DNA from: an uncultured bacterium
GTDB lineage: Bacteria > Planctomycetota > UBA8108 > UBA1146
Assembly (NCBI GenBank): GCA_913056395.1
Contig: CAJXMG010000010.1
Span: 1-64,000 of the forward strand
Direction: 5' to 3'
DNA length: 64,000 nt
Positions 1-64,000 of the stretch are shown one piece after another. Each line of letters begins with the position of its first letter. Positions within the stretch are counted from its first letter, which is position 1. The position numbers were made by a program, and so were the translations under genes. A model generated the notes under the pieces. That model saw only the letters and a list, made by a program, of their open reading frames with translations. It did no database searches and had not been told where the DNA came from.

Positions 1-73
1 TGGACCTGAGGGGGCTCGAACCCCTGACCTCCACACTGCCAGTGTGGCGCTCTCCCAGCTGAGCTACAGGCCC
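1..73 (-). tRNA. tRNA-Ala (anticodon GGC)
   Basis: Read on the minus strand this folds as a complete cloverleaf. The acceptor stem pairs GGGCCTG with CAGGTCC, including one G-U pair, and the discriminator base is A. The D-arm contains TAGCTCAGCTGGGAGAGC. The anticodon stem pairs CCACA with TGTGG around the loop CTGGCAG, which gives anticodon GGC (reads GCC, alanine). The T-arm carries the usual GGTTCGAGCC. The mature body ends at the window edge, so an encoded CCA cannot be seen. Confidence 0.95.
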
Positions 74-387
74 ATGATTTGGGTGGGGTGGGGGCTTGCG
101 AGGCCAGTGAAATGGAATCAGTGACACTGAATCCAGCGACACTCACTCTAGCGAACATCCACGCCCAATCCCAAAGCATATCCGTGGCAGGTCTTGCGTC
201 AAGGGAACCGATTGTTCCGGAGGCCGGTTCCACCTACGATTCACCTATGGATTCTGAGGCTGTTGATGGGGTCTGTGGACTCTTCCGGCCCAGGGAGATT
301 GTCGGAGGCCCAGCGAAGTGATTCGGGGCTTCCACATGGATTTCGATCCCTCCCCGGAAATCCTCACATGATTGAATCGAGGCCCCC
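74..387. other. Intergenic region between tRNA-Ala and the LeuRS-like gene; no gene seen
   Basis: I see no convincing coding sequence here. It must hold the minus-strand tRNA promoter and possibly the plus-strand promoter of the next gene, but no strong -35/-10 pair stands out. An imperfect tandem repeat of about 14-15 nt lies at 115-143. Short open frames here on both strands look like chance readings: they have no ribosome-binding site and no recognisable motifs. Confidence 0.5.
115..143. repeat. Imperfect tandem repeat, two 14-15 nt units
   Basis: GAATCAGTGACACT (115-128) is followed directly by GAATCCAGCGACACT (129-143). It lies about 40 nt upstream of the tRNA 5' end in the tRNA's reading direction, so it may sit in its promoter region. 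Only two copies are present and the function is unknown. Confidence 0.4.
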
Positions 388-3054
388 ATGGGCGTGGATC
401 TGAGAGATCTCGAAAAACGCTGGCAGGAGATGTGGCGGGGAAACCCGTTGCCCTCACCGGTGAAAACGGACGATGAGGAGAGAGCCCGGGAATTGGCGGA
501 AGAATCTGCCAATGATCCCGCCGAATCCCAACCTGAATCTTCAACAACCGAACCTGAAGGCATGGAAGAATCGGTGGAAAGTCCGCCAACAGCGCCGGAC
601 TCCGCTGCGGCATCGAAGGTGGATTCCGGCTTTTCCGACGGACTGCATGCAGAAGACGGGGGCGAATCGTCAACGACGGTCGAGTCTGATGAAACGGCTG
701 TAAAGTCTCCTGCTGAGGAGTCGCCGAAGGCCACATCCGAAGGAAAACCTCCCCGTCGCCGCCGTCGTCGCGGACCCCGTACCTTTTTCTCCCTCGACAT
801 GTTTCCTTACCCTTCGCTGGATGGTTTCAGTGTCAGTCAGTTGAGGGGAGTGGCGACCAATGATGTGGTCGCTCGTTACCAACAGTCCCGGGGGAAACGG
901 GTCTTGCGCCCCATAGGCTGGGATGCCTTCCAGGCCTCGGTTGAAGAAGAAGCAAGACAGAAAGAGATCTCACCCCGGCAGGTGGTCGACCAGGGAGTCG
1001 AGTTGATGCGTGAGCAGTTGCGCCGATTTGGCGCCCTTGTTCACTGGGATCATGAAGTCGACACCAGTGATCCCGAAGATTATCGCTGGTCCCAGTGGCT
1101 TTTCCTGCAGTTGCGGGAGAAGGGGCTCGTCCACCAGGACGACGATGGCTGGAAGGTGGCGATCACCGACTACGCAGAGCCGCTGCACTCCGGTCTCAAG
1201 AATCTGAAATGGCCTCCTCGAACCAAGGCTCTTCAACGGAATTGGATCGGTCGCCGTGAGGGAACCAAACTGGTTCTCAAAGCCAGCTCAGAGCTTTACG
1301 ACGGCTGGGAAGAACTGGAGGTCTTCGCTCGCAAGATTGAAGCCTTGCCGGAAGCAAGCTTTGTTGTGTTGTGTCCGGAGCACCCGCTTCTGGAAAAGAT
1401 CGTCGACCCGATTCAAGAGGACGACGTTCGTGAATTGCAGGAGCGTACCGCTCAATTGGATGAACGTGAGCGAATGGCGAATCGGGCTGAATCGGATGGA
1501 GTCGCGACGGGGGCATATGCCCTCAATCCTGCAACCTTGGAGCCGATTCCGATCTGGGTCAGCAGTTACGTCATGCCTGACATCCGCTTTGGGGCCATTC
1601 TGGGGATGCCCGAGGAGAATGAGGCTCACAAGGATTTTGCCAATCGTCATGGAATCCCGCTGACGGGGGCAGGAGGCAATTCAGGCCGCCGCCGTCGCCG
1701 TCCACCCAGACGTCGTCAGGGGGGGGAGAACTCCGATCAAAAGAATGGGTTGCAAGGATCCCTCGAATCCAGAGGGCTGACCGAGCCCCACATCGACTAC
1801 AAGTTGCACGACTGGGTATTTGATCGTCAGCGTTTCTGGGGAGTACCGATCCCCATGATCGAATGTGAAGATTGCGGCACCGTTCCCGTGGCGGAGTCGG
1901 ATCTGCCCGTCAAGTTGCCAGAGGTGGATCGGCTCGAGAAGGTTGATGCGGGGGAGAACCCGCTGGCCGCATTTGAAGAATGGCGAGCAGTAGATTGCCC
2001 CTCCTGTGGGAAGGGCGCTCTTCGGAGTGTCGATACGATGCCTGACTGGATCGGATCCTGCTGGGGGCATCTGCGTTGCCTGGATCCACGATTCTCTGAA
2101 GCCATTGCCAGTCGTGAGCATCTTCAGCGCTGGACCCCGGCGAATCTTTGTGTCGGAGGGATCGAGCATGCGGAGCTGCATCTGATGTATGTGCGTTTCA
2201 TCAGTCACTTTCTTGCCGACCTGGGGGTGACCCCGAGGCAGGAGCCCTACCGAAGGCTCTTCAATCAGGGACGGATTCGATCGCAGGAAACTGTCAATGA
2301 CAATGAGGCAGAGGTCAGTCGGCGTGGCCCGAGGGTCATCGCCAGTGAATACCTTGATCATTACGGGGCCGATGCCCTGAGGTTGCACCTGCTCTTCATG
2401 GGGCCTCCCCAGGATCATGTCGAATGGAGTGACGAAGGGCTGAAGGGTTGCGCCCGTTTCCTCCAACGAACCCACGAAGCGATCACCCAGCGGATTGGCA
2501 AGGGCAAGTTTGTCAGTCGAAATGTACTGGTCGCCAAACATCGTTTGATTCGCAGGGTGACCCGTGCGATCCGAACCTATAGACTGAACAAGGCGGTCAG
2601 CGCCTTCATGGAATTCATCAAGTTGCTCCGCGGCGATGAGTTCTCCATGGAAGAGGTGGACAAGCAGACGTTGCGCACCTTCACGATTCTCTTGGCACCC
2701 TTTGCCCCTCATATGGCCCATGAACTTTGGGAGCAGTTGGGGGAGGCGGGACCACTGACTTCCGAATCGTGGCCGGAGCACAGCGATGAGTTGTTGCAAC
2801 CGACTGAAGTGGAGCTGGCCGTTTTCGTCAATGACTCTCTTGTTGACCGAATGACTGTGGAGCTTGAAGCGAGCAAAAACCAGGTCATCGATCAGGCTCT
2901 GGAGTTGAACAAGGTTCAGGAGCGGACCGGTGGGAAATCTGCGGATCGGGTGATTCACGTTCCCGACCGTCTCCTCAAGCTGGTTTATTCGCAGGGGAAT
3001 GAATCTGCTGAAGAGTCTCCACCGGAAGAGCCGTTTTTCGATCCAAATAGTTAA
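388..3054 (+). CDS. Leucyl-tRNA synthetase-like protein lacking catalytic motifs
   Basis: The 888-residue protein aligns along its whole length with bacterial class Ia LeuRS. It has the N-terminal 'LEKRWQEMW' helix, 'LDMFPYPS', 'IGWDAF', the CP1 editing domain (about 300-425), 'DWVFDRQRFWGVPIP', a Cys4 zinc site (CEDC, CPSC), 'GGIEHAELHLMY', the anticodon helices ('PFAPHMAHELW') and the C-terminal domain. The functional signatures are gone. HVGH is replaced by SVSQ (148-151) and KMSKS by AEVSR (641-645). The editing-site TTRPDT and HDERD motifs are also replaced, and the segment normally reading 'NWCP...TVLANEQV' is missing. An acidic low-complexity insert with a poly-Arg end (about 25-130) and a second Arg-rich insert (around 432-445) were gained. 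It is therefore probably not an aminoacylating enzyme, and a true LeuRS should exist elsewhere. The first ATG in the frame was taken as the start; the ribosome-binding site is weak. Confidence 0.85.
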   Translation: MGVDLRDLEKRWQEMWRGNPLPSPVKTDDEERARELAEESANDPAESQPESSTTEPEGMEESVESPPTAPDSAAASKVDSGFSDGLHAEDGGESSTTVESDETAVKSPAEESPKATSEGKPPRRRRRRGPRTFFSLDMFPYPSLDGFSVSQLRGVATNDVVARYQQSRGKRVLRPIGWDAFQASVEEEARQKEISPRQVVDQGVELMREQLRRFGALVHWDHEVDTSDPEDYRWSQWLFLQLREKGLVHQDDDGWKVAITDYAEPLHSGLKNLKWPPRTKALQRNWIGRREGTKLVLKASSELYDGWEELEVFARKIEALPEASFVVLCPEHPLLEKIVDPIQEDDVRELQERTAQLDERERMANRAESDGVATGAYALNPATLEPIPIWVSSYVMPDIRFGAILGMPEENEAHKDFANRHGIPLTGAGGNSGRRRRRPPRRRQGGENSDQKNGLQGSLESRGLTEPHIDYKLHDWVFDRQRFWGVPIPMIECEDCGTVPVAESDLPVKLPEVDRLEKVDAGENPLAAFEEWRAVDCPSCGKGALRSVDTMPDWIGSCWGHLRCLDPRFSEAIASREHLQRWTPANLCVGGIEHAELHLMYVRFISHFLADLGVTPRQEPYRRLFNQGRIRSQETVNDNEAEVSRRGPRVIASEYLDHYGADALRLHLLFMGPPQDHVEWSDEGLKGCARFLQRTHEAITQRIGKGKFVSRNVLVAKHRLIRRVTRAIRTYRLNKAVSAFMEFIKLLRGDEFSMEEVDKQTLRTFTILLAPFAPHMAHELWEQLGEAGPLTSESWPEHSDELLQPTEVELAVFVNDSLVDRMTVELEASKNQVIDQALELNKVQERTGGKSADRVIHVPDRLLKLVYSQGNESAEESPPEEPFFDPNS

Positions 3055-3222
3055 ATAACTGTTCAGAAACACCTCCAATCGCAAAATCGTGCTGTATTGC
3101 CCGTGGTCAGGGACTGCACGCTTTTGCCGGAGTTTGTTAAGTCATCGTAATCTCCTCTGTGAGTTCTCTCCGACGAAGGAATCGAGCCTTCCTGGGGCGG
3201 GCTGTGCGGAAATGGGGAATCG

Positions 3223-4449
3223 GTGACCAATCAGAACAGCTCCAAAACGTTACCACTGGTCGTATCAGCAGTGTTTTTAACCCTCGGATTGAACGGGTTG
3301 TGGCTTGATGTCCAATCTTCCGAGAAAACGCAGCAGGCATTGGCCGATACCTTTCCAATTGACGCCGAATGGGAGTTGAAGGGGATTCCTCAAGAGGGAC
3401 CCACTGTTGCCGATTCGATTCCTACCCTTGTTGAAGACACAGTTGAAGACACAAAGGGATCGGTCACCGGAAACGTTTCCCTGCCCTTCGATGAAAGAGC
3501 GCAGGAGCGCAGCAGATTCCTCCTCGATCTGGAAAATCGCAGTGCAACGCTGACGCGGAAACTGCGCAGTGAATGGCAGGCCTCCCAACAGGACTTCGAA
3601 AGTCGTTTGCAGGGCTGGGTTGAAAACCGGCAGATCCCTGAGTTGAAAAGGGCTCTCAGCATGCCCCAGCCTCTGACTTCCGCAGAGGGCGTCATTGTTC
3701 CTGGTCGATCCAAAACAAAAATGGAACGCATGATCTATCCGATTGTCCAGATGAAGGGCAATGGGACTGTGGGAAGTGGCGTCGTCGTCGCAAATGAACC
3801 GGGGCCTGCGCAAAACTGGTACATCTGGGTCGTCACTGCCTACCATGTGGTCGAGGAAGTCCGCGATTTCAGCAACTATGACGAGACCGTAGTCGACGTT
3901 CATTTCTTTGATGCCGAGTTGGGCAGGGTCTCTGAGGATTCCTGTAGCGGGCTTGAAGTAGTGGCGTACCCGGAAGCGGATCTGTCCCTGCTGAGGATTG
4001 AGCGTCAGCAGCCGTGGCCCTATCTGGCAGATGTGGCCCCGGAAGAAGTCTGCGAACAGCTTTCTGTCTTTGATCCGGTTTATGCGGTCGGGTGCCCATT
4101 GGGCAACCAGCCGATCCCGACTCGCGGTGAAATCTCCTCCCAGTACAAAAAGGTGGGCGACGAAGTGTATTGGATGGTCAGCGCCCCGACCTTTTTCGGC
4201 AACTCCGGCGGCGGAATCTTCCTGTCGGAAAATGGCCAATTAGTCGGAATCAGCAGCATGATCTACACCTATGGCAAGCGTTCACCGATGGTCGTGCCCC
4301 ATATGGGCCTCTTCGTTCCCCTGGCTCAGGTTCGATCCTGGCTGCGGAGAGAAGGTTTTGTACATCTTTTGGGAACTTCCGAGGGAATGCCTGTGACCGC
4401 CTCAGGGACCGATATGTCCAATTCTGCGGGCGAATCCGGGTCATTTTGA
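3223..4449 (+). CDS. Exported trypsin-like serine protease (S1/HtrA type, no PDZ)
   Basis: A 408-residue protein with a GTG start preceded by a GGGGAA-like ribosome-binding site. Residues 9-28 form a hydrophobic signal or anchor segment. Residues 30-165 are a linker with predicted helical, charged character. The protease domain follows with a complete triad: His208 in 'VVTAYHVVEE', Asp253 in 'EADLSLLRIE' and Ser328 in 'GNSGGGIF'. The 'TAxHV' and 'GNSGGG' patterns match the DegP/HtrA-like S1 group, but the C-terminus ends soon after the domain and no PDZ repeat is visible. It likely acts in the periplasm or at the membrane on misfolded or specific proteins; the substrate is unknown. Confidence 0.85.
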   Translation: MTNQNSSKTLPLVVSAVFLTLGLNGLWLDVQSSEKTQQALADTFPIDAEWELKGIPQEGPTVADSIPTLVEDTVEDTKGSVTGNVSLPFDERAQERSRFLLDLENRSATLTRKLRSEWQASQQDFESRLQGWVENRQIPELKRALSMPQPLTSAEGVIVPGRSKTKMERMIYPIVQMKGNGTVGSGVVVANEPGPAQNWYIWVVTAYHVVEEVRDFSNYDETVVDVHFFDAELGRVSEDSCSGLEVVAYPEADLSLLRIERQQPWPYLADVAPEEVCEQLSVFDPVYAVGCPLGNQPIPTRGEISSQYKKVGDEVYWMVSAPTFFGNSGGGIFLSENGQLVGISSMIYTYGKRSPMVVPHMGLFVPLAQVRSWLRREGFVHLLGTSEGMPVTASGTDMSNSAGESGSF

Positions 4450-4625
4450 CCCGCAGGGACGATCCTTGTATCCTTGAGAACTTCAAGATTCCGAATGGGG
4501 TCTCCGGCAGGGGACTAGTGAATCAGAACGCTTCTTTGCGGGACGCCGATCGCCCCGAAAGAGGAGTTGCAAAAAGCTCTTTCTCCATTGATTTCAAATG
4601 GAATGAAACCGGAAGGAACTCAGCG

Positions 4626-5777
4626 ATGAACGCTGGATCGATTACCAAATGGCTTGCTGTAGCCGCCTTGTCAGCCCTTTTCATGCTGATCTTCAACACA
4701 TCTATTGCTGCCCAGGACACACCTGCTCAGGATCCCCCTGCTCCTGCCAAAGAAGCCAAGGAGGCCCCTGCAGCTGACGACGCCGCTGCCGGCGATGTGG
4801 ACGACATTCTGGGCCTTCCTACCAGTGAACCTGAGGCAGTGGCGGTGATCGACCGTTACCTGGAGGCAGTTGGCGGCAAAGAGCGCCTGAAGAGTATTCA
4901 GGATCGGGTCGAGCGCTTCCGCAACAAGAAGATTGAACCGACCAACGAGACCATCATGAAGATGTCCCGCTTTCTCAAGCGCAATGACGGCGCCTTGATG
5001 ATTCGTGAGGAGTGGCAGCTTCCCGGTCTCGGTTTGACCAAGAATAATGAACCCCTCAACTTTGTGCAGGTCTACGACGGCGAGAAAGCATTTGTCAAAG
5101 CGATGGGGGCGGTTTCCCCATTGGCGGGCAAGACCCTGATCGTCTTCGTCTGGGACAAGCACATCGACGACTTCTTCTGCACCTTTGCGGACAATGGTTA
5201 CATCGCCAAGCTGGCCGGCACTGATACTGTGCAGGGCAAGAGCTGCAAAATCGTCGAGTTGAACTCTTTTGCAGGAAACCAGAAAATGCTGTTTGCCTTC
5301 AATGACGAAGACGGCCTGTTGTTGCGCAAGACCTGGCAGGAGGGTCAGCCACCTGCAGTCATCACCAAAGAGGTCTTCTACGAGGATTACACCCGTATCC
5401 GTTTCAGCGATGACCGTAACCAGTGGATCCAGACCCCCATCGCCAAAAAGATTTTCGAGGATGGTGAGCTGAGCCTTGAGGTGAACTTCGATGAGATCAC
5501 CCTCAACGGCGGCGTCTCCTCCAGCATCTTTGGTCGCCCGGATGGTCGGTCCTTTGAAGAGGTTCGCCGTGAGCGTGAGGCTGCCCGTGCCAAAGAGGCC
5601 GAGGGTGGAGCTGAAGGCGAAGCCAAGGATGGTGAGAAGAAACCGGTCTGGGAGAAGCCGAAGCCGAAACCCAAGCCGGTTTGGGAGAAGCCCAAGCCGA
5701 AACCTGCTCCAAAGCCGGAGAAGAAACCTGTTCCAGCACCGGCTCCCGCTGAGGGATCCAAGGAGGGTGGCCGCTAG
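4626..5777 (+). CDS. Exported LolA/LppX-like protein with Pro/Lys-rich tail
   Basis: The start at 4626 follows an AAGGAA ribosome-binding site and is followed by a signal peptide ending near 'SIAAQD'. The open frame extends further upstream but without a sensible start. The mature protein begins with an Ala/Pro-rich linker, then a domain of about 230 residues opening with 'IDRYLEAVGGKERLKSI'. That opening and the series of predicted beta-strands resemble planctomycete 'outer membrane lipoprotein-sorting' (LolA/LppX-fold) proteins. The last 60 residues are a low-complexity tail with a repeated PVWEKPKPKP unit, which could span or bind the cell wall. No lipobox cysteine is seen. The fold call is inference. 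A strong terminator follows 20 nt after the stop. Confidence 0.65.
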   Translation: MNAGSITKWLAVAALSALFMLIFNTSIAAQDTPAQDPPAPAKEAKEAPAADDAAAGDVDDILGLPTSEPEAVAVIDRYLEAVGGKERLKSIQDRVERFRNKKIEPTNETIMKMSRFLKRNDGALMIREEWQLPGLGLTKNNEPLNFVQVYDGEKAFVKAMGAVSPLAGKTLIVFVWDKHIDDFFCTFADNGYIAKLAGTDTVQGKSCKIVELNSFAGNQKMLFAFNDEDGLLLRKTWQEGQPPAVITKEVFYEDYTRIRFSDDRNQWIQTPIAKKIFEDGELSLEVNFDEITLNGGVSSSIFGRPDGRSFEEVRREREAARAKEAEGGAEGEAKDGEKKPVWEKPKPKPKPVWEKPKPKPAPKPEKKPVPAPAPAEGSKEGGR

Positions 5778-5797
5778 GCGCTGTTCCGTCTGAAAAG

Positions 5798-5834
5798 AAA
5801 AGGGTGCGACCGAAAATCGGTCGCACCCTTTTTT
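5798..5834 (+). terminator. Rho-independent terminator, likely bidirectional
   Basis: The arms AGGGTGCGACCGA (5801-5813) and TCGGTCGCACCCT (5817-5829) are perfectly complementary around an AAA loop. A-T pairs extend the stem and a T-run follows on the plus strand. On the minus strand the same stem is followed by TTTTCTTTT, so it can also end the rlmN-side transcripts that converge here. Confidence 0.92.
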
Positions 5835-5891
5835 GTGTCGTTTCAAGGATGGAACGTTTGAATGTTGCAGGAAGCGGGTCGATCCTGCGAA

Positions 5892-6974
5892 TCACTGACC
5901 GGGGGAGGCGTTGCCACCCTTCAGAGCGAGTTGGCCGCAGGCTCCATCGATATCGAGCCCACGACTGCGGCGGGCGGTCACCTGGCCGTCGTAATGGCGG
6001 CTGACCTCCTCCCTGAAACGTTCGACCGTCTCGTCGTCGGCGGCCTTGAAAGGTGCGCCTTCGAAGGGGTGGAAGGGCAACAGGTTGATGTGGCCGTGGC
6101 ATTTGCGGGCAAAAGCCGCCAGGGCTAGTGCTTCCTGAACGTCGTCATTAACGCCGGGCAGAACCACGTACTCCAGGCTGATACGACGGATGGTATTGCG
6201 TAACTTGGAGAGTGTATCAAGAAGGTCAGAGAGGGAGTGTTTGGACTGAATCGGAACGATTCGTGCGCGGGTTTCCTCGACCGCACTGTGTAGGCTGACC
6301 GCCAGACGAATCTGTGGATGCTCTTCGATCAGGGGTCGAATCTTCGGAACGATGCCGACGGTGGAAACCGTGATCCTGCGGGGACTCATCCCAAAGGCTT
6401 CTGGCGAAGTCAACCAGTGCAGGGATCGGGACACGGCGGAAAAATTATGCAGTGGTTCACCCATGCCCATGAAGACGATCTGGGTGACACCGACCTTGCC
6501 TTCCTCACGGGTCATGCGATCAACCGCATGCCATTGGCCGACGATTTCACTGGAGGTCAGGTTTCGGGACAACTTCATCGTCCCTGTTGCGCAGAAGGTG
6601 CAACCTGCGGCGCAGCCGACCTGACTGGAAACGCAAAGGGTTCCCCGGTCCTGTGTCGGAATCCAAACCGCCTCAACTGATTTCCCATCCTTGAGGCGGA
6701 AGAGAAATTTGAGGGTCCCATCCGTGGAACGGAGGACCGTTTCAATGGTCACTACAGGGGCGAGAAGGTTCGTCGCCAAATCCTCCCGGATCCCTTTGGG
6801 CAGGGAGGTCATTTCCGAAGCAAGCAAAACGCGCTGGTCGATCAGGTGATCCCGAATCTGGCGACTCCGGTATGCGGGAAACTGATTTTGTTTGCACCAT
6901 TCGCTGAGGCGCTGATCCAGCTCATCCGGAGCGAAGTCGATCAGGTGTCCGTGCGGTTCAGAAGGAGTGTTCAT
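5892..6974 (-). CDS. rlmN: RlmN, dual-specificity 23S rRNA / tRNA adenine-C2 methyltransferase
   Basis: A 360-residue radical-SAM enzyme that methylates C2 of A2503 in 23S rRNA, and A37 in some tRNAs. The radical-SAM cluster motif is C121-x3-C125-x2-C128 ('CAAGCTFC'). Family signatures seen include 'SSQVGC', 'FMGMGEPLHNF', 'RITVSTVGIVP', 'LAVSLHS' and 'LLPFHPFEG'. A cysteine near the C-terminus ('IDGACGQL') fits the conserved methyl-carrying Cys. Length is typical. Its start overlaps the stop of the upstream lipoprotein gene by 4 nt (ATGA), so the two are translationally coupled. Confidence 0.96.
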   Translation of the reverse strand: MNTPSEPHGHLIDFAPDELDQRLSEWCKQNQFPAYRSRQIRDHLIDQRVLLASEMTSLPKGIREDLATNLLAPVVTIETVLRSTDGTLKFLFRLKDGKSVEAVWIPTQDRGTLCVSSQVGCAAGCTFCATGTMKLSRNLTSSEIVGQWHAVDRMTREEGKVGVTQIVFMGMGEPLHNFSAVSRSLHWLTSPEAFGMSPRRITVSTVGIVPKIRPLIEEHPQIRLAVSLHSAVEETRARIVPIQSKHSLSDLLDTLSKLRNTIRRISLEYVVLPGVNDDVQEALALAAFARKCHGHINLLPFHPFEGAPFKAADDETVERFREEVSRHYDGQVTARRSRGLDIDGACGQLALKGGNASPGQ

Positions 6975-7600
6975 CGACTGCGTTTCTCCAGTAACTCCCC
7001 TTGGGGGCCCAGAATCAGGGGCGTATTCCCGGGGTAGGGGGTTTGGGTGCCCCGATATTGATAAGTGAGCTGTTGGTTACTCGTTAAAGTGACTCGGGCA
7101 TTCATGTAGGTCCAGGTGAAGCCCCCATCCGGTTTTTGTTCCTCGACGACCGGGTCCGCGCCAAGACCGAAAAATGTCAGATCTGCGGAGCCCTGTTGTC
7201 TTTGAAAGGGTTGCGTGTCTGTCGGTGGGGAGTGAATCCAGATGATGCTGTCCCTGTCCCAGCGAAAGTTGGTGGAACCGATTTTGAATCGTTTCCTGTC
7301 GCGATAGACGCGAACGCCATCGACTTCGACATAATCCATTCGATTAAGATGTCCGAAGTTGGGTTCGGCATCTTGCTGGTTTGCTGGAAGTTGAAAGCGA
7401 AATCGCATGTCCCCGAAATAGAGGGTGGGGCTCCAGTGGATTTCTGCCTGCCGACGGGAAGAAAAGCGCTCGGAGTTACTCGCTCCGGTTTTATCAATTC
7501 CCTGACAGCCAAAGGTTGAAAGGATGAGCAGGGGCAGTGCTGCGATGGAGAGAAAGGTCAGGATGGATGTCAATCCTGATAAACGCGGGCGGTTTGGCAC
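6971..7600 (-). CDS. Hypothetical lipoprotein
   Basis: A 209-residue protein with a signal peptide ending in a lipobox, 'LSTFGC' (Cys about 32), so it is likely lipid-anchored. The mature part has predicted beta-strands and a central 'YVEVDGVRVYRDRKRFKIG' segment. I recognise no family. It lies between the small anchored protein upstream (12 nt gap) and rlmN downstream (4 nt overlap), which suggests one transcript; rlmN may simply be carried along. Confidence 0.7.
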   Translation of the reverse strand: MPNRPRLSGLTSILTFLSIAALPLLILSTFGCQGIDKTGASNSERFSSRRQAEIHWSPTLYFGDMRFRFQLPANQQDAEPNFGHLNRMDYVEVDGVRVYRDRKRFKIGSTNFRWDRDSIIWIHSPPTDTQPFQRQQGSADLTFFGLGADPVVEEQKPDGGFTWTYMNARVTLTSNQQLTYQYRGTQTPYPGNTPLILGPQGELLEKRSR

Positions 7601-7612
7601 GGTTGAGTTCTC

Positions 7613-8029
7613 CTATCGGTGAGGCGGGAGAATCCCCTCTGCACTCAATGCCATCTCAGCACGAATCTGCCGAAGTTCATACCGAAGTTTCTGGCGTTCA
7701 TCCTTGGCTTGCCCTGAGATCTCCAGAAATTGATCCTCGGTCAGTATTCCTGAGACAGAAAGCAGGAAATCTGAAGTGATCCCTGAACCGGTTTCCAATG
7801 CGGATTCTTCAACATACAGATTACGAATCGCCCGAAGAGCGACTCTTTGTGAATCTTCCAGGGGGAGTTGATCAATTTTTTGATACATCTCCTGAATGGG
7901 GCTCAGACGCAATTGATCAAAACTGTGCTGAAGAATGCATGCCGTAGTGAGCGACAGAAGAAAGATGGAAACTTTGCTTCGAAGACGGGATCCGAAGAAG
8001 CGATTGATCAGCGAGTTGTTCGTCATCAA
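7613..8029 (-). CDS. Small membrane-anchored or exported hypothetical protein
   Basis: A 138-residue protein with one hydrophobic segment near the N-terminus (about residues 17-33), then a mostly helical, charged soluble part. The C-terminal half ('LRYELRQIRAEMALSAEG') looks like a short coiled coil. There is no recognisable family. ATGs at 8029 and 8026 are both possible starts. It is the first gene of the probable operon with the lipoprotein and rlmN. Confidence 0.6.
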   Translation of the reverse strand: MMTNNSLINRFFGSRLRSKVSIFLLSLTTACILQHSFDQLRLSPIQEMYQKIDQLPLEDSQRVALRAIRNLYVEESALETGSGITSDFLLSVSGILTEDQFLEISGQAKDERQKLRYELRQIRAEMALSAEGILPPHR

Positions 8030-8704
8030 TGGGACCCTTCCGGGTCTGTGGGCAGCGGCAATGCCCGACCTCAGGCTACACGATTTTTAAATTTTGGGAA
8101 TGCCAGTTTTGCCTGGACGAGCGCGTCCGGCTTCGACCCCACTCCATGGTGTGGGCTGACTGCAGCGGCCACAGCATCTGCTCTCTCCAGTGGCGAATCT
8201 TTCCTGTTCAGTGGCAGATGGGCCGACTCGGACGAACAGGAATTACAGATCCAGCGCCAGGATGGGACCGGTGATGAATGTGGTTGCCGTGCTCCCCGTT
8301 GGCAGCGTGGGCACAGGTCCAGCTGGTAAGTGTTACAAAAGTGAAACCACAGGGTGAGGGACGCGAAACGATCCGCTCTGAATTCTTGTACCTTCTCCAT
8401 CAAACCAGACTCCTTCCAAGGTCAGGGTTGAATCTTTTTCGAAACTCCTGAAAGAAGTCCCGTATCTAGGGGACAAGCAATGCCCGTGCCAAATCGGTGG
8501 AATATCAGGAAGTGCGAAGTCTGGCAGGTTGGGTATCGCAAAACCCCTGCGTCTCGATTTGAGTCGATCGGGGTGACTCAAAATCATGCATGCCACCGAT
8601 CGGAATCGGACAATCATTTCCAAACCATCCTTTTCGGCAGCTGGGATAAGCGCCATCTTCCTGCGTTGTCAATCCAGGCAGGAACTCGTGGTTGGTGGAG
8701 AAAC
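8030..8704. other. Region without a confident gene between the small exported protein gene and dprA
   Basis: This stretch separates a minus-strand gene start from the plus-strand dprA. Its most protein-like reading is on the minus strand from about 8656 down to 8246, interrupted by an in-frame TAA (listed separately). The plus-strand frame that runs into dprA (from 8480) reads as non-conserved residues without DprA similarity, so I treat it as noncoding leader. Confidence 0.4.
8246..8656 (-). pseudogene. Possible decayed ORF with an in-frame stop
   Basis: On the minus strand one frame reads '...STLTLEGVWFDGEGTRIQSG...VPHPVVSLL', then TAA at about 8333-8335. The same frame continues 'HLPAGPVPTLPTGSTATTF...GPILALDL' to a second stop near 8246. 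Both halves look like exported-protein C-terminal sequence rather than chance, so a remnant of a secreted-protein gene is plausible. No start, signal peptide or homology is evident, and codon use alone could mislead. Confidence 0.22.
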
Positions 8705-9622
8705 ATGTTGCAGAAGTCAGATGCATCGTTGGGAGGCTCGGGGCTCCGGCTGTGGAAGCGTTCAGCTGACGGGTGGCCAATTGGTTTTGAAGATCTCGGT
8801 GCAACCCAGCCGCAACAATTGTGGAAAGCCTGTGCAAACGGCAAGGGTGAGGAGGAATGGAGCGACAGGCGTTGCATCGCCGTTGTGGGATCTCGCAAGG
8901 CGTCAGTTTGGGGGAAAGCCTGCGCCTGGGAGATCGGTGAGAGTTTGTCCCACTCGGGAATCTGTGTCATCAGCGGATTGGCTCGGGGGATTGACGCCGC
9001 AGCTCTCAGAGGAGCCTTGCGTGGGCCGGTTCCGCCCATCGCCATCCTCGGGAACGGACTGCCTCAGATCTATCCGCCAGAAAATCGCGGGCTTGCAGAA
9101 GAGATCGTCTCTGCAGGAGGGCTTCTGGTTTCAGAATATCCGCCGGGAACTCCACCCAGGGGGTATCACTTCCCTCAGCGTAATCGCCTGATCAGTGCAT
9201 GGTCTGAAGCGGTAGTGGTGGTAGAGGCGACCCGCCGATCCGGTTCTCTGGGAACTGCTCACCGGGCTCAGGAGATGGGACGCACCGTACTGACCTTTCC
9301 AGGCAGTGTTGCGGAGGGCGGTCATGCCGGATGCCACTCGCTGATTCGAGATGGAGCCCTCCTCATGGAGTCGGTCGCAGAAGTGCAGGAATGGGTGTTG
9401 ACCGGGAGGGACTCCGGTCATTTCCAGGCACAAGAGAGGCGGCTGAGAAAGTTGTGGAAGGCTTGTGGCTGGGATCAGTCTGACTCTTCGCTCCCTGAGG
9501 CGTCGAGACTTGAAGAAATGCAGCGGCAGACCGGTTGGTCTGCCGCATTTCTGCTTCAGGTCTGGTGGCGTTGGCAGGAACACCACGGGAAAGACGGAAC
9601 ACTGGATCAGGGGCAGGTGTAA
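8705..9622 (+). CDS. dprA: DprA/Smf, DNA-processing protein
   Basis: DprA binds incoming single-stranded DNA and loads RecA during natural transformation. The Rossmann-like domain is clear: 'IAVVGSRKAS', 'VISGLARGIDAAA', 'AILGNGLPQIYPPEN', 'GGLLVSEYPPG', 'FPQRNRLISAWSEAVVVVEA', 'SGSLGTAHRAQEMGR' and 'GCHSLIRDGA'. I chose ATG 8705 because GGAG lies 4 nt upstream and the extra residues from the first in-frame start (8480) match nothing. With this start the protein is 305 residues and lacks the usual N-terminal SAM-like domain; the C-terminal part may be a reduced winged helix. It ends 16 nt inside the convergent cytochrome gene. Confidence 0.9.
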   Translation: MLQKSDASLGGSGLRLWKRSADGWPIGFEDLGATQPQQLWKACANGKGEEEWSDRRCIAVVGSRKASVWGKACAWEIGESLSHSGICVISGLARGIDAAALRGALRGPVPPIAILGNGLPQIYPPENRGLAEEIVSAGGLLVSEYPPGTPPRGYHFPQRNRLISAWSEAVVVVEATRRSGSLGTAHRAQEMGRTVLTFPGSVAEGGHAGCHSLIRDGALLMESVAEVQEWVLTGRDSGHFQAQERRLRKLWKACGWDQSDSSLPEASRLEEMQRQTGWSAAFLLQVWWRWQEHHGKDGTLDQGQV

Positions 9623-12072
9623 CCGGGGCAATCGAGGGCATCGATGGTGGGATCCGGTCCGCAGTCATTCGGATCCGGCAACGTCTGGTTGCCAAAGAGG
9701 AATGAAAGAATCTGGATGGCATCCGCAATGTCGATCAGTCCATCGTCATTCGCATCGAGTGCATCGTCGCAGTCGATGGGAGTTGCGTTGGCGAAGAGAA
9801 CTCCCAGCAGGGAGATGGGGTCGCCGATATCCCGGGTGCCATCGAGATTGGCGTCACCCCTTATGAAGAGCTCTGCGCTGACGACAATCTCTGTTGCCCC
9901 TTCAGTTTCTGGTACCAAAGAATCCCCGGCGACAGTGGCGATCACATTCTGTACCACCGGTTGCCCCAGTGTTTCGACGAAATCGAGATAGGGGCTTTGC
10001 TGCGGTGCAGAACCCGAATACTCGATGGTGGCGATGGGCGTGGCATTTTCAAAAGTCAGGTTTTGCTGCAGGGCGAAATCAAAGAGGCAGGCGATGGTGA
10101 TTCCATCGCCGAAGATGGCAGTCTCGAAAAAATCGGGACCGGTGTTGTTGTCGATGGTAGCCAGCTCGTCGCTGATCTGGATGGATGTCGCCTGAAGGAA
10201 AGAAGAGGGATGTCCCACGGCCATTGAAAAACCGCCGCATGGAATCGGGTTGCCGCTGGTCTGGACGATCTCCGGGGTCGCGGAGAATCCGTTTTGACCG
10301 TCGCTGTTCAGTACCGGAATGCGGTAGGTGAAGGGTGAAACCGTGGGCGGAATCACATCGATAATGGTGGTCGAGTTTTCCATCAGGGTGCCAAAGTCGG
10401 GGCCCTCGATATCGGCGAGAGGTTGACCGATGCCGTCCAGTTGCCACCCTTTGATCGCAACCAGGTCCCTTGGAGCCCTGCGGTAAATCAGGCGAGCTTC
10501 CACCTGAATGGGGCTGACTGTGCCGGTCAGATCAAAGCGGATTTGGGTGAGATCGGTGGCAAGAGGAGCGATCCTGTTGTCACTGACAATCGCTTCTGCA
10601 TCGGTGAAGATGACGCCTTCGGTTCCTTCCGCATTACGATTGATTTTGGCGAAAAGTTTTCCCGGTAGTCCGGCGAAAAACCCCTGTGCAGGATCGCCGG
10701 TGCCGCCGAGGGGGTGAATCGTGTCTCCGGAGTTTTGTGTCAGAACGGTTCCTTGAGCATCGGTTGCCTCGATCTTGAGGATCATGTTTCTCAGGGTGAC
10801 TCCTGAAGGAACGGCATGGCCTGTTTGATCATTGAGAATCTCGGCGTCGACGGCCAATTCATCTCCATCCTGAATCGCCCCCAACGTCAATGTGACCGCA
10901 TTTTCGAGGAAGAGAGGCGTCGTTCCCTGAATGTCGTGGCCGTGAACTGTAGAGGGGTCACGAAGCAAAGGCGGGAAGAGGGCCGCACAGGCATCGACAG
11001 GATCTATGGAGAAGGGGGACATGTGGCAGTCGACGCAAGTTTGGAAGAGGGGGTCGTTCGGGTCACCGTAGGGTGAATTTTTCCACTCGGTGTAGGTTTC
11101 CTGTGCCGGAATGCTCGAGGGTTCGTTGAAGTTGTTATCGTGGTCCGGGTCATTGCTGTATTGGTGACAGACCGCACATGCCTCTGCAGCCAACTGAGGC
11201 TGAAAACTTCCACGCATCTGGTTTTGAACGACGAAATCCACATCCCCCAAGAGGCCGTACATCACCTGATCAACCAGCCCACTGGAGTCTGGGCGTTGTA
11301 CGGTGACGGCTCCCGGAATAAAGCCGGTAGCATTCAAATTACTCTCATCGACATCCGCAATCTTGTGACACGTTTCACAGGATACACCCCGTTCCTGAGC
11401 CTCAGTCACTGGACCTGAGAGGGGGGCGAGCGGTGAGAATGGACTGGCAATCCAGCCCTCAGGCTGGTGGCAGGAAGCACAGCTTCCATCCGGAGCGACA
11501 CCGGCATGCACCGAGTCTGTCAGGTAAACATATCCATTGCTGCCCCCGGCGGTGCCTGTTCCATCGAAGAGATCGTAGACCCAGGTGTTGAGCCCGGTAT
11601 GGGACATCCTTGAGTCAGCCCACTGTTCATATTGAGTCGGATGACAGACGGCACACTGGAAAGGGGTCACAAAATTATAGTTGGGGTCATCTGCAGGATT
11701 GACCGGATCAAGGGAGATCACGGTGCCGGTCTGGGGAGTGTCGACGATGACGGATTGGTTGAAGTACCCCTTCTTTGCCCCGACGATCTTGAGAGCCATT
11801 CCGTTGACGGACGGCAATGAGAAGCTTCCATCCACTGCGGTTTCAGTACGGATGTCGGTCGCTTGGAGGGTGACTCTGGCGCCGAAGAGGGGAAGGCCGG
11901 TATTGCTGTCGATGACGGTGCCGGAAACCTGAGCTTCCAACGTGCCATTTGCCAGAATCAGCACCCAGAAAAGTGCCAATCCGATTCGATTCCAGAAGCT
12001 GACCTTGAAAGAGGCCAGTTTTCTAAGTGTTTTAAGAGTCGAAACTTGTGAAGTGAATGGGGGATGGATCAC
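9607..12072 (-). CDS. Exported pentaheme cytochrome c with dockerin-type C-terminus
   Basis: An 821-residue exported protein. After a signal segment (about 28-47) comes a carboxypeptidase-regulatory-like beta domain (about 48-125, 'VSGTVIDSNTGLPLFGARV'). Next is a cytochrome region with five CxxCH heme sites at about 140, 198, 232, 299 and 346, resembling cytochrome c554 / multiheme 'CxxCH...CHQ' proteins. A long beta-rich part follows. The C-terminus is a dockerin-like pair of Ca-binding repeats ('RGDANLDGTRDIGDPI' and 'DANDDGLIDIADAI'). It probably moves electrons outside the cytoplasm while tethered to another structure. The GTG at 12072 has no clear ribosome-binding site, so the start may be further inside. 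No redox partner genes adjoin it. Confidence 0.85.
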   Translation of the reverse strand: MIHPPFTSQVSTLKTLRKLASFKVSFWNRIGLALFWVLILANGTLEAQVSGTVIDSNTGLPLFGARVTLQATDIRTETAVDGSFSLPSVNGMALKIVGAKKGYFNQSVIVDTPQTGTVISLDPVNPADDPNYNFVTPFQCAVCHPTQYEQWADSRMSHTGLNTWVYDLFDGTGTAGGSNGYVYLTDSVHAGVAPDGSCASCHQPEGWIASPFSPLAPLSGPVTEAQERGVSCETCHKIADVDESNLNATGFIPGAVTVQRPDSSGLVDQVMYGLLGDVDFVVQNQMRGSFQPQLAAEACAVCHQYSNDPDHDNNFNEPSSIPAQETYTEWKNSPYGDPNDPLFQTCVDCHMSPFSIDPVDACAALFPPLLRDPSTVHGHDIQGTTPLFLENAVTLTLGAIQDGDELAVDAEILNDQTGHAVPSGVTLRNMILKIEATDAQGTVLTQNSGDTIHPLGGTGDPAQGFFAGLPGKLFAKINRNAEGTEGVIFTDAEAIVSDNRIAPLATDLTQIRFDLTGTVSPIQVEARLIYRRAPRDLVAIKGWQLDGIGQPLADIEGPDFGTLMENSTTIIDVIPPTVSPFTYRIPVLNSDGQNGFSATPEIVQTSGNPIPCGGFSMAVGHPSSFLQATSIQISDELATIDNNTGPDFFETAIFGDGITIACLFDFALQQNLTFENATPIATIEYSGSAPQQSPYLDFVETLGQPVVQNVIATVAGDSLVPETEGATEIVVSAELFIRGDANLDGTRDIGDPISLLGVLFANATPIDCDDALDANDDGLIDIADAIQILSFLFGNQTLPDPNDCGPDPTIDALDCPGYTCP

Positions 12073-12090
12073 AGCGACTCCAGCATCTTA

Positions 12091-12109
12091 CCGGTCTCAG
12101 AGAGACCGG
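12091..12109. repeat. Perfect 8-bp inverted repeat between divergent genes
   Basis: CCGGTCTC (12091-12098) and GAGACCGG (12102-12109) flank the 3-nt spacer AGA. The element lies between the divergent cytochrome and kinase genes, which fits an operator or a leader hairpin. There is no T-run, so a terminator is unlikely. Confidence 0.45.
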
Positions 12110-12285
12110 GCTCAATCTTGGTTGAATCCATGGTACCCGTCACCAGTCCAAGTCACGGGTGGAACAAAGCTGCCGGTAAATATAGCCGGATTCCCAGATG
12201 TGAGAAATGGTCAGAAAGGCCGAATTCTGCAGAAAATCGTACAATTCCTCGGGACAGGAGCGGTTTTGTCCCGGATAGGAGTTCC

Positions 12286-15200
12286 GTGGCATTTCAGCAG
12301 GGAGCACCCGGTCTGACCGGGTACACCGATCGTTTTGAAGCGATAAACCCGCTGGGCCGCGGAGGGATGGGAGAGGTCTGGCTTGTCCGTGACCACCATT
12401 CCGGGGAGTTGGTCTCTCTCAAGAAAATTGACGCCGAGCAGGCAAGATCTCCTCTGGGACAACGATTGCGCCGGGAGTTCTTGCATCTGAAGAGGCTCTC
12501 TCACCCATCCATTCTGCGGGTTCACGATTTTGGAGTCAGTCCCAAGACTGGAGAAGCCTGGTTCACCAGTGAAGTTTTGCGTGGGCCTGTTTCTACAAAA
12601 TTGGCAGGGCAACTCAACCTTCAGCAGTGGTGGCAGATGACCTCAGGATTCCTGCGGGCTCTTTCCTTCATGCATCGCAATCACTGGGTTCATGGAGATA
12701 TCAAACCGGACAACATTCGGCTTCGATCAGATGTTGAAAATGGTGCTCTGGATCCTGTCTTGCTCGATTTCGGATTGAGTCGTCAGGAGCATGAGGCTGC
12801 CGAAGAAAAAATTCTGGGGACACCACAAACGATGGCTCCGGAACAATGGCTGGGGCAACCACCTCAACTTCACAGCGACATCTACTCCACAGGGGCGTTG
12901 CTCTATCACTGGTGGACGGGGAAGTTTCCTTTCGACTCGGTAGTCAAACCGATGTTGAGCAGTGCTCACCTCCATGATGAAATTCCTTCACTTGCGAGCA
13001 TTCGACGAGGATTACCCCCTGACGTCGAAAAAGTGATCATGAAAATGTTGGCTAAGAAACCCGATGATCGTCATGCCCATGCGGGGGAAGCGCTCTTCGA
13101 ATTGGCTTCGGTGTTCCAGCAGGATGGCGAAACTGAAGTAGAGACCTGTGATTCCATATTGGCTCAGGTGAATTACGCGGGAACTGGTAGCTCAGACGCC
13201 ACAGGCTTGGCTATGAAAATTGAAAAGTGGCTGGAGCGGTCCTCCCCAGGGGAAGCTTTGCTGCATTCCCATCCCCACGATTCTGATCGGCGTTGGATCG
13301 TTGATCATGCCAAGGCGATTCTCCAGTCTAAAGGGTGGTCATTTGTAAGCCTCAATCTACACAGTGAAGATCCCTTCTCTGTTTTGTCTCAAGGGATTGA
13401 TCCTGCAGTGTCTAGAGCCATTGCCCTGGTAGAGAATCCCGATTCCGGAAACCCCAATTGGCAAAGACTCCTCAGGATTCATCAGTGGAAAGACGTGAGG
13501 ATCGATTGGGTGTTCAGCAGTTGTGAACCTCCTGTAGGGTTCATCGGGGAAGCTCTGGCTGGACAAGCCGTCAAGGAGATTTCCACCTATCAGCAAGAGG
13601 GTGTAAAACTCGACCCTTTTCTAGAAATGGCTTTGCCGGGATGTTCTGTTCCTACCAGAGTAAGAAATCGCCTGCACAGTTGGGGACAGTATGAGCCTGG
13701 TGTTTGGCGGCGCATTCTCAAAGGACGTATCCAATCAGGAGAGTTGACTCATGATGGCCTCCGTTGGAATTGGCACCAGTCGGCACAGCCTCCGGAAGAT
13801 CGCTGGAAAGTTCGATCACAGGAGCAGTTTTCTAAACTATCCATATGCTGCCGCCAAATTCTGGAATCGCTTGCCGTGTTGAGTAGGCCTGCATCCATCT
13901 CCGAATTGTCCAGGTTGGTACAGGTTTCAGGGAGAGATTTTCCCGCAAGAGTGTCGGAGTTGTCTTCGAAAAAATGGATACGAGTAGGTCGCTCCATCGA
14001 GTTTCGTAGAGCGTTTCAACAAGAAGCGGTTCTCGTCTCTCTTTCTCCTGAGGACCGAAAATCGATTCACAAAAAAGTGTTGGATTTTGAGCAGAGGAGT
14101 CTGCAGGAGAAGGCGTTTCACCAGTTAAGCTCTGGAGACGTGAATGGTGCAATGATCTCTTTGAAACCATTGTTAGACAGACCTGAAACCCCTGTTCCTG
14201 TCGAAGAGGCTTTGCGTTGGATTCCAGTACTGTCGTCTCTGGTTCATATGCTTCCGGAGGAGAAGCAGCGCCCTTGGCTCGAAGTGTTAGGGCAAATGGA
14301 AGACCGCTGTGGACATGTGACATTGCGCGATCACGTCTGGCGTCAAGCGATGGCGGGAACGATACCTGGGACGAGTGAATCTCTGCGATTGACTCGATGG
14401 CGTGCCTCAGTCCTCAGAAGAGACGGTGAAACCAGAAAAGCACTTTCTTGTATTGAAGTCGTTTCGCACCAAGCCATCGATTTTTCATGCCCGCTTGTAG
14501 TGAAGGAAGCCACTCTTGTTGCACTAGAGTACTCGCGAATTCAAAGGGCGATAGTGCGGCAAGGCTTAGGGAAGTTGCCAAAAAGGGATCCACTTGCTGA
14601 ATGGATTCCGCGCTGTAAAGGGAGGATTCGAACCTCCCTTATCCTCGAGCAGTGTCGCCGTTACTTGCTTCAGGGTAGTCGGTTGAGAGCCCGTGATCAT
14701 GCTCGTATCGCTTTAAGGGAAAATAAGGACGGCCGGATTGTTGCTGAAGCGATGGGGTTGTTGGCCCGAGCCCAGAATGATCTGCCTTCATTGAGGCTAT
14801 GGAGTCGACTTCATGCATTTCTTGCTCGGAGAGAACACCGTCACGAGGCAGCAACTGCCGCAGAAGTAGATGCCGTCGAGGCTCTTCAGCGGATGGGTGA
14901 CACTTCACTTGTGAAGGATGAAATTCATGGAGTGATTGATAGCGCTCGCAAGGAATGTCCTGCCCAGTTACCCAGAGCATTACTTGTTAAAGCAAGGGAA
15001 GAGGCTGGAGCGGGGTTTATTCGATCTGCTTCCAGATTGTTGGAGGAAGCGATGTCCCTAGAGGGTCCTGCAGGAATCGTTGCATGGGAAGGGAATCTTC
15101 TAGTGGCGGCTTCTGAATGGGTCGCAGGCAGATCAAACACGGCATTGAAAATCCTCGATGCTGCCAAACCAGAGTGGGCCCCCCATGAACCTGAAAGAAT

Positions 15201-15915
15201 CGACGTGCACGCTCGCCACTCGATTCTCAAGAGTCGTTGTTTGAGATCGCAAGGTGATCTTTCGGGGAGTCTCTTTATCGTCGATCACGCTTTGACTCAA
15301 TTGAGACTTCGTGGAGTAGAGAGTGATTTGGTTTCATTGCGCAAAGAACGGATTTCGATCCTTAAAATACTGGGCCTGACTGTTCAGGCTCGTGTGGAAG
15401 AGCGCAAGTTGAGTGGTGTCTGTGGCAATGAGCCTGGGTTGGATCCAGAGCCAATAAGGGCCAGAAGGGCTAAAGCGGAATTTGAAGTTTTGAGCCGTCG
15501 TTTCAATTGGGGTGACAAAGCTTCCGAAGACCATGAGAAAGATCTGGAGATCATCGCTCTCGATGCGTTGCGCTTGAGAATCCAGCCTCTTTCATTGCGG
15601 ATACAATTGGCAAGAACCCTTAGCTCCCAGCACCCGGATCCGGAAGCCCTGATTCGTCAGTGTTGGAAAAAAGTGGTAAGGCTGCCGTCTCGAGAGGGAC
15701 GGGCGATGGTTTTGGCATATTGGTCGAGGATCCGTAGCCAACTGGGAGACGCATCGTCTGCCAGAGCGCTTGAATCGGCTGCTCGAAGAGAGTTGGAGTG
15801 GTGGTTCCAAAAAGCCCCCGAAGGGACGTCAAGATCTGCGTTGTCAGAGTGGCTGGGAGTGAACGACGGCCAGATGTTGAAAGTGACTAAATTTGCGGAT
15901 GGGTGGTCGAAATAA
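12286..15915 (+). CDS. Ser/Thr protein kinase fused to degenerate STAND-like ATPase and TPR-like repeats
   Basis: The first 280 residues are a PknB-type kinase: glycine loop 'LGRGGMGEVW' (23-32), lysine K46 in 'VSLKK', catalytic 'HGDIKPDN' (D138, K140, N143), 'DFG' (161-163) and 'APE' (184-186). All catalytic residues are present. From about 310 the layout matches the predicted-ATPase part of PknK-like and adenylate-cyclase-linked STAND proteins ('GEALL' strand, winged-helix-like 'CCRQILESLAVLS'), but the P-loop is replaced by HPHDSDRR (329-336). The remaining roughly 600 residues are helical, TPR-like repeats. No transmembrane helix is seen, so it is likely cytosolic. GTG 12286 follows AGGAG; the frame stays open to 12064, but that would overlap the divergent gene. 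Confidence 0.85.
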   Translation: MAFQQGAPGLTGYTDRFEAINPLGRGGMGEVWLVRDHHSGELVSLKKIDAEQARSPLGQRLRREFLHLKRLSHPSILRVHDFGVSPKTGEAWFTSEVLRGPVSTKLAGQLNLQQWWQMTSGFLRALSFMHRNHWVHGDIKPDNIRLRSDVENGALDPVLLDFGLSRQEHEAAEEKILGTPQTMAPEQWLGQPPQLHSDIYSTGALLYHWWTGKFPFDSVVKPMLSSAHLHDEIPSLASIRRGLPPDVEKVIMKMLAKKPDDRHAHAGEALFELASVFQQDGETEVETCDSILAQVNYAGTGSSDATGLAMKIEKWLERSSPGEALLHSHPHDSDRRWIVDHAKAILQSKGWSFVSLNLHSEDPFSVLSQGIDPAVSRAIALVENPDSGNPNWQRLLRIHQWKDVRIDWVFSSCEPPVGFIGEALAGQAVKEISTYQQEGVKLDPFLEMALPGCSVPTRVRNRLHSWGQYEPGVWRRILKGRIQSGELTHDGLRWNWHQSAQPPEDRWKVRSQEQFSKLSICCRQILESLAVLSRPASISELSRLVQVSGRDFPARVSELSSKKWIRVGRSIEFRRAFQQEAVLVSLSPEDRKSIHKKVLDFEQRSLQEKAFHQLSSGDVNGAMISLKPLLDRPETPVPVEEALRWIPVLSSLVHMLPEEKQRPWLEVLGQMEDRCGHVTLRDHVWRQAMAGTIPGTSESLRLTRWRASVLRRDGETRKALSCIEVVSHQAIDFSCPLVVKEATLVALEYSRIQRAIVRQGLGKLPKRDPLAEWIPRCKGRIRTSLILEQCRRYLLQGSRLRARDHARIALRENKDGRIVAEAMGLLARAQNDLPSLRLWSRLHAFLARREHRHEAATAAEVDAVEALQRMGDTSLVKDEIHGVIDSARKECPAQLPRALLVKAREEAGAGFIRSASRLLEEAMSLEGPAGIVAWEGNLLVAASEWVAGRSNTALKILDAAKPEWAPHEPERIDVHARHSILKSRCLRSQGDLSGSLFIVDHALTQLRLRGVESDLVSLRKERISILKILGLTVQARVEERKLSGVCGNEPGLDPEPIRARRAKAEFEVLSRRFNWGDKASEDHEKDLEIIALDALRLRIQPLSLRIQLARTLSSQHPDPEALIRQCWKKVVRLPSREGRAMVLAYWSRIRSQLGDASSARALESAARRELEWWFQKAPEGTSRSALSEWLGVNDGQMLKVTKFADGWSK

Positions 15916-15976
15916 TCTGCTGGCGTAGAATCTCGGTAGAGTGCTGGGGCGTATGCCCCCTGAAGGGAAAGAACCT

Positions 15977-17761
15977 GTGCTGAGAACACATACTTGCGGA
16001 CAATTGCGCCAAGAAAATGTCGGACATGAGGTGACTCTGGTGGGCTGGATCGATGCGGTTCGGGATCATGGGGGGCTGAAGTTTGTCGACCTTCGCGACC
16101 GCTATGGACGTATCCAGGTTCAGATTTCGCCGGATTCGATCAATGAGGAATCGTTGTCGACCCTGCGCTTTGATCAGGTCCTGAAGGTCGTTGGCTCGGT
16201 TCAGGAGCGACCTGAAGGGATGCGTAATCCCAAACTGGAAACTGGTGATGTTGAGGTTATAGCCTCCAGTGCAGAGGTCATCGGTGAGTGCCCTCCGTTA
16301 CCCTTCAGTCCCGAGTCTGGTGACCAGGTCAACGATGAGTTGCGTTTCAAGTATCGATTCATCGACATGCGTCGTGAAGAAGTGCAGCGCAGATTCCGTT
16401 TGCGCAGTGACATGCAGTTTGCCATGCGTCAGTACCTCCATGGTGAAGACTTCCTCGATCTTGAAACTCCCATGTTGACCAAGAGTACACCGGAAGGCGC
16501 AAGGGACTTTCTGGTTCCCAGTCGCCTCAATCCGGGGGAGTTCTATGCTCTTCCCCAGTCACCACAAATTTTCAAACAGATCTTCATGATCTCTGGATTT
16601 GACCGCTACATGCAGGTGGTTCGCTGCTTCCGCGACGAAGACCTGCGTGCAGATCGTCAACCCGAGTTCACACAACTGGACCTTGAGATGGCGTGCATCG
16701 AGGAGTCTGACATCATCGGTCTGGTGGAAGGCCTGATGGTGCATGTGGTCAAGGAGGTCCTCGGTCGTGAGATTGAAGGCTCCTTCCCGAGGCTCAGTTA
16801 TGCAGAGGCGATGCTCTCCTATGGCAGCGACTCTCCCGATCTTCGCAGTGATCTGGTGATCCGTGAGGTTTCCGACCTTGCTGAAGGATTGGAATTCAAG
16901 GTCTTCTCCGGAGCGGTCGAGGCGGGGGGCTGTGTACGTGGAATGCGAATTCCCGGAGGCGGCCAGTGGAGCCGCAAGGAAATCGAATCTCTGGAGCCCA
17001 TCGTGACTCAGCAGGGAGCCGGGGGACTCGCATGGTTCAAAATGACCGACGACGGCCCCGCTGGCCCGGTCTCCAGATTCCTCGGAGGTGATGCGGGTGC
17101 AGAATTGATTCAAAGACTGGAGATGCAGGCGGGCGATCTCGCCTGTTTCGTCGCCGATGGTCAAACCCGTGTGGTCGTCAATTCCCTGGGGCAGTTGCGC
17201 AAGGAAGTGGCCCAGAAATTGGGGCACCTGGATGCTGACGACCTGAAATTCTGTTGGGTTGAGGAATTCCCCCTCTTTGACGAGGATGAAGAGAGTGGTC
17301 GTCCCACACCGTGTCACCACCCCTTCACCTGTCCTCATCCGGATGATCTGGACCAACTGGCGGACGAACCGCTGAAAGTCAGGGCGAGGGCCTACGACCT
17401 GGTCTTGAATGGCTTCGAGGTCGGTGGCGGCAGCATCCGGATTCATCAGAGGGACCTTCAGGAGCGGGTATTCGAGGCCATCGGCATTTCTGCCGAGGAG
17501 GCAGAGTCCAAATTCAGCTTCCTGCTGGAGGCCCTCAAATACGGTGCACCTCCCCATGGTGGAATAGCTCTGGGAATGGACCGTCTGGCGATGCTTCTCT
17601 CGGGACTCGATACCATCCGCGAGGTGATCGCATTCCCCAAAACCCAGCGGGGAACTTGCCAATTGACGAATGCTCCGGATCCTGTCACAGGGGATCAATT
17701 GGGCGAAGTCGGCCTTCAGGCCGTTATCCAACCCGATAGCCCTGATGAGAGTGATTCCTGA
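15977..17761 (+). CDS. aspS: Aspartyl-tRNA synthetase
   Basis: A class IIb synthetase that charges tRNA-Asp. GTG 15977 gives the textbook N-terminus 'LRTHTCGQLR' and has AGGG 9 nt upstream; earlier in-frame starts (15941, 15953) only add an unrelated extension. The 594 residues match the bacterial form: OB-fold anticodon domain ('VTLVGWIDAVRDHGGLKFVDL'), motif 2 ('FRDEDLRADRQPEFTQLD'), the bacterial GAD insertion, and motif 3 ('GMDRLAMLLSG'). Whether it also charges tRNA-Asn cannot be told here. It begins a translation cluster that continues with infC. Confidence 0.96.
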   Translation: MLRTHTCGQLRQENVGHEVTLVGWIDAVRDHGGLKFVDLRDRYGRIQVQISPDSINEESLSTLRFDQVLKVVGSVQERPEGMRNPKLETGDVEVIASSAEVIGECPPLPFSPESGDQVNDELRFKYRFIDMRREEVQRRFRLRSDMQFAMRQYLHGEDFLDLETPMLTKSTPEGARDFLVPSRLNPGEFYALPQSPQIFKQIFMISGFDRYMQVVRCFRDEDLRADRQPEFTQLDLEMACIEESDIIGLVEGLMVHVVKEVLGREIEGSFPRLSYAEAMLSYGSDSPDLRSDLVIREVSDLAEGLEFKVFSGAVEAGGCVRGMRIPGGGQWSRKEIESLEPIVTQQGAGGLAWFKMTDDGPAGPVSRFLGGDAGAELIQRLEMQAGDLACFVADGQTRVVVNSLGQLRKEVAQKLGHLDADDLKFCWVEEFPLFDEDEESGRPTPCHHPFTCPHPDDLDQLADEPLKVRARAYDLVLNGFEVGGGSIRIHQRDLQERVFEAIGISAEEAESKFSFLLEALKYGAPPHGGIALGMDRLAMLLSGLDTIREVIAFPKTQRGTCQLTNAPDPVTGDQLGEVGLQAVIQPDSPDESDS

Positions 17762-18007
17762 GAGGGATCTGAGAGAGCGGCCCAACCGTTCTCTCTGGAA
17801 GGATTCACCGGAAAATCGGCGAGCCTATCCCCCGGAATTCGTTGTTTTTCGGTGGTTTGGTGCGAGAATTCGTAGATCTGACTTGCCAGCAGGGGCCTCG
17901 ACAGTGTATTCATCGGGGCTTGCCAATGGCAGGTTTTTGGAAGGACGGCAGGATTTGCCGTAAAACCGGGCGCAAAGAATGTCCGGGAAGTGCGTGGCCT
18001 GAAGAAC

Positions 18008-18023
18008 AGGAGTCAGAAACATC
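18008..18023 (+). promoter_or_regulatory. Ribosome-binding site and ATC start codon of infC
   Basis: AGGAG (18008-18012) lies 8 nt upstream of ATC (18021-18023). The frame is closed by TGA at 18000-18002, and no ATG, GTG or TTG occurs before the conserved IF-3 N-domain begins, so ATC is the only well-placed start. Rare AUU/AUC starts are known for infC in other bacteria and allow IF-3 to repress its own translation. Confidence 0.8.
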
Positions 18024-18530
18024 AGCGAGCAAACGAAATACAGGGTCATCGATCGACCTGGACCCGGAGAGGTTCGCCTGATCGATGAAGAGGGTCAACA
18101 AGTGGGAGTTCTGGGGAGATCCGAGGCACTCGATCTAGCCACAGACCGTGATCTTGATCTGGTGGAGTTGAACCCGAACACCGATCCGCCCCTGTGCAAA
18201 CTGATGGACTACGGCAAGTTCAAGTACGACCAGTCCAAGAATGCGAAACAGACCCAAAAGGTCCGCAAGGTAAAAGAAGTCAAGCTGCGCCCGAAGACGG
18301 AGAAACACGATTTCGACGTCAAGTTGAAGAGAGCGCGCAAGTTCATCGAAGAGGGCCACAAAGTTCTCGTGACGATGGTTTACCGGGGACGTGAACAACG
18401 ACACCCGGAGATCGGTCGCGAAGTGCTGCTGCGCTTCTTCGAGGAAATGGAAGACCTGGCCAAGATGGAGCGGGAGCCTCTGCAGGAAGCCCGCAATCGA
18501 ATGGCCATGGTTCTGGCGAAAAAGAAGTAA
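18021..18530 (+). CDS. infC: Translation initiation factor IF-3
   Basis: IF-3 binds the 30S subunit, keeps subunits apart and proofreads the initiator tRNA and start codon. With the ATC start the protein is 169 residues and contains the complete N-domain ('KYRVIDRP...VRLIDEEGQQVGVL', 'LVELNPNTDPPLCKLMDYGKFKY'), the Lys-rich linker and the C-domain ('LRPKTEKHDFDVKLKRARKFIEEG', 'VTMVYRGREQRHPEIG'). The first conventional start, GTG 18102, would remove the first 27 residues, which are conserved. The gene is followed by rpmI and rplT in the usual order. Autoregulation through the ATC codon is inferred from known infC cases. Confidence 0.93.
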   Translation: MSEQTKYRVIDRPGPGEVRLIDEEGQQVGVLGRSEALDLATDRDLDLVELNPNTDPPLCKLMDYGKFKYDQSKNAKQTQKVRKVKEVKLRPKTEKHDFDVKLKRARKFIEEGHKVLVTMVYRGREQRHPEIGREVLLRFFEEMEDLAKMEREPLQEARNRMAMVLAKKK

Positions 18531-18532
18531 TA

Positions 18533-18572
18533 CCCCCTGAGGGGTGACAGTAGATCCCGCTGAGGGATGACA
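18533..18572 (+). promoter_or_regulatory. Paired hairpin/direct-repeat element between infC and rpmI
   Basis: Two similar units lie between infC and rpmI. Unit 1 has CCCC-TGA-GGGG (18534-18544) and unit 2 has ATCCC-GCTGA-GGGAT (18554-18568). Each contains the direct repeat CTGAGGG(G/A)TGACA (18537-18549 and 18560-18572, 12 of 13 identical). In E. coli, L20 represses rpmI-rplT by binding two structured mRNA sites in this interval, so this could be an equivalent site. That role is inference. Confidence 0.45.
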
Positions 18573-18587
18573 TGGAAAAGGGGACTC

Positions 18588-18797
18588 GTGCCCAGGAAAA
18601 CTCACAAGCCTCACAAGGGGCTGCAGAAACGTGTCAAATTGACCGGAACCGGTAAGGTCAAGCGCCACCGTGCAGGCAAGAGCCATCGCATGTCGCGCAG
18701 GTCCTGGACCGCCACCCGGGTTCGTCGCGGTCGTCGCGCCGAGATTTGCCCGTCCTGTGATGAAAAAGTGATCAAGGCACTCCTCGGCCTCGGCTAG
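18588..18797 (+). CDS. rpmI: Ribosomal protein bL35
   Basis: A small basic large-subunit protein. GTG 18588 gives a 69-residue product starting 'MPRKTHKPHKGLQKRVKLTG', the usual bL35 N-terminus, with 'TGTGKVKRHRAGKSH' following. An in-frame ATG at 18567 would add seven residues without family support. The C-terminal part is longer than usual and contains a CPSC pair ('EICPSCDEKVIKALLG'), not part of the classical bL35 core; its meaning is unclear. It lies between infC and rplT as expected. Confidence 0.9.
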   Translation: MPRKTHKPHKGLQKRVKLTGTGKVKRHRAGKSHRMSRRSWTATRVRRGRRAEICPSCDEKVIKALLGLG

Positions 18798-18895
18798 GAG
18801 TTTTTACACGCCTTCCCGGCGTAACAACCGGCGATTGCGGGGATTGAAGTGGGACAGAAGCCCCTCCCGTCGTCGTCCTTTGGAAAGGGAACAAC

Positions 18896-19252
18896 ATGCC
18901 ACGCGTACGCTATGGCGTCGCCCGCCACCGCAAGCAAAAGCGGATTCTCAAAAAGGCCCGGGGATTCTTCGGTGCTGGAAGCCGCCAGTACAAAACCGCC
19001 CGCCAGTCGATCGTCCGCTCTGAGGTCTTCGCAACCCGCGACCGCAGAAATCGCAAAAGGATGTATCGCCGTTTGTGGATCACCCGGATTTCCGCAGCCT
19101 GTCAGGGGACTGATCTTTCCTACAGCCGTTTCATTCACGGTCTGAAGAAAGCCAATGTCGACCTTGACCGGAAAATGATTTCCGAGTTGGCGATTCGCAA
19201 TCCTGAAGCCTTCTCCTCTTTGGTGGGCATCGCCCGCGGCGCTCTTTCATGA
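18896..19252 (+). CDS. rplT: Ribosomal protein bL20
   Basis: A 118-residue protein that binds 23S rRNA early in 50S assembly and is known in other bacteria to repress its own operon. It begins 'MPRVRYGVARHRKQKRILKKA' in part, followed by 'GFFGAGSRQYKTA', 'ATRDRRNRKRMYRRLWITRI' and 'DLDRKMISELAIRNPEAF'. A ribosome-binding site (AAAGGGA) precedes the ATG. A small hairpin (ACGCC/GGCGT, 18808-18822) lies in the upstream gap. The stop overlaps the pheS start (ATGA). Confidence 0.97.
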   Translation: MPRVRYGVARHRKQKRILKKARGFFGAGSRQYKTARQSIVRSEVFATRDRRNRKRMYRRLWITRISAACQGTDLSYSRFIHGLKKANVDLDRKMISELAIRNPEAFSSLVGIARGALS

Positions 19253-20256
19253 GCCAAGACGGGTCCTTTTCGGATCTGGATGCCATTGAGAAAGAAGCCC
19301 TGGCTGCCGTCGAGGCTGCCGGGGATGCAGAAGCCCTCGACCTGGTCCGCATTCAGGTTCTGGGAAAAAAGGGCTCCCTCAAACAGATACTTCGCAACCT
19401 GGGAGGCTTGACCCCCGAGGAGCGTCCGCTCTTCGGGGCTCGTGCGAATGTGGTCAAGGAAAAGGTCCAAGCTGCTCTCGATGAAGCGAAGTCGAGACTT
19501 GGCTCTCCCGCCAAGCAGGGGGCTGCCAAGTCTTCGTCTGCGGAGGATCTCACCCTTCCCGGTCTGATGCCCGAAAGGGGCAGTCGTCACCCGGTGAGAT
19601 TAGTCATGGCCAGAATGAGCCGCATCTTTGCCAGTCTCGGCTTTGAAGTGGCGGATGGCCCTGAGGTGGAAGACGAGTGGCACAACTTTACGGGGTTGAA
19701 TATTCCTGCGGACCACATCGCTCGTGATCCCTCTGAAAACTTCTTTTTGACGGATGACCTGTTGATGAGAAGCCAGACCTCAACTGTTCAGGTTCGGGTC
19801 ATGGAAAATTCCCAGCCACCGTTACGTATCATTTCTCCGGGCAAGGTTTTCCGTCCGGATGAGGTGGACGCCACTCACCATTACATGTTTCACCAGCTGG
19901 AGGGGCTTGTCGTCGATGAAGGGATGACCTTTGGTCACCTGAAAACGACCCTTTTGACCTTCTTCCAGCAACTCCTGCAGGACGAAAACATGAAGTTGCG
20001 CCTGCGTCCTTCTTTCTTCCCGTTCACAGAGCCCAGTGCTGAAGTGGATCTTTGGTGGCGGGGGAAATGGATGGAGATGGGCGGTTGCGGAATGGTGGAC
20101 CCGAATGTGTTGGAGGCGGTCAATATCGATCCCGAGAAGTACACCGGATTTGCATTCGGATTGGGAGTCGAACGGGTGACGATGGCTTCCTACAATATTC
20201 CGGACATTCGCTACTTCACTGAAAATGACGTCAGGTTTCTCAGGCAGTTCTCCTGA
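19249..20256 (+). CDS. pheS: Phenylalanyl-tRNA synthetase alpha subunit
   Basis: The catalytic subunit of the alpha2-beta2 class II enzyme that charges tRNA-Phe. It has 335 residues: an N-terminal coiled-coil arm that contacts tRNA ('LVRIQVLGKKGSLKQILRNL'), motif 1 around 'HPVRLVMARMSRIF', 'NIPADHIARD', motif 2 region 'KVFRPDEVDATHHYMFHQLEG', 'LRPSFFPFTEPSAEVD' and motif 3 'FAFGLGVERVTMASYNIPDIR'. Length and motifs are ordinary. It overlaps rplT by 4 nt and precedes pheT by 35 nt. Confidence 0.97.
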   Translation: MSQDGSFSDLDAIEKEALAAVEAAGDAEALDLVRIQVLGKKGSLKQILRNLGGLTPEERPLFGARANVVKEKVQAALDEAKSRLGSPAKQGAAKSSSAEDLTLPGLMPERGSRHPVRLVMARMSRIFASLGFEVADGPEVEDEWHNFTGLNIPADHIARDPSENFFLTDDLLMRSQTSTVQVRVMENSQPPLRIISPGKVFRPDEVDATHHYMFHQLEGLVVDEGMTFGHLKTTLLTFFQQLLQDENMKLRLRPSFFPFTEPSAEVDLWWRGKWMEMGGCGMVDPNVLEAVNIDPEKYTGFAFGLGVERVTMASYNIPDIRYFTENDVRFLRQFS

Positions 20257-20291
20257 CGGGATGACTGTCCATTGTTCACAAGGGGACTGAG

Positions 20292-22352
20292 ATGAAGGTA
20301 TCTGTCGACTGGCTCCGCGATCACGTGGATTTCGATCTGAAGATTGAGGAACTGTCCCACCTGCTGACGATGTGTGGCCTCAACTGTGAGGGCATTGAGG
20401 AGCATGGGGATGACCATGTTCTTGAGTTGGAGGTCACCTCCAACCGTCCTGATCATCTGGGACACAGGGGAGTCGCCAGAGAACTTTCCTGCCTTCTTAA
20501 GGTTCCGCTCAAGCCCCTGAACCTGGACTTTGAAACTGTAGAAGCCAACACCTCCGGACTCGCTCTCGATGAAATCGCCAGTATTGTTGTCGACGACGAA
20601 GAGCGTTGCGGCCGCTATACCGCTCGTGTCGCAGAAGGATTGAAAATCTCGGAAAGTCCGGATTGGATTCGTCGTCGACTCGAGGCGATCGGACTGCGTC
20701 CGATCAATCTGGTGGTCGATCTGACCAACTACGTCCTGATGGATTTGGGACAGCCTCTGCACGCCTTCGACCTGGACCGCCTGGAAGGTGGTGAGGTGAT
20801 CGTCCGCAGAGCCCAAAGGATGGAGAATTTCTCCGCCATCGATGGTTCAGAACATGAATTGGACAGTGAAGATCTGGTGATTGCAGATCAGTCTGGTGCC
20901 GCAGCCCTTGCCGGAATCATGGGAGGTACCCGAACAGAGGTTCACGAGGGGACTCAGCGAATCCTTCTCGAATCCGCCTGGTTTGAGCCGGTGCCGGTCC
21001 GTTCTTCCTCACGTCGCTTGATCCTTGCTTCTGACTCCTCCTACCGCTTTGAACGCAGGTTGGATGTGGAAGCCTGCGAGACCGCTTCCAGGCGTTTCAT
21101 GCACCTCCTGGCCAAGGAGTCGGAGTGTTCGATTCTCTCCGGATGCCTGGAGGTTGTCCGGGATGGACTCCTCGATCAGGCTGAACCCATCGCCATCCGT
21201 CCGCAGCGGGCTTCGAGTCTTCTCGGTGATGTCATTCCCGAAGGGGAGATCTCTTCGATTCTTTCCGCACTGGGATTCACCACCGAAGGGGACGACGATT
21301 CGGGCCCCTGGACTCCGCCAACATGGCGAGTGGATTGCTCCCGTGAAGCGGACCTGATCGAGGAGATCGGCCGAATCCGTGGGCTGGATCAGATGGATGA
21401 TCGGCGCATGGAAGTGCGGGCGGTGCCGGAGAACGCCCGGTCAGACAAGACCGAGCGGGTTCACGAGTATCTCGTCGGTGCCAGTTACCACGAGGCGATG
21501 ACGATCTCATTTGGTGTGGCCGAAGGGGACTTTCAGGCCATCGAGAATTGGTGGAATCTGGGAGAGCACTGGGTTGTTCGGAATCCCATCCGTGCCAATG
21601 AAGGGTCCCTCAGGAAAAGCCTGATTCCCGGATTGCTCACCAGCGTCCGTGGAAACCGGACTCATGGAGTGGACGAAGTTCGTCTCTTCGAGGTCGCCAA
21701 CGTGTTTCATCGCCGGGACGGGGTCGACAGACCTGTGGAGAAGAATCACGTCGCCTGGGTTCTTTCCCGCGCACAGGAAGAGAAGAATCTCCAGAGTTAT
21801 CGAGAGGTGCGAGGGGTCGCCGACGGCATTCTCGACCTGTTGAGAGTGGCCGAGTCCGGCCCGCTGACACCTTCGTGGAGCCCGGTGGGTGATGGAGCCG
21901 GGTTCGTACCGGGAACCACCGCTGCCCTCAGCTTTTCAGGAGAGCAGATCGGTCTTGTCGGCAGAGTCGATCTCGACGACCTCGGCGGGGAAACCTGGTA
22001 TGGAGAATTGGATCTGGGATATCTGCTGGATCAATCCATCGAGGATGTGAGATTCAGTGAGTTCTCCAGGTACCCGGTGATCACCCGGGATTTGAACTTT
22101 GTTGTTTCAGACGAAGTTCTCTGGCGTGATCTTTCTTCTGAGATCGACGCCGCCTCTCTGGAGCATTTGGAGTCGCGACGCTTTATCGATATGTACCGGG
22201 GGAAACAGGTCGGGCAGGGGCGGAAAAGTATGACCTTCTCGCTGACTTTCCGGGCCGCAGACCGAACGCTGACCCACGAGGAGATTGATCAATCGGTCGA
22301 AAGACTGGTCGGTCGGTTGGGTGAGAAGCTTCAGGCAGAACTGCGAAGCTGA
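20292..22352 (+). CDS. pheT: Phenylalanyl-tRNA synthetase beta subunit, short form lacking the EMAP/OB domain
   Basis: The beta subunit, with the editing (B3/B4) domain and anticodon-binding FDX-ACB fold. At 686 residues it is about 110 shorter than the E. coli protein. The N-terminal 'MKVSVDWLRDHV' runs through 'MCGLNCEGIEE' directly into 'LELEVTSNRPDHLGHRGVAREL', so the tRNA-binding EMAP/OB insertion that normally lies between them is absent. The B5 domain, catalytic-like core ('DLIEEIGRIRGLDQM') and C-terminal FDX-ACB ('FSRYPVITRDLNFVV', 'SLTFRAADRTLTHEEID') are all present. A GGGG-type ribosome-binding site precedes the ATG. Confidence 0.96.
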   Translation: MKVSVDWLRDHVDFDLKIEELSHLLTMCGLNCEGIEEHGDDHVLELEVTSNRPDHLGHRGVARELSCLLKVPLKPLNLDFETVEANTSGLALDEIASIVVDDEERCGRYTARVAEGLKISESPDWIRRRLEAIGLRPINLVVDLTNYVLMDLGQPLHAFDLDRLEGGEVIVRRAQRMENFSAIDGSEHELDSEDLVIADQSGAAALAGIMGGTRTEVHEGTQRILLESAWFEPVPVRSSSRRLILASDSSYRFERRLDVEACETASRRFMHLLAKESECSILSGCLEVVRDGLLDQAEPIAIRPQRASSLLGDVIPEGEISSILSALGFTTEGDDDSGPWTPPTWRVDCSREADLIEEIGRIRGLDQMDDRRMEVRAVPENARSDKTERVHEYLVGASYHEAMTISFGVAEGDFQAIENWWNLGEHWVVRNPIRANEGSLRKSLIPGLLTSVRGNRTHGVDEVRLFEVANVFHRRDGVDRPVEKNHVAWVLSRAQEEKNLQSYREVRGVADGILDLLRVAESGPLTPSWSPVGDGAGFVPGTTAALSFSGEQIGLVGRVDLDDLGGETWYGELDLGYLLDQSIEDVRFSEFSRYPVITRDLNFVVSDEVLWRDLSSEIDAASLEHLESRRFIDMYRGKQVGQGRKSMTFSLTFRAADRTLTHEEIDQSVERLVGRLGEKLQAELRS

Positions 22353-22496
22353 TCAAGTCACTCCGGTCTGTGAGTTCCATCGGATCGTCGTCGACGGAGG
22401 TCTCTCTGATCAGTCGGTCCTGAACTGTAACCTCACCGACAATGAACTCAACTTCAATGATCTAAACTTCAAGAAATTGAGTGATCGGCGTGGGTT

Positions 22497-23714
22497 TTAT
22501 TCCTGAATGAGGACTCGAGTTCCGCTGCGAATCCATGGGTAAATGGTGGTGACGTCTTCATTGCGCAAGCGTACACAACCTTCGGAGCACAAGGTTCCGA
22601 TGGATTCCGGGTCGTCGGTGCCATGTATGCCAAGGCCGAAGTGAACGCCGTCCTTGAAGCCGATCCAGCGGTCCCCCAATGGGTTTCCAGGTTCTCCATA
22701 GGGAATCGACGGGCGACCATCCCGAGGTTGCCACATCGGTTCCTTCTGGCGGATTCCGACGACAAACTCGCCAGTGGGAGTTCTCTTTTCAATCCGACCG
22801 TGGCCCACAGGGAATCCCATCAACCAGCGACCATCCAGATAAACGTCGATGCGGAAATCACTCTTGTCCACATTGACGGTGACTTCGCCGTTGAGAATCT
22901 TGAGTTTCTGTCCGGGATGAATGACGTCGTTGTTGAGACGGTTCAGGCTTTTCAGGGCATCAACGGTGGTTTTGTTTCTCTGGGCAATGACTGAAAGACT
23001 GTCGCCGGAGACGACGGTGTCAAATGTTGAGACTTCGGGGAATTCCTTGGAGGACAGCACCCACTGGTCGACCAGATTCCACAACTTTACACGGAGTGGG
23101 GCCTTCGATTCTAGGTCGGACGCGTTGATATAGGCAGCGGTCAACAATTCCCAGGTAGCAAGAGCTGACTTGGGGTCTGAGGTGCCATATTGATCTGCGA
23201 GGATTTCTGCAGACAGTCCATAACCGGGAGCATTTGGGCCACTGCTATGAATCTCCTGAGCCAGTTGGATCAATGCGTCACCTGAAAGCTCTCCGAGCAT
23301 CAACCTTCGTGCTTCTGCCGCGGCGGGACTTTCGGGAGATTGTGCAAGAAAAGTTTTGAGGTAGCCTCGACCCTCACCAATCAATGCCGGATTGTTCGTC
23401 GAGAGGAGCAGTTCGCTCAACTTGACAAGGTTTTCCGGGGTGTTGAATCGGGCAATCTCTTCTCGAAGCATGAGGATTTCGCGGTCGAGGGGGCTCATGG
23501 TTGCAATGGCTTCGTTCCCGGATGGGTTCGGCATCGTCGCATCAACATTGGTGGAAGAGGTGGAGCTATCTGGACTGTTGGCATCACCTAAATTTGCAAT
23601 ACCGGTGGAGGTCTCGGTTTCCGAAGGCTCGGGAGCGGTCGGATTACCGGTCCATTGGGAGTAGGCCCACCAGATACCACTACCGATGATTGCTATCAGG
23701 ATAAAGTTGCGCAT
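22497..23714 (-). CDS. LysM-containing L,D-transpeptidase (YkuD family)
   Basis: A 405-residue protein with an N-terminal membrane anchor ('FILIAIIGSGIWWAYS'), a Ser/Thr-rich linker, a helical TPR-like region, a LysM peptidoglycan-binding domain ('VVSGDSLSVIAQRNKTTVDAL') and a C-terminal YkuD catalytic domain. The active-site pattern is complete: 'GIHGTDDPESIGTLCSEGCVR' in part, giving the HGT...S-x-GCVR catalytic Cys. It would make 3-3 cross-links or attach proteins to peptidoglycan in the periplasm. ATG 23714 follows GGGGGA at good spacing; the upstream ATG at 23744 would only add ten residues before the anchor. Confidence 0.93.
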   Translation of the reverse strand: MRNFILIAIIGSGIWWAYSQWTGNPTAPEPSETETSTGIANLGDANSPDSSTSSTNVDATMPNPSGNEAIATMSPLDREILMLREEIARFNTPENLVKLSELLLSTNNPALIGEGRGYLKTFLAQSPESPAAAEARRLMLGELSGDALIQLAQEIHSSGPNAPGYGLSAEILADQYGTSDPKSALATWELLTAAYINASDLESKAPLRVKLWNLVDQWVLSSKEFPEVSTFDTVVSGDSLSVIAQRNKTTVDALKSLNRLNNDVIHPGQKLKILNGEVTVNVDKSDFRIDVYLDGRWLMGFPVGHGRIEKRTPTGEFVVGIRQKEPMWQPRDGRPSIPYGEPGNPLGDRWIGFKDGVHFGLGIHGTDDPESIGTLCSEGCVRLRNEDVTTIYPWIRSGTRVLIQE

Positions 23715-23901
23715 TTGTTTTCCCCCGGGATCAGGTCTTTTCATTCCGCAAAACGCGGTGAATCGACAATCCGTTCCTCTGATACATACATTTCCAAAGG
23801 GATTTCACCACTCATGACCGGGGAGCTCACAGGAGTGAGTTCCCGTTCCGGAGCGGAAAATTTCTATCCTTCAGATCCGACTCAAAAAGCATTCTAGATC
23901 G

Positions 23902-23923
23902 CCTGTGGCTGTGAAGCCATAGG
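23902..23923 (-). terminator. Stem-loop downstream of nuoN, possible weak terminator
   Basis: On the plus strand CCTGTGGCT (23902-23910) pairs with AGCCATAGG (23915-23923), with one G-U pair and a 4-nt loop. In the nuo direction the stem has one A-C mismatch and is followed after about 12 nt by CTTTTT. It is the only structure seen at the end of the nuo operon. Confidence 0.35.
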
Positions 23924-23933
23924 TGAGATCTGA

Positions 23934-25406
23934 TCAGCCGAGAATCGTCTCAACCGAAATCCTCGACAACTCGACGAGCCAGTCGGGAAAGATTCCGAAG
24001 ACGATGGTGGCGATTCCGCAGGCCCCGACCGTGAATTGAACTCCCCAGGGAGCGGGGATCAGATCAAAGGAGGATCGCGGATCTCTGAACCACATCGCAA
24101 CGATGGGCCGCAGATAGTAATAAACGCTCACCAGCGAAGTCAGGATTCCAATCACCGCAAGCTGGACAAATCCGGCACCGATGGCATCCCTGAAGATCAT
24201 CAACTTGCCGATGAAGCCCGCAGTCAACGGGATTCCTGCAAGCGAGATCAGGGCGACAGTGAAGCCGAGAGCCAACAGGGGCCTACTTTTGGCGAGTCCG
24301 TTGAGGTCACCCAGTTGGTCCTTGTCAGTCGCCTTGCTAAGGGCTGTAAGAACCCCGAAAGCTGCCAGAGTAGTTCCGGCGTAGGCACACAGATAAAACG
24401 GCAAGGAGGCTCCGATGAGAATGTCGTCACCGGAGAGAGCGACGATCAAGGGGATCATCAGGTAGCCACTGTGGGCGATACCGGAATAGGCCAGCATTCT
24501 CTTGAGACTCTGCTGATTCAGAGCTGCCAGATTGCCGAGGATCATCGTCACGATGGAAAGGGCAATCAGGATCTGGTCCATGTAAGCGCCTCCACCGGTG
24601 TGGTAGAGGAAGCGGCAAAGTGCAAAGAAACTGGAAGCTTTGACGGCGACGGCCATCCAACCCACTGCGAGTGTGGGAGCTCCTTGGTAGACGTCTGGAA
24701 CCCAAGAGTGGAAGGGGACTACGCCAACCTTGAAGGCGAAGCCGATGAGCACCAACAGGGCACCGACTGCGAAGAGGGCGTCATCGCTGGCTCCGGCAGC
24801 GGCAATTGCACTGAATGAGAGAGAAGCTCCACTCAGGCCGTAAATGATCGCCATTCCCAGAAGCAGGAATCCACTCGAGAATGCTCCCATGACGAAGTAT
24901 TTGAATGCGCCCTCGCTCGCAGCTTTTTGCTGGCGGAAGAATCCGGCAAGGACGTAGACCGCAAGAGAAAGGGTTTCAATGGCGACAAACATGGAGACCA
25001 GGTTGGTGGATTGGCACAACAGGACCATGGCACCAGCGCTGAAACTGACGAGGGCGTGGAACTCTGCCCGGTTGTTTCCGCTACTGGAGAGGTATCCTCC
25101 CGCCATAAGGGTACAAAACAGGCTGGTGACGATGATCACACCGGCACCCAGACGACCAAAGAGGTCGTCGGTCATTGCTCCGGCGTAAAGCTCACCAGTA
25201 GAGGCGGCTGTGCCCTGAACGAAGAGGGAGGCCAGTGCCACCAGGGCTCCGGTCGCACCGATCATCGCCAGATGGGTTTTTTCCTGCCGGGAGGTCTTGT
25301 TGGGGTCCGCAAGGTCTGTCAGCAGTTGAATCAGACCTGTGACAAACAGGGCTCCTGCAGGAAGAACAGCGAGGATCTCAGCTTTGGAGAGGGTCAATGG
25401 TTCCAT
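23934..25406 (-). CDS. nuoN: NADH-quinone oxidoreductase subunit N
   Basis: The antiporter-like membrane subunit of complex I that contributes to proton pumping. It has about 14 hydrophobic helices and the conserved lysine helix 'FAFKVGVVPFHSWVPDVYQ'. Also seen are 'MLAYSGIAHSGYLMIP' and 'PLTAGFIGKLMIF', both typical of NuoN. It is the last gene of the operon, 6-9 nt after nuoM. The second of two adjacent ATGs (25406) has the better spacing to AGGGAG. Confidence 0.97.
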   Translation of the reverse strand: MEPLTLSKAEILAVLPAGALFVTGLIQLLTDLADPNKTSRQEKTHLAMIGATGALVALASLFVQGTAASTGELYAGAMTDDLFGRLGAGVIIVTSLFCTLMAGGYLSSSGNNRAEFHALVSFSAGAMVLLCQSTNLVSMFVAIETLSLAVYVLAGFFRQQKAASEGAFKYFVMGAFSSGFLLLGMAIIYGLSGASLSFSAIAAAGASDDALFAVGALLVLIGFAFKVGVVPFHSWVPDVYQGAPTLAVGWMAVAVKASSFFALCRFLYHTGGGAYMDQILIALSIVTMILGNLAALNQQSLKRMLAYSGIAHSGYLMIPLIVALSGDDILIGASLPFYLCAYAGTTLAAFGVLTALSKATDKDQLGDLNGLAKSRPLLALGFTVALISLAGIPLTAGFIGKLMIFRDAIGAGFVQLAVIGILTSLVSVYYYLRPIVAMWFRDPRSSFDLIPAPWGVQFTVGACGIATIVFGIFPDWLVELSRISVETILG

Positions 25407-25415
25407 CATGACTCC

Positions 25416-26915
25416 CTAGTTCTGCAGCATCTGCACGTAAAGGTTCAGTGTAGGTTGAACCAGTTTGGTGAAGGTCGACGGGTAAAGACCGAGCCAGACC
25501 ATCATGATCACAAAGGGGCTCAGGTAGAGGATTTCCCTCGTTTGAAGATCCGAAACGCTCCTGTTGGCATCGTGAACGAGGGGGCCAAAGAGGAACATCT
25601 TCGTCATCTTCAACATGTAAAGCGCTCCGAGAACAACACCTGAAGCGGCCAGAATTCCCCAGACAGCGTCGGCGCGGAATGCACCGAAGAGGATCAGGAA
25701 CTCACCGACAAAGCCGTTGAGGCCAGGCAGTCCAATACTGGAGAGCACGGCGATGATGAAGAACACGGAGTAAACAGGAACAACTCCTGCGAGTCCGCCG
25801 TAATCCGCCAATTCACGGGTATGACGCCGCTCGTAAATGATTCCGATCATCAGGAAGAGCATTCCGGTCGACAGGCCGTGATTGACCATTTGAAGGATGG
25901 CTCCGGTAAGGGATTCAACATCGTTCATGAAGCAGGCAAGAACGACAAAGCCAAGGTGACTGACCGACGAATAGGCGATCAGCTTCTTGATGTCTGTCTG
26001 AACCAGAGCCATGCAGGCTCCGAAGATGATTCCGGTCACCGCCAACCAACAGAATTCCTCACGCAAATCCATCGCGGCTTCGGGGAAGAGTGGAATGGCA
26101 AATCTCAGTAATCCGTATGTACCCATCTTCAGCAACACACCCGCTAGTACGACCGATCCTGCGGTTGGAGCCTGAACGTGGGCATCCGGTAGCCATGTGT
26201 GTAATGGGAAGAGTGGAACTTTGATGGCGAAGGACAGTGCAAATGCCAGGAAGAGCCAGAACTGCTGGGTGCCATCGAGGGGGTTGGTGGTTCTCAATCG
26301 CTCCAGCAACAGCGGCAAGTCAAAGGTGCCGGCATGGTTGTAGAGATAGAGGATCGCCAGGAACATGAAGAGGCTGCCGACCATCGTGTAGATGAAGAAC
26401 TTCAACGCTGCGTAGACCCGGTCTTTGCCTCCCCATATACCGATGATCAAGTACATCGGCACCAGCATTGCCTCATAGAAGAGGTAGAAGAGGATCAGGT
26501 CCAGGGCAACAAAGGCGCCAATCATTCCTGTCTGCAACAGCAGAAGGGCGATGTGGAACTCTTTGACCCGTGAGTCGACTGCTTTCCAGGTACTGAGGAA
26601 AACAAAGGGCATGCTGAAGCTGGTCAACAAAATCAGCAACACGGAGAAGCCGTCAACTCCAAGGTGGTAGGAGATCCCGAGGGATTCGATCCACGGAAGG
26701 TTCTCCTCCATCTGCATGGTTCCGACTGTTGCGTCGAAGTTTCCAACCATGATGAGGGAAAAGAGCAGCCCCAAAAAGCTTACCATCAGGGCAATCTGGC
26801 GGATCAACGCCTTGTTGTTGCGGTCGATCAGAGTCAGCAACAGGGCACCCAATGCGGGAGTCAGGGTCACAAGACTCAGAATCGGCATCTTGAAGGATTC
26901 GAGTTCGGGAATCAT
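25416..26915 (-). CDS. nuoM: NADH-quinone oxidoreductase subunit M
   Basis: Antiporter-like proton-pumping subunit, 499 residues with about 14 membrane helices. Key patterns are 'FYLFYEAMLVPMYLIIG', 'FAIKVPLFPLHTWLPDAH' with its conserved lysine, 'LIAYSSVSHLGFV' and 'GLPGLNGFVGEFLIL'. ATG 26915 overlaps the nuoL stop (ATGA) and follows a strong GGGAGGTG ribosome-binding site. An in-frame start at 26975 would lie inside nuoL and is rejected. Confidence 0.97.
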   Translation of the reverse strand: MIPELESFKMPILSLVTLTPALGALLLTLIDRNNKALIRQIALMVSFLGLLFSLIMVGNFDATVGTMQMEENLPWIESLGISYHLGVDGFSVLLILLTSFSMPFVFLSTWKAVDSRVKEFHIALLLLQTGMIGAFVALDLILFYLFYEAMLVPMYLIIGIWGGKDRVYAALKFFIYTMVGSLFMFLAILYLYNHAGTFDLPLLLERLRTTNPLDGTQQFWLFLAFALSFAIKVPLFPLHTWLPDAHVQAPTAGSVVLAGVLLKMGTYGLLRFAIPLFPEAAMDLREEFCWLAVTGIIFGACMALVQTDIKKLIAYSSVSHLGFVVLACFMNDVESLTGAILQMVNHGLSTGMLFLMIGIIYERRHTRELADYGGLAGVVPVYSVFFIIAVLSSIGLPGLNGFVGEFLILFGAFRADAVWGILAASGVVLGALYMLKMTKMFLFGPLVHDANRSVSDLQTREILYLSPFVIMMVWLGLYPSTFTKLVQPTLNLYVQMLQN

Positions 26916-28924
26916 TGTGCACCTCCCTTCGCCAGTTGGTTCAGAAGGATGTAGATCAGGACCAGTGCGCCACAACCGAAGGTGAGGAGGTAACCGGGAA
27001 TGAATCCGGTCTGCATTCTCCGGGTCAGCTCACCGAATCCCCTGACGAGGAGAGCGGAGCCACCGACCAGAAGACGGTCGATCAGGACCTGGTCGATCAG
27101 GGTATGCATCAACTGACTGATCGCCTCGAAAGGACGCACGATCAGGAATGCGTAAATCTCATCGACGTAGAACTTGTTCTCGGAGAGTCTTCCCAGGAAT
27201 GCGCCCGGAGCACTGGAGCGGAATGCCGCAGGCAACCCACTTCCATTGCGATAGAAGAGATAGCCCACGAGAAGTCCCGCACCGGCGATGGCCAGACTGA
27301 TAAACATGCTGGTCCATTCTCCGGCATGAAGAATGTCCAGCTCCTCCGGAGTCATGTTTGCATGGGAAACATGCAGCCCGGTGAAGTGTCCGAGAATGGC
27401 GTGTCCACCCAGGAACTCGGGGACGTTGAGGAATCCACCCAAAGCACTGGCTATGGCCAGAACAAAGAGGGCGAACCCGATCCAGCCTCCTGGCTCATGG
27501 ACCTTGCCTTCCAGTTTGGAATCGACATTGCTGTCTCCCCAGAAGGTCATGGCCACACAGCGCATCATGTAGAACGCGGTCATGCCTGCTGTTGCCACGG
27601 AAATGTACCAGAACATCGTGGCCAACGAGTTGCCATCCATGATTCCGGCCTTGTAGCCCGCAAAGAGGATCTCGTCCTTGGAGAAGAAGCCTGCAAGAGG
27701 GGGAACTCCGGCAATGGCGAAGGTTCCAATGAGGAAGGTCAAATGGGTAAACGGCAACTGTTTGCGCAGGCCACCCATCTTTCTCATGTCCTGCTCATGG
27801 TGCATGGCATGAATCACCGCACCTGATCCCAGGAAGAGCAGTGCCTTGAAGAAGGCGTGGGTGACCACGTGGAAGAAGGCTGCGGAAAAGGCGCCGACTC
27901 CAATAGCGAAGAACATGTATCCCAGCTGACTGACTGTGGAGTATGCGAGGACCTTTTTGATGTCGTTTTGAGTAAAGGCGATCAACGCAGCCAGAAGCGC
28001 CGTGCATGCTCCGACGACGGCAACGATACTGAGGGCCATCGGCGCTGCTTCGAAAAGTGGCATGAGTCGGCAGCAGAGATAGACCCCTGAAGTCACCATC
28101 GTTGCCGCGTGAATCAATGCGGAAACAGGGGTGGGCCCTGCCATGGCGTCGGGAAGCCAGACGTAGAGGGGGATCTGTGCACTTTTTCCGGTGGCACCGA
28201 TGAACAGCAGGATGGCGATGGCGGTGATGACAGCCATGCCCCCGGTTCCGGTCTCCGGATCAGCCATGAAGCCGGTGGTCTCCATGGAGACCTGGGCGAT
28301 GTTGTCAGCATTGGTCAGGGCGGACATTTCCAGGGTGCCGAAATAGATCAGGCACAGGAACATTCCCAGCAGGAATGCCAGGTCGCCGACCCTGTTGACG
28401 ATGAAGGCCTTCTTGCCCGCAGCGCAATTCTCGTCCTCCTGGAACCAGAATCCGATCAGCAGGTAGGAGCAGAGGCCAACACCTTCCCAACCGATGAACA
28501 ACAACAGCAGATTGTCGCCGAGAACCAGCAACAGCATGAAGGTGGTGAACAGGTTCAGGTAGGCGAAGTAGCGATGGTAACCGGGGTCACCCTTCATGTA
28601 CCCAATGGAGTACAGGTGAATGAGTGATCCGACTCCGGTGATCACCAGGCACATGACCGCGCTGAGGCCATCAAAGTGGAGTGCAAAAGGGATCTCGAGA
28701 ATTCCGTCGAGCCAGATCCACGGGAACCCATCCCAGTGAAGAGCTCCGGATGAGGCCGGGTCGATGATTTTTCTCCATGCACCGAATGAGACCATGAAGG
28801 CCAGGAGTGGTGCGACGGAAGCGATGACGGATACGGCTCTGTTCCCCAGGCGTTTGCCGAGAATTCCGTTGAGAAGGAATCCAAGGAATGGGAAGAGCGG
28901 GATCCACAGCAGATTACTGTCCAT
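26912..28924 (-). CDS. nuoL: NADH-quinone oxidoreductase subunit L
   Basis: The distal antiporter-like subunit of complex I, 670 residues, with the long C-terminal amphipathic helix region of this subunit. Motifs seen are 'LLLLFIGWEGVGLCSYLLIG', 'GKSAQIPLYVWLPDAMAG', 'KVLAYSTVSQLGYMFFA', 'HVVTHAFFKALLFLGSG' and 'GVPPLAGFFSKDEIL', with the pump lysines and histidines in place. It lies 10 nt after nuoK. Confidence 0.97.
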   Translation of the reverse strand: MDSNLLWIPLFPFLGFLLNGILGKRLGNRAVSVIASVAPLLAFMVSFGAWRKIIDPASSGALHWDGFPWIWLDGILEIPFALHFDGLSAVMCLVITGVGSLIHLYSIGYMKGDPGYHRYFAYLNLFTTFMLLLVLGDNLLLLFIGWEGVGLCSYLLIGFWFQEDENCAAGKKAFIVNRVGDLAFLLGMFLCLIYFGTLEMSALTNADNIAQVSMETTGFMADPETGTGGMAVITAIAILLFIGATGKSAQIPLYVWLPDAMAGPTPVSALIHAATMVTSGVYLCCRLMPLFEAAPMALSIVAVVGACTALLAALIAFTQNDIKKVLAYSTVSQLGYMFFAIGVGAFSAAFFHVVTHAFFKALLFLGSGAVIHAMHHEQDMRKMGGLRKQLPFTHLTFLIGTFAIAGVPPLAGFFSKDEILFAGYKAGIMDGNSLATMFWYISVATAGMTAFYMMRCVAMTFWGDSNVDSKLEGKVHEPGGWIGFALFVLAIASALGGFLNVPEFLGGHAILGHFTGLHVSHANMTPEELDILHAGEWTSMFISLAIAGAGLLVGYLFYRNGSGLPAAFRSSAPGAFLGRLSENKFYVDEIYAFLIVRPFEAISQLMHTLIDQVLIDRLLVGGSALLVRGFGELTRRMQTGFIPGYLLTFGCGALVLIYILLNQLAKGGAQ

Positions 28925-28934
28925 TATTTCCCCC

Positions 28935-29255
28935 TCAGCCGCTCAACCGGCAGAGTTCGCGGAGGTCGATGGTTTTCCACCTGCGCCAGATCAGCAGCAA
29001 CAGGGAGAGTCCGATCGCAGCCTCGGCGGCGGCAACCGCAAGGACCATCAGTGTGAAAATCTGTCCACCGTGCTCGCCGGAGGTGGTTGAGAGGGCATGA
29101 ACCCTGCCAAATCCAACCAGGGCAATGTTGACCGCATTCAGCATCAACTCGAGGGACATCAGCACCACGAGAATGTTACGTCGGGCAAGGACGCCATAGA
29201 TCCCGATGCTGAAAAGCAGTGCGCTGAGGTACAGGAGTGCTGGCAGGCTAAACAT
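28935..29255 (-). CDS. nuoK: NADH-quinone oxidoreductase subunit K
   Basis: A 106-residue, three-helix membrane subunit near the quinone-side proton path. It carries the conserved glutamate helices ('LMSLELMLNAVNIALVGF' and 'LAVAAAEAAIGLSLLLLI'). It overlaps nuoJ by 8 nt. Length and sequence are typical. Confidence 0.97.
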   Translation of the reverse strand: MFSLPALLYLSALLFSIGIYGVLARRNILVVLMSLELMLNAVNIALVGFGRVHALSTTSGEHGGQIFTLMVLAVAAAEAAIGLSLLLLIWRRWKTIDLRELCRLSG

Positions 29256-29838
29256 CGGTCACCAGCCTCTCTTCATTGGAGTCTTCCTCATCCGCGGAGG
29301 CCGGTTTCTGTTTCATGGCAATATGCACAGCGCCAATGATTCCGACGAGGATTAGTATGGAAGCGACTTCGAAGACCAGCAGGTGCTTGCTGAACAGTTC
29401 GTAGCCGAAAGCCTCGATGGCTCCGTGGGTAGCGGGGACTTCAGCGAGTGCGGGGATGCCACCAGGAGTGGTCATTTCTGTCACCAAATCGGAATTGCTG
29501 ATGCCGAAGGTCAACAATGCGAAGACCAGGAGGGATACTCCTGCGGCAAATGCTTTTTCCGAGGTGCCGCCTTCGTCGGGGAGGGTCTCGTCTCTCGGGT
29601 TGATCAGCATGATCACAAAGAGATACAGAACCATGATGGCACCTGCATAGACGAGCAGCTGCATGAATCCCAGAAAGGTTGCGTCCAATAGCATAAAAAT
29701 TCCGGCGACCATGGCGAACATGACGACCAGGAATAGTGCTGAGTATATCGGGTTCTTCCTCGTAACTACGAGGAAGGAACTGAGTACTGAAACAGTAGCC
29801 AGAATCCCAAATACCAGATGTTCTAACCAACCACTCAA
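29248..29838 (-). CDS. nuoJ: NADH-quinone oxidoreductase subunit J
   Basis: A 196-residue membrane subunit with five predicted helices and the conserved 'FMQLLVYAGAIMVLYLFVIM' helix, which changes shape during turnover in complex I. The start is TTG after a GGGGGCGAAAAG purine-rich stretch. The C-terminal tail is charged and overlaps nuoK. Confidence 0.95.
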   Translation of the reverse strand: MSGWLEHLVFGILATVSVLSSFLVVTRKNPIYSALFLVVMFAMVAGIFMLLDATFLGFMQLLVYAGAIMVLYLFVIMLINPRDETLPDEGGTSEKAFAAGVSLLVFALLTFGISNSDLVTEMTTPGGIPALAEVPATHGAIEAFGYELFSKHLLVFEVASILILVGIIGAVHIAMKQKPASADEEDSNEERLVTDV

Positions 29839-29880
29839 CTTTTCGCCCCCATCTTCGGTCCCATTTGATTTCTCAATTCA

Positions 29881-30360
29881 TCAAAGGGAGAGGAGTTTTT
29901 CTTTGTTGTAGATTTTTTCACCCCTGCTTCTGGAGGGGATGTTGTAGACCGGAGTCAACTCGATGGCGTCGCAGGGGCAGGCTTCTTCACACATGCCACA
30001 GTAGATGCAACGCATCATGTCAATGTTGAAGAGACGGGGTCTCTTCTCCCTGTCACCCCAAGGAGCCTCCTCGGCAACAATTTCGATGCAGTGGGCAGGA
30101 CATGCCGTAGAGCACAGGAAGCAGGCCACGCACTTTTCTCTGCCGAGTTCGTCGCGCTTCAGGCGGTGCTCACCCCGATAGCCCGGAAACGGAGTCCGTT
30201 TTTCGGCGGGGTAGTGAATCGTATTGGGTTCATTGCGAAGAATGTGGGAAAGGGTGTTGGCGAGGCCCTTGATGAGGGGCATGCCAAAGGCCGCCTTCTC
30301 CCGAGGGACGGTCGTTGCCGTTTCCGGTTTTTCTTCTGGGGTCTCTTCGTGGTTTGCCAC
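29881..30360 (-). CDS. nuoI: NADH-quinone oxidoreductase subunit I
   Basis: The 8-iron ferredoxin-like subunit that carries electrons to cluster N2. Two [4Fe-4S] motifs are complete: 'CVACFLCSTACP' and 'CIYCGMCEEACP'. The N-terminal 35 residues are an extra acidic, Pro/Thr-rich extension before the conserved 'RTPFPGYRGEHRLKRDE'. The start is GTG. Total length is 159. Confidence 0.97.
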   Translation of the reverse strand: MANHEETPEEKPETATTVPREKAAFGMPLIKGLANTLSHILRNEPNTIHYPAEKRTPFPGYRGEHRLKRDELGREKCVACFLCSTACPAHCIEIVAEEAPWGDREKRPRLFNIDMMRCIYCGMCEEACPCDAIELTPVYNIPSRSRGEKIYNKEKLLSL

Positions 30361-30387
30361 GGGGACACCTTTCTTCTTCAGCCGCTC

Positions 30388-31443
30388 CTACCAGGGAAGC
30401 GGAATCAGCCAATTCCAGCCAAGCACTCCGGAGAGAGCGGTCAATCCAAGGTTTAAAAGGGACAACGGAATAAAGACTTTCCAGCCAATATTCATTAGTT
30501 GGTCGTAACGGAATCTGGGAAGCGTCCAGCGCACCCAGATGTAGAAGAACAGCAAGAGGACCAACTTACCCATGAAGATTCCCACGCTGAGAGCCACGTC
30601 ACCTATGGACGGGCTGGTTGGGATCTCCACCCAGGGCAAGCTCCAGCCACCAAGGAACATCGTCACCATCAATGCGGACATGGTAATCATGGCGACGTAT
30701 TCACCCATGAAGAACATGGCGAACTTGAGGCCGGTGTATTCAGTATGGAATCCTCCCACCAACTCGGCCTCACATTCGGGGAGGTCGAATGGAAGTCGAT
30801 TCGTCTCGGCAAATGCGGCAACCAGGAAGATGAATGCTGCGAGAGGTTGCTGAAAAAGGTTCCACTCCAGCAGTCCTGCCGCTCCAGGGGCCCACTGCTG
30901 TCGAATGATGCTGTTCAGGTCAACGGTCTCCGCGGTCATCAGGATGGCGATCACGGATAGACCGAGAGCAACTTCGTAACTGATCAACTGGGCAGAGGCG
31001 CGCAGTCCACCGAGCAGGGAGTATTTGTTGTTGGAGGCCCAGCCGCCGAAAGCGAGTCCGTATACGGAGAAGCCGCCGATGGTCAGCAGGAAGATCACAC
31101 CCACATCAAAGGAGGCCACCTGCAGGTCCATGCCTACGGGGATCACCGTGAACGCAAGAATCGCCGGGGCGTACACGAGCGCGGGACCCAGACGGTAGAT
31201 CCATTTGTCGACGCCTTCAGGGGTCAGGTCCTCCTTGAACGCCAACTTGATGACATCGGCGAGGGGTTGCAGGAGACCCACGGGGCCGACCTGGTTCGGA
31301 CCTATGCGGTCCTGGATCCATGCGGCCAGCCTGCGTTCGAAGTAAACCAGAGCCGGAACGATTTGCAGCACTGCTGCAAAGATCACGATGGCTCTCAGGG
31401 CTGCGAAAAAGAAATCGAGCAGGGGAGTGCCGGAGTCGCTCAT
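30388..31443 (-). CDS. nuoH: NADH-quinone oxidoreductase subunit H
   Basis: The membrane subunit that forms much of the quinone chamber. It has 351 residues and eight or more helices. Diagnostic loops are '[19 protein letters not shown]', '[19 protein letters not shown]', '[18 protein letters not shown]' and '[19 protein letters not shown]'. The start overlaps nuoG by 4 nt (ATGA). Confidence 0.97.
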
Positions 31444-33053
31444 GATTGGCCTCCTTCACTGCTCATCGCTGCAGGCCTTTGTGAAAGGGGGGTTCCCGAT
31501 TCACCGAGGCTGCTGTGGCTATGACCGGAGAAAGCGTCGGAAGCTTCGGAGAGTTCTCGGAAGATTCCTGCTGCGGACAACGGACGATTTCGTTGTTCCA
31601 TATGTACCTGAAGCTCTTGTAACACCACCAACTCGGAGGGGAAGTGCTGTGAGGTTAGGGACCTGCAGGAACGAGTCCTTTGTGCCCGGTCATCTTCGTT
31701 GACCCACACACCTTCTTTTTCGAGAGGAGCTGTGGCGGGGATAACCAGTTCGGCACCGTCGCACCAACTGCCCTGTTGGGTTGCGAAGACGATTCGCTTT
31801 CCGGCATTGGAAATCAGTTGATTCCATTCTTCACCGGCACCTTCAAAGCCGTCGCCGCCGACGAAGGCGACGAGGGTGTCGATGGATCCGCTGGAAAGGG
31901 CGGATTTCAACTGGTCGGCAGAAGCGGTGAAAAGGTCACCGCCGAGCACGTGCTCAGCCCCTTTTCTGTTCGGGTGCTTGTCTGCGCTGATCTTGAATCC
32001 ACCGGGGAAGGTTTCTTCTGTACCAGCGGCAGGAAGCCAGCCGGCAACCGTGCTGCCACCGAGGGAGTTGGCGATACTGCGAACCAAATGAAGTTCTTCG
32101 CAGGTCATGTAGGGGTCAACAAGGAAGGCGGTGGAAGACGAGTCGCTGAGCAACTGGTGGAGAGCACCGCTGGTTCCAGTGGGTGATACGGCTTGACCGC
32201 CATGCTGGGCGCCCTCGATGCGGCTGTCCGCGTAGAGGTGTCTCCAACCGTAACGGCCGTGATCGCACATCCACCAATCGTTGACGTCGAGGTTCTCTCG
32301 GGGTGTCAGTCTTTTGACGAAGCCATCCAGAGTTTCAACTTCGACGTTGCAGCCTCTGGAGCAACCTCCACAGACGGAAGAGGTTTTATCCATGTTCCAC
32401 ACACGGGCTTCGTATTTGAAGTCGCTGGAGATCAATGCACCCACGGGGCAGATATCCACAGTGTTGCCCGCTAGGGAGTTGTCGATGGGGACTCCCGGAA
32501 AGACGTCGACAACGGAGCGGTCGCCACGTTCAACAACGCACAGTTCACCGGTACCGCTGATCTCGTCACAGAATCGGACACAGCGGGTGCAAACGATGCA
32601 TCGGTTGCCCCAAATGTCGATGGTCGGACCGAGCTCCTTGGTGTGGCGAATATTTTTGTCCTCAACGAATCGACTGCGATCAGGGCCGTGCTCGTAGGAG
32701 TGGTCCTGGAGGACGCACTCGCCGGCCTTGTCACAGACGGGGCAGTCGAGGGGGTGGTTGATCAACTGGAATTCCATCACCGAGTTGCGGGCGTCAACGG
32801 CGACCTCACTCTGGGTCTTGATTTCCAGGCCTTCGGCGATTCTTTCCGAACAGGAGATCACCGGCTTCGGCGAGCGATTGCTCTCAACCATGCAGATTCG
32901 ACAGTTACCGGCAATGCTCAGTCCCGGGTGATAACAGAACTGGGGAATGTCGACACCATGGACCTTTGCGGCCTCCATGATGGTCATGCCCGCTTCGTTC
33001 TCGACCTCGGTTCCATTCAGGGTCCAGCGCACTGTTGAGTTGGAATCAGACAT
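31440..33053 (-). CDS. nuoG: NADH-quinone oxidoreductase subunit G (short form with N7-type motif)
   Basis: The Fe-S chain subunit. From the N-terminus it shows an N1b [2Fe-2S] site ('CYHPGLSIAGNCRIC'), the N5 site ('HPLDCPVCDKAGEC'), the N4 site ('CIVCTRCVRFCDEI' with 'DICPVGAL') and a further C-x2-C-x3-C...C set ('CGGCSRGC' and 'WMCDHGR') matching the N7 cluster known from E. coli and Thermus. At 537 residues it is much shorter than E. coli NuoG (about 900), because the C-terminal molybdopterin-oxidoreductase-like part is reduced. ATG 33053 follows GGGAGGAG and overlaps nuoF; a longer in-frame start (33182) would lie in nuoF. Confidence 0.95.
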   Translation of the reverse strand: MSDSNSTVRWTLNGTEVENEAGMTIMEAAKVHGVDIPQFCYHPGLSIAGNCRICMVESNRSPKPVISCSERIAEGLEIKTQSEVAVDARNSVMEFQLINHPLDCPVCDKAGECVLQDHSYEHGPDRSRFVEDKNIRHTKELGPTIDIWGNRCIVCTRCVRFCDEISGTGELCVVERGDRSVVDVFPGVPIDNSLAGNTVDICPVGALISSDFKYEARVWNMDKTSSVCGGCSRGCNVEVETLDGFVKRLTPRENLDVNDWWMCDHGRYGWRHLYADSRIEGAQHGGQAVSPTGTSGALHQLLSDSSSTAFLVDPYMTCEELHLVRSIANSLGGSTVAGWLPAAGTEETFPGGFKISADKHPNRKGAEHVLGGDLFTASADQLKSALSSGSIDTLVAFVGGDGFEGAGEEWNQLISNAGKRIVFATQQGSWCDGAELVIPATAPLEKEGVWVNEDDRAQRTRSCRSLTSQHFPSELVVLQELQVHMEQRNRPLSAAGIFRELSEASDAFSGHSHSSLGESGTPLSQRPAAMSSEGGQS

Positions 33054-34359
33054 GTGCTGCGGCTCCTCCCGTGTTGGCGGGGTGTCGTTTGACCCACGCA
33101 GGGCTGCCACCGTTTTCGATGGCGGCGACAAAGTCTTCGCGGAACTTCTTGACGATGGATTCGGCAGGGAATGCGGCAGCATCGGCCAGGGCGCAGATCG
33201 TTTTGCCGACCATTCGATCGCAAACTTCTGTCACCAGATCCAGGTCTTCCATGCGGCCTCCGCCGACGGCGATACGGTGGGCGATCTTTTCAAGCCAACC
33301 GGTTCCCTCGCGGCAGGGGGTGCACTGACCACAGGATTCATGGTGGTAGAAGCGCATGATATTGAGGAGGGCGTCGACCATGCAGGTCGTCTCGTCCATG
33401 ACGATGACCCCTGCAGATCCCAGCATGGTTCCTGCCGCTGCCAGAGACTCGATGTCCATGGCCACGTCACATTCGTCCGCAGTGAGAACGTGCGCGGAGG
33501 ATCCTCCGGGAATGACCGCTTTCAGTTTGCGACCCTTCCAGACACCACCGGCGTGTTCATCGATCAGGGTTCTCAAGGAAACGCCCATGGGGAGCTCGAA
33601 GACTCCAGGCTTCTCCACATGTCCGCTAACGCAGAACAGTTTGGGGCCCGGAGAATTTTCGGGACCGATCTTTCGGTATTCTTCCGCACCGATTTCGAGA
33701 ATGTAGGGCAGGTTGGCCAGGGTCTCGACGTTGTTGACCACGGTCGGGCAGCCGAAAAGTCCTTCCACAGCGGGAAAGGGAGGTTTCAGTTTTGGTTGGC
33801 CACGATCGCCTTCGATGGAGGTCAGCATTCCCGTTTCTTCACCGCAGATGTAAGCGCCGGCTCCCCGGTGAACGGTGACGTCCAGTTTGAAATCACTGCC
33901 AAGGCAGTTTTCGCCGAGGATCCCCTCGGAGTAGGCGCGATCGATGGCGTTCTGCAGGCGATTGGCGCCGAAGACGAACTCACCGCGAATGTAGATGTAG
34001 GCATGGTGAATGCCGACCGCCTTGCAGCAGATGATGATGCCTTCGAGAAGCAGGTGCGGGTTTTTCTCCATGATCAGACGATCCTTGAAGGTGCCCGGCT
34101 CTGATTCGTCGGCATTGACGGCAAGGTACTTTGGTTTGTCCGATTGCTTGGGTACGAAGCCCCATTTCACACCCGTGGGGAAACCCGCTCCGCCTCGCCC
34201 GCGAAGATTGGCCGCCTTGACCGTTTCGATGAGGTCATCTGGCTGCCAGTCATTGAGGGCTTTACGAGCCTGCTCGTAGCCCCCGTTGCTCCGGTAGAAC
34301 TTGAGGGAGTGGCATTTGTCTTCGTGAATGTATGGAGTGAAAATCTTGCGGAAGCTCAT
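33046..34359 (-). CDS. nuoF: NADH-quinone oxidoreductase subunit F
   Basis: The NADH- and FMN-binding subunit where electrons enter complex I. It shows 'LRGRGGAGFPTGVKWGF' and 'NADESEPGTFKDR' (FMN/NADH site), 'GAGAYICGEETGML', and the N3 [4Fe-4S] motif 'ESCGQCTPCREG' with a later 'KTICALADAAAFP'. ATG 34359 shares a base with the nuoE stop (TAATG) and follows AAGGGTGG. The product is 437 residues, the normal length. Confidence 0.97.
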   Translation of the reverse strand: MSFRKIFTPYIHEDKCHSLKFYRSNGGYEQARKALNDWQPDDLIETVKAANLRGRGGAGFPTGVKWGFVPKQSDKPKYLAVNADESEPGTFKDRLIMEKNPHLLLEGIIICCKAVGIHHAYIYIRGEFVFGANRLQNAIDRAYSEGILGENCLGSDFKLDVTVHRGAGAYICGEETGMLTSIEGDRGQPKLKPPFPAVEGLFGCPTVVNNVETLANLPYILEIGAEEYRKIGPENSPGPKLFCVSGHVEKPGVFELPMGVSLRTLIDEHAGGVWKGRKLKAVIPGGSSAHVLTADECDVAMDIESLAAAGTMLGSAGVIVMDETTCMVDALLNIMRFYHHESCGQCTPCREGTGWLEKIAHRIAVGGGRMEDLDLVTEVCDRMVGKTICALADAAAFPAESIVKKFREDFVAAIENGGSPAWVKRHPANTGGAAAHV

Positions 34360-34862
34360 TAGGCACCACCCTTTCCAGCCTCTTGGCGCAACTGCTCGAT
34401 CAGAGCGTCGACGTCTTCCAGGCTCAGGCCTTCGTGGTAGTCGTCGTTGCACTGAATGACCGGAGCGGTGTCACAGGATCCCAGGCATTCCACCTTGGAG
34501 AGTGTGAACAGTCCGCAATCTGAAGTCTCACCAACACCGATGCCCAGGCGCTCTGTGACTCTGGAAACGACGTCCCCAGATCCTCTTAACGCACAGGACA
34601 GGGTGCTGCAGACCTGGAGGTGGTACTTGCCCACACCGGCTCTGCGGTAGTGGGTGTAAAAGGTCACCACACCGAAAACAGTGGCGGGGGGGATCTCCAT
34701 GAGATCGGCCACGTATTTCATCTGTGGAACGCCCAACTCGCCAAACTCAGATTCGGCGATTCGCAGGGTCGGCAGCAGTGCTGCCTTGCGCGTTGGGTAA
34801 CGTGACAGCAGCCACTCGTATTTTTTCATGGCTTCGTCAGAGAAGGCCAGTGTTTCAGTCAC
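34359..34862 (-). CDS. nuoE: NADH-quinone oxidoreductase subunit E
   Basis: The thioredoxin-fold subunit holding the N1a [2Fe-2S] cluster. The four ligands are visible as C-x4-C ('CSTLSC') and C-x3-C ('CLGSC'). Other typical parts are 'ALLPTLRIAESEFG' and 'VFGVVTFYTHYR'. I prefer GTG 34862, which has AGG 6 nt upstream; TTG 34868 is also possible but lies directly against it. The gene follows nuoD with almost no gap. Confidence 0.95.
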   Translation of the reverse strand: MTETLAFSDEAMKKYEWLLSRYPTRKAALLPTLRIAESEFGELGVPQMKYVADLMEIPPATVFGVVTFYTHYRRAGVGKYHLQVCSTLSCALRGSGDVVSRVTERLGIGVGETSDCGLFTLSKVECLGSCDTAPVIQCNDDYHEGLSLEDVDALIEQLRQEAGKGGA

Positions 34863-34869
34863 GGTCAAC

Positions 34870-36186
34870 CTACCGATCCAGTTCGCCAGCGATCACATGG
34901 AAACTTGAAAGAATTGCCACCGCATCGGAAATCATTCCTCCCTCGGCAAGGCGAGGGAAAAGTCCGTAGTTGTAAAGTGAAGGGGGACGCACCCGCAGAC
35001 GGTAGGGAGTGTCGCTGCCGTCTGAGGCGATGAAGAAACCCAGTTCTCCACAAGGGGCCTCAGTGGCACTGTAGATCGACTGGCCCTTGTCTGGGCGAAT
35101 CCCGTGGCCGAGCATCACCAGTTTGAAGTGGTGGATCAGCGACTCCATGTCGTTGTAGACCGCATCCTTCTCAGGAAGGCTGGTCTTGAAGTCGTCATGA
35201 ACCACTTCACCTTGAGGCAGGGTTGCCATCGCCTGACGAATGATTTCCAGAGACTGTTCAATCTCTTCCATTCGCTGCATGTAGCGGGCGAAGCTGTCCC
35301 CTTCCGTCTGGCTCGGAACCTTGAAATCGTATTTGTCATATCCGAGGTAGGGGCTGTCCTTGCGAACGTCCATCGTCAAACCACTGGCTCTGCCGACAGG
35401 GCCGGTGAGACCGTAGGACAGGGCCTGCTCGGTGGAAATCTTGCCGATGTCCTTTACGCGGTCGACGAAAATCTTGTTGTTGAGGAGCATTCCGTGGATC
35501 TCTTCGATGATCGGCGGGAACTCATCCAGGAAAGAGTAAACCAGATCGGGGAAGAACTCGGGGACATCCCGGATGATGCCTCCCACCCGTGTCCAACTGG
35601 TGGTCAGGCGGGCTCCGCAAACCGCTTCGATAATGTCGTAAACCAACTCGCGTTTTTCAAAGGACCACAGCATGACACTGAAGGCACCGAGGTCCATTCC
35701 CTGCAGACCGACACAGAGGACGTGGTCGGCAATACGCGAGAGTTCGCACATGATGACCCTGAGGGCGGCACAGCGGGGAGGGACTTCAATTCCCAGAAGC
35801 TCCTCCACTGCAACGGAGTAGCCCACGTTGTTGTTGATCGCAGAGAGATAGTTCATGCGATCGGATACGGTGACCCACTGTTGGTAGGTCATGTGCTCAC
35901 CGAGTTTTTCAAAACCCGTGTGCAGGTATCCGATCTCCACGTCTGCTTCAACGATGCTTTCACCCTCAAGGGTAAAAACGCTGCGAAGGGTTCCGTGCGT
36001 TGCCGGGTGCTGGGGGCCGAAGTTCATCACCATGCGGCCGTCACCGTCATCCTCGGTCACAGAACTCACAGAAGATGGACGGGCTCCTGAGCGATGATCA
36101 CGCCAGCCCTTTTCCAACTCCTTCTCCAGAGTCGCTGCAGAGGGAACCGGGGTGTTGCGGCCACTATTCTCTGGGTTTTGAGTCAC
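34870..36186 (-). CDS. nuoD: NADH-quinone oxidoreductase subunit D
   Basis: The 49-kDa subunit that lines the quinone pocket. It has 'FGPQHPATHGTLRSVF', 'EIGYLHTGFEKLGEHM', 'DRMNYLSAINNNVGY', 'GRASGLTMDVRKDSPYLGY' and 'PPSLYNYGLFPRLAEG'. GTG 36186 has GGAGG 6 nt upstream, giving 438 residues with a charged N-terminal extension of about 50 residues before the family core. It overlaps nuoC by 23 nt. Confidence 0.96.
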   Translation of the reverse strand: MTQNPENSGRNTPVPSAATLEKELEKGWRDHRSGARPSSVSSVTEDDGDGRMVMNFGPQHPATHGTLRSVFTLEGESIVEADVEIGYLHTGFEKLGEHMTYQQWVTVSDRMNYLSAINNNVGYSVAVEELLGIEVPPRCAALRVIMCELSRIADHVLCVGLQGMDLGAFSVMLWSFEKRELVYDIIEAVCGARLTTSWTRVGGIIRDVPEFFPDLVYSFLDEFPPIIEEIHGMLLNNKIFVDRVKDIGKISTEQALSYGLTGPVGRASGLTMDVRKDSPYLGYDKYDFKVPSQTEGDSFARYMQRMEEIEQSLEIIRQAMATLPQGEVVHDDFKTSLPEKDAVYNDMESLIHHFKLVMLGHGIRPDKGQSIYSATEAPCGELGFFIASDGSDTPYRLRVRPPSLYNYGLFPRLAEGGMISDAVAILSSFHVIAGELDR

Positions 36187-36772
36187 GACGGACCTCCTCG
36201 ATGTACTCGGGGGTGTGCATCTGTCGACCGATGCTCGTGGGGTAGGTATCGGGCTCTTCCTCGACCATTCGGTCACCGCGGGCGACCACTTTCGGGAACT
36301 GGCGTCGCTCTTCTTTACCCTTGAGTGGGTAGTCCTTGAGCAAGGGGAAGGCCGGGTAGTCTTCCGGCATCAGGAATCGGCGAAGATCCGGATTGCCTTC
36401 GAAGACGATACCGAACATGTCATGGGTTTCGCGCTCACCCCAACGTGCAGAATCCCAAAGGTCGAAGACGGAAGGGATCGCGTTGTCACTTTCGTCGAGC
36501 CACACATGCAACCTGAAAGTGTGATTAGCGGTCAAGCTTCTGAGAACGTAGACGATTTCAAAACGTTCTTCGGTGTCTTTGCCGAGATGATCCATGGCTG
36601 TGACGTCGACGAGGAAGTCGTAGCCCTGGGAGAGTCGAAAGTTTTCCAGAAGCGCACGCTGATCAGCAGCTTTGCAGCGCAGTGCGACCTGACCCTGGTG
36701 CTCCACACTTTCAAGGACCTTGCTTTTGAGGTCCGCAGGCAAAGCTTCGTAAGCGGGGTTGTTGTCAGCCAT
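36164..36772 (-). CDS. nuoC: NADH-quinone oxidoreductase subunit C
   Basis: The 30-kDa subunit that joins the peripheral arm to NuoD; here the two are separate genes, not a NuoCD fusion. The signature 'SVFDLWDSARWGERETHDMFG' is present in part as 'DLWDSARWGERETHDMFGI', followed by 'RRFLMPEDYPAFPLLKDYPL'. Length is 202 residues. The start is adjacent to the nuoB stop with a 1-nt overlap. Confidence 0.97.
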   Translation of the reverse strand: MADNNPAYEALPADLKSKVLESVEHQGQVALRCKAADQRALLENFRLSQGYDFLVDVTAMDHLGKDTEERFEIVYVLRSLTANHTFRLHVWLDESDNAIPSVFDLWDSARWGERETHDMFGIVFEGNPDLRRFLMPEDYPAFPLLKDYPLKGKEERRQFPKVVARGDRMVEEEPDTYPTSIGRQMHTPEYIEEVRRDSKPRE

Positions 36773-37263
36773 CAGCTACCATGCTTTCCACTGTCGAATC
36801 GGTCTTCACCGACGAGCTTTTGAATCTCAAAAACTGCGTCGAGAAGGGATTCGGGGCGGGGTGGGCAACCGGGAACGTAGACGTCCACCGGAATGAACTG
36901 ATCGACTCCCTGAACCAGGGTGTAGGTGTCAAAGACACCACCACAGGAAGCACAGGCTCCCATGGAAATGACCCATTTCGGTTCCGGCATCTGACGGTAG
37001 ATCTTCTGCAGTACCGGCATCATTTTGATGGAGATACGGCCACTGACGATCAAAAGGTCTGACTGTCTTGGTGAAAAGCGCACCACTTCCGCTCCGAAAC
37101 GGGAAATGTCATAGCGTCCGGAGAAGGTAGCCATCATTTCGATGGCGCAGCATGCGGTTCCAAACGGCATCGGCCAGAGTGCGTTTTTACGCCCCCAGTT
37201 GACGAGTCCGTTAACGGTGGTGGTGAGAAAGCCTTCACCTCCAATGAGACTCTCTAATCCCAT
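36772..37263 (-). CDS. nuoB: NADH-quinone oxidoreductase subunit B
   Basis: The subunit holding the terminal cluster N2 next to the quinone site. Its four cysteines are visible: the tandem pair in '[11 protein letters not shown]', one in '[10 protein letters not shown]' and one in '[10 protein letters not shown]'. At 163 residues it is of normal length. It overlaps nuoA by 10 nt. Confidence 0.97.
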
Positions 37264-37667
37264 TCGAGAGCTCCTCTCTTCCAGAGATAAACCAGACCTC
37301 CTGCGAGGATCAGGATGAAAACACCCATTTCAGCGAGACCGACGATTCCCAATTTTTTGTAGACCACTGCATAGGGAAGCAGGAAGACCGTCTCGATGTC
37401 AAAAAGGATGAACAGGATGGCGACCAGGTAGAACTTGACGGTGAAGGGTTCCCTCGCACTGTCGAGCAAAGGAACTCCACATTCGTAAATGGTTTCCTTT
37501 TCGGGGTCTCTGCGTCGGGGGCCCAGAAGTTCGGAAAGCAACAGGAGCACTGTGCCGACGATGATGGTCAAGATGGCAAAGACCGTAATCGAGAACAGAT
37601 CCAGATTTGCAGCAGCAAAAGCCGGCCAATGGATCGTCGGTATTGCCAGATCCGACATGGTTTGCAT
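37254..37667 (-). CDS. nuoA: NADH-quinone oxidoreductase subunit A
   Basis: A three-helix membrane subunit with the conserved loop '[19 protein letters not shown]' and '[20 protein letters not shown]'. ATG 37667 has GGGAGG just upstream; a second ATG at 37658 is possible. It is the first gene of the complete nuoA-N operon (A, B, C, D, E, F, G, H, I, J, K, L, M, N), so the promoter should lie upstream between 37668 and 37911. Confidence 0.96.
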
Positions 37668-37770
37668 GTTTCCTCCCAGAGTGAACTCTGCATCCAAAAC
37701 GCAACGAATCCGAATCCGAGCGGTCCGGCCCCCGTTGCAAAGGCGATCCCTCGCAAACACTACCTGAGTG

Positions 37771-37798
37771 ATTCTAGATCAACCTGTTCTCCTTGAAA
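37771..37798 (-). promoter_or_regulatory. Candidate promoter of the nuo operon
   Basis: On the minus strand TAGAAT (37776-37771) is a good -10 hexamer. TTTCAA (37798-37793) lies 16 nt upstream and is a weak -35. It is about 100 nt upstream of nuoA. No experimental support exists and planctomycete promoters often differ from this consensus. Confidence 0.28.
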
Positions 37799-37911
37799 GC
37801 AAACTCCAGCGAAAACCGAAAAGGGTTTAGCGAGTTTACCGGAGGCATTCAGGCCTGATCTTGAAGGGGAGAATCTGGCTGGAGAGTGGAGCCAAAAGTT
37901 GAGATTCCGGG

Positions 37912-38832
37912 TTAGTGGGAGAGGGAGGCCGGGAGCCTGCGGATCAGGTCGAGGACTGCCGCACCGGGAATGCTCCCCACGGGTGCGATATTCCAGCCCG
38001 GGGAAGCCAAATCGTCGAAATTCCGGGCCGTTTCGATCATTTGCTCCTGCAATCGACAGAGGATCTGTAGGGATTGCTCCAGGCACTCAGCAGGATCCGC
38101 AGATTTCAGGGCTGATTCCACCTCTTCAGGGACATGCACCCCCAAATATCGGAGGAAGGCCAGATTTTCAGCTTTTCGAACGGGACAGAGGCTGATCAGC
38201 AAAGGGGTCGCGAGTAAATCGGGACGGGTGGCTTCAAATTCACGCCAAAGTTGGGTGATTTCGGTGATGGAAAAGAGAATCTGAGTCGTAAAGAAGTCGG
38301 CTCCGGCACTTATCTTGGCTGCCATTCGCTCCGATTCAGGAATCGGGCTTCCCGGCCTGCCCGGAATGCAGATATTTCCCAGCCTCAGTTGGGAGTCGGG
38401 GAATTCGGCCTTGAACGCCTCGTTTGCCTCGGAGACGGTCGGACCCGGCCAGGGATGGCGGTCGTGGGGGGCTCCGACGAGGACCAGATCATGGATGCCA
38501 TATTCACGAACGGTTTCATGAAGCCAGAGGATTTGACGGTCGAGGGGATCGTGGGCGACCACATGATTGACGATGATCGGCAGGCCAAATTCTTCGCGGA
38601 TTTTGCACCCGAAGACGCGACTGTCTATGCGTGTCGAGAACTTGTGTTTTCTTTCGCCCCGGGAGTCGCGATTTTCCTCGTCATGAATCTCAGGAACGTT
38701 GACCGCATCAAACTGGCCATCAGAGAGGAGTTTCTCCACACGCTTCATGCGTTTGGAGAAACCCTCTTCACCACTTTCCCGTGTGGGAGGCACGACTTCA
38801 AGAATCGTGGCCCCGGCCAGTTCCCAACTCAT
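37912..38832 (-). CDS. Methylenetetrahydrofolate reductase-like (MetF family) protein
   Basis: A 306-residue TIM-barrel protein of the MTHFR family. The opening 'ILEVVPPTRESGEEGF' carries the conserved glutamate. Other family stretches are 'DAVNVPEI', 'PIIVNHVVAHDPLDRQIL', 'RLGNICIPG', 'ERMAAKISAGADFFTTQILF' (with Gln) and 'LAFLRYLGVHVPEEV'. The aspartate that follows Gly in E. coli MetF ('RGD', D120), which contacts folate and FAD, is Ala here ('LVLVGAPHD'), so normal 5,10-methylene-THF reduction is uncertain. It lies 27 nt after sodA and is probably co-transcribed. Confidence 0.75.
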   Translation of the reverse strand: MSWELAGATILEVVPPTRESGEEGFSKRMKRVEKLLSDGQFDAVNVPEIHDEENRDSRGERKHKFSTRIDSRVFGCKIREEFGLPIIVNHVVAHDPLDRQILWLHETVREYGIHDLVLVGAPHDRHPWPGPTVSEANEAFKAEFPDSQLRLGNICIPGRPGSPIPESERMAAKISAGADFFTTQILFSITEITQLWREFEATRPDLLATPLLISLCPVRKAENLAFLRYLGVHVPEEVESALKSADPAECLEQSLQILCRLQEQMIETARNFDDLASPGWNIAPVGSIPGAAVLDLIRRLPASLSH

Positions 38833-38859
38833 GCAGATCCTTCCCCCTGAAGAGATGCA

Positions 38860-39489
38860 TTAGGCTTTTGCGGCAGCATACCTTTCGCTGACAACATTCC
38901 AGTCAACGACATTCCACCACGCTGAAACGTAATCAGGGCGGCGGTTCTGATAATTGAGGTAGTAGGCGTGTTCCCAGACATCGAGCCCAAGAATCGGGTC
39001 ACAGACGCAATCGCCGATCCCGGCCATCAACGGGTTGTCCTGATTGGCGGAGGAGCAGACGCAAAGAGTGCCATCGCCCTTGACTCCCAACCAAGCCCAG
39101 CCACTGCCAAAGCGGGTCATCGCTGCGGCGGCAAATTGCTCTTTGAAGGCATCGAAACTGCCAAAGGCGGAGTCGATGGCTGCAGCGAGGTCTCCACTGG
39201 GGTTTCCACCACCGCTGGCACTCATGCTGGTCCAGAAGAGGCTGTGATTGAAATGACCGCCGCCGTTGTTGCGCACGGCTCCACGAACCGATTCGGGCAG
39301 CTCCTGAATATTGCGACAGAGGTCTGCAATGTCCTGACCTTGCAGATCCTCGTGACCCTCAAGGGCCTTGTTGAGGTTTGCAACGTAGGTGGCGTGATGT
39401 TTGCCATGGTGAATTTCCATGGTGCGGGCATCGACATGAGGCTCAAGAGCATCATGGGCGTATGGAAGGGCAGGGAGTTCAAAGGACAT
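38860..39489 (-). CDS. sodA: Superoxide dismutase (Fe/Mn family)
   Basis: Converts superoxide to peroxide and oxygen. The 209-residue protein starts '[19 protein letters not shown]'. Metal ligands are His27 ('[12 protein letters not shown]'), His82 ('[10 protein letters not shown]'), Asp170 and His174 ('[12 protein letters not shown]'). The GGHFNH and '[11 protein letters not shown]' patterns fit the Fe/Mn family and lean to the Mn type, but metal choice cannot be proven by eye. ATG 39489 follows GAGGGGGAAA at good spacing; the longer in-frame start at 39537 is unlikely. No signal peptide is seen, so it is cytosolic. Confidence 0.96.
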
Positions 39490-39708
39490 GGATTTCCCCC
39501 TCAAGAGTTCGATCGAGAAAGTGGAGTGGCATTTCATCGTTACGGTGGCGGGGTCAAAGCCACGAAACCCCCGCAGATCACAAGAGACTAAGCCTCTCAG
39601 GTGAGGGCATCAACCAAAGGGCATCCACAGGATTGACCCTGGAGATCGATTTGGTCGTGAGAGCGATCAGTGCGGGTGAAGGAGAACCAGCAACTAAAAA
39701 GCGAAGAT

Positions 39709-40989
39709 CTACTCGCAGTCGAGGAGATCCGGAGTGGGGTCGTACCCGACATCCGGATAGGGAGCTGGCGGCGAGGGGGATCCGGAGAAGAGGAATTGCA
39801 GCACAGAGACCACGTCGGAGATGTCGAGAGCACCGTCGTCGTTGGTGTCTGCCGCATCCTGGCAGTCGACCGGGTTACCGAGGTAACAGGCTCCCAGAAT
39901 CGTTTCAGCGTCTGCAATATCCAGATTGCTGTCAAGATTGGCATCACCGCGCATGAACCATGAAACCCAGGTCATGCTTCCCGGTTCCAGATAGGTCACC
40001 GGATTGCCATCGATTTCACAATCAGCGGGGGTGAGACCGATGGTCCACGGTCCCCAGCCGGGCTGCCCTGGTTGGTTGCTCGGACGGTCGATGCGCAGGT
40101 AACCGAGAATTTCCCCATTGAGTGGTGGCAGGGGGGTTGCCGTCTCAAGGGTGCAGATCGCTCCTGCAGGAGTTGTCTCGATGGTGAGATTCCAGTTGCC
40201 ATTGCTCAAGCGGTCTGCGTCACTGCCGTCAATGATGAACTGGGTCATCAGCAGCTCGTCATATTCCAGGCCCATCATGAAGGTGGAGGCGGAATCGCTG
40301 GTCCATGCCCTGACAGGAACGAGGAAGTTTTCTGCCGTCAGGGGGGCAGTGGATTCTTCGACGAGGATCAGCGGGTAATCATGAATGACCACGCTTCCGG
40401 GTTGCGTCTCCGGTGTCGTGACCAGACCTGAAGGTGAGGTCATCGAGATCGGAAGGGTTTCCAGATCAACCAGATTGATGGGGGTGGAGAGCCCGGAAGG
40501 ACTGGGGATCGGCGTGGTTCCGATCCACTGGAAGCGAAGCAGCGCTGCCAATACACCCTCTCCAGAGGGGAAGTATTCCGGTCCAGGGTAGATCACCTGA
40601 AAACCGCTCAGATTTGAATTCTGGTTCAGTGTGGGAATGAGGATCGGATTGAGAGGATCACTCTCGGTTCCTGTGAATTCCACATCGACCAGGCTCAAGA
40701 GCAACTCGTCGTACTCCAGACCCATTTGCCAGGTGGCAATTTCCACCTCGGAGGTCAGGTAGACAGGAACGAGCGCTTCTGCGCTTCCAGGGACGACGAT
40801 CGCTTCTCCCAGTCGAATGCTCTGGGGATTCCCTGAAGTGGAGGATTGAAATTGTGCTTCGGCGATTCCCGGGAGAAATCCGCCGATCAAAATCAAAAGG
40901 GCAGCAAGTACTGAAAAACACCTCAGGAGGCGTCGATCAGCACGATTACTATTTGGAATGAGCAGAATTGAATTTCTGCTGGTGTTCAT
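39709..40989 (-). CDS. Exported dockerin protein with two similar cohesin-like modules
   Basis: A 426-residue protein with a signal peptide ('LAALLILIGGFLPGIAEAQ'), two beta-sandwich-like modules and a C-terminal dockerin-type pair ('RGDANLDSNLDIADAE' and 'DTNDDGALDISDVVSVL'). The modules share 'WQMGLEYDELLLS' / 'FMMGLEYDELLMT', showing an internal duplication, and resemble cohesin/carbohydrate-binding-like modules of planctomycete secreted proteins. The function is unknown; extracellular Ca-dependent assembly is inferred. ATG 40989 precedes the signal peptide directly; an upstream in-frame start at 41034 adds 15 non-signal residues. Confidence 0.75.
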   Translation of the reverse strand: MNTSRNSILLIPNSNRADRRLLRCFSVLAALLILIGGFLPGIAEAQFQSSTSGNPQSIRLGEAIVVPGSAEALVPVYLTSEVEIATWQMGLEYDELLLSLVDVEFTGTESDPLNPILIPTLNQNSNLSGFQVIYPGPEYFPSGEGVLAALLRFQWIGTTPIPSPSGLSTPINLVDLETLPISMTSPSGLVTTPETQPGSVVIHDYPLILVEESTAPLTAENFLVPVRAWTSDSASTFMMGLEYDELLMTQFIIDGSDADRLSNGNWNLTIETTPAGAICTLETATPLPPLNGEILGYLRIDRPSNQPGQPGWGPWTIGLTPADCEIDGNPVTYLEPGSMTWVSWFMRGDANLDSNLDIADAETILGACYLGNPVDCQDAADTNDDGALDISDVVSVLQFLFSGSPSPPAPYPDVGYDPTPDLLDCE

Positions 40990-41094
40990 TCCTGTTGGCA
41001 CCCTTTCGAAACCTGTTGAAGGCCCGTGAGCCACTTCATTTTTACGAAGTAAAGTAACTGACAGCGCCTATACAAATTGATCCGTGAAAACAGG

Positions 41095-41109
41095 GTTTGT
41101 CGGACAAAC
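41095..41109. repeat. 15-bp palindrome GTTTGTC-G-GACAAAC
   Basis: The arms GTTTGTC (41095-41101) and GACAAAC (41103-41109) are perfect around one base. It lies about 105 nt upstream of the dockerin gene start. The size and symmetry fit a dimeric repressor operator; which regulator binds is unknown. Confidence 0.5.
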
Positions 41110-41331
41110 TTGAAAATTCGACAGGACATTGCGCCGGCATTTCCGAGTTTTATTGATAACCCGCGGTCAAAACGAGTCTATCCCTCCATTTGTATCGGTC
41201 GGGGGAATGGAATTCGTTCTGGCAATACACGGAATCCTGATTTCCGTCTCCATTTCTTTCAACCCTCATTCTATATTGCCATTCATCGGAGTAAAGTATG
41301 CCCTCGGCGAGGTTTCTGACCGGCGGCCTTC

Positions 41332-41360
41332 TTGACAGTGCGGGTGGGTGTACCTAGCCT
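41332..41360 (+). promoter_or_regulatory. Weak promoter-like element upstream of the polyprenyl synthase gene
   Basis: TTGACA (41332-41337) is a perfect -35. The hexamer 17 nt downstream, TAGCCT (41355-41360), is a poor -10. A real promoter is possible but unproven. Confidence 0.22.
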
Positions 41361-41452
41361 TTTTTCGCACTCAGGGAGGCCTTGAGAGGTCATTGAGGGC
41401 ATTTCAGCCTCAGTTTCAGATCAAGTAAGGGGCACTGATAATGAGCCTCTGC

Positions 41453-41484
41453 ATACAGAGCACCTGTATACGGAGCACCTGTAT
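41453..41484. repeat. Tandem 15-nt repeat overlapping an inverted repeat
   Basis: ACAGAGCACCTGTAT (41455-41469) is followed by ACGGAGCACCTGTAT (41470-41484), 14 of 15 identical. Within the first copy ATACAG (41453-41458) and CTGTAT (41464-41469) form an inverted repeat. It lies about 130 nt before the polyprenyl synthase gene and could be a double operator. Confidence 0.5.
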
Positions 41485-41613
41485 CGAGTTTCTCTGACGG
41501 GGACTTTGGGCGATTTGCAAGATTTTCGGGCAAGGTGTGAGCCTTTAAGTTGCTCAAACTGGGTGGTTCTTTCAAGTTTAAGTCGTTTTAAATAAAGGGT
41601 TTAGGCGGTTCAG

Positions 41614-42624
41614 GTGGCGGTGGACTCATCGGTGTTACCGAAATCCCTCAGCAGTTGGAAAAACCCTCTGGAAGAGGTCGTTTCCCGGCGTTTGGCTAAT
41701 ATTGAGCCGAATTCGCTGGGGGAGGCGATTCGCTGCGCTTGTAAAGGCGGAAAGCGGATACGCCCCCTCATTTCACTGTGGTTCGGAGCCGCCCATGGGG
41801 TGGATCGTGATTCATCTCTCGGAGTGGCTTGCCTGACAGAATGGCTGCACAACGCCTTTCTGATCCACGATGACATTCAGGATGGTGACGCCTGGCGCCG
41901 GGATGAGCCCACTTTGTGGAAAAGTCATGGCACTGCCACAGCGCTCAACGCTGCCGATTGGCTCCTCTCTGCGGTTTATTCCGAGATCAGTCAACTTTCG
42001 GTGGAAGATCTGGTGCGGTCGAGATTGCTGCAAGCTGTCTCGGATGTTCATCGGCGGACCGTCGAGGGTCAGCAATTGGATCTGGGAGGAAGGGCTGATT
42101 CCCGATTCCAGCTCTCTGACTACGAGCGTTTGGTGAAATCCAAAACCGGTCGCTATCTGGCACTTGGGATGGTTTGCGCAGCCATCCTTGCCGGCTTCGA
42201 TGATGATCGCGTCAACTTGCTGTGGCGAGTGGGGGATCAGTTGGGCCCGGCATTCCAGATCCAGGATGATCTTCTCGACTTGACTCCCGAAAAGGGCCGT
42301 GGCGGTGAATTCGGTAATGATATTCGAGAAGGAAAGCCATCGATTCTCTTCGCCCATTCCATTCAGTCCGGGGGGTTGAATCAGGAAGAGCGGGAGCGCC
42401 TTGTCGAGATCATGGCGTTGCCCCGTGAGGAGACCTCCGCATCGGAAGTGGAAGAATGTATCGGGCTTTTTGATAAAGCCGGTTCCATCGATTTTGCCCG
42501 TGAAGAAGCGAAATCCCGTTCTCGCACAGGTCTGGAATTGTTCGCTTCCATCCAGGGGGTGTCTTCAGAAGTGCTTCAGGAGTTTGAAATGATCTGCAAC
42601 TACATGACAGACAGGAGCCGTTGA
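41614..42624 (+). CDS. Polyprenyl (farnesyl/geranylgeranyl-type) diphosphate synthase
   Basis: A 336-residue isoprenyl chain-elongating enzyme. It has 'CKGGKRIRPLI', the first Asp-rich motif in 'LIHDDIQDGD' (DDxxD), 'GQQLDLGG', 'KTGRYLALG' and the second Asp-rich motif in 'FQIQDDLLDLTPEKG'. The short spacing in the first motif fits a bacterial FPP/GGPP-type synthase; chain length cannot be assigned. The start is GTG at 41614 or 41620 with a weak ribosome-binding site. It overlaps ddl, suggesting an operon that supplies cell-envelope precursors. Confidence 0.9.
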   Translation: MAVDSSVLPKSLSSWKNPLEEVVSRRLANIEPNSLGEAIRCACKGGKRIRPLISLWFGAAHGVDRDSSLGVACLTEWLHNAFLIHDDIQDGDAWRRDEPTLWKSHGTATALNAADWLLSAVYSEISQLSVEDLVRSRLLQAVSDVHRRTVEGQQLDLGGRADSRFQLSDYERLVKSKTGRYLALGMVCAAILAGFDDDRVNLLWRVGDQLGPAFQIQDDLLDLTPEKGRGGEFGNDIREGKPSILFAHSIQSGGLNQEERERLVEIMALPREETSASEVEECIGLFDKAGSIDFAREEAKSRSRTGLELFASIQGVSSEVLQEFEMICNYMTDRSR

Positions 42625-43706
42625 TGTCTTCAGCAAAAGATGAAGTCCTTTTGTTGTTTGGCGGCACCTGGAGTGAGAGGGACGTCTCGATCAAGAGCGC
42701 TGCTCAGGTTCGGACCTATTTGGAAGCTGCCGGTTTCCGTGTTCGCCTGGTTCGCTGGGATGAGACGGGCTGGATTTCCCTCGACAGTGAGGGTCTCGAG
42801 GCAGCGGGAGAGTCACACCAACCCTGGGAACTGCTGAGCACTTACTCCTCCGATGGGGGCGAGGTCGTTTTCAATTGTCTCCACGGTGGCCCCGGTGAAG
42901 ACGGCACCGTTTCAGCCTGGCTGGACATGTTCAAGTTGGCCTACACCGGTGCGGGAGTGGTGGGCGGAGCCGTCTCCGCTTGCAAGATCACTTTCCGTCA
43001 ACGGGTAAAAGGGATGGGTTTCAAGGTTCCCCAAGCTGCAGTGATTCACGAGGATTACTGGAGCAAGAATATGGATCAGGTGCTCGAGCGTTTGAGCTCC
43101 GCCTTTTCTGCTCCCTGGGTCGTCAAGGATCCCTATGGTGGTTCTTCCGACGGCGTGAAAGTTGTCGACAACAAGTCCCAGCTTCAGGAGGCGGTGAGCG
43201 AAACCCTGAAGCTGCAACCGATGGTTCTCGTGGAGCAATACCTGGTCGGCCAGGAGTTCTCTATTCCATGCTTGAGCATGCGTCAGGGGGCGCAGCCACA
43301 AATCCTCCAGCCGGTGGAGATTTGTCTGCCACCGGGTGTTCCCTTTGATCGGCAAGTCAAGGACAACGGCAAGTACATCGACCCCGAATCGCGGAAGCTT
43401 TGTGCTCTCGATTATCGTTGCCCACCGGATATCGATTCAAACCTCCAGTTGGAGTTGGCTCGGGCGGTGAAGCAGATTCATATGGAGCTGGATTTGGGGA
43501 CATGTAGCCGCACGGACTTGATCCTGACGGATGAAGACTTTTATTTTTTGGAAACGAATACCTGCCCAGGTATGACGGAGCGCAGTCTGGTTCCTTACTC
43601 GGCAAGAGAAAGTGGTCTCGAAGGAGCCGAGTTGGTCCGTCGAATGGTTGAGGGAGCCATCGCCCAGCACCTGAAACGTTGGAGTGGAGGGGCGGGTGGC
43701 CGCTAA
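42624..43706 (+). CDS. ddl: D-alanine--D-alanine ligase
   Basis: Makes D-Ala-D-Ala for the peptidoglycan stem peptide. The 360-residue ATP-grasp enzyme has 'LLFGGTWSERDVSIKSA', 'FNCLHGGPGEDGTVSAWL', 'YTGAGVVGGAVSACK', 'VVKDPYGGSSDGVKVV', 'EQYLVGQEFSIP', 'CSRTDLIL' and the metal-binding 'FLETNTCPGMTERSLVP'. ATG 42624 lies 6 nt after AGGAG and overlaps the upstream stop. Its presence argues for a peptidoglycan wall, in agreement with the L,D-transpeptidase in this window. Confidence 0.96.
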   Translation: MSSAKDEVLLLFGGTWSERDVSIKSAAQVRTYLEAAGFRVRLVRWDETGWISLDSEGLEAAGESHQPWELLSTYSSDGGEVVFNCLHGGPGEDGTVSAWLDMFKLAYTGAGVVGGAVSACKITFRQRVKGMGFKVPQAAVIHEDYWSKNMDQVLERLSSAFSAPWVVKDPYGGSSDGVKVVDNKSQLQEAVSETLKLQPMVLVEQYLVGQEFSIPCLSMRQGAQPQILQPVEICLPPGVPFDRQVKDNGKYIDPESRKLCALDYRCPPDIDSNLQLELARAVKQIHMELDLGTCSRTDLILTDEDFYFLETNTCPGMTERSLVPYSARESGLEGAELVRRMVEGAIAQHLKRWSGGAGGR

Positions 43707-44565
43707 CGGATCTGAGAAGGATTTGCCCTGCGGCTCTTCCATCGTTTCGGTGATCGCACTCCTGGAAGAGGCGGGGGACGAGCTCCTCGGTTATCGCCAT
43801 CAACTCCTTGAAGAAGGTCTGAACGTCGAAAAGAAGGGCTTTCGTGATCTGGTCACGGAGGCGGATCATGCGGCGGAAGCGCGTCTGATCGAAGGGCTGA
43901 AAAGTCTTTTTCCCGGCGATTCCATCTACAGTGAAGAGTCGGGAGAAGTCTCCAGCGCAGGAGATCGAAGGTGGATCCTAGACCCCTTGGACGGGACGAC
44001 CAATTTTGCTCACGGGCATCCCTTCTTTGCGATATCTGCGGGGCTTTGGGATCCTCAGGGGCCGTTGGCTGCAGTCATTCATGCGCCACTCCTTGCGGAT
44101 ACCTGGTGGGCGATTCGTGGTCAGGGGGCCTGGCATCATCCGGTTACCGGTGGAGTGAATTCCCTCCACGTCAAATCCAAATCAGATCTCTCTTCCGCAT
44201 TGTTGGCGACAGGGTTCAGTTACTCTCGCAAGGAACTGGAGTGTGGTGCGCTGTCAGTCTTCGATGGCTTGCTTCGTGATGCCCGTGAGATTCGTCGGGG
44301 CGGCAGTGCCTGTCTCGATCTGGCTCACACAGCTGCAGGCGTTTTTGATGCTTTCTGGGAGTTTCGGTTGGCTCCCCACGATGTCGCTGCGGGGGCCTTG
44401 CTGGTTCTGGAGGCGGGAGGAACTGTGACCGATGGATTCGGCGGGAATGACTGGTTGCACGGTGGAAGCGTCGTCGCTGGGGTTCCCAATTTGCAGGCCG
44501 AGATTCAGTCCCGAGTCGCTTCCGTCGCCAAAAGCCTGATCGTCGAAGGTGAAGCGGATCGATGA
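43696..44565 (+). CDS. Inositol monophosphatase family protein
   Basis: A 289-residue Mg-dependent phosphatase. Motifs are '[18 protein letters not shown]', 'YSEESGE', '[19 protein letters not shown]' (metal site) and '[19 protein letters not shown]'. In the last motif the usual 'WD' is 'HD', with the metal-binding Asp kept. It could act on myo-inositol-1-phosphate, histidinol-phosphate or another sugar phosphate; the sequence does not decide. GTG 43696 has GGAGG 5 nt upstream and overlaps the end of ddl; GTG 43684 is an alternative. It overlaps uvrA by 4 nt. Confidence 0.88.
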
Positions 44566-47500
44566 AAAAAAACGCCGGTCGCCCCCTCATTGTTCGGGGG
44601 GCTCGTGAAAACAACCTGCAGAATCTCGATGTGGAAATCCCACGGGAAAGACTGGTTGTTGTCACCGGTGTCAGTGGATCAGGCAAGTCCACACTGGCTC
44701 ATCAAATTATTTGCCGGGAGGGACAGCGTCGCTTTGTCGAGAGCCTGAGTCCTTATGCCCGCCAGTATCTGGGTCGAATGGATCGTCCCCAGGTGGAAAT
44801 GGTCGAGGGGCTCAGCCCGACGATTGCCATCGATCAAAAGACCATTTCCCGAAACCCCCGATCGACGGTGGGAACCATCACGGAAATTCTCGATCTCATG
44901 CGCTTGCTGTATGCCCGGCTGGGAACTCCCCATTGTCCGAGTTGCGGTGGGCTGATCGAGGGTCGCAGTCGTGAACAAATCGTCTTGCATGCATGGCATC
45001 ACCATGCAGGCGAACAGGTCACGGTATGCGCCCCGATCGTGTTGGAGCGCAAGGGGGAGTACCGCAAGGAACTGGACGATCTGCGGGAGCAGGGTTTCCA
45101 GAGAGTCCGTGTCGATGGCGAGATTCTCCATCTGTCGGAAGATATTGTCCTTGCGAGATACGAGCGTCACACCATTGAAATTGTTCTCGACCGAATGAAG
45201 CTGGTCGATGGCAAAAGGGGGCGATTCGCCGAGGCGGTGGAAAAAGCCCTCGCTCTGGGGGATGGATTGGTTGATCTGGTGATTGGAGATGAGGGGCACC
45301 TCTTCTCCAGTCGATTCGGTTGCCATGAGTGTTCCGTCACGATCCCTGAATTGGAACCGCGCCTCTTTTCATTCAATAGCCCCCTTGGGGCGTGTGAGCG
45401 CTGTGACGGTTTGGGGCGAAGACGCTCTCCCTCCTTCACCAGTGTGGTCCGCGATGAGGATCTGTCCATCGAGGAGGGGGCTCTTCAACCAAGAAAACAG
45501 GGCAAGGCGATTCGCGGACTGGGTATTCCCTGGAAAGTTCTGGAGGAAGCTCTCAAGGCTGGAAAAGTGGACCCCACCAAACCGTGGAAGAAACTGACGG
45601 AAAGGGCTCGCAGATTTGTACTGGAAGGATCTGCGGCAGTGGGCTCCAAGGCAGATTGGCCGGGGCTTTTCCATTTGGCCGAGGTTTCCTACGATTTGCA
45701 TGGCGGCCGCGAACTGGAGCGCTGGATGCCTTACGCCCCTTGCAGGGGCTGCGACGGTTCTCGACTTCAGCCTGCAGCGCGATCAGTGAGATTCCATGAT
45801 GCGGGGATCGATGAAGTATCCGCGATGACGGTCGAGGAAGCGCAGGTCTTTTTCGAGTCCCTCGAATTGGATGCCCGGGAATTGCTGATCGGTCAGTCCA
45901 TCTTCCCGGAGATCCGAGCCCGGTTGGAATTTCTCAAGAAAGTGGGCCTGGGTTATCTGGCCATCGATCGTTCCGCAGACACGCTTTCCGGGGGAGAGGC
46001 GCAACGGATTCGCCTGGCGAGCCAGTTGGGAAGTGGCTTGCGGGGGGTTCTCTATGTTCTCGATGAGCCTTCCATCGGCCTGCATGCTTCAGACAACAGC
46101 ACCATGCTGGAAATGCTCAGGGGGTTGCGTGACAAGGGCAACTCCCTGCTGGTCGTGGAGCATGATCGTGAGACCATCGAGTCCGCCGATCATGTGGTCG
46201 ATATCGGTCCTGGCGCGGGAATCCACGGTGGTGTGCTGACCGGAGAAGGGTCCGTCACTCAACTGAAGAAAAGTGCGGCTTCCGTAACGGGGCAGTACCT
46301 GAGTGGCAAAGCGGAAATCCCGGTTCCAGAGGAGCGCCGGCTGTCGGAAGAGAGTCTTCTCATTCGCGGTGCACGAATGCACAACCTGAAAGACATCGAT
46401 GTTGAAATTCCGCTCCAGTCTCTGGTCGTGGTTACCGGAGTCAGTGGTTCCGGCAAGAGCACGCTGATTCAGGGAATTCTCCAACCCGCAGTCTCAGAGC
46501 ATCTGGAACTTTTGACAGAGGCTCCCGGAGATCATGATTCGGTCGAAGGTCTCGAGAACATCGACAAGTTGATTCGTATTGATCAAAGCCCCATCGGCAG
46601 AACACCCCGCTCCAATCCGGGAACCTACACCAAAGTCTTCGACGATATTCGTGAACTCTTTTCGAAAACGCCGGAAGCTCGAGCGCGCGGTTGGAAGAAG
46701 GGGCGCTTCTCCTTCAACGTCAAAGGGGGGCGTTGTGAAGCGTGCGAAGGCGCGGGTGTAACCACCATTGGCATGCAGTTCATGGCGGATATTCAGGTGG
46801 TCTGCGATGAATGTCATGGAACCCGTTTCAACGAGGAAACACGAACTGTGCGATGGCGTGGGCATGACATCGCTGAAGTTCTTGCGTTGTCCATCGACGA
46901 TGCGACCAAACTCTTTGAAGATGTTCCGCAGGTTTTCAATACGTTGGAAACATTGCAGAAGGTGGGGCTTGGATATGTTTCCCTCGGGCAACCGAGTACG
47001 ACCCTTTCCGGTGGTGAAGCCCAGAGAGTCAAGTTGGCCACTGAACTGCGCAAGCGCAGTACGGGCAACACCCTTTACATCCTCGATGAACCGACGACAG
47101 GGCTTCACTTTGCAGATGTGGAAAATCTGCTGGCCTGTTTGCACGCGCTGGTGGATCGAGGTAACTCGGTCATCATCATCGAGCACTGTATGGACGTCAT
47201 CAAACAAGCCGATCACGTCATCGATCTGGGGCCCCTCGGTGGTGGGGGGGGCGGCGAAATCGTCTGTTGCGGAACTCCGGAAGAGATCGCCGAATCCGGA
47301 GGCCTGACAGGTGAAGCACTGCTCCCCGAGTTGTACGGAAGCCGAAAGTCATCCCAGCGCAAGGGGAAGAAGCGGGGTTCGGGAAAGGGTGAACCCAGTG
47401 ATCGCTTTGTGATTGAGGGAGCCCGTCAGAACAATCTGAAAGATGTTCGCCTGGAGATACCAGCAGGCAAGATGACCGTGATCACCGGTCCCAGTGGATC

Positions 47501-50276
47501 TGGCAAGAGTACGCTGGCCTTTGACATTCTGTTTTCAGAGGGTCAAAGGAGATATCTGGAGAGCCTGTCCACCTATGCTCGGCGATTTCTGGGCAGAATG
47601 GACCGGGCGAATGTGGATCGTGTGGAGGGGATTGCACCCGCAGTGGCCATCGACCAGAGAAATCGGGGAAGCAATCCCCGCTCAACGGTCGCGACCACCA
47701 CTGAAATCTACGACTATCTGCGCATCTTCTTTGCGAGGGCCGGGAGTGCTCACTGTACCCATTGCGAGGCCCCCTTGTCCGAGGCGACTCCGGCTGCAGC
47801 CAGCAAGGCCATCATGGAGCTTCGCGGAAATGAACCCACGCTGCTTCTTGCTCCGCTCAAGAAACCGTTTCCGGATCTGGAATCCCTTCAACGGGAAGGA
47901 TTCGCCCGCCTCAGACTGGACGGTGGCAGGGTTCTGAGAATCGACGAGCTGGCTGATTCCTTTGACGGGGAATCTCTCGAGCAGCTGGACGTGGTCATCG
48001 ACCGGGTCAAACCTGAAAGGTCGGGCAGGGCCAGGGTTTCAGAAAGCGTGGAGGAGTGTTACCGCCGTGGGGGTGATCGCATCGTGGTGGCCAATGCAGA
48101 AGGGGAAGAGGTTCTGCGATTCACGCGGCATCTTTCCTGTCCGCAAGGTCACATGATGCTGGGCCAGGAACTCACACCGCGACTCTTCTCCTTCAATCAT
48201 CATTCAGGGGCATGCGGTCATTGCTCGGGCCTTGGAATCCTGAAGCAGGTGGATCCCCGCCTGTTGATTACAGACCCGGACCAACCCCTCTTCAACGGAG
48301 CGATGGATCATCGCCTTGGATCGTGGATTGGCCGCCGGAGTTCCCGTGTTCGCAAAGTCATCGATGCCGCATTGATCGCCCATGGTTTTGATCCGGACGA
48401 TCCTGTCAGTGAGTTGGGTGAAGAGGGTTGGAATATCATTTTGCATGGCACCGGAGAGCAGTCGTATCCGGTAACCTTCCGTACCCGCCGGGGTTCAGGC
48501 CGACTCCGGAGAGTGACCGGTTCCACCTGGGAAGGCCTGATTCGCCGGGTATCGATCTGGCATCAGCGGGCGGGTTCTCCCCGGTGGCGTCGGGCGATCG
48601 AGGATCATTTGGCGATCAGACCATGTCCTGATTGCCACGGCGGTCGCCTCAAGCCCGAGCTGTTGGCGGTCAAGATCGGCGGTCTCAACATCTCCGAGGT
48701 GTGTGCTCTGACGGTATCTGAAGGATTGAAGTTTTTCGAATCACTCAAGCTGGATGGTCACCGCCGTGAAGTCGCTGAGCAGATCCATCGTGAAGTGGCA
48801 AGCAGGCTGGGATTCCTGGAGAGGGTAGGGCTTGGATATCTTGCCCTCGACCGGGCGACCGAATCCCTTTCTGGAGGTGAAGCGCAGAGGATTCGATTGG
48901 CGACACAGATCGGCAATCAACTGGTAGGTGTTCTCTATGTTCTCGACGAACCGACCATTGGATTACACCCGAGGGATGTGGATCGTCTACTCGATTCGCT
49001 GATTTCCCTGAAGGATCAGGGGAATACCCTGGTCGTAGTTGAGCATGACGAAAAAACGATGGATCGTGCGGATCACATCGTCGACATGGGGCCCGGTGCC
49101 GGAGTCGGCGGTGGAGAAGTGGTCGCTGAGGGAACCCCCACTGCCATTCGCAAGAATCGCAAGTCGCTGACTGGAGCATTTCTGTCGGGGAAAGAGCAGG
49201 TGCACGAGGTCAATGAACGGCGCACACCCCAAGGCGATGGTCTGACGATTGTTGGAGCCAAAGCCAACAACCTGAAAGATTTGACGGTCGATATTCCGAC
49301 CGGTGTCCTGACCTGTGTCACGGGCGTTTCCGGGTCAGGAAAGTCCTCCCTGATCATGGACATCCTTTCCAGGGAATTGGCGACCCGTCTCGCCGGTGCT
49401 CGACCCGCCAGCGCAGAGCATGAACGCATCGAAGGGGTCGACCAGTTTGATGGTCTCGGTGTCATCGACCAGCAACCCCTTGGACGGACTCCTTCATCGA
49501 ATGCGGCCACCTACACTGGATTGATGGCTCCACTGCGAGGTTTGTACGCGAAAACACCTCTCGCCCGCCTGCGCGGTTGGGGTCCGGGACGCTTCTCTTT
49601 CAATGTGGCCGGTGGTCGCTGTGAAAGTTGTGAGGGCAAGGGGGGGGTGTTGATCGAAATGCACTTCCTCAGCGACGTCTGGGTGCGCTGTGACGATTGC
49701 CATGGAAAACGTTATGAACCCGAGACCCTGGAGGCTCGCTGGAAAGGTCACAGCATCGCAGACGTGCTGGAGATGGACGTGCGCATGGCACGCCAGGTTT
49801 TCCAGGATGTTCCGGCAGTGGCGACGATGCTGACTGCGCTGGAAGAGGTCGGGCTCGGTTATCTTTCCCTGGGCCAATCTGCAACGACCCTTTCTGGGGG
49901 CGAAGCACAAAGGGTCAAACTGGCATCTGAATTGGGTCGCAGATCACGGGGCAGAAAAGTCTACATTCTGGATGAACCGACTACGGGTCTTCACTTCGGT
50001 GATGTTCGCCTGCTGGTCCAAATGTTGCACCGACTGGTTGACCGGGGAGATACGGTGATCGTCATCGAGCATGACATGGATCTGGTCGCCAGTGCGGATC
50101 ATGTCATCGATATGGGGCCGGAAGGTGGCGACAAAGGCGGCAGCATCGTCGTCGCTGGTACACCGGAGGAGGTTGCGGCCTGTAAAAAGAGTTTTACCGG
50201 TGCAGCCTTGAAAAAGGTTTTGGCGTCAACGTCCAGAAGTGTGCACAAGTCTGGGCGGAAAAAGTCAGCCGGTTGA
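44562..50276 (+). CDS. uvrA: Tandem-duplicated UvrA excinuclease subunit (UvrA-UvrA)
   Basis: At 1904 residues this is two UvrA proteins in one chain (about 1-940 and 945-1904). UvrA recognises bulky DNA damage and loads UvrB in nucleotide excision repair. All four ABC sites look active: Walker A '[10 protein letters not shown]', '[10 protein letters not shown]', '[10 protein letters not shown]', '[10 protein letters not shown]'; four 'LSGGEAQR' signatures; and Walker B 'LDEPSIGLH', 'LDEPTTGLH', 'LDEPTIGLH', 'LDEPTTGLH'. The C-terminal zinc fingers ('GGRCEACEG...CDECHG' and 'GGRCESCEG...CDDCHG') are intact in both halves. The N-terminal zinc finger is intact in half 1, but half 2 reads CPQGH in place of CxxC. 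It would work as a covalent dimer. Similar double UvrAs are known in Chlamydia. Confidence 0.97.
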
Positions 50277-50696
50277 GCCCGGAAAAAGATTTTCCCACCA
50301 GACGCGGTGCTCCTCTGGAGCGACTTTCAGCAGGGATGATTTAGCCATGTAGCGATAGACGGGAGCGGTTTCCCTGTGGGGGCCTGCTAGAACCAGGATC
50401 GCTGCCCTGGCATTGTAGCGAACCCAGCGATCGTCATCGTTGAGCAGGGGAAAGAGCAGGGGGACAGTCGAGCGATCGCCACCCTGTTGAATCATGTGGA
50501 TCGTCTGGGTTCTCATGACTGCATCTTCTGAGAGCAGTCCGGGCCATCGTCCTCCGCCATCGCTGACTTGAGGTCCGGGGGTCTGGCAACCGGAAAGAGT
50601 CGCGAGGAGAGTGGAGGCAACAACAAGGCTGAAGCACCATTGCTTCAGGAAGGTGAACCGGAAGAAGGGCAGGGGGTGGGATGTGTCTGGTTTCAT
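50265..50696 (-). CDS. Small lipoprotein with HEAT-like repeat
   Basis: A 143-residue protein with a signal peptide and lipobox 'LSGC' (Cys about 37). The mature part contains a HEAT/armadillo-like helical pair ('PLLFPLLNDDDRWVRYNARAAI'), usually a protein-binding scaffold. The function is unknown. Its 3' end overlaps the convergent uvrA by 12 nt. Confidence 0.72.
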   Translation of the reverse strand: MKPDTSHPLPFFRFTFLKQWCFSLVVASTLLATLSGCQTPGPQVSDGGGRWPGLLSEDAVMRTQTIHMIQQGGDRSTVPLLFPLLNDDDRWVRYNARAAILVLAGPHRETAPVYRYMAKSSLLKVAPEEHRVWWENLFPGSTG

Positions 50697-50804
50697 GACA
50701 CGCTTCTATCCCAAATCCACCATGGTGGTCAAGTCCAGTCGGGTGGTTGCTGCCTTCCCCGGGTGATACCCTGAGCACCCGGTGCCGAACCAACCACGCA
50801 GAAA

Positions 50805-51884
50805 TTGAGGCGATACTTGCGACCCCTGAACTGTGACCATTTGATCATTGGGGCTGGATCCACCGGGTTGGCGGTGGCGGATCACCTTCTGCGTCGGGAC
50901 GCTGGCTCCGTCATTTTGATCGACAGCCAGGAGACTCCACAGGCAAGGATGGGCGAGAGCCGGGTTCCCCTTCTTTTTCCTTCTTTCCGCAAAATGGAAT
51001 CAACTGAGATCCAGAATCACGCTCACAGAGGCCTGGAATTGTACGAGGGCTGGTCCAGTTGGCTCGAAAAGGACCCCGGGTTTCGCAAATGTGGGTCGTT
51101 GATCGTCGACGAATCGATTTCCGCAGAGATGGATCGTTTGAATACAGAGGAACTGCAGCGGCGGTGGTCCAGTTTGGGTGAATGGTCGGGAGTTGCCGCT
51201 TTTGACCCCCAGAGTGGAATCGTCGACGGCCAGGAAGTCCTTGGAGCCCTGCTTTGGAGATTGCGCAAATTCGGCGGTCGATTTTATGGGGGCAATACCC
51301 TTCAACTCCTCGAGGAGCAGGAGGACGGGGTCCACTTCGTCACTTCCAGGCGGGAAGGATTCGCGGGAAAGGTCTACCTGTGCCACGGATCTGCGGCGCC
51401 ATTCCTGATGAAAGATTTGGGTGTTCGTCATCGACAAAATGTCGAAACACTTTGTGAATTTACACTGGGTCTGTCAGGCGACTTTCCTCCCCTGATTCAT
51501 TGGCCCGATGAAAAAGCGACGCTCTATGCCACAGAGCCTGGAGCAGTAGAGCTTCACCTGTCGACCGGCCCCGGTGAGCTTTTGCCCGGGGGAAACCTTG
51601 CAACCGCCGAGGTCAGTTGGAAGCGTCTGGGTCAATTTCGAGAGACGTGGGATTCCCGGATTCCAGGATTGTCAGATGCGGTCATCCGCAAGGCCCGTGC
51701 TCGTCATCGTCGAGTCTGCGACTCCGCTTCTCTGGAAGTGGTCTCTTCCGCCTACGGACGAATCTACATGCCTGCTGCTGCCGGTGAATTTCAGGAACTG
51801 TTGTTCCCGGCAATGGCAGAAGTTCTGGTTGAGCAGGTTCTGTCCGGCTCGTCAGGAGGATTGTTGGAAGATCTGGGGGGGTAG
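50805..51884 (+). CDS. FAD-dependent oxidoreductase (DAO / glycine-oxidase-like)
   Basis: A 359-residue flavoprotein. The N-terminal Rossmann motif 'HLIIGAGSTGLAVADHLLRR' (GxGxxG) is followed by 'VILIDSQ'. The middle reads like the substrate domain of D-amino-acid-oxidase/glycine-oxidase relatives ('GIVDGQEVLGALLWRLRKFGG'). The C-terminal region lacks an obvious intact second FAD motif. It would oxidise an amine or amino acid; the substrate is unknown. The start is TTG (50805 or 50817), uncertain. It is 3 nt before the aminotransferase gene, so the two are co-transcribed. Confidence 0.72.
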   Translation: MRRYLRPLNCDHLIIGAGSTGLAVADHLLRRDAGSVILIDSQETPQARMGESRVPLLFPSFRKMESTEIQNHAHRGLELYEGWSSWLEKDPGFRKCGSLIVDESISAEMDRLNTEELQRRWSSLGEWSGVAAFDPQSGIVDGQEVLGALLWRLRKFGGRFYGGNTLQLLEEQEDGVHFVTSRREGFAGKVYLCHGSAAPFLMKDLGVRHRQNVETLCEFTLGLSGDFPPLIHWPDEKATLYATEPGAVELHLSTGPGELLPGGNLATAEVSWKRLGQFRETWDSRIPGLSDAVIRKARARHRRVCDSASLEVVSSAYGRIYMPAAAGEFQELLFPAMAEVLVEQVLSGSSGGLLEDLGG

Positions 51885-51887
51885 CCG

Positions 51888-52784
51888 TTGAGTAACGAGT
51901 CGACCTTTCCCCGATTCTGGTGTGATGGAGTGCCTCAGATCCTCGACCAGTCGACCTTGCCCCTGCATCATCCTGCGGTGCTTTACGGTGAAAGTGCCTT
52001 TGAAACCTTCCGGGTGATCGACGAAACGCCTCTGTATCTCGAAGAACATTTGAAGCGTCTTTGCGCAACGGTTGCTGAACTGGGGCTAGGAGATCTACCC
52101 TATTTTTGCGATGTCGAGGAGGAGGTTCGTCAGGCACTGGATACCCTTCCCAAGGCAGACCACGGCTGGCGGGTTCGCATGACCCTGATCAGCGATCGGA
52201 TCAGTCTGATGGGGCTGGATGGGGAAGAGGCTCCGATTCAACGCTGGTTGATGGCGGTTCCCCTTCCCGATCCCGTTGAGCTTTCCCGTCCATTGCGAGT
52301 CTGTTTTTCGACGTATCGCAAGATCCCCCCGTCCTCCCTGTCTCCTGCCATGAAACATGGAAATTATCTCTCTTCATTGCTGTCGTTGAGGGAGGCGCAG
52401 AAGAAGGGCTACGACGACGCCATTCTGCTCACCGAATCGGGGGTCGTGACCGAAGCCACGGCCTCCAATCTTTATTGGGTAAAGAATGAACAATTGCTGA
52501 CCTGTGTTTCAGATCTTGTTTTTCCCGGGTTGACCCGCGACAGGGTTCAGGAATACGCCCGAGAGGCGGGGCTGATAGTGACGGAAGGTTCCTTTTCCGT
52601 GGAGGATCTCATGGGTGCGGACGAGGTGTTTGTGACCTCTTCGATCCGTGGAGTGGTGCCACTGATTGCCGTGGAGCAGACCCCTTTTCATGGGGGGAAC
52701 CAGGATTCGATTACCTGCAAGATTGCATCGGGCCTCCGGGATATGGATCTTCAGGAAGTAGCCCGTAAAGGAGAAGCATCATGA
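51888..52784 (+). CDS. Class IV PLP-dependent aminotransferase / aminodeoxychorismate lyase family
   Basis: A 298-residue fold-type IV enzyme. The PLP lysine is in 'SPAMKHGNYLSSLLSL' and the conserved glutamate in 'VVTEATASNLYWV'. 'YGESAFETFRVIDETPLYLEEHLKRL' is the family N-terminal pattern in part, and 'FPGLTRDRV' also fits. It could be a branched-chain or D-amino-acid aminotransferase or a PabC-type lyase; nothing here decides. The start is TTG after GGGGG. It overlaps the next gene by 4 nt. Confidence 0.85.
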   Translation: MSNESTFPRFWCDGVPQILDQSTLPLHHPAVLYGESAFETFRVIDETPLYLEEHLKRLCATVAELGLGDLPYFCDVEEEVRQALDTLPKADHGWRVRMTLISDRISLMGLDGEEAPIQRWLMAVPLPDPVELSRPLRVCFSTYRKIPPSSLSPAMKHGNYLSSLLSLREAQKKGYDDAILLTESGVVTEATASNLYWVKNEQLLTCVSDLVFPGLTRDRVQEYAREAGLIVTEGSFSVEDLMGADEVFVTSSIRGVVPLIAVEQTPFHGGNQDSITCKIASGLRDMDLQEVARKGEAS

Positions 52785-54739
52785 AGCCTATCTGGTCTCC
52801 GAGTTCAGATGTCATCGAGAGAAGTCAGCTAGCTCGCTGGATGGAAGTGTTGGGGATGCCTCTGGATCCTCAACAACCGGAAGTGACGGTTTCTCAGCTG
52901 ATCGAATGGAGCCAAAACGAACCGGAAGCATTTTGGGACGCCTTGATGAAGGATCTGGGTGTGGTCTGGTCGACTCCTTATGAACAGGTTCTCGATCTGT
53001 CCAAAGGGCCAGAATGGGCCGACTGGTTTGTCGGTGGCAGAACCAACCTTGCCCTGAATTGTGTGGATCTTCCCGCAACAGAGAATCCCGATGGGCTGGC
53101 CCTGATCGGGGAAGAGGAGGACGGCTCCGTCAGGCGCTGGACCTTTGCCGAGGTCGCCGATGAGGTCGACCGCTGGGCAGCTGCTCTGCGCCACCGGGGA
53201 ATCCAGCCGGGTGACCGGGTCGGTTGCCTGATGCCGATGGTGGCAGAAGTGGCCATCGCCATGCTGGCAACGATGAAAGTCGGGGCTGTCTTCATCCCCA
53301 TCTTCAGTGGGTACGCGGCTCCTTCCGTGAGAGAGCGCCTGGAGGATGCGGGAGCGAAGTGCCTGTTTACGGCAGATTTGGGATATCGACGTGGAACCGA
53401 CTTCGATTTGAAAAGCCATGCGGATGAAGCGGTGGAGGGTTTGGAGAATCTCGAGACGGTCTTTGTTCTTCAACGGGGCGATGGATCTGCCTCGATGCAA
53501 TCGGAGAGAGACGTCTGGTGGCACCAGATCCCTGAAAGTGACGAAGGGGATACTTCGACCCAGATGATGGGGGCGCTGGATCCCTGTCTGATGATCTACA
53601 CCAGTGGAACGACCGGAAAGCCGAAGGGAACCATCCATACTCACGCAGGCTGCATGGCTCAAATGGGTAAAGAGTTGCGTTTCAATTTCGATATTGGCCG
53701 AGACGATGACCTTTTCTGGTGGTTCACCGATATCGGCTGGATGATGGGGCCTTGGGAGATCATCGGCTGTTGGCTAAACCGGACACCATTTCTGGTATGT
53801 GAAGGCGCCCCCGATTATCCGGGCGCTGACCGCCTCTGGGAAATGGTCGATCGCCACAAGGTCAGTCATTTGGGTATCAGCCCGACCGCCATCCGCTTGT
53901 TGATGAGATCGGGGCTCGATCCGCTGAAGGATAAAGACCTGACCTCGTTGAGGATTCTGGGCAGTACCGGTGAGCCGTGGGACCCGGAAAGTTACCGCTG
54001 GTTTCATGAAAATGTCGGCCGCAGTCGCCTGCCCATCATCAACATTTCCGGTGGAACCGATATCGTCGGATGTTTCCTCGCGCCCTTGCCTGTATTGCCG
54101 ATCACAGAGACTTCTTTGCAGTCCCCCGGATTGGGAATGAACATCGACGTCTTCAACGATGCGGGAGAATCCGTGGAGGAAGAGGTTGGATATCTGGTGT
54201 GCAAATCTCCCGCTCCGTCGATGACCCGTTCACTTTGGAAAGCGGACAAAAAGTACATCGAAACTTACTGGAGCCGCTTCCCCGGAGTCTGGAATCATGG
54301 GGACTGGGCCCGCAGGGATGGAGATGGTCAGTGGTACCTTTTTGGCAGGGCCGATGACACCCTCAACATTGCGGGACGAAGAGTGGGACCCGGAGAGGTG
54401 GAGTCCGCACTGATCGATCACGATGCCGTGAGCGAGGCCGCTGCCATCGGTGTTCCTGACGATCTCAAAGGTACCGAGCTGGTTTGTTTCGTGGTCCTGC
54501 ATTCAGGCCAGGAGGAAACGGACGATCTGCGGAACCAGTTGAAAGCTCAGGTGGTCGAAGCTCTGGGCAAGGTGGATCGACCGCGATCCATCTACTTTGT
54601 CGACGACTTGCCTAAGACACGCAGTGCCAAAATCGTCCGACGTCTGATCCGTGCCCGTCATCTCGGGGAAAAGGATCTCGGTGACCTGACCAGCGTCGCC
54701 AATCCGGAAGCTCTGGAAGGTATCGCCCGTTGCCGCTGA
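52781..54739 (+). CDS. AMP-forming acyl-CoA synthetase (acetyl-CoA-synthetase-like)
   Basis: A 652-residue ANL-superfamily enzyme that activates a carboxylic acid to acyl-AMP and then acyl-CoA. The P-loop 'YTSGTTGKPKGTIHTH' is present. Other core motifs are 'WWFTDIGWMMGPWEI', 'GSTGEPWDPESYRW', 'ISGGTDIVG', 'WNHGDWARRDGDGQWY', 'GRADDTLNIAGRRVGPGEVE' and the catalytic lysine region 'DLPKTRSAKIVRRLIR'. It is closest in layout to acetyl-/acetoacetyl-/propionyl-CoA synthetases. Its overlap with the aminotransferase suggests it activates an acid produced in the same pathway. Confidence 0.92.
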   Translation: MKPIWSPSSDVIERSQLARWMEVLGMPLDPQQPEVTVSQLIEWSQNEPEAFWDALMKDLGVVWSTPYEQVLDLSKGPEWADWFVGGRTNLALNCVDLPATENPDGLALIGEEEDGSVRRWTFAEVADEVDRWAAALRHRGIQPGDRVGCLMPMVAEVAIAMLATMKVGAVFIPIFSGYAAPSVRERLEDAGAKCLFTADLGYRRGTDFDLKSHADEAVEGLENLETVFVLQRGDGSASMQSERDVWWHQIPESDEGDTSTQMMGALDPCLMIYTSGTTGKPKGTIHTHAGCMAQMGKELRFNFDIGRDDDLFWWFTDIGWMMGPWEIIGCWLNRTPFLVCEGAPDYPGADRLWEMVDRHKVSHLGISPTAIRLLMRSGLDPLKDKDLTSLRILGSTGEPWDPESYRWFHENVGRSRLPIINISGGTDIVGCFLAPLPVLPITETSLQSPGLGMNIDVFNDAGESVEEEVGYLVCKSPAPSMTRSLWKADKKYIETYWSRFPGVWNHGDWARRDGDGQWYLFGRADDTLNIAGRRVGPGEVESALIDHDAVSEAAAIGVPDDLKGTELVCFVVLHSGQEETDDLRNQLKAQVVEALGKVDRPRSIYFVDDLPKTRSAKIVRRLIRARHLGEKDLGDLTSVANPEALEGIARCR

Positions 54740-54740
54740 T

Positions 54741-56051
54741 CTACTCTTCGTGATTGCGGGAGGCGCCGAGGAAGGCTCGGGGGTCTGCCGCATCCCTTAA
54801 ACCGTCACCCAGGAAGTTGTAGGCGAGAACGGCAAGGAAGATGAAGAAACCAGGGATGATCAGCCAGGGGTTGTACTTCATCACTTCCGTGACCTGGCAG
54901 TCCTTCAGCAAAAGTCCCCAGGACGAATCAGGCTCCGTAATGCCAAAGCCCAGATAGGAGAGGGCGACCTCTCCAAGGATGTAGTAGGGCACGTAGAGGG
55001 TGGCGGTCACGATGACGATGGATGCGGTGTTGGGCAGCAGGTGGCGCAGGATTACCCGAAGGGAAGAGCCTCCCAGTGAGCGGGCCGCAAGGGCGTACTC
55101 ACTTTCGCGCAGGCTGAGAACCATTCCGCGAATCATGCGACCTGTACTTGCCCAGCCGACGATGGCGAGAATGGCGACGATCATGATGTACGTCTGCCGC
55201 GACGTCAGGTCATTGGGCAACGCATAACGCAGTGTCAGGATCAGGTAGAGCCCGGGGATCGCCAGGAGCAGTTCGACCAGTCGCATCAACAGGAAGTCCC
55301 AGATGCCTCCGAAGTATCCCGCAAGCCCGCCGATGAAGAGGCCGATGGAAATGCTGATAAAGATGCCGATCAGGCCGACGGAAAGAGATACCTGGCCGCC
55401 GTAGAGAATGCGCGTCCACAGGTCGCGACCCAGAACGTCGGTTCCCAGAAGGAACAGCCCGGCGTGAAGGTTGGGTTCCTGTGGAATGTCGGCCGGGGAC
55501 AGGCCCATCAAGTGAGTATGGCCGAAGACCTTGAAGAAACCGCAGAGACTGAAGACTTCATGTTCTTCTTCGGCCTGAACAAAGAAACGTACAGGAATAC
55601 TGTGAGTTTGATCCTCGGCAAGGATGTACTCCATCTCGCCATATTCATCCCAGGATTCGTATTCTCTCAGTGGGTGGACGTGAGGGCGAAGAGTGAAATT
55701 TCCTTCGCTGTCATGGAAATGCACTCCGCCGTCGAACCAGTTCCAGCGCTTTTCATAACTGGGAAGAAGGATCTCGTTGAAATTTTCATCCTCTGCGAGG
55801 ATTTCTCCGGTTTTTACAATGGTGTACCCGCCGAAGAGCATCGGTCCGTACTTGACGGTGTACTTGTTGGTGTCGTTCATCCCATAGGGAGCGATAAATC
55901 CACCAAAGCTGCACATCAGATAGAGGACGATCAGAGTCAGTCCTCCGGTCATCGCCAATTTGTTTTTGCGCAATCGCATCCACAAAATTGCCCAGGGGCC
56001 GCGTGGGGGTGGCATTCCGGAGTCGTTGCTTTTGTCTTTGGAGCTATTCAT
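54741..56051 (-). CDS. Peptide ABC transporter permease, OppC/DppC type, with large periplasmic insert
   Basis: A 436-residue inner-membrane permease, versus about 300 normally. After the first helix there is a roughly 130-residue hydrophilic insert (about 60-185). Then comes the standard core: 'GTDVLGRDLWTRILYGGQVSL', the EAA loop around 'AARSLGGSSLRVILRHLLPN' and a C-terminal 'NFLGDGLRDAADPR'. It pairs with the upstream OppB-type permease, whose stop touches its start. Substrate is likely oligopeptides, judged by family only. Confidence 0.88.
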   Translation of the reverse strand: MNSSKDKSNDSGMPPPRGPWAILWMRLRKNKLAMTGGLTLIVLYLMCSFGGFIAPYGMNDTNKYTVKYGPMLFGGYTIVKTGEILAEDENFNEILLPSYEKRWNWFDGGVHFHDSEGNFTLRPHVHPLREYESWDEYGEMEYILAEDQTHSIPVRFFVQAEEEHEVFSLCGFFKVFGHTHLMGLSPADIPQEPNLHAGLFLLGTDVLGRDLWTRILYGGQVSLSVGLIGIFISISIGLFIGGLAGYFGGIWDFLLMRLVELLLAIPGLYLILTLRYALPNDLTSRQTYIMIVAILAIVGWASTGRMIRGMVLSLRESEYALAARSLGGSSLRVILRHLLPNTASIVIVTATLYVPYYILGEVALSYLGFGITEPDSSWGLLLKDCQVTEVMKYNPWLIIPGFFIFLAVLAYNFLGDGLRDAADPRAFLGASRNHEE

Positions 56052-57226
56052 CAGGACAACCTCACCCTCGGGTCCACCACGGCAAGGAGTATGTCCGCGG
56101 CCAGATTGCCAAAGACCAGCAACAGAGTGGAGATCAACACACTGGCAAGTACCAGCGGCTCGTCCTTTGCGCTGATCGCTTCAAAGATCAGGCGCCCCAA
56201 TCCAGGCCAGTTCATGACGATTTCGACCAACAACGATCCACTGAGAAGGCTGGCGAGTGAGTAGCCGAACAGGGTCACCAGCGGATTGACTGCGTTGCGA
56301 AAGGCGTGCTTGAAAAGGACGCCCTGCTCTGAAACTCCCTTGGCCCGTGCCGTGCGCACGTAATCCTGACCCAGCGCCTCGATCATGTTGCCTCGGGCCT
56401 GTCGCATGTATCCCGCCATGGCTGAAGTACCCAGTACCAGTGCGGGCAGGAAGAGGTGATGGATCCGATTGGCAATTTTGCCAAAGAATCCGTACTGGTC
56501 GTAATCGAGAGAGCGCATGTCACCGATGGGGAACCAGCCGGTGTACGAGGCGAAGAGCATCGCCAATAGCGCAAAGAAAACAGTCGGAATCGACAGGCCA
56601 AGAAAGGCGATGATTCCGGCGCTGTGGTCCAGTCGGGAATTGGGCTTCACGGCGGCGAAGATCCCGAGGGGAACACCCAGTCCATAGGCGATGACCAGGG
56701 CGGCCAGAGACAGGGTCAACGTGTTCAGCAGTCTTTCGGCGATGATGCCGAAGACGGGACGGTTGAATTTGTAAGAAGTTCCAAAGTCCAGAGTCAGGGC
56801 ATTGAAAAGCCATGAGAAGAAACCTTCGACGGCGCCCACCTTGCGGTAGACCACAGCCTCGTCGTCGCACTGGTACTGGATTCCGTCGATCTGGAATTTG
56901 AGCAGGCTGCGGCTGGCTTCCTTGGCGTGTACTGGGCTTCCGTCCTTGCGGATCACCGGTCGATCTCCACCTTCGTCTGCGAAGGACCAGCGATGGCCGT
57001 CATCCGAAAACTCACCGATGGCCACCAACTGGTTTCGATCCAGCCTGACCAACAGTCCCGCGTTCTCTTTTTGACGCAGGACTTCCGTGGTGGAGCGGGT
57101 GGGGTCCGCTTCCATTTGGCTGTAGAAATCCCCCGGCGCCTGCTTCAGAAGCAGGAAGGTCAGAAATGAAACCACCAGAACCAGAGGCGGAATCGACAGC
57201 AGTCGTCGCAGGCTGAAAGTCAGCAA
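56051..57226 (-). CDS. Peptide ABC transporter permease, OppB/DppB type, with periplasmic insert
   Basis: A 391-residue inner-membrane permease with six predicted helices. Between the first helix and the core lies an extra segment of about 100 residues (35-135) including 'SQMEADPTRSTTEVLRQKENA' in part. The core has 'LTLDFGTSYKFNRPV', 'GYMRQARGNMIEALGQDYVR' and the EAA loop 'ARAKGVSEQGVLFKHAFRNA'. The start is TTG. It is 15 nt after the binding-protein gene and overlaps the OppC gene, so SBP-permease-permease form one operon. Confidence 0.88.
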   Translation of the reverse strand: MLTFSLRRLLSIPPLVLVVSFLTFLLLKQAPGDFYSQMEADPTRSTTEVLRQKENAGLLVRLDRNQLVAIGEFSDDGHRWSFADEGGDRPVIRKDGSPVHAKEASRSLLKFQIDGIQYQCDDEAVVYRKVGAVEGFFSWLFNALTLDFGTSYKFNRPVFGIIAERLLNTLTLSLAALVIAYGLGVPLGIFAAVKPNSRLDHSAGIIAFLGLSIPTVFFALLAMLFASYTGWFPIGDMRSLDYDQYGFFGKIANRIHHLFLPALVLGTSAMAGYMRQARGNMIEALGQDYVRTARAKGVSEQGVLFKHAFRNAVNPLVTLFGYSLASLLSGSLLVEIVMNWPGLGRLIFEAISAKDEPLVLASVLISTLLLVFGNLAADILLAVVDPRVRLS

Positions 57227-57241
57227 GTCTTTTTCCTCACC

Positions 57242-59200
57242 CTAGGGTTGTGCTTTCCACAGGGATTCGAGATTCCATGTCATCTGTGGTCGCAGAAGAC
57301 TGGGCCACAGATTGCCGATACGTCCCTCCTGGGAAGCAGCGTAGGAGTTGGCGGCGATCAGGTAGAGGATCGGAATGTTCTGTCCGATCAGTTCCTGAAC
57401 CTCGTCGTAGTACTTTTTGCGAACCTTGTCGTCGAGTTCCTCATCCATCATGGCCATGAGGTTGTCGATGCGTGCTTCCCACTCAGTGGCCGGTTCCGGT
57501 TGCTGCGGATACCAGGCGTGGAGGCGGCCGCTGGAGAGGGTGATGTTCTTGCCATTGGCCGGATCAGGGGGAACACCGGATCCCCAACCGAGCAGGATCA
57601 TGTCCCATTTGTGGCTGTCGCGGAGGCTGGTCACAAGATCATTGAAGACGATGGGTTTGAAGTTGATCTCCAGGCCGAGGTTGACCAAGTCCTTGCTGAT
57701 CAGGTTGCCTACCTGCTGGCGCAGGTTGTTCTCCACGTTGGTGTTCAGGGAGAAGCTGATCTTGCGTCCCTTGTCGTCCTCGCGAACGCCATCCCCGTCC
57801 CGGTCGGTCCAGCCCATGTCGTCGAGGATCTTTTTGGCTTTGTCGAGGTCGAAGGGATACTTCGGCACTCCGGCGTGATACCAGGATTTGTTACCCGGGG
57901 TAATGCTGGACCAGATCGCCGTGGCTCTGCCCTGGAATGCGGTACGCTTGATCCCGTCCCGGTCGATGGCGTGATTGACTGCCTTACGGAATTGCAGATT
58001 GTTGAACCAGTAGGCTTTGGCTTCATCGACAAAAGGCTCACCGGTATCCGGGTTTTTGCCCGGGTGAAGATTGAAGCAGACCCAGTTGCTGTTGAGGCTA
58101 ACGCCGAGACGGATCAGGCTCGCCTTCGCTGCCTTTTCCATCGCCACTGCTTCGCGGAAATGGTCGGCGGGAACGTCTTCGAAGATGTCCAATTCGCCCG
58201 CTTCAAACTTTTGCCACATCAGGTTCGAATCCTTGACGAGAACGATGACGACCTCGTCCAGATAGGGAAGACGCTGCTGGCGAGAATCCACTTTCCAATA
58301 GTGGGGATTTCGCTGGTAGACGATCTTTTCAGCGGGGACGTACTGTTTGAGGACAAAGGGGCCGCAGCCGACAAGATCGGCAGGGTCTGCATTGGAAGTC
58401 ATCTGTTGAAGAAGAGTGGGATCCTTCTCCTGAAGGTGATCGCGCCACTTGTGCTCCGGGATGATGCTGACATTGCCGACGTGGGTCAGGAATTGGGAAT
58501 CGATCCGCTTCAATTTGAAGACGAGGGCATTCCGTTCCTTGTCCGCCATCACCTCTGGAAGTTCGCCTGTTTCAGGGTGCTTGAATCCGTCCTTGATACT
58601 GGTGGCGATCTGCGGGTGAAACACCGCCTGAAATGAGAAGAGGGCATCTTCCACATTCATTTCTTCTCCATCGGACCAGCGAATGCCATCGCGGATGAAG
58701 AAGGTCCAGGTCAACTGGTCATCGGAAACTTCCCAGCTCTTGGCAAGTGCAGGTTCCCTTTGCCATTTGCCGTTGTTGTAGGTCACCAGCGGTGAGAAGA
58801 CGAGGGCGCGGATCTCCTGGTCGGTCGCCCCTTTCGGTTCCACCGGGTTGAAGGTCTCCACCTCTCCCAAAATTGCATAAACAAATCGGCCACCGTAGGT
58901 TCCGGTGCGATCGACGACGACGGCATCGGGGCTGACTTCTCCACTGAATGCGGGGGAGGGAACGCCAACGGGCTGGGAGGGATCTGGCTTCGGTTCCTCC
59001 GGGCGATCCATTTTGCTGATGCGCACAACCCTGGGTTTGGTGGGGGCATCCTGCGACCCCGTCTGTTGATTGGAGGCATCTCCGCCGGGAGGCGTCACAG
59101 GTGCTGCCGGTCTTTCGGCTGTGCAGCCTGCGATCAACAGGGTGATCGTCAGGAAGTACAGAGCGCTCCAGCGAAGAGGGTTTCTTGAAATCGAAATCAT
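57242..59200 (-). CDS. Peptide ABC transporter substrate-binding lipoprotein
   Basis: A 652-residue SBP_bac_5 family lipoprotein. The lipobox is 'LLIAGC' near residue 27, followed by a Pro-rich linker of about 85 residues that may help it span the envelope. The ligand-binding lobes show 'FNPVEPKGATDQEIRALVFSP', 'VSDDQLTWTFFIRDGIRWSDG', 'VNHAIDRDGIKRTAFQG' and 'NIPILYLIAAN'. It captures oligopeptides or similar for the downstream permeases. ATG 59200 is the start directly before the signal peptide; a longer frame to 59425 has no signal. It is divergent from a second transporter. Confidence 0.9.
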   Translation of the reverse strand: MISISRNPLRWSALYFLTITLLIAGCTAERPAAPVTPPGGDASNQQTGSQDAPTKPRVVRISKMDRPEEPKPDPSQPVGVPSPAFSGEVSPDAVVVDRTGTYGGRFVYAILGEVETFNPVEPKGATDQEIRALVFSPLVTYNNGKWQREPALAKSWEVSDDQLTWTFFIRDGIRWSDGEEMNVEDALFSFQAVFHPQIATSIKDGFKHPETGELPEVMADKERNALVFKLKRIDSQFLTHVGNVSIIPEHKWRDHLQEKDPTLLQQMTSNADPADLVGCGPFVLKQYVPAEKIVYQRNPHYWKVDSRQQRLPYLDEVVIVLVKDSNLMWQKFEAGELDIFEDVPADHFREAVAMEKAAKASLIRLGVSLNSNWVCFNLHPGKNPDTGEPFVDEAKAYWFNNLQFRKAVNHAIDRDGIKRTAFQGRATAIWSSITPGNKSWYHAGVPKYPFDLDKAKKILDDMGWTDRDGDGVREDDKGRKISFSLNTNVENNLRQQVGNLISKDLVNLGLEINFKPIVFNDLVTSLRDSHKWDMILLGWGSGVPPDPANGKNITLSSGRLHAWYPQQPEPATEWEARIDNLMAMMDEELDDKVRKKYYDEVQELIGQNIPILYLIAANSYAASQEGRIGNLWPSLLRPQMTWNLESLWKAQP

Positions 59201-59485
59201 GTGGGATACCTGTTTTTCGTTCTGTTGACCCTGAAGACCGGGATTCCAATGGGCAGGGCGACGAAAGGGGCTGCTCTGCGGAAAACAGGTCTCAAGCGGG
59301 GAGGATAACCCATCCACTCCGGAAGGCCACGGGATTCGGGAGGGTGGTGAAAGGCCCAAAAGGTCCAATATTCGCGGGTAGGTCGCAGTTTTCCCGGTTT
59401 TCGTATACCTTGCTTCCGGACGCACCCGTGATTGTCAGATCAAGATGGACCGGGAGTCCCTTTTCTCGTCGATAATGAGGTTGTC
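59201..59485. other. Divergent promoter region between two peptide transporter operons
   Basis: This holds the start regions of two opposing operons. The only clear sites are the ribosome-binding sites next to each gene: GAGG before the plus-strand gene, and a weak AGGT before the minus-strand one. I see no convincing -35/-10 pair, riboswitch or terminator. Confidence 0.4.
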
Positions 59486-61195
59486 ATGTTTTCCGAGACT
59501 CTGCGCTTTCCGAGATTGTTTCGATTCACTGCTCTGCTTTTGTTCCCGCTTCTTGCAGGAGGAATGGCGGGTTGCACCAGCCAGCCATCCAGTTCCGGGC
59601 CTCAGGAAATCCAGAGTGTGGCTGCGCCTTCTCCTGAAAATATTTTCCGCATCCCGTTGATGACCAATCCTCCCGATCTGGATCCGATTCTGGTTTCCGA
59701 TACCACATCTTCAGGGGTGGCAACGAAACTCTTTACCAGCCTCTACGATTACACACCCGAACTGGAGCTGGAGCCCTGTCTCGCCAAAGAGATGCCGACG
59801 ATTTCCGAGGACGGTCGAGTCTACGACATCCAATTGCGGAATGATGTGCGTTTCACCAACGGGAGAGCGGTGACCGCTGCAGATATGAAGTACAGCATCC
59901 AGCGACTGGCTTCAGTCCGGTCAAAGCGGACCAATCTGGTAGAAAAGATCGTTGGAGCCAAGGAAGCGATTGCAGGTGCCAGTAAATCGCAGGAGGTCTC
60001 TCCGGAAATACCCGGGATCGAGGTTGTGGGAGACCATTCCTTGAGAATCACCCTGATTGAATCGTCCCCGCCCTTTATCAACAAGCTGGCGATGGTCAAT
60101 ACTGCGGCGGTTCCGCGAGAGGTGATCGAAGAGATCGGTGACAAATTCTCACGGAATCCCGTTGGATCAGGCCCCTTTACACTGACCGAGTGGAAAGAGG
60201 GGGTCTCTCTCAAGTTGACCGCCAATCAGGACTACTTTGAGGGCGCACCCAAACTGGCTGGAATCCACTACCGGGTGATCCCGGAGCCCTTGGCTCAACT
60301 GGAAGAGTACAAAGCAGGAAACTTCGATATTCTCGCCGCGACCCAGGGAGTCTATCCCAAATGGAAGAACTCCAACCGTGCCAATGAAGTCCGCTTCTGG
60401 CCGTCTCTGGCGGTCCAGTACTACGGGTTCAACCTGAAAAAAGAGGGATCTCCCTACGCCGGATATTCGGACAGTGCCCGCAAGTTGCGCGAAGCCATCA
60501 ATTTGGCGGTCGACCGCAAGTTTTTGGGTGAGGTCCTTTTGGAAGGACGTTCCTATCCCGCCAATGGAATTCTTCCTCCCGGAATCTTTGGACACAACAG
60601 TGAGCGCCCGGCATTCACGCAGGACGTAGAGAAAGCGAAGGCCCTTCTCGCAGAAGCGGGGTATCCCAATGGTGAAGGCCTTCCTCCGGTGGATCTGTGG
60701 TTCAACACCCAGGGAGATAATGCAAAAATCGCCCAGGCGGTTCAGGCGGATCTGAAAAAGGTCGGCATCGAAATCGGTTTGAAGATGCTCGACTGGGCAG
60801 CCTTCATCGAGGCGACCGATGCGGGGGAGCCTCCTTTCTTCCGTTTGGGATGGGTGGCTTCCTATCCCGATGCGGAATACTTCCTGGCGTCACTTTTCCA
60901 TACCAAGAATCAGGGCTCCCAGGGCAATGTGTCCTTCTACAGCAATCCTGAAGTGGACAAGTTGATCGATGATTCCTACGCAGAAACCGATCCCGCCAAA
61001 CGCGTGGAGCTGCTCAAGCAGGCGGAATCCCGAATCATCGCAGACAGTCCCTGGCTCTTCCTGCTCTTCGGGCAGGAGACGGTTCTGCTCAAGCCCTATG
61101 TGCGGAACTACAACCCGACAGGAATGTGTGACGATGTTCAGGGGAATTACGTTCGCTGGCATCTGGTTGAGATCGACGCCGGGAATCAGGGATAG
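59486..61195 (+). CDS. Peptide ABC transporter substrate-binding lipoprotein (second system)
   Basis: A 569-residue SBP_bac_5 family lipoprotein with lipobox 'GGMAGC' near residue 30. Family stretches are 'NPPDLDPILVSDTTSSGVATK', partly conserved, 'EDGRVYDIQLRNDVRFTNGR', 'NPVGSGPFTLTEWKEG', 'INLAVDRKFLGEVLLEGR' and 'FFRLGWVASYPDAEYFL'. The 'YPD' pattern near the C-terminus is typical of Dpp/Opp binding proteins. ATG 59486 follows GAGGTTGTC. It is clearly a different paralogue from the divergent binding protein. Confidence 0.92.
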   Translation: MFSETLRFPRLFRFTALLLFPLLAGGMAGCTSQPSSSGPQEIQSVAAPSPENIFRIPLMTNPPDLDPILVSDTTSSGVATKLFTSLYDYTPELELEPCLAKEMPTISEDGRVYDIQLRNDVRFTNGRAVTAADMKYSIQRLASVRSKRTNLVEKIVGAKEAIAGASKSQEVSPEIPGIEVVGDHSLRITLIESSPPFINKLAMVNTAAVPREVIEEIGDKFSRNPVGSGPFTLTEWKEGVSLKLTANQDYFEGAPKLAGIHYRVIPEPLAQLEEYKAGNFDILAATQGVYPKWKNSNRANEVRFWPSLAVQYYGFNLKKEGSPYAGYSDSARKLREAINLAVDRKFLGEVLLEGRSYPANGILPPGIFGHNSERPAFTQDVEKAKALLAEAGYPNGEGLPPVDLWFNTQGDNAKIAQAVQADLKKVGIEIGLKMLDWAAFIEATDAGEPPFFRLGWVASYPDAEYFLASLFHTKNQGSQGNVSFYSNPEVDKLIDDSYAETDPAKRVELLKQAESRIIADSPWLFLLFGQETVLLKPYVRNYNPTGMCDDVQGNYVRWHLVEIDAGNQG

Positions 61196-61209
61196 GTTCG
61201 GGAGATCTC

Positions 61210-62157
61210 TTGCTTGCCTATACTCTGAGAAGACTGTTTCAGGCGATTCCGGTGATCCTGCTGGTCACCCTGATCGTGTTTTTGCTGAATGCCTCGATTC
61301 CCGGTGATCCGGGGCGCATTCGTCTTGGGCAAAGAGCGGATCCCGCAGCGGTGGACGCCTACAACGAACAGCGTGGATACAACGATCCACTGATCGTCCA
61401 GTACGGGAAATACCTGTGGCGCCTCTTCGTTCATTTCGATCTCGGTGAATCGGACGTCAAAGCGGGCAAAAGCGTCAATGAGATTCTCGAGGACGCCTTT
61501 CTCGTGACACTGCGATTGGCGCTCCTTTCCATCGTGGTGGCCCTCTTCATCGGCATCAGTGCAGGAGTGCTCTCGGCTGTCAAAAGTCGCAGCGTCATCG
61601 ATTACGTGTCGATGCTGGTCGCCATTCTGGGCGTCTCCATGCCTGTGTTCTGGCTGGGAATCCTGATGATCATTTACGTGGCGCCTGCTCTTGGTTTGCC
61701 GCGAACCGGTTTTGACGATTCAAGTGCCTGGGCTGCCCTGAGATCGCTGGCGATGCCTGCATTTGCATTGGGACTCCTGTCCTCTGCCACCATTGCTCGC
61801 CTGAGCCGTTCTGCGATGTTGGACGTGATGACTCAGGATTATATTCGCACGGCACGTTCCAAGGGGGTCGGTGAAGCGAGCGTGGTCCTCAAGCATGGCA
61901 TGCGCAACGCGGCGATTCCGATTGTCACCGTCGTCGGCAACTCCTTTGGATACCTGTTGGTGGGAGCGGTATTGACTGAAACGGTTTTCGCTCTTCCTGG
62001 ATTGGGCCGCGAGGTGGTGGAAGCGATCAAGATGCGCGATCGGGAGTTGATCACCGGTGGCATCCTGTTGATGTCTTTCGTTTTCATCGGCGTCAATCTG
62101 CTGGTGGATCTTTCCTACGCCTGGTTCGACCCGAGGATTCGTGATGACCGCAGCTAG
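61210..62157 (+). CDS. Peptide ABC transporter permease, DppB type
   Basis: A 315-residue permease of normal length, six helices. It shows 'LRRLFQAIPVILLVTLIVFLL', 'FDLGESDVKAGKSVNEIL', 'VLDVMTQDYIRTARSKGV' (approximately), the EAA loop 'ARSKGVGEASVVLKHGMRNA' and 'ETVFALPGLGREVVEAI'. The start is TTG after GGGAG. It lies 14 nt after the binding-protein gene and overlaps the next permease. Confidence 0.94.
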   Translation: MLAYTLRRLFQAIPVILLVTLIVFLLNASIPGDPGRIRLGQRADPAAVDAYNEQRGYNDPLIVQYGKYLWRLFVHFDLGESDVKAGKSVNEILEDAFLVTLRLALLSIVVALFIGISAGVLSAVKSRSVIDYVSMLVAILGVSMPVFWLGILMIIYVAPALGLPRTGFDDSSAWAALRSLAMPAFALGLLSSATIARLSRSAMLDVMTQDYIRTARSKGVGEASVVLKHGMRNAAIPIVTVVGNSFGYLLVGAVLTETVFALPGLGREVVEAIKMRDRELITGGILLMSFVFIGVNLLVDLSYAWFDPRIRDDRS

Positions 62158-63043
62158 CACCATCGGAAAATCTCCGACTCAGATGGCCTTCAAGAGGCTG
62201 CGCAAGAACCTGCTCGCCATGCTGGGAGCCGCGGTGGTTCTGATCGTCGTCGTTCTCGCCTTCTTTCCGTCGTGGGTGGTTCCACACCATGCGGATGGAT
62301 CGGGCCCTTACACCGCCGCGGAACAGTTCCGCAGTGCGGAGACATGGCAAAAGCCGCCGGGAATTCCCGGGCATCCCCTGGGAACCGATGAGTTGGGGCG
62401 CGACGTCTGGACGCGAATCGTTTATGGAGCAGGCATTTCACTCCGGGTAGGTCTGGTCGGTACTGCGGTGGCAGTTCTGATCGGCCTGATTCTGGGCAGC
62501 CTCGCCGGGTTCCGTGGGGGGCGTGTCGACATGGTGATCAGTCGCCTGACCGATACTTTCTTCGCCTTCCCCAGTCTTTTGCTCATGATTGGAATTCTTG
62601 CGGTCTTTGAAAAACCCAATGAGATGGTGATCTTCGCCGCATTGGGACTGGTCGGTTGGCCGGGAGTCGCAAGAATTGTACGGGGGCAGGTGATTTCTCT
62701 GCGGGGCAGTGAGTTTGTGCTGGGAGCCCGGGCTCTTGGTCAAACCGACACCAAAATACTTCTCGGGCATCTGTTGCCGAACTGCATGGGACCGGTAGTT
62801 GTGGTTTCAACCCTGATGATCGCCGGAAACATCCTGGCAGAGGCGGGGCTCTCTTTCCTCGGTATCGGTTTGCCCCCTCCGAATCCTTCCTGGGGACGGA
62901 TGCTGGTCGACTCCAAAGAGTACTGGGTGGACATGCCGTGGATGGGCATCTTCCCAGGAGTTGCCATCATGTTCACCGTTCTCGGTTTCAACCTTTTGGG
63001 TGACGGTCTGCGGGATGCCTTCGATCCCAAGATGAAGGACTGA
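62144..63043 (+). CDS. Peptide ABC transporter permease, DppC type
   Basis: A 299-residue inner-membrane permease of normal length. It has 'HPLGTDELGRDVWTRIVYGAG', the EAA loop 'GARALGQTDTKILLGHLLPN', 'GLSFLGIGLPPPNPSWGRML' in part and 'GFNLLGDGLRDAFDPK'. ATG 62144 follows GAGG at 8 nt spacing; GTG 62141 is possible. No ATPase gene follows; the next gene is on the opposite strand. Confidence 0.94.
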   Translation: MTAASTIGKSPTQMAFKRLRKNLLAMLGAAVVLIVVVLAFFPSWVVPHHADGSGPYTAAEQFRSAETWQKPPGIPGHPLGTDELGRDVWTRIVYGAGISLRVGLVGTAVAVLIGLILGSLAGFRGGRVDMVISRLTDTFFAFPSLLLMIGILAVFEKPNEMVIFAALGLVGWPGVARIVRGQVISLRGSEFVLGARALGQTDTKILLGHLLPNCMGPVVVVSTLMIAGNILAEAGLSFLGIGLPPPNPSWGRMLVDSKEYWVDMPWMGIFPGVAIMFTVLGFNLLGDGLRDAFDPKMKD

Positions 63044-63046
63044 CCT

Positions 63047-63916
63047 TCACCGTTGCTTCGGGTCGAGAATCTTGCGCAACTGGTCTCCCAGGAGATTCAA
63101 CGCCAGCAGGGTCAAAGCCAAAGTGAGCGATGGATAGAGGATCAGCCACCACGCGGTTTGCACCGGATTCAGAACCTCAAAGGCATCCCGGGCGAGGGTT
63201 CCCCAGGAAACTGCGGGTGACTGGACACCCAATCCCAGGAAAGACAAAAACGCTTCAAAGAGCAGGACTCTGGGAACGATCAGGGTGACGGTCACGATGA
63301 TGGTCGGCATCAGGTTGGGAAGGACCTCACGCCAGAGGATCCGCTTTTGCGGGACTCCGAGAGCGGTCGCAGCCAAAGCCCACTCCCGATGACGGAGGAC
63401 ACGGGTTTCCCCTCTCACGATCCTCGCCATGGGAGTCCAGTAGACCGCTCCGAGGATCACAAAGAAAACTCCCAACCCTCCTCCGGATGCTTCCAGTGCG
63501 GAACCTCGCAAAACACTGGCGACCAGAATCACCAGAAAAACGAGGGGGATCGAATCGACGAGATCCACAAAGCGCATCAGCCAATGGTCTCTGCGGTCAC
63601 TGCCTCCACCGGAGATCAATCCATAACCGACACCCAGGATCAGTGCAGTCAGTGCTCCGGCAATTCCGCAGGCTATGGAGATACGTGTTCCCCTGAGGAT
63701 TCTGCTGAAGAGGTCCCGTCCCAATGCGTCGGTTCCAAACCAGTGTTCCTGAGAAGGGGCATTCAGGGCGACGGTGGAATCGGTTTCATGGGACAGTTCC
63801 AGAGGCAGCAGTGGAAGAAAGAGAGCCGTCAGGGTGACGATGGCCAGCCAAAGAATGGCGACGAAAGTGAACGGGTCCTTGAACAAGGCTGAGAGTATGG
63901 TCTTGAGAGGTTTCAT
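63047..63916 (-). CDS. Peptide ABC transporter permease, DppC type (third system)
   Basis: A 289-residue permease with 'HWFGTDALGRDLFSRILRGT', the EAA loop 'ATALGVPQKRILWREVLPN', 'FEAFLSFLGLGVQSPAVSWG' and 'LALNLLGDQLRKILDPK'. ATG 63916 overlaps the stop of the upstream permease fragment (ATGA). The sequence differs clearly from the other DppC-type proteins in this window, so it belongs to a third transporter whose other parts lie beyond the right edge. Confidence 0.93.
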   Translation of the reverse strand: MKPLKTILSALFKDPFTFVAILWLAIVTLTALFLPLLPLELSHETDSTVALNAPSQEHWFGTDALGRDLFSRILRGTRISIACGIAGALTALILGVGYGLISGGGSDRRDHWLMRFVDLVDSIPLVFLVILVASVLRGSALEASGGGLGVFFVILGAVYWTPMARIVRGETRVLRHREWALAATALGVPQKRILWREVLPNLMPTIIVTVTLIVPRVLLFEAFLSFLGLGVQSPAVSWGTLARDAFEVLNPVQTAWWLILYPSLTLALTLLALNLLGDQLRKILDPKQR

Positions 63917-64000
63917 TCCTCGACCCTCGCTCTCGGATCGAGCCAACCCATCAACAGGTCACCGAGCAGGGTCAGGATCTGCAAGAGGATGGTGTAGAGG
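63913..64000 (-). CDS. C-terminal end of a DppB-type permease (partial)
   Basis: The last 28 residues of a gene that continues past the window edge. They read 'LLGDLLMGWLDPRARVEE' before TGA. The 'L.D..y.w.DPR' ending is the usual C-terminus of DppB/OppB permeases, which fits its position directly before a DppC gene. Confidence 0.75.
   Translation of the reverse strand, partial: LYTILLQILTLLGDLLMGWLDPRARVEE

Follow-up and report, generated by a model that had tools for sequence, protein, structure and literature searches.

A gene near the start of the 64,000-nucleotide stretch of planctomycete DNA analysed here (the window) encodes a protein with the complete layout of a bacterial leucyl-tRNA synthetase (LeuRS) in which both catalytic signatures and the editing site have been lost. 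The same genome carries a canonical leuS, and the anticodon-binding domain of the paralogue is constrained, remodelled and positively charged; together with the loss of the catalytic site, these features led us to read the protein as an RNA-binding pseudo-synthetase. From comparisons among sequences we infer, with slightly better than even confidence, that it is a non-charging binder of tRNA or of some other structured RNA. An orthologue was present in all 29 genomes examined from its class, which consists of mostly uncultured Planctomycetota. Coordinates of the gene, its altered motifs and its neighbours are collected in Table 1.

Table 1. Features of the LeuRS-like locus, with positions in the window.
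Feature	Position	Strand	Basis
tRNA-Ala(GGC), cut by contig edge, head-to-head with paralogue	1..74	-	Rfam (C10:1-73); alignment; same neighbour elsewhere
Promoter-like element GTCAAGGGAACCGATTGT with TTGTTC-N17-TACGAT, ahead of gene	198..240	+	conserved in G000, G003, G005, G006, G009, G013
LeuRS-like pseudo-synthetase gene, 888 aa	388..3054	+	ORF; TIGR00396 569 bits; AF2 pLDDT 82; best PDB match 2bte
N-terminal acidic extension (residues 23-130), predicted disordered, ends PPRRRRRRGPR	454..777	+	least constrained part
Former HxGH, now SVSQ (residues 148-151)	829..840	+	alignment to canonical LeuRS
Former editing Thr-rich motif TTRPDT, now ARKIEA (residues 314-319)	1327..1344	+	alignment to canonical LeuRS
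Former editing HDxRD, now ENEAH (residues 410-414)	1615..1629	+	alignment to canonical LeuRS
Arg-rich linker RRRRRPPRRR after editing domain	1687..1716	+	alignment, charge
GGIEHA, part of retained leucine pocket	2155..2172	+	alignment
Former KMSKS, now AEVSR (residues 641-645)	2308..2322	+	alignment to canonical LeuRS
Stem-contact/anticodon-binding domain (residues 653-800), conserved core of the family	2344..2787	+	identity, dN/dS, charge
Family-only signature RxxxG[KR]FVSRxxLVxKHxLI (residues 702-721)	2491..2550	+	alignment, model
C-terminal domain (residues 801-868)	2788..2991	+	alignment, identity, AF2 model
Trypsin_2 serine protease gene, directly downstream	3223..4449	+	Pfam PF13365; synteny
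Conserved gene, third cluster member	4620..5777 (start approximate)	+	synteny

The open frame is unbroken, and its product matched the Pfam models for the LeuRS editing domain, the class I catalytic domain and the anticodon-binding domain. It scored 569 bits against the NCBIfam model leuS_bact (TIGR00396; cut-off 548), compared with 78 bits against leuS_arch, whereas copies from class-mates scored 294 and 331, under the same cut-off. Because the window paralogue exceeds this cut-off, automatic annotation would name it leucine--tRNA ligase, and pipelines may count a duplicated leuS and confuse marker-gene work. AF2 models of the window protein and of the distant G020 copy (pLDDT 82 and 75) both have the full LeuRS layout. 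The nearest structures to the window model were LeuRS:tRNA complexes (Foldseek), with 2bte, Thermus LeuRS bound to tRNA-Leu, as the best match at a TM-score of 0.73. The initial annotation had described a full-length LeuRS architecture in an intact frame and had proposed structure prediction as a check; the Pfam domains, the 888-residue frame and the retained LeuRS fold bear that description out.

Alignment to canonical LeuRS gave the same changes that had been read from the window at the outset, namely HVGH to SVSQ, KMSKS to AEVSR, replacement of the editing Thr-rich motif and of HDERD (by ARKIEA and ENEAH, respectively) and absence of the NWCP segment. The zinc cysteines (CxxC...CxxC), GGIEHA and the anticodon-binding domain, also listed there as kept, were retained in the alignment, as was the C-terminal domain. 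Across the order, the HxGH position reads SVSQ, SVNQ or SANQ, with no H in aligned class-mates, and KMSKS is missing from every aligned paralogue. At the editing site, position 319 (Thr of TTRPDT) is A, V, S, I or R in the order and T in one class-mate, and position 414 (second Asp of HDxRD) is H, L or Q. The zinc-ribbon module 'NWCP...ANEEV' is missing from the window paralogue and from genera g1, g3 and g4 and is kept in the deeper orthologues G016, G012 and G007, so its loss came later. An assembly or sequencing error was ruled out, since every genome of the order with a locus spanning the site shows the same losses; the other aligned class genomes carry equivalent losses.

The genera lacking the zinc module of the paralogue are also the group with a tRNA-Leu of anticodon AAG (13 of 13 genomes in g1, g3 and g4; G000:C1:181633-181717, L170 and L178, in the window genome; the comparison covered loci L170, L177-L191 and L195). 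The A34 of such a tRNA would need TadA editing to inosine. A tRNA-Leu of anticodon GAG occurs in G010, G012 and G016, and neither the AAG nor the GAG form was found in G007, which lies in between and has kept the module. The anticodon change and the module loss amount to one event on one branch, and their co-occurrence may be mere coincidence. tRNA-Leu(IAG) is known in Lactobacillales (PMC13249217).

The initial annotation had suggested searching for a second leuS with intact signatures, and one is present in the window genome (G000; 2.77 Mb, 95% complete). This canonical gene (G000:C37, approximately 19747-22062, - strand) has an 807-residue frame with HVGH and KMSKR, and its product is 35% identical to the paralogue. 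Canonical leuS was found alongside the paralogue in 24 of the 29 class genomes, including all 23 that are at least 82% complete and one at 80%. Among the matches listed, only the paralogue was seen in G016, G024, G026, G027 and G028 (55-80% complete), the candidates in G024 and G026 having been scored in part. Incompleteness may account for these five genomes, yet five exceeds expectation. As a separate observation, the canonical LeuRS of family f3 (L106 and L107, from G017 and G019) falls in a different LeuRS clade in the tree, together with G047, G055 and G056, which suggests replacement by transfer; this family has both a foreign-clade canonical LeuRS and the most degenerate pseudo-LeuRS.

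These distributions bear on whether the paralogue could remain a charging enzyme for tRNA-Leu, with weak or conditional LeuRS activity. In Pyrococcus LeuRS, Ala substitutions of HVGH and/or KMSKS cripple activity rather than abolish it, the AVGA/AMSAS mutants keeping a residual level (PMC10450160), and the paralogue passes the NCBIfam equivalog cut-off, keeps its leucine pocket in the order and is the only copy seen in the five incomplete genomes. We nevertheless consider continued charging very improbable: both signatures and the editing site were lost together and clade-wide, class-mates have lost the leucine pocket as well, and canonical leuS is present in all 23 of the more complete class genomes and in the one at 80%. 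Given the residual activity of the Pyrococcus mutants, zero charging by the paralogue, like lack of activity in general and any regulatory output, is something that we infer.

The paralogue is present in all 17 genomes of the order, which span two families; whole-protein identity is 46-97%. A single-sequence search with an E threshold of 1e-110 returned nothing in the other 12 class genomes. Each of these holds a second, far more diverged LeuRS-like gene of about 770-1290 amino acids where complete, which lacks HxGH and KMSKS and, as a rule, gets a higher score from the paralogue than from canonical LeuRS. Confinement of the family to the order was dropped as a reading, since these diverged copies lie at the same place. 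A profile of the C-terminal third gave 349-475 bits in 27 class genomes and a maximum of 215 bits, the level of canonical LeuRS, among 363 other sampled genomes of the phylum; no orthologue of the paralogue was found among these roughly 360 genomes outside the class. The f3 copies in G017 and G019 are the most degenerate (105 and 120 bits) and were recognised through synteny.

The paralogues of the order form one clade in the tree. A branch with support of 100/100 separates them and seven class-mate copies from 32 canonical LeuRS, and branching inside the paralogue clade broadly mirrors that of the canonical LeuRS tree, the pattern that vertical descent would give. The class-wide family has a single origin. 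A tree with relatives had been among the checks first proposed, and it places motif losses common to the class in a single clade. A recent duplication of the genome's own leuS was ruled out because the paralogue clade lies outside all sampled canonical LeuRS, the own copy included, and because the paralogue keeps zinc cysteines that the own canonical LeuRS (L039:4745-7165, - strand; DEEG...VPGSG) lacks.

Selection was estimated as dN/dS by the Nei-Gojobori method in nine close pairs; the paralogue gave 0.05-0.19 and canonical LeuRS 0.04-0.17. Broken down by domain, values were 0-0.07 in the anticodon domain and 0-0.06 in the first Rossmann half, and were highest in the N-terminal extension (0.25-0.9). 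A decaying pseudogene might be suggested by the many catalytic residues that are gone and by a protein that usually evolves faster than canonical LeuRS (within the window's species group, close pairs have dN of 0.012-0.034 vs 0.007-0.011). The chance of this is negligible, as frames are open in all orthologues of the order, dN/dS indicates strong purifying selection, the gene is retained class-wide and new invariant residues have appeared. Decay is refuted for the order by the selection data, in addition to the class-wide retention. The dN/dS comparison called for in the initial annotation therefore supports its view of selection on a new role rather than decay, as do the class-wide motif losses and the new signature.

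Conservation is concentrated in the anticodon-binding domain. When the order is compared with its class-mates, this domain is 41% identical, as against 26-32% for all other domains. Residues that are invariant in canonical LeuRS are kept by the order at 18/20 sites in the anticodon/stem-contact domain, 20/35 in the first catalytic half and 27/34 in the second; the corresponding counts in class-mates are 14/20, 6/35 and 10/34. These data point to a common core function located in the tRNA-binding half.

The same domain has been remodelled. Several sites of the protein are near-invariant throughout the family and rare in canonical LeuRS, the densest cluster being residues 702-721 of this domain, where signature sites are 92-100% conserved in class-wide paralogues and found in 0-13% of canonical LeuRS per site, except for a common H and I. 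In the model, the signature comprises the end of helix 682-702, a loop and the start of helix 711-729. Net charge over residues 648-760 is +2 to +11 in the paralogues vs -1 to -9 in eight canonical LeuRS, that is, the anticodon domain has shifted from net negative to net positive. The segment with the Arg-rich linker has a net charge of +6 to +12 across the window's family, is weaker in G016 and is absent in canonical LeuRS. Net charge of the C-terminal domain is -5 to +2 in the order.

Acidic sequence is found elsewhere in the protein. The N-terminal extension (net charge -14; pLDDT below 50 over residues 47-125) occurs in most of the order where the assembly reaches the start, and class-mates with complete frames, f3 excepted, have an acidic insertion of about 170-260 amino acids in the catalytic domain (net -28 to -80 in L096, L098, L100, L104, L110, L111 and L112). 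A similar acidic module has thus been placed twice, at different sites, and both versions were predicted to be disordered in the two members modelled with AF2.

Nine of ten leucine-pocket residues, a list that we take from established LeuRS structures in Thermus numbering, persist in the order, and class-mates of other orders have lost most of them. Every member of the order has M138, F139, P140, Y141, D179, S557, E593, H594 and H598, equivalent to Thermus M40, F41, P42, Y43, D80, S504, E540, H541 and H545. By analogy with HisZ or the LARS1 leucine sensor, the paralogue might be a leucine-sensing regulator whose pocket binds free leucine without ATP and signals to a partner. The persistence of these nine residues while the ATP motifs were lost speaks for this reading, which is a minor possibility. 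However, class-mates have lost most of the pocket, so sensing is not the common function of the family; the equivalent of Thermus Y507 (position 560) is replaced in g1, g3 and g4, and no gene of leucine metabolism was recognised in the conserved cluster. Any leucine sensing may have been added in the order alone.

The gene order around the paralogue is shared class-wide: tRNA-Ala head-to-head upstream, the LeuRS-like gene, the Trypsin_2 protease gene, a conserved gene with no Pfam or NCBIfam match, RlmN on the opposite strand and, beyond it, DprA. The tRNA-Ala was present in all 19 scanned genomes whose contig clearly reaches its place (GGC, once CGC); it was not found in about 0.4 kb of upstream sequence in G017, and some other contigs end too early. 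The protease gene and the gene after it adjoin the paralogue in class genomes with enough contig, and this core stays while genes farther upstream vary between clades. Many members have, upstream of tRNA-Ala, a conserved NfeD1b/short NfeD/FloA flotillin-like cluster followed by tRNA-Leu(CAA) (e.g., L081:994-4205, - strand). Beside dprA, the window encodes a large, multihaem cytochrome-like protein with several CxxCH haem-binding motifs (9607-12072, - strand).

The upstream box of the promoter-like element is unusually conserved in the order. No second exact copy of GTCAAGGGAACCGATTGT was found in the genome, and a regulon motif was rejected on the basis of this one exact copy and of 3-mismatch matches about as frequent as in the control. 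A defence system was likewise rejected, with no PADLOC match for the LeuRS-like protein and only weak matches for the protease, and so was an older protease cluster, since protease homologues outside the class lack the conserved core neighbours.

The constant adjacency of the Trypsin_2 protease gene and the next gene, in class genomes with enough contig, would suit a scaffold for protein-protein contacts that belongs with the neighbouring membrane protease cluster and uses the synthetase fold as no more than an inert platform. We regard such a scaffold as quite unlikely. The protease is probably extracytoplasmic, with a hydrophobic segment at its N-terminus, and no such segment is seen in the sequence of the LeuRS-like protein; the conserved order also spans RlmN and DprA, so that the adjacency may be plain synteny, and protease homologues outside the class lack a neighbour of this kind. 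More speculative, and improbable in our estimation, is a tRNA-based sensor in which the anticodon domain would bind tRNA, the pocket would read leucine (in the order) and the signal would pass by protein contact, perhaps to the membrane protease. If true, bacteria would have a counterpart to the synthetase-derived sensors of eukaryotes, one that became fixed at the root of the class.

RNA binding seems to us the most economical reading. The paralogue would be an old duplicate of bacterial LeuRS that gave up leucine activation and proofreading and now serves as an RNA-binding protein. Its RNA would most likely be tRNA, gripped by the remodelled, positive anticodon domain with its signature and by the C-terminal domain, and in the window's family the Arg-rich linker would aid this binding. 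Instead of charging tRNA, the paralogue would hold, sequester, present or sense it, and the leucine pocket retained in the order could make binding leucine-responsive. The initial annotation had proposed a LeuRS-derived, non-charging, tRNA-binding or regulatory protein from one genome; the canonical leuS, the class-wide motif losses, the strong purifying selection and the conserved tRNA-binding half with its new signature and reversed charge fit that proposal, now widened to 29 genomes.

Several observations count against RNA binding. A helical bundle of positive charge is able to bind proteins or membranes as well; next to the paralogue lie a serine protease gene and, upstream in many members, genes for NfeD/FloA membrane proteins, the only tRNA-linked neighbours being tRNA-Ala and RlmN. 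The order keeps a leucine pocket that plain RNA binding does not need, and in five genomes, 55-80% complete, the paralogue appeared alone.

Compared with canonical bacterial LeuRS (TIGR00396), the paralogue shares the full domain layout and the fold, as judged by the match to 2bte, but lacks the catalytic and editing signatures, and its anticodon domain has a reversed charge and a signature confined to the family. No report of a bacterial or Planctomycetes LeuRS paralogue family was found in the literature searched, which covers few subscription journals. SLIMP, the SerRS-like insect mitochondrial protein, is a class II protein of animal mitochondria. It resembles our proposal in being derived from a synthetase and having a regulatory role (PMC9437257). 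HisZ is likewise a synthetase paralogue used for metabolism or regulation instead of charging (PMC9437257), but has a class II fold and a known biosynthetic enzyme, ATP phosphoribosyltransferase, as its partner; judged by gene context, no partner of that type was identified in the conserved cluster (tRNA-Ala, Trypsin_2, the conserved gene, RlmN, DprA).

The nearest known cases belong to different lineages. Two duplications of LeuRS are given in a 2022 review, LeuRS-I of Sulfolobaceae and LeuRS2 of Halobacteria; both come from archaea, and neither has an assigned role (PMC9437257). LeuRS2 is, like the present protein, a second LeuRS copy without an assigned role; it retains affinity for tRNA-Leu and, as described in the review, low aminoacylation, whereas the present family has lost both signatures. 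LeuRS-I has a disrupted CP1 editing site and binds tRNA-Leu without aminoacylation, and a tRNA-dependent role outside translation has been proposed for it (PMC9437257). The likeness lies in a second LeuRS with a disrupted editing site beside a canonical copy, here in 24 of 29 class genomes. By the review's description, however, LeuRS-I is of archaeal type, still forms leucyl-adenylate and has a divergent acidic C-terminal domain (PMC9437257); the present family is of bacterial LeuRS type, has lost HxGH and KMSKS and carries its acidic sequence as an N-terminal extension or a mid-protein insertion. Because the ATP motifs are lost, leucyl-adenylate formation by the paralogue appears unlikely. 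Synthetase paralogues with other roles are already known, and the LeuRS cases in the review come from archaea and have kept a reaction with leucine. A bacterial LeuRS without catalytic or editing sites, kept class-wide and with a new signature in its tRNA-binding domain, offers a clean natural test of why a synthetase fold persists after charging.
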